8,297 nucleotides of DNA from Deltaproteobacteria bacterium. Lineage in GTDB: Bacteria > Campylobacterota_A > Desulfurellia > JAGGSF01. Within the stretch, counting starts at the first letter, position 1. Every line of letters starts with the position of its first letter. The stretch lies in contig JAGGSF010000017.1 in assembly GCA_021159235.1 (NCBI GenBank), positions 1 to 8,297 of the forward strand, in the 5' to 3' direction. Positions 1 through 8,297 of the stretch are shown piece by piece. The notes beneath the pieces are model-generated. The model was not told the DNA's origin, did not search any database, and saw nothing but the letters and a program-made list of their open reading frames with translations. The position numbers were made by a program, and so were the translations under genes.

Positions 1-75
1 TCCAAATGTCCCAGACGTTTGCAGCCTCAGATTCTGGGCTGTCATGACTGTTAAGTGATTCATTTCATACCTCAT
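1..75 (-). CDS. N-terminal fragment of an unidentified protein, cut by window edge
   Basis: An open frame begins at an ATG whose bases overlap the TGA of the preceding permease gene (ATGA arrangement) and stays open for 25 codons to the window edge. An in-frame second ATG (positions 63-61) has a GAGG six bases upstream and could be the true start. In ybhGFSR-type operons the next gene is normally a second ABC-2 permease (YbhR). The visible residues (MNHLTVMTAQ after the second Met) do not show the usual permease beginning of a basic helix with a 'KE...LRDP' motif. The identity therefore remains open. The position and overlap argue that it belongs to the exporter operon. Confidence 0.45.
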   Translation of the reverse strand, partial: MRYEMNHLTVMTAQNLRLQTSGTFG

Positions 76-1226
76 GCTTTAATCCTCTTATGAAATAACA
101 AGTAACCTGCGGTAAACAGCACGATAGAGTAAATTATAAGTGCTAATAGATTGGTCCATAGAATACTGGTTCCCACTCCCTTGAGAAAGGATCCCATAAT
201 GATATAGTTGTAATACATACAGGGGAACATATGAGCTTCTATCCAGGCCTCTTTTTTCAAACTCTCTATGGGAATCATCGTCCCCGAATAAAGCCAGGCA
301 GGTATTACAGTTAACACCGTGGTGATAAGCATAGCGGCAACCTGTGTCCTTACAAATGCAGAAACCAGAAGTCCGATACCTGTAGAGCAGATGACATAAA
401 TGCCCGTTGCAACAGCAAAGAAGGGTAGATTTCCCTTGAATGGCACTTCAAATAAAGATGTAACCATAATCCACAATATATTGGCGTTGATAATAGAGAT
501 GACTACATAAGGAAAAAGCTTTCCGATGAGGAATTCAGAGCGAGTTACAGTTGAGGAATAGATGTTATAGATAGATCCTGATTCTTTTTCTCTTACAATA
601 CCCAATGCAGTAAGAAATGGTGGAGACATAAAGAGGATCATTCCCATAAGGGCAGGTGCCAAGGAATAGATACTTTTAACAGGCTCATTGTAAAAATATC
701 GAACCTGAAGACCGATGGGATTAAGCTTTGATTTTGCCTGTTTCAGAGGAATTCCCATGGTTTTTGATATATAGGATGGTAGAATTTTTGAGTTAAAATC
801 TGCATTCATGGCTACAATGTATCCCTTTGTAATTTTGGTCCGATAGGGAAAGGTGCCATCTATTAGAAATTGAACATCCGCCTTTCTTCCGGCAAACAGA
901 TTTTCCTGAAAATGCTCGGGAATGATAAGCTCCATTCTGATGACGCCTTTATCCAGCATTTTATCTATCTTTCTTTCATCTTCAGTGTATGCCTTTAGAT
1001 CAAAATAACGGGATTTTGCAAATTTATAGATGTAGTCTCTACTTAGGTTTGTTTTATCATAATCAACAACGGCAAATGGAACGTTCTCTACATCTAAGGA
1101 AAGCCCGTATACAAACATCACCATAAGTGCAGAAGGCACTATAAAACATAGAGAAAAATATAAAGGATCCCTCAATATTTCACGAAACTCCTTAACTACA
1201 ATTGCCAGGATACGCTTAAGTTGCAT
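72..1226 (-). CDS. ybhS: ABC-2 type exporter permease, YbhS-like
   Basis: This 384-residue inner-membrane protein is the transmembrane half of an ABC exporter. Residues 1-20 are a cytoplasmic amphipathic start with the family-typical 'KEFREILRDP'. The first membrane segment is about 22-43, ending in 'YGLSLDVENVPFAVVD', a hallmark of the YhhJ/YbhS group. A large extracytoplasmic domain spans about 45-185. Five further hydrophobic segments lie near 188-210, 236-258, 268-291, 296-318 and 355-378. The ABC-2 signature loop (REKESGSIYNIYSSTVTRSEFLIGKLFPY region, 212-240) follows the second segment. E. coli YbhS is of similar length. The gene starts inside the end of the ATPase gene (11-nt overlap), with AAGAAAG just upstream as a ribosome site. 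In E. coli the homologous system has been linked to drug and cation export. The substrate here cannot be read from sequence. Confidence 0.9.
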   Translation of the reverse strand: MQLKRILAIVVKEFREILRDPLYFSLCFIVPSALMVMFVYGLSLDVENVPFAVVDYDKTNLSRDYIYKFAKSRYFDLKAYTEDERKIDKMLDKGVIRMELIIPEHFQENLFAGRKADVQFLIDGTFPYRTKITKGYIVAMNADFNSKILPSYISKTMGIPLKQAKSKLNPIGLQVRYFYNEPVKSIYSLAPALMGMILFMSPPFLTALGIVREKESGSIYNIYSSTVTRSEFLIGKLFPYVVISIINANILWIMVTSLFEVPFKGNLPFFAVATGIYVICSTGIGLLVSAFVRTQVAAMLITTVLTVIPAWLYSGTMIPIESLKKEAWIEAHMFPCMYYNYIIMGSFLKGVGTSILWTNLLALIIYSIVLFTAGYLLFHKRIKA

Positions 1227-3162
1227 AGCTTTCTTCTAAGTTTTTTATATCGTAAACAAAAACATCCTCCATGGACAGAGGATGTTCAGAAACCGATTTT
1301 AGCTCTATGCTGTTTTCTGTAAAGATAGACCTTATCTCTTCTACATCCCTCTGAGGATCAGAAGTTAGAAGATGAATGTCGTTTCCGTAAAGAGCCACTT
1401 TAAATCCTGCCTGTCTCAGTATTTTAAGAGAAAAAAATGGTTTATAAGTTGTTATCTTTATTAAAACTCCTGCCTTTTTCGCAACATCCTGTTTAAGCCT
1501 CTGAGGAGAATCATTAGCTATTATCTTTGCAGCATACATCAGTGCTAAGCGGTCACAATGCTCTGCTTCCATCATATAATGTGTAGTTACGAGTATGGTG
1601 ACTTTTTCTTCTCTTGACAGGTGAAAAATAATGTCCCAGAATGCGCGGCGGCCGATAGGGTCTACTCCTGAGGTAGGCTCATCCAAGAACAAAATCTCGG
1701 GTTTATGAACCAGTGCACAACCCAGTGCCAATCTCTGGCGAATACCCATGGGCAGTTTTCCTGCCAGATCCTCTTCGTGACCTCTCAGCCCTGCCATATC
1801 TATAATCCAATCCAGCCGCATCCTGGTTTCCTTTTTAGTCAACCCATATATTCCAGCATACAGCTTAATGTTCTCTGTAACCGTCAGGTCCCGGTACAAT
1901 GAAAATATCTGAGACATATAACCAATACGCTTTCTAACATCCCTTATATGATGAATGTCCACGCCTGCCACGGTGGCATTACCGGCTGTGGGGGGTATAA
2001 TTCCACACAGCATCTTTATCAATGTAGTTTTGCCTGCCCCATTTGGACCCAGAAGTCCAAAAATCTCACCTCTTTCAACAGAAAAACTGACATTATCCAC
2101 CGCACAGAATTTTCCAAAATACTTAGTAATCTTTTTAGCTTCAATGGCCACTTCGTCAGGTGGTGAATGGACAGACAAGTGAATGGGTGAAAGAGAAAAA
2201 CTGTGGGAATCGGGCAAATCAGAATGGCAGTTTTGTAGTAAAGCAATGAATACATCTTCCAATTCCGGTTCCTCTGCATAGATATCATCTACTTTTATTC
2301 CATTTTTTTTCAATATATCGTTTACCAGTGCTGTTGCCTGCTTAAAATCTTTACCCTCTACAAAAACCTTTATATAATTATCCACGACCTCCGGTTTTTG
2401 AAGCAGTCTTGAGAGTATATCCATTGCTTTTGTCTGGGGGTTTGCTAAAACCTTTACAGAACTTCCTTTCACACCATTTACAATCTCATCTGGCCTGCCA
2501 CGGGCTATAACCTTTCCGTTAAACATCAATGCCAGGCGATTAAAACGCATGGCTTCGTCCAGATAGGCAGTGGAAATCAGGGCGGTAACATTTTTCTCTC
2601 CTAAAAGCTGTGATAGTATCTCCCAAAAATCCTCGCGGGATACAGGATCTACACCGGTGGTAGGCTCATCTAAGATAAGCAGTTCCGGCTCATGTATAAG
2701 AGTACATATCAAACCTAACTTTTGTTTCATACCACCGGAGAGATGCTTCATTTTCCTGTTTTTAAATGGTTTCAGACGGGTCATATTGAGAAGTTTTTCT
2801 TTCCATTTAGACAACCTATCCTTTGGAACAGAACGCAGATGGGCAAAAAAATTGATATTTTCTTCTACGGACAATTCCGGATAGAGATTAAGACCCAAAC
2901 CCTGAGGCATAAATCCCAGACGAGATTTTATCTTTTCTGCATTTCTCTCTGAGCCAATATCCATACCAAAGACCCGAACTGTACCTTCATCAAACTTGAG
3001 TATTCCCGCAACTGCCTTCATTATTGTGCTCTTTCCTGCTCCATCAGGTCCAATCAATCCAAAGACCTCACCCTTATTGATACTCAGATCTATCCTGTCT
3101 ACCGCTATCTTTTTCTTGTATCTTTTTACGAAATGGGAAATATCTATCGCCACTTCGGCCAT
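1216..3162 (-). CDS. ybhF: Exporter ATPase with two fused ABC domains, YbhF-like
   Basis: This 648-residue cytoplasmic protein carries two nucleotide-binding domains in one chain and should power the adjacent permease. Domain 1 (about 5-235) has Walker A GPDGAGKST (38-46), Q-loop Q87, signature LSGGMKQKL (141-149) and Walker B LLILDEPTTGVDP (161-173). The switch histidine position is Ala199 (STAYLDEA). Domain 2 (about 338-560) has Walker A GPNGAGKTT (372-380), Q418, a non-canonical signature LPMGIRQRL (470-478), Walker B ILFLDEPTSGVDP (490-502) and the switch His528 (TTHYMMEAE). Each domain is followed by a small regulatory extension ending in a similar motif (PELEDVFIALL, about 299-309; PLSMEDVFVYDI, about 628-639). 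A Ser/His-rich linker spans about 311-335. The GPDGAGK variant, the missing first histidine and the LPxG second signature match YbhF as I recall it, which distinguishes it from RbbA (fused to a permease). Its start overlaps the adaptor gene by 19 nt. Confidence 0.93.
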   Translation of the reverse strand: MAEVAIDISHFVKRYKKKIAVDRIDLSINKGEVFGLIGPDGAGKSTIMKAVAGILKFDEGTVRVFGMDIGSERNAEKIKSRLGFMPQGLGLNLYPELSVEENINFFAHLRSVPKDRLSKWKEKLLNMTRLKPFKNRKMKHLSGGMKQKLGLICTLIHEPELLILDEPTTGVDPVSREDFWEILSQLLGEKNVTALISTAYLDEAMRFNRLALMFNGKVIARGRPDEIVNGVKGSSVKVLANPQTKAMDILSRLLQKPEVVDNYIKVFVEGKDFKQATALVNDILKKNGIKVDDIYAEEPELEDVFIALLQNCHSDLPDSHSFSLSPIHLSVHSPPDEVAIEAKKITKYFGKFCAVDNVSFSVERGEIFGLLGPNGAGKTTLIKMLCGIIPPTAGNATVAGVDIHHIRDVRKRIGYMSQIFSLYRDLTVTENIKLYAGIYGLTKKETRMRLDWIIDMAGLRGHEEDLAGKLPMGIRQRLALGCALVHKPEILFLDEPTSGVDPIGRRAFWDIIFHLSREEKVTILVTTHYMMEAEHCDRLALMYAAKIIANDSPQRLKQDVAKKAGVLIKITTYKPFFSLKILRQAGFKVALYGNDIHLLTSDPQRDVEEIRSIFTENSIELKSVSEHPLSMEDVFVYDIKNLEESYAT

Positions 3163-4112
3163 TCTTCATTTCCCTTCCACCGAATAATGGCATCTGCAGG
3201 CATACCTGGTGTAAGCATGTGCTCTGGATTTTCATCTAGGTAAATCTTGATGGCATAGACCAGTTTTACCCGCTCCTCTTGGGTTTGCACCTCCTTCGGG
3301 GTAAACTCTGCTCTTGATGAGATATACCTTACCGTAGCGGGAAATGGTTTACTGGGATAGGCATCCACAAAGACCTGAGCAGGAAGATTCAACCTTATCT
3401 TTCCGATTTGCGGTTCCGGCACAAAAGCTTTTAGATAAAGTGAATCTAAATCCACGATGAGAGCAATGGGATTTCCTGGAGACAACACCTCACCTATGTT
3501 TGCAATCTTGGTCACTATTGTTCCGTTTATAGGTGCAACGATCCGCGTATCGGACAGTCTTGCTTCTACTTCTTCAAGTTGTGCTTTGGTTCTTTGTAAT
3601 GCTTTTTGAACAGCTGAAACATTATCAAGAGCCGATTTCTCGTTATAAACTGCTATATTGTAAGCAAGTTGATAATTTTCTAATCGTGTCTTAGAAATCA
3701 CCTTTTTGTTAAACAGATTTTGCATTCTCTTTAAATCCTTTTCTTTTTTTATTCTGTTTTCGGTTGCTTTCTTAGCTTGAGCACGGCTTGATTTCAGTTT
3801 GTAGGAATATTGCTTGATTAAAGCTAAAGCGGCTCTTCTTTGAGCATTGAGTTCATCCGAGGAAAGCACAGCAAGCAGTTGTCCTGTTTTAACATCATCT
3901 CCTTCTTTAAAATATATCTGTTCTACCCTGCCCGGTATCCTGGTGGCAACAGTAACAATATCACCTTCTATTCTTCCATTGACCTTTATAAACGATTCCG
4001 GGATACGGGTTTTTTCTAAGATATAGTAGCTGTAACTATAATAACCGAAAACAATCGCAACGATAATGATGATTGCATAAACCAAAAATCTTTTAATTTT
4101 ATTCTTTTTCAT
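3144..4112 (-). CDS. ybhG: HlyD-family periplasmic adaptor (membrane-fusion protein), YbhG-like
   Basis: The predicted 322-residue adaptor would link the inner-membrane exporter to an outer-membrane channel. A basic N-terminus (MKKNKIKR) precedes one membrane anchor (about 9-31) without a lipobox. A split lipoyl-like domain follows: first half about 52-83 (RIPGRVEQIYFKEGDDVKTG), second half about 190-225 (RIVAPINGTI...SPGNPIALIVDLDSL). Between them lies a long alpha-helical hairpin (about 86-186). A beta-barrel and membrane-proximal region (about 226-313) includes FTPKEVQTQEERVKLVYAIK, typical of the YbhG group. E. coli YbhG has about 332 residues. The frame extends upstream to an ATG at 4124 and a TTG at 4148. 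I chose 4112 because the residues from there form the usual short basic segment before the anchor. None of the three starts has a clear Shine-Dalgarno site, so the start is uncertain. It is the first gene of the exporter operon. Confidence 0.88.
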   Translation of the reverse strand: MKKNKIKRFLVYAIIIIVAIVFGYYSYSYYILEKTRIPESFIKVNGRIEGDIVTVATRIPGRVEQIYFKEGDDVKTGQLLAVLSSDELNAQRRAALALIKQYSYKLKSSRAQAKKATENRIKKEKDLKRMQNLFNKKVISKTRLENYQLAYNIAVYNEKSALDNVSAVQKALQRTKAQLEEVEARLSDTRIVAPINGTIVTKIANIGEVLSPGNPIALIVDLDSLYLKAFVPEPQIGKIRLNLPAQVFVDAYPSKPFPATVRYISSRAEFTPKEVQTQEERVKLVYAIKIYLDENPEHMLTPGMPADAIIRWKGNEEWPKWR

Positions 4113-4120
4113 TTCTATGA

Positions 4121-4148
4121 GCATTACACAAAAGTCATCAGGTGTCAA
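4121..4148 (-). promoter_or_regulatory. Possible promoter of the exporter operon
   Basis: On the minus strand a perfect TTGACA (4148-4143) is followed, after 14-16 bases, by poor or badly spaced -10 candidates: TGTAAT (4128-4123, spacer 14) or TAATGC (4126-4121, spacer 16). It lies just upstream of the preferred adaptor start at 4112, so the transcript leader would be very short. The -35 box is good but the -10 is weak, so this is tentative. Confidence 0.25.
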
Positions 4149-4192
4149 TAACTCATTGCTTTTAAATAGTAATCACAACTTAAATTTACTCC

Positions 4193-4221
4193 TTGAAAAT
4201 TCTCCGGTGTCAGTTTATGAT
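4193..4221 (+). promoter_or_regulatory. Probable sigma70-type promoter of the mglA-like operon
   Basis: The -35 box TTGAAA (4193-4198) and -10 box TATGAT (4216-4221) each match the consensus at five of six positions and are separated by exactly 17 bases. Transcription would start about 7 bases past the -10 box, at roughly 4228-4229. That coincides with the ATG of the GTPase gene chosen from protein-family conservation. The agreement of these two independent lines suggests a leaderless or near-leaderless mRNA. It also explains the lack of a ribosome site and means the upstream in-frame TTG and ATG codons lie in promoter DNA. Confidence 0.55.
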
Positions 4222-4228
4222 GTTAAAT

Positions 4229-4870
4229 ATGGCGGTTATTAACTTAAGGGACAAGCAAATACAGTGTAAGATTGTTTATTACGGACCGGGAAAAAGCGGT
4301 AAAACATCTTCCCTTATATACATATACAATATTTTGCAGAGCAAGGTCAAAAGTAAGATGGTTGTAATAAAAACAGAAGAAGAGAGGACACTGTTCTTTG
4401 ATTTTTTCCCCCTGGATCTGGGGAAGATTATGGACTTTGATGTGAGGATACAGCTTTATACGGTGCCGGGCCAGATAATGTATGCATCTACCCGCAGGTT
4501 GATCCTGAAGGGTGTAGATGGAATAGTTTTTGTAGCAGATTCTCAGATTGAAAAAAGGAGGGAAAATATAGAAAGCATAAAGGATCTGGAGGAAAATTTA
4601 AAGAGTGGAAGGCTTTTTTTAAAGGATATTCCACTGGTTTTTCAATACAACAAGAGGGATTTAGGAAAGCAGGGTGTAACTCTTCTTTCTGTACAGGATT
4701 TGCAATGGGATTTAAATAGATTTAATGTCCCTTATTTTTTGACCAGTGCGGTGGAAGGTTATGGCATAACGAATGCACTGAGAACAATTTCTAAACTTAC
4801 GATTCAGTATGTGAACAGTAGATTTACGAGATCGAAAGTTACCAGGGAGGATATACATGTCAGAGGATAA
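4229..4870 (+). CDS. mglA: MglA-like small Ras-family GTPase
   Basis: This 213-residue cytoplasmic GTPase belongs to the MglA family, which controls cell polarity and gliding or twitching motility in Myxococcus. Counting from this ATG gives the P-loop GPGKSGKTS (19-27), switch I TEEERTLFFDFFPL (49-62), the MglA-specific switch II TVPGQ (78-82, replacing DxxGQ), NKRD (141-144) and TSAVEGYG (172-179). Arg53, Thr54, Thr78 and Gln82 fall at the same numbers as the intrinsic arginine finger and catalytic residues of M. xanthus MglA as I recall them. This supports the start at 4229 over the in-frame TTG 4193 or ATG 4217. Glu52 replaces the usual Asp. A basic extension of about 18 residues (about 196-213) exceeds the usual length of about 195. 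No Shine-Dalgarno site is seen and a leaderless start is likely. The gene overlaps the next by 14 nt. A Roadblock partner is encoded downstream in the same operon. Confidence 0.93.
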   Translation: MAVINLRDKQIQCKIVYYGPGKSGKTSSLIYIYNILQSKVKSKMVVIKTEEERTLFFDFFPLDLGKIMDFDVRIQLYTVPGQIMYASTRRLILKGVDGIVFVADSQIEKRRENIESIKDLEENLKSGRLFLKDIPLVFQYNKRDLGKQGVTLLSVQDLQWDLNRFNVPYFLTSAVEGYGITNALRTISKLTIQYVNSRFTRSKVTREDIHVRG

Positions 4871-6017
4871 AACGGGAATTGATGCGGGAGAATTTGAGAA
4901 GAAGGCTTTCTCTGCCATAGATGAGCTTTTACCTGAAGAACCTGAGAAAAAGGAGGAACCTGATCCTTTAACAAAGTTAGACAAAGTTCTGCTGGGCTTA
5001 GATTGGGAAATCAGTGAATCAACTGTAAAAGAGTTTCTTGATACGGTTGAAGAGTTGAAGCAGGCCTATCCGGATGAGGCGAGTTGTGCTTTGCTTTCTA
5101 TGATAAGGAGTCTTGTGAAGTACCTCAGCGTTGCCCGTCACATGTCTCCTCCTGGAACGATAAAACTCATAGAAAAAGTAGCCGATGTCTTTAAGGAGAT
5201 AAACACCTCCACATTATCTCTTGAGGAGAAAAAGCTGAAGGCGAAAGGTGTTTATGATGATTTTTTGTCTTTTAAGAAAGAGATAGAGAAAAGAAGAAAA
5301 ACAGAAGTTTCTCCGATACTGGAGAAGGAGATCTTCAGCCTGAGGGCAGATGTTTCTGTCCTCAAGGAAGGTTTTGAACAGATGCAGTCCAGATTATCCC
5401 GGATTATGGATACTTTCAGTACTCAGAATGGCATTTTAGAAAATCTGAAGGAAAAGAGTGAGTATTTTTCTTCTCAGCTTGTAAAGATAATGGAAGAGAT
5501 AGGTAAAAATTACACTGTTATAAAAGAAATAGAAAAGGATGTCTCACCTTTACCAAGGGTGTTGATTGCTTCTATGGATGGACAACCTGTTGCTTTTCCT
5601 GAGAGATGTGTGGCTAATGTTTATAAGATTTCGTCGAGAAAAGCGAAGGAAATAAAGGGAAGATACCGTATAACCCTGGGCGAAATAAAGTCTGTCTGGA
5701 GAGGTTTAAGATCTGGTATAAGGGGGAGTCTTTCTAAACTGAAAGGAGATGAACTGGCAGAACTGGAAGTGCCTGTTTTTAAATCGCCGAGAGGAGAATT
5801 TGTTTCTATGGAAGAGTGTGTTTATAAAGCATGCGTCCTTCTGGAAGAAGATGGTAAGTATGGGTTGTTACTGGTAGACAAAGCTTTTTCTCGTAAGGCG
5901 GTTACTCCTACATCTGGCAGAAAGGGCAGAGAAACATGGGTGGACAGAGTGATAGAGGTTCCCAGAAAAGGAGAAATCCCCTTAGTTGACATGAAGTTTT
6001 TATTCAAGGGAGGTTAA
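4857..6017 (+). CDS. Coiled-coil protein with probable CheW-like C-terminal domain
   Basis: This 386-residue soluble protein is a likely signalling scaffold. Residues 1-40 are acidic and low-complexity (EEPEKKEEPDP). Residues 41-116 form a helical domain with the core LGLDWEISESTVKEFL, which I recall from chemotaxis-related proteins of Desulfobacterota. A long coiled coil covers about 140-228. Residues 232-384 look like a divergent CheW/CheA-P5 fold: an opening VLIASMDGQPVAFPERCVANV, a later GKYGLLLVDKAF strand pair, and a closing WVDRVIEVPRKGEIPLVDMKFLF. A conserved-looking segment (SSRKAKEIKGRYRITLGEIK, 259-278) is inserted in the fold. There is no signal peptide, membrane segment, kinase domain or receiver domain. 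GGGAGG at 4845-4850, six bases before the ATG, is an excellent ribosome site inside the GTPase gene. CheW-like membership is visible only as a pattern; the helical domain has no assigned function that I know. Confidence 0.75.
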   Translation: MSEDKTGIDAGEFEKKAFSAIDELLPEEPEKKEEPDPLTKLDKVLLGLDWEISESTVKEFLDTVEELKQAYPDEASCALLSMIRSLVKYLSVARHMSPPGTIKLIEKVADVFKEINTSTLSLEEKKLKAKGVYDDFLSFKKEIEKRRKTEVSPILEKEIFSLRADVSVLKEGFEQMQSRLSRIMDTFSTQNGILENLKEKSEYFSSQLVKIMEEIGKNYTVIKEIEKDVSPLPRVLIASMDGQPVAFPERCVANVYKISSRKAKEIKGRYRITLGEIKSVWRGLRSGIRGSLSKLKGDELAELEVPVFKSPRGEFVSMEECVYKACVLLEEDGKYGLLLVDKAFSRKAVTPTSGRKGRETWVDRVIEVPRKGEIPLVDMKFLFKGG

Positions 6018-6018
6018 A

Positions 6019-6516
6019 ATGGCTATGGACATGGCAATTGTAAAGGAGGAGATCAAGACGTTTCTGGAGAAGGAAGGAATTGTCGCTATGAGGGCCTCGG
6101 CAATGGGTTTTTATGAACGCCTTTTAGGACTGTCTGGCTTTGGTCTGGGGGGAATACTGTATATGTCGGGGAAAAAATCGGGTCGAGATGGTGGCATGGA
6201 GTTGAAGGGATTGGCTCAGAAATTGGGAATTTCAACGGAGGATACGATAAGAGAAGCTCTACCTGTGATGTTTACAGAAACAAGGTGGGGAGAGCTTAAT
6301 GTAGATAGTATGACGGAGAATGAAATTATATTTTCATTGAAAGACAGTGTGCTTGCTCGAGGTTTGAAAAGAAAAAAACCATCCTGCACTCCTATAGCAG
6401 GTGCATTGGCAGGGATTGTAGAGGTTCTTCTGGACAAAAAGGCAGATGGGAAAGAAATAGAATGTGTCTCTCAAGGCAAGGAAAAGTGTATTTTTGAGAT
6501 AAAGATTAAGCAATAG
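6019..6516 (+). CDS. V4R (4-vinyl reductase) domain protein, putative small-molecule sensor
   Basis: The 165-residue protein has the V4R signature in its C-terminal half: Cys123, a glycine/alanine-rich helix (AGALAGIVEVLL, 127-138), the E-C pair 148-149, Gly153 and Cys157 (VSQGKEKCIFEI). V4R domains bind small or hydrophobic ligands, and in some members metal or cofactors; many act as sensory modules in regulators. The N-terminal half (helices about 7-37, glycine-rich GLSGFGLGG 37-45, and 60-115) matches the usual full domain, so this is a stand-alone domain without an output module. It begins 1 nt after the preceding stop. GGGAGG (6008-6013) lies five bases before the ATG and straddles the end of the upstream gene. 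A second in-frame ATG at 6025 is less well spaced. The role as an input unit for the GTPase module is inferred from context only. Confidence 0.8.
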   Translation: MAMDMAIVKEEIKTFLEKEGIVAMRASAMGFYERLLGLSGFGLGGILYMSGKKSGRDGGMELKGLAQKLGISTEDTIREALPVMFTETRWGELNVDSMTENEIIFSLKDSVLARGLKRKKPSCTPIAGALAGIVEVLLDKKADGKEIECVSQGKEKCIFEIKIKQ

Positions 6517-6533
6517 ACCCTGGTAATTTAAAC

Positions 6534-7110
6534 AGGAGGGAAAAATGGCAAAGATAACGGAATTAGAAACATGCAAAGCCCTACTTTTAGAAACATGGCT
6601 TTCTGCATATGATGAGACGGCAATAGCATTTTTAGGAAAGAACGCAAAGATATTTCTTCAACAGGCATATATAAGAGCAGCAGAAAACTGGGTAAAGGTG
6701 ATGGATGAAAAATACAGTTTGAAAATCAATAGGGATTGTAAAACTTTAAAAGAAGCGGTGAATAGTTACATTAATCTTGGCGTAGATGGCGGGCTTTTCA
6801 AGGATAGCTCGGACTTTGTTTTAGAAGAAATAGATAACAAATGTGCATTAAAGATTAGTATAAGCAAATGCCCGTATGTGAATGCATGTTTATTTCTCTT
6901 AAAGGAAAGGGACTTTGATGAAAAGAATATAGCTTGTCCCAGGATAGGCTGTTTCCGTGGAGCGGCGGAATTTTTATTGAATAAAAAGTACGGATACAAA
7001 ATAATGAAGGTTTCTCCGGATGGAGGGTGCGAGGGTGTTGTGTATGATGTTACAGACGCCTGTAAAGATAAGGTGTTAAAATACTTAAAATAGGAGGGAA
7101 AAATGGCAAA
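6534..7110 (+). repeat. Two copies of a 19-bp ribosome-site/start block
   Basis: The block AGGAGGGAAAAATGGCAAA occurs at 6534-6552 and again at 7092-7110. In both places it forms the Shine-Dalgarno site, the 4-base spacer, the ATG and the next codons (Met-Ala-Lys) of a gene. The span given covers both copies and the gene between them. The identity ends within the second or third codon, so it may be shared optimal translation signal rather than true duplication. Confidence 0.6.
6545..7093 (+). CDS. Cysteine-rich divergent V4R-like protein (MetOD1-like), putative sensor
   Basis: The 182-residue protein has nine cysteines: 10, 65, 100, 109, 115, 131, 136, 162 and 173. Its C-terminal half aligns by eye with the preceding V4R protein: GAAEFLLNKKYGYKIMKVS...GGC (139-162) against GIVEVLLDKKADGKEIECVS...C (132-157). 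The N-terminal halves share the same helix pattern, and LKEAVNSYINLGVDGG (68-83) matches TIREALPVMFTETRWG (76-91) in position. The motifs CPYVNAC (109-115), CPRIGC (131-136) and GGC (160-162) cluster cysteines that could bind a metal or Fe-S centre or respond to redox. The cysteine pattern also recalls the 'methanogen output domain 1' family. There is no membrane segment. A very strong GGAGGG site sits four bases before the ATG. Function is unproven; a sensory or scaffold role beside the first V4R protein is inference. Confidence 0.65.
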   Translation: MAKITELETCKALLLETWLSAYDETAIAFLGKNAKIFLQQAYIRAAENWVKVMDEKYSLKINRDCKTLKEAVNSYINLGVDGGLFKDSSDFVLEEIDNKCALKISISKCPYVNACLFLLKERDFDEKNIACPRIGCFRGAAEFLLNKKYGYKIMKVSPDGGCEGVVYDVTDACKDKVLKYLK

Positions 7111-7468
7111 AACGGAGGAGATGGTAAAGGTGCTGAAGGAGTTGGGGAGTTCTACTCCAGGTGTGGAGGCATCAGCGGTGGTGAGTTCGGATGGTTTCGT
7201 TATCGCTTCTGCTCTGCCGGCAGATACAGAGGAAGATAGAGTAGCGGCAATGGCGGCGGCTACCCTTTCCCTGGGAGAAAGAAGTGCTGGTGAGCTTAAT
7301 AGAGGCAGTTTTGAGCAACTATTTATCAAGGGTGATAATGGTTATATAGTTTTGCTTTCTATTGGTGCAGAGGCAATCTTGATCGTTTTGGCTCGTCCCG
7401 ATGCAAAATTGGGATTGATATTTCTGGATACCAGAAGAACAGCAGAGAAGATTGAGAAACTCCTGTGA
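7103..7468 (+). CDS. Roadblock/LC7 domain protein, MglB-like GTPase regulator
   Basis: This 121-residue protein is a single Roadblock/LC7 domain. It has an N-terminal helix (3-15), the family motif GVEASAVVSSDGFVIAS (20-36), a central alanine-rich helix (46-62), and a strand pair (about 71-86 and 91-97, GAEAILIVLARPDAKLG) before the last helix (about 107-121, LDTRRTAEKIEKLL). Such proteins dimerise and regulate Ras-like GTPases; MglB is the GAP and exchange partner of MglA. Co-occurrence with an MglA-like GTPase in one operon makes the GTPase the likely partner. Here the two genes are separated by three others, unlike the adjacent mglB-mglA pair of Myxococcus, and the protein lacks MglB's extra C-terminal tail. 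The GGAGGG ribosome site overlaps the stop codon of the upstream gene. Similar domains also act as homodimeric scaffolds in other systems, so GAP activity is not certain. Confidence 0.87.
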   Translation: MAKTEEMVKVLKELGSSTPGVEASAVVSSDGFVIASALPADTEEDRVAAMAAATLSLGERSAGELNRGSFEQLFIKGDNGYIVLLSIGAEAILIVLARPDAKLGLIFLDTRRTAEKIEKLL

Positions 7469-7484
7469 TAAAATGAGGTGAAAG

Positions 7485-7820
7485 TTGTTTTCAGATGATG
7501 ATTTTGACCTACCGGTAGATTTTTTAAGTGAGGAAGAAGATGTTCTGGATGAGGTGGAAAAAGCGGATGAGCTTCTAAAGGGTTTTCTTGAAGACAGATC
7601 TACTTCAGGTATGTTTTCAAAACCTGTTTCGTTGAGTTCTGTGCCGATGATTGTTCCTCTTGGAGAGCTGCATATTCCTGAGGAGGAAATGAAATCCATA
7701 GTGGAAGAAGTTGTGGAAACCAAGAATAGAGCTTTTATTGAAGAAATGGAGAAGATAATTGATAAAAAGGTTGAAAAAGCCATAGAAAGATGGTTAAGAA
7801 GGGCTTTCAGGGGTATATAG
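7485..7820 (+). CDS. Small acidic/helical protein of unknown function, TTG start
   Basis: I do not recognise this 111-residue protein. Residues 1-38 are very acidic (FSDDDFDLP, SEEEDVLDEVEKADE). A middle stretch, 40-62, is hydrophobic and proline-containing (SSVPMIVPLGELHIP). Residues 63-108 form a predicted amphipathic helix that turns from acidic to basic (KKVEKAIERWLRRAFRG), which could be a coiled coil or protein-docking helix. There is no signal peptide or membrane segment. The start is a TTG: GAGGTG (7475-7480) lies four bases upstream, and nearby ATG and GTG codons in other frames soon hit stops. It begins 16 nt after the Roadblock gene and its end overlaps the next gene by 31 nt. An adaptor that bridges the Roadblock and PATAN proteins is possible but is only inference. 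Confidence 0.65.
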   Translation: MFSDDDFDLPVDFLSEEEDVLDEVEKADELLKGFLEDRSTSGMFSKPVSLSSVPMIVPLGELHIPEEEMKSIVEEVVETKNRAFIEEMEKIIDKKVEKAIERWLRRAFRGI

Positions 7821-8297
7821 AAGGTATACAATTAGAGGATTTATTGCAGATGCTGTGTCAGAGTTATTCTTCTGCGGAACTGAGGATTGACAGCGGTGAG
7901 AAGAATTGTGTTATCCAGTTGATAGATGGTGAGGTTAGCTATGCTTCGTGCGGGGAAAAAAGTGGTGAGGAAGCGATTCTTGATGTTCTGACCTGGGAGG
8001 GGGGAGAGGTTAATGTAGCTTCTTCCTTTGTTCCTAAGGATAGGAATGTGCGTTCAGGATGGATGGAGTTGCTTTTGGAAAGTGCGCATGCTATGGACAG
8101 GAGAAGGGCGGAGAAGGAAGAACGAAAAAGAGAGGCCATCTCAGAGGAGGACTCAGACAAAAAGATGTTTTATAAACATCTGGATAAAGGTTGGGAATTT
8201 TTTCGGAAGTCTGATTATAAAAAGGCCTTACAAGAGTGGGAGAAAGCCCATGAGCTGGACCCTGAGGATAGGGTAGTGCGTTTCAATCTGAAGAAGA
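7790..8297 (+). CDS. PATAN (DUF4388) domain protein with TPR, C-terminus outside window
   Basis: An open frame from the ATG at 7790 runs 169 codons to the window edge without a stop. Residues 5-80 show the PATAN/DUF4388 pattern: GYIEGIQLEDLLQMLCQS (8-25), ELRIDSGEKNCVIQLIDGEVSYASCG, then GEEAILDVLTWEGGEVNV. A charged linker follows (about 104-124, RRRAEKEERKREAISEEDSDK). A TPR-like helix pair spans about 126-165 (GWEFFRKSDYKKALQEWEKAHELDPED), so more repeats may follow outside. PATAN domains mediate protein contacts in signalling systems, including PatA-type regulators linked to type IV pilus motility in cyanobacteria. The start lies inside the preceding gene with no strong ribosome site, which suggests translational coupling. 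The domain begins almost at the chosen Met, as is usual for the family. Confidence 0.82.
   Translation, partial: MVKKGFQGYIEGIQLEDLLQMLCQSYSSAELRIDSGEKNCVIQLIDGEVSYASCGEKSGEEAILDVLTWEGGEVNVASSFVPKDRNVRSGWMELLLESAHAMDRRRAEKEERKREAISEEDSDKKMFYKHLDKGWEFFRKSDYKKALQEWEKAHELDPEDRVVRFNLKK

Follow-up and report, generated by a model that had tools for sequence, protein, structure and literature searches.

A conserved gene cluster around an MglA-type GTPase and an LDWE-domain scaffold with a putative role in type IV pilus control

In the genome analysed here, an MglA-type GTPase, a coiled-coil scaffold, Roadblock proteins, a PATAN protein and a membrane receptor are encoded in one cluster, which probably regulates the activity of type IV pili with no chemotaxis kinase involved. 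The parts of the cluster, their conserved linkage and the presence of pilus motor genes next to the core in relatives and elsewhere in the genome were read from the sequences themselves, and from these we infer all physical interactions and the direction of signalling. Input to an MglA-type GTPase from outside has been worked out mainly in Myxococcus, where it arrives via a chemosensory system. The cluster suggests an alternative, in which a receptor would be wired to the GTPase by an undescribed scaffold that recurs in another phylum, often with an adjoining pilus motor gene. This could explain the control of pili in bacteria without chemotaxis genes, and it supplies a domain to which a name can be given (LDWE), a delimited set of genes and clear candidate interactions between pairs of proteins. 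No description of this gene set was found in the open literature searched, a scope without most subscription journals.

The window, i.e., the whole 8,297-nucleotide stretch of DNA that was analysed, covers genes one to seven of an 11-gene signalling cluster that is interrupted by the contig end (Table 1). As the initial annotation had described, the seven ORFs are tightly packed on one strand; neighbours either overlap, by no more than 31 bp, or are separated by 28 bp or less. A second contig, C42, overlaps the last 55 bp of the window with identical sequence and adds two Roadblock proteins, a 147-aa protein and a Cache-HAMP receptor. Therefore, the earlier statement that no kinase, receiver or receptor is encoded has to be narrowed, since a receptor is missing from the window but not from the cluster. 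Two congeners have the cluster unbroken and in the same order, without the first V4R gene. The PATAN-TPR protein, 185 aa long in the congeners, kept the first half of its earlier assignment (PF14332, 58 bits against a cut-off of 25, E 1e-15); its TPR matches were below the curated cut-offs. The 147-aa protein was considered as a CheW and set aside, the similarity being only weak.

Table 1. Positions of the cluster features in the window and on contig C42
Feature	Position	Strand	Remarks
MglA-type Ras-like GTPase, 213 aa	4229..4870	+	P-loop GPGKSGKT, switch-I Arg53, TVPGQ, NKRD
Scaffold protein, 386 aa	4857..6017	+	helical domain (LDWE) followed by a long coiled coil and a divergent tail resembling CheW
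LDWE domain, residues 38-150	4968..5306	+	predicted bundle of helices; CheA P1 among the nearest fold matches; not in any Pfam family
Divergent CheW-like tail, residues 228-386	5538..6017	+	homologue chain via hhalign
V4R-domain protein, 165 aa, 3 Cys	6019..6516	+	Pfam PF02830; present in this species
Cys-rich protein, 182 aa, 9 Cys	6545..7093	+	possibly V4R-like; kept in congeners
Roadblock protein 1	7103..7468	+	Pfam 1e-20; not orthologue of core (MglB-like) Roadblock
Small acidic protein, 111 aa	7485..7820	+	helical ending; no family match
PATAN (DUF4388) + TPR protein	7790..8297	+	ends at window edge, completed on C42
Contig overlap	8243..8297	+	55 bp common to C42, where the cluster goes on
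Roadblock 2	C42:82-462		Pfam Roadblock match
Possible CheW-like protein, 147 aa	C42:455-898		
Roadblock 3, MglB-like	C42:886-1299		Pfam Roadblock match; MglB model match below cut-off
Cache-HAMP membrane receptor	C42:1348-2544		without output domain

To see how far the gene set extends, 20 loci from a different phylum (probably Desulfobacterota) were picked by scaffold profile score alone. At 19 of them, a single strand carries the linked core, consisting of a Roadblock protein, the MglA-type GTPase and the coiled-coil scaffold, and the linkage is therefore more than chance. The initial annotation had tied its idea of a module to conservation of the genes beyond close relatives, and the core genes do stay together across phyla; together with the lack of any detectable CheW or MCPsignal domain in the window's genome, this sustains the GTPase-centred pathway that it proposed. 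At 11 of the 20 loci, that strand also carries a PilB-type ATPase gene, which is found in two vent MAGs as well, and the window's genome carries PilB, PilT, PilC and PilM genes. The output is thus likely the type IV pilus motor, a role that the earlier reading had touched on through PATAN only. Within the window's own genus, the cluster contains no pilus gene; therefore, pilus output there is assigned by analogy.

The same pilus genes also bear on a wider reading, which we regard as rather unlikely: a general GTPase polarity module, comparable to MglA/MglB of Myxococcus, would position several polar machineries and serve pili as just one of them, and in this genus, with its small genome, it may serve another (e.g., secretion or DNA uptake). 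At 9 of the 20 loci, a PilB gene was not found in the retrieved stretch; the window's genome has two PilB-like and two PilT-like ATPases, one of which is located beside other genes, away from the pilB-pilT-pilC run; and Myxococcus MglA serves two motility machines (PMC9481161). However, the machine gene that recurs in the cluster is a PilB-type ATPase, and the cyanobacterial PATAN domain has a documented link to pili.

Between receptor and GTPase, pilus control through this cluster would depend on the scaffold. Its N-terminal domain of ~110 residues, here named LDWE, is a previously undescribed predicted domain whose structural model resembles CheA P1 most. Foldseek placed CheA P1 entries at ranks 1, 2 and 4-6 with weak E values (0.16-0.26), and VIA-align gave them Z scores of 9.5-11.4 compared with 11.6 for a designed repeat protein, a level that helical bundles reach by chance. 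By sequence, no relation between LDWE and CheA P1 was found. W13 and E14 are the sole invariant residues in an alignment of 23 rows, which contains no invariant His to stand for the phospho-accepting His of CheA P1/Hpt. Outside the genus and the other phylum, a search of ~360 genomes returned three borderline matches. At the other end of the protein, the tail was matched by hhalign to the CheW domain that Pfam recognises in the LDWE protein at locus L062 (E 6.5e-6, 127 columns), and its top PDB matches, although weak, were CheA chains. Pfam CheW matched neither the scaffold nor the 147-aa protein, comparison of the tail with E. coli CheW and CheA P5 gave nothing significant, and the pLDDT of its predicted structure was mostly <40. 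The CheW-like scaffold of the initial annotation is thus retained by way of the L062 homologue, not by a Pfam match. There was also no match to the CheA kinase/ATPase (P4) domain in the 386-aa protein.

Tentatively, the scaffold might be a kinase-less analogue of CheA, composed of a CheA-P1-like domain without the phospho-His, a CheW/P5-like tail and a coiled coil between them; chemoreceptor-like Cache-HAMP proteins would then drive a Ras-like GTPase that replaces the histidine kinase. If this doubtful but possible reading is true, a small G protein gives chemosensory control of pili. In support of the main reading, pilus control through the cluster, HAMP receptors are found in the cluster at 6 of the 20 loci, as in the window's genus, and none of those scanned in either group has an output domain. 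At locus L053, LDWE is fused to a membrane-HAMP segment, which provides a natural link between scaffold and receptor. A receptor without an output domain, a divergent CheW-like tail and a 1.13-Mb genome devoid of detectable CheW or MCP domains could also be expected of a decayed chemosensory array, in which the receptor and CheA/CheW remnants are retained by drift. Against this, which we consider very improbable, the cluster genes are intact in three species (74-87% identity for the three proteins aligned), and the same architecture is found again in a distant phylum, which looks like design, not decay.

The GTPase itself matches Ras/Arf in Pfam and MglA in a PDB profile search (E 6e-57), in support of its earlier assignment as MglA-type; in the rest of the class, a search for it gave weak matches only (E 2e-5 or worse). 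All three cluster Roadblocks match the Pfam family, and the one annotated in the window is genuine, but its proposed pairing with the GTPase had to be withdrawn, since the Roadblock that accompanies the GTPase is Roadblock 3, outside the window. Against the MglB model (cut-off 200 bits), Roadblock 3 scored 53 bits (3e-14) and Roadblock 1 scored 23 bits, and Roadblock 2 had no match. Roadblock 3 shares 44-51% identity with four core Roadblocks and 38% with the Roadblock of a vent MAG. On identity and MglB-model score, Roadblock 1 was dropped as the main GTPase partner in favor of Roadblock 3, which is likely the MglB counterpart.

The initial annotation placed a pair of V4R sensors at the input. 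The first is confirmed (PF02830, 52 bits against a cut-off of 31, E 9e-14) and resembles the MsvR model over the C-terminal part of the latter. The second did not match PF02830 up to E 0.1; it gave a weak hhalign match (E 0.023) at the right position, and its predicted secondary structure fits V4R at low confidence (model pLDDT 48), leaving its V4R status weak. In this model, the V4R proteins would respond to a ligand or to redox state and thereby determine the state of the GTPase. They might do so as partners similar to exchange factors, since V4R is homologous to the Bet3 subunit of the eukaryotic TRAPP complex (PMC2253512). The place of a V4R gene within the operon, its likeness to MsvR and the nine Cys of the second protein agree with this. 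However, the first V4R gene is absent from both congeners, and no homologue of the second protein was found in 395 genomes of the core-bearing phylum, in a search without a positive control. Therefore, the pair does not hold as a conserved input, and we consider its control of the GTPase improbable.

For the favored reading, pilus control without a chemotaxis kinase, the following route is proposed: (i) a periplasmic signal would be sensed by the Cache-HAMP membrane receptor, whose HAMP domain would relay it to the LDWE/CheW-like coiled-coil scaffold; (ii) the scaffold would assemble the receptor, the Roadblock proteins and the MglA-type GTPase, the GTP/GDP state of which would be set by Roadblock 3; and (iii) the GTPase and the PATAN-TPR protein would act on the pilus motor (PilB/PilC) and hence on the extension of pili. 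Lineage-specific redox or ligand inputs may be provided by the Cys-rich and V4R proteins.

Control of pili by MglA is of an already known kind, of which the cluster would be a variant. MglA/MglB of Myxococcus xanthus, with RomR, SgmX and FrzS, control type IVa pili (PMC11580455, PMC9481161), and PilB is localised by the TPR protein SgmX, itself recruited by MglA (PMC11580455). The likeness to the cluster lies in a Ras-like MglA GTPase (Arg53/TVPGQ), a Roadblock partner, a pilus output and a TPR protein that stands between the GTPase and PilB. In contrast, the accounts compared mention neither an LDWE/CheW-like scaffold nor a Cache-HAMP receptor without output domain, and Myxococcus relies on RomR and on Frz, a chemosensory system, whereas the window's genome has no detectable CheW/MCP domain. 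In Synechocystis, PATAN response regulators (PixE, PixG, LsiR) are proposed to act through PATAN on PilB1 and the pilus apparatus, and PixE is reported to bind PilB1 (PMC7690835); there, PATAN resides in photoreceptor-fed response regulators, whereas the PATAN domain of the cluster is combined with TPR and accompanied by a GTPase. Streptomyces conservons (CvnA-D) likewise combine a small MglA-family GTPase, a Roadblock protein and a sensor in one operon, but CvnA resembles a histidine kinase, the GTPases belong to Group 2 and have GTPGQ, and the four core proteins do not include LDWE, PATAN or PilB (PMC4316618, PMC13343842).

Wuichet and Sogaard-Andersen (2014, PMC4316618) report that the neighbourhoods of Group 1 mglA genes vary widely and that some Group 1 and 5 mglA genes are near PATAN genes; an LDWE protein, an output-less receptor and PilB are not named as a conserved set in the passages compared. 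Group 1 is defined in that survey by a TVPGQ G3 motif and an intrinsic Arg beside the conserved Thr of G2. The window GTPase retains both of these MglA catalytic motifs, TVPGQ and Arg53, the latter beside the conserved Thr of G2. Our GTPase tree comprised the core GTPases, L015 and M. xanthus MglA only. Arg53 is also present in all core GTPases retrieved from the other phylum, and both congeners have Lys at this position; therefore, hydrolysis may differ in them.

The seven-gene operon of the initial annotation was a sound but truncated observation. The window is contig C50 in its entirety (8297 bp); the genome comprises 1.13 Mb on 122 contigs, with an estimated completeness of 100%. The right end of the window has 55 identical bases in common with contig C42. 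Because of this identity, and because in each of two congeners a single contig spans the joined arrangement, the C50-C42 join is safe. In all three species, the genes downstream include those for an oligopeptide-type ABC ATPase and QueF; one congener, "Desulfurellaceae bacterium" RS_18_25, belongs to class Desulfurellia, Campylobacterota (NCBI taxonomy). The first V4R gene is missing from both congeners, where the other ten cluster genes are present, with protein identities to the window of 74% (scaffold), 83-84% (GTPase), and 86-87% (Cys-rich protein). The 147-aa protein has a faint CheW likeness, and its counterpart in one congener (L009) is 175 aa long with a tandem copy of LSGQLPSSYQQMEH. 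The divergent three-gene exporter, assigned by eye, points away from the cluster and lies outside it.

Locations of cluster genes, related loci, and pilus genes
Feature	Contig or locus	Position	Strand
Exporter (ABC permease, two-domain ATPase, HlyD-type protein)	window (C50)	72-4148	-
MglA-type GTPase	window	4229-4870	+
LDWE/coiled-coil/CheW-like scaffold	window		+
V4R	window		+
Cys-rich 182-aa protein	window		+
Roadblock 1	window	7103-7468	+
Small acidic protein	window		+
PATAN-TPR	window		+
Roadblock 2	C42	82-462	+
147-aa protein	C42		+
Roadblock 3	C42	886-1299	+
Receptor	C42		+
147-aa protein counterpart	L009 (congener)	5536-6063	-
LDWE-HAMP fusion	L053 (relative)	8688-9758	
LDWE protein with CheW domain	L062	8951-10294	
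Periplasmic binding protein	L050 (relative)	11138-12334	
Class III cytochrome c	L052 (relative)	7995-8504	
PilB, PilT, PilC run	C45		
Second PilB-like ATPase	C39		
Second PilT	C13		
PilM-family matches	C9 and C62		

The top matches of a profile built from the GTPases of the three species were the M. xanthus and Thermus MglA structures (E 6e-57 to 1e-51), followed by Rab7 (E 1e-5). The window GTPase has both Arg53 and TVPGQ, the marks of Group 1 MglA (Wuichet and Sogaard-Andersen, PMC4316618). All core GTPases fetched from the other phylum likewise have Arg53, and three of them carry TTPGQ; in both congeners, the catalytic switch I residue Arg53 is replaced by Lys53. The rest of the window's class gave weak GTPase matches only. 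In the tree, the window pair sits on a long branch and groups with core GTPases from the other phylum at a support of 94/92, a placement that fits horizontal transfer and is not proof of it. Among the Roadblocks, Roadblock 3 shares 44-51% identity with four core Roadblocks and 38% with a vent-MAG Roadblock, versus 24-35% with weak scores for Roadblock 1; the MglB model gave 53 bits for Roadblock 3, 23 for Roadblock 1, and no match for Roadblock 2. Roadblock 3, outside the window, is therefore the likely MglB counterpart.

The scaffold's LDWE domain (~110 residues, 1-3 copies per protein) appears to be undescribed: no Pfam or NCBIfam family covered it above curated cut-offs in the scanned proteins, and about 360 genomes outside the genus and the other phylum gave only three borderline matches. 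In the AlphaFold model, pLDDT is about 66-86 over the bulk of the domain; residues 156-228 form a coiled coil, and the tail is unusable. CheA P1 entries rank first or nearly first among the fold matches, as helical bundles also do by chance; sequence comparison with CheA P1 found no similarity, and the domain has no invariant His. The scaffold tail aligned over 127 columns with the Pfam-recognised CheW domain of the L062 LDWE protein (hhalign E 6.5e-6, probability 85%), and it had no significant match in direct comparison with E. coli CheW or CheA P5. The L062 gene is flanked by glycosyltransferase genes on one side and a gene for a PAS histidine kinase on the other, with no adjacent GTPase.

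In the other phylum, which we infer to be Desulfobacterota (close relative L011 is labelled Desulfobacterales; by contrast, L012's placeholder name falls under Myxococcota in NCBI), the scaffold profile matched in 41 of 395 genomes. Twenty matches picked by scaffold score were searched by script with profiles built here, so that the counts describe a similarity-ranked sample and not phylum frequencies: GTPase and Roadblock were adjacent on one strand at 19/20 loci, with a PilB-type ATPase (11/20), PATAN (7/20), or a separate HAMP receptor (6/20) on the same strand; at one further locus, L053, the LDWE domain, a membrane segment, and HAMP form one protein. At L050-L052, the GTPase is followed by a CheW-tailed protein lacking a recognised LDWE domain, and the LDWE protein lies further along, beside PilB. 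T2SSE and MshEN domains are present in the scanned core-linked motor proteins, which also show TPR matches toward the N-terminal side. The window's genome has its own pilus genes, on contigs C45, C39, C13, C9, and C62. With CheW and MCPsignal as the two search families, that genome gave no match, while the same searches were positive in 7/14 control genomes.

The proposal of a GTPase-centred module thus holds for the core, whose linkage is conserved beyond close relatives, but not for a V4R-centred mechanism. V4R and the Cys-rich protein look like lineage add-ons; V4R, a homologue of TRAPP Bet3 (PMC2253512), may still act on the GTPase itself. Gene content, linkage, conservation, and motifs are what the sequences show. 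We regard the cluster as a new variant of MglA-based control; no description of the gene set was found in the open literature, with most subscription journals outside the scope. The receptor would act on the scaffold, as the L053 fusion suggests; the scaffold, judging by adjacency, would act on GTPase and Roadblock; and GTPase and PATAN may act on the motor, given their linkage and the Myxococcus and Synechocystis precedents. The C42 receptor has a HAMP domain (35 bits, cut-off 25) and a partial dCache match below cut-off (29.5 bits versus 45), and the domain scan found no output domain. In related clusters, the receptor's neighbours at L050 (binding protein) and L052 (cytochrome) suggest differing periplasmic inputs.
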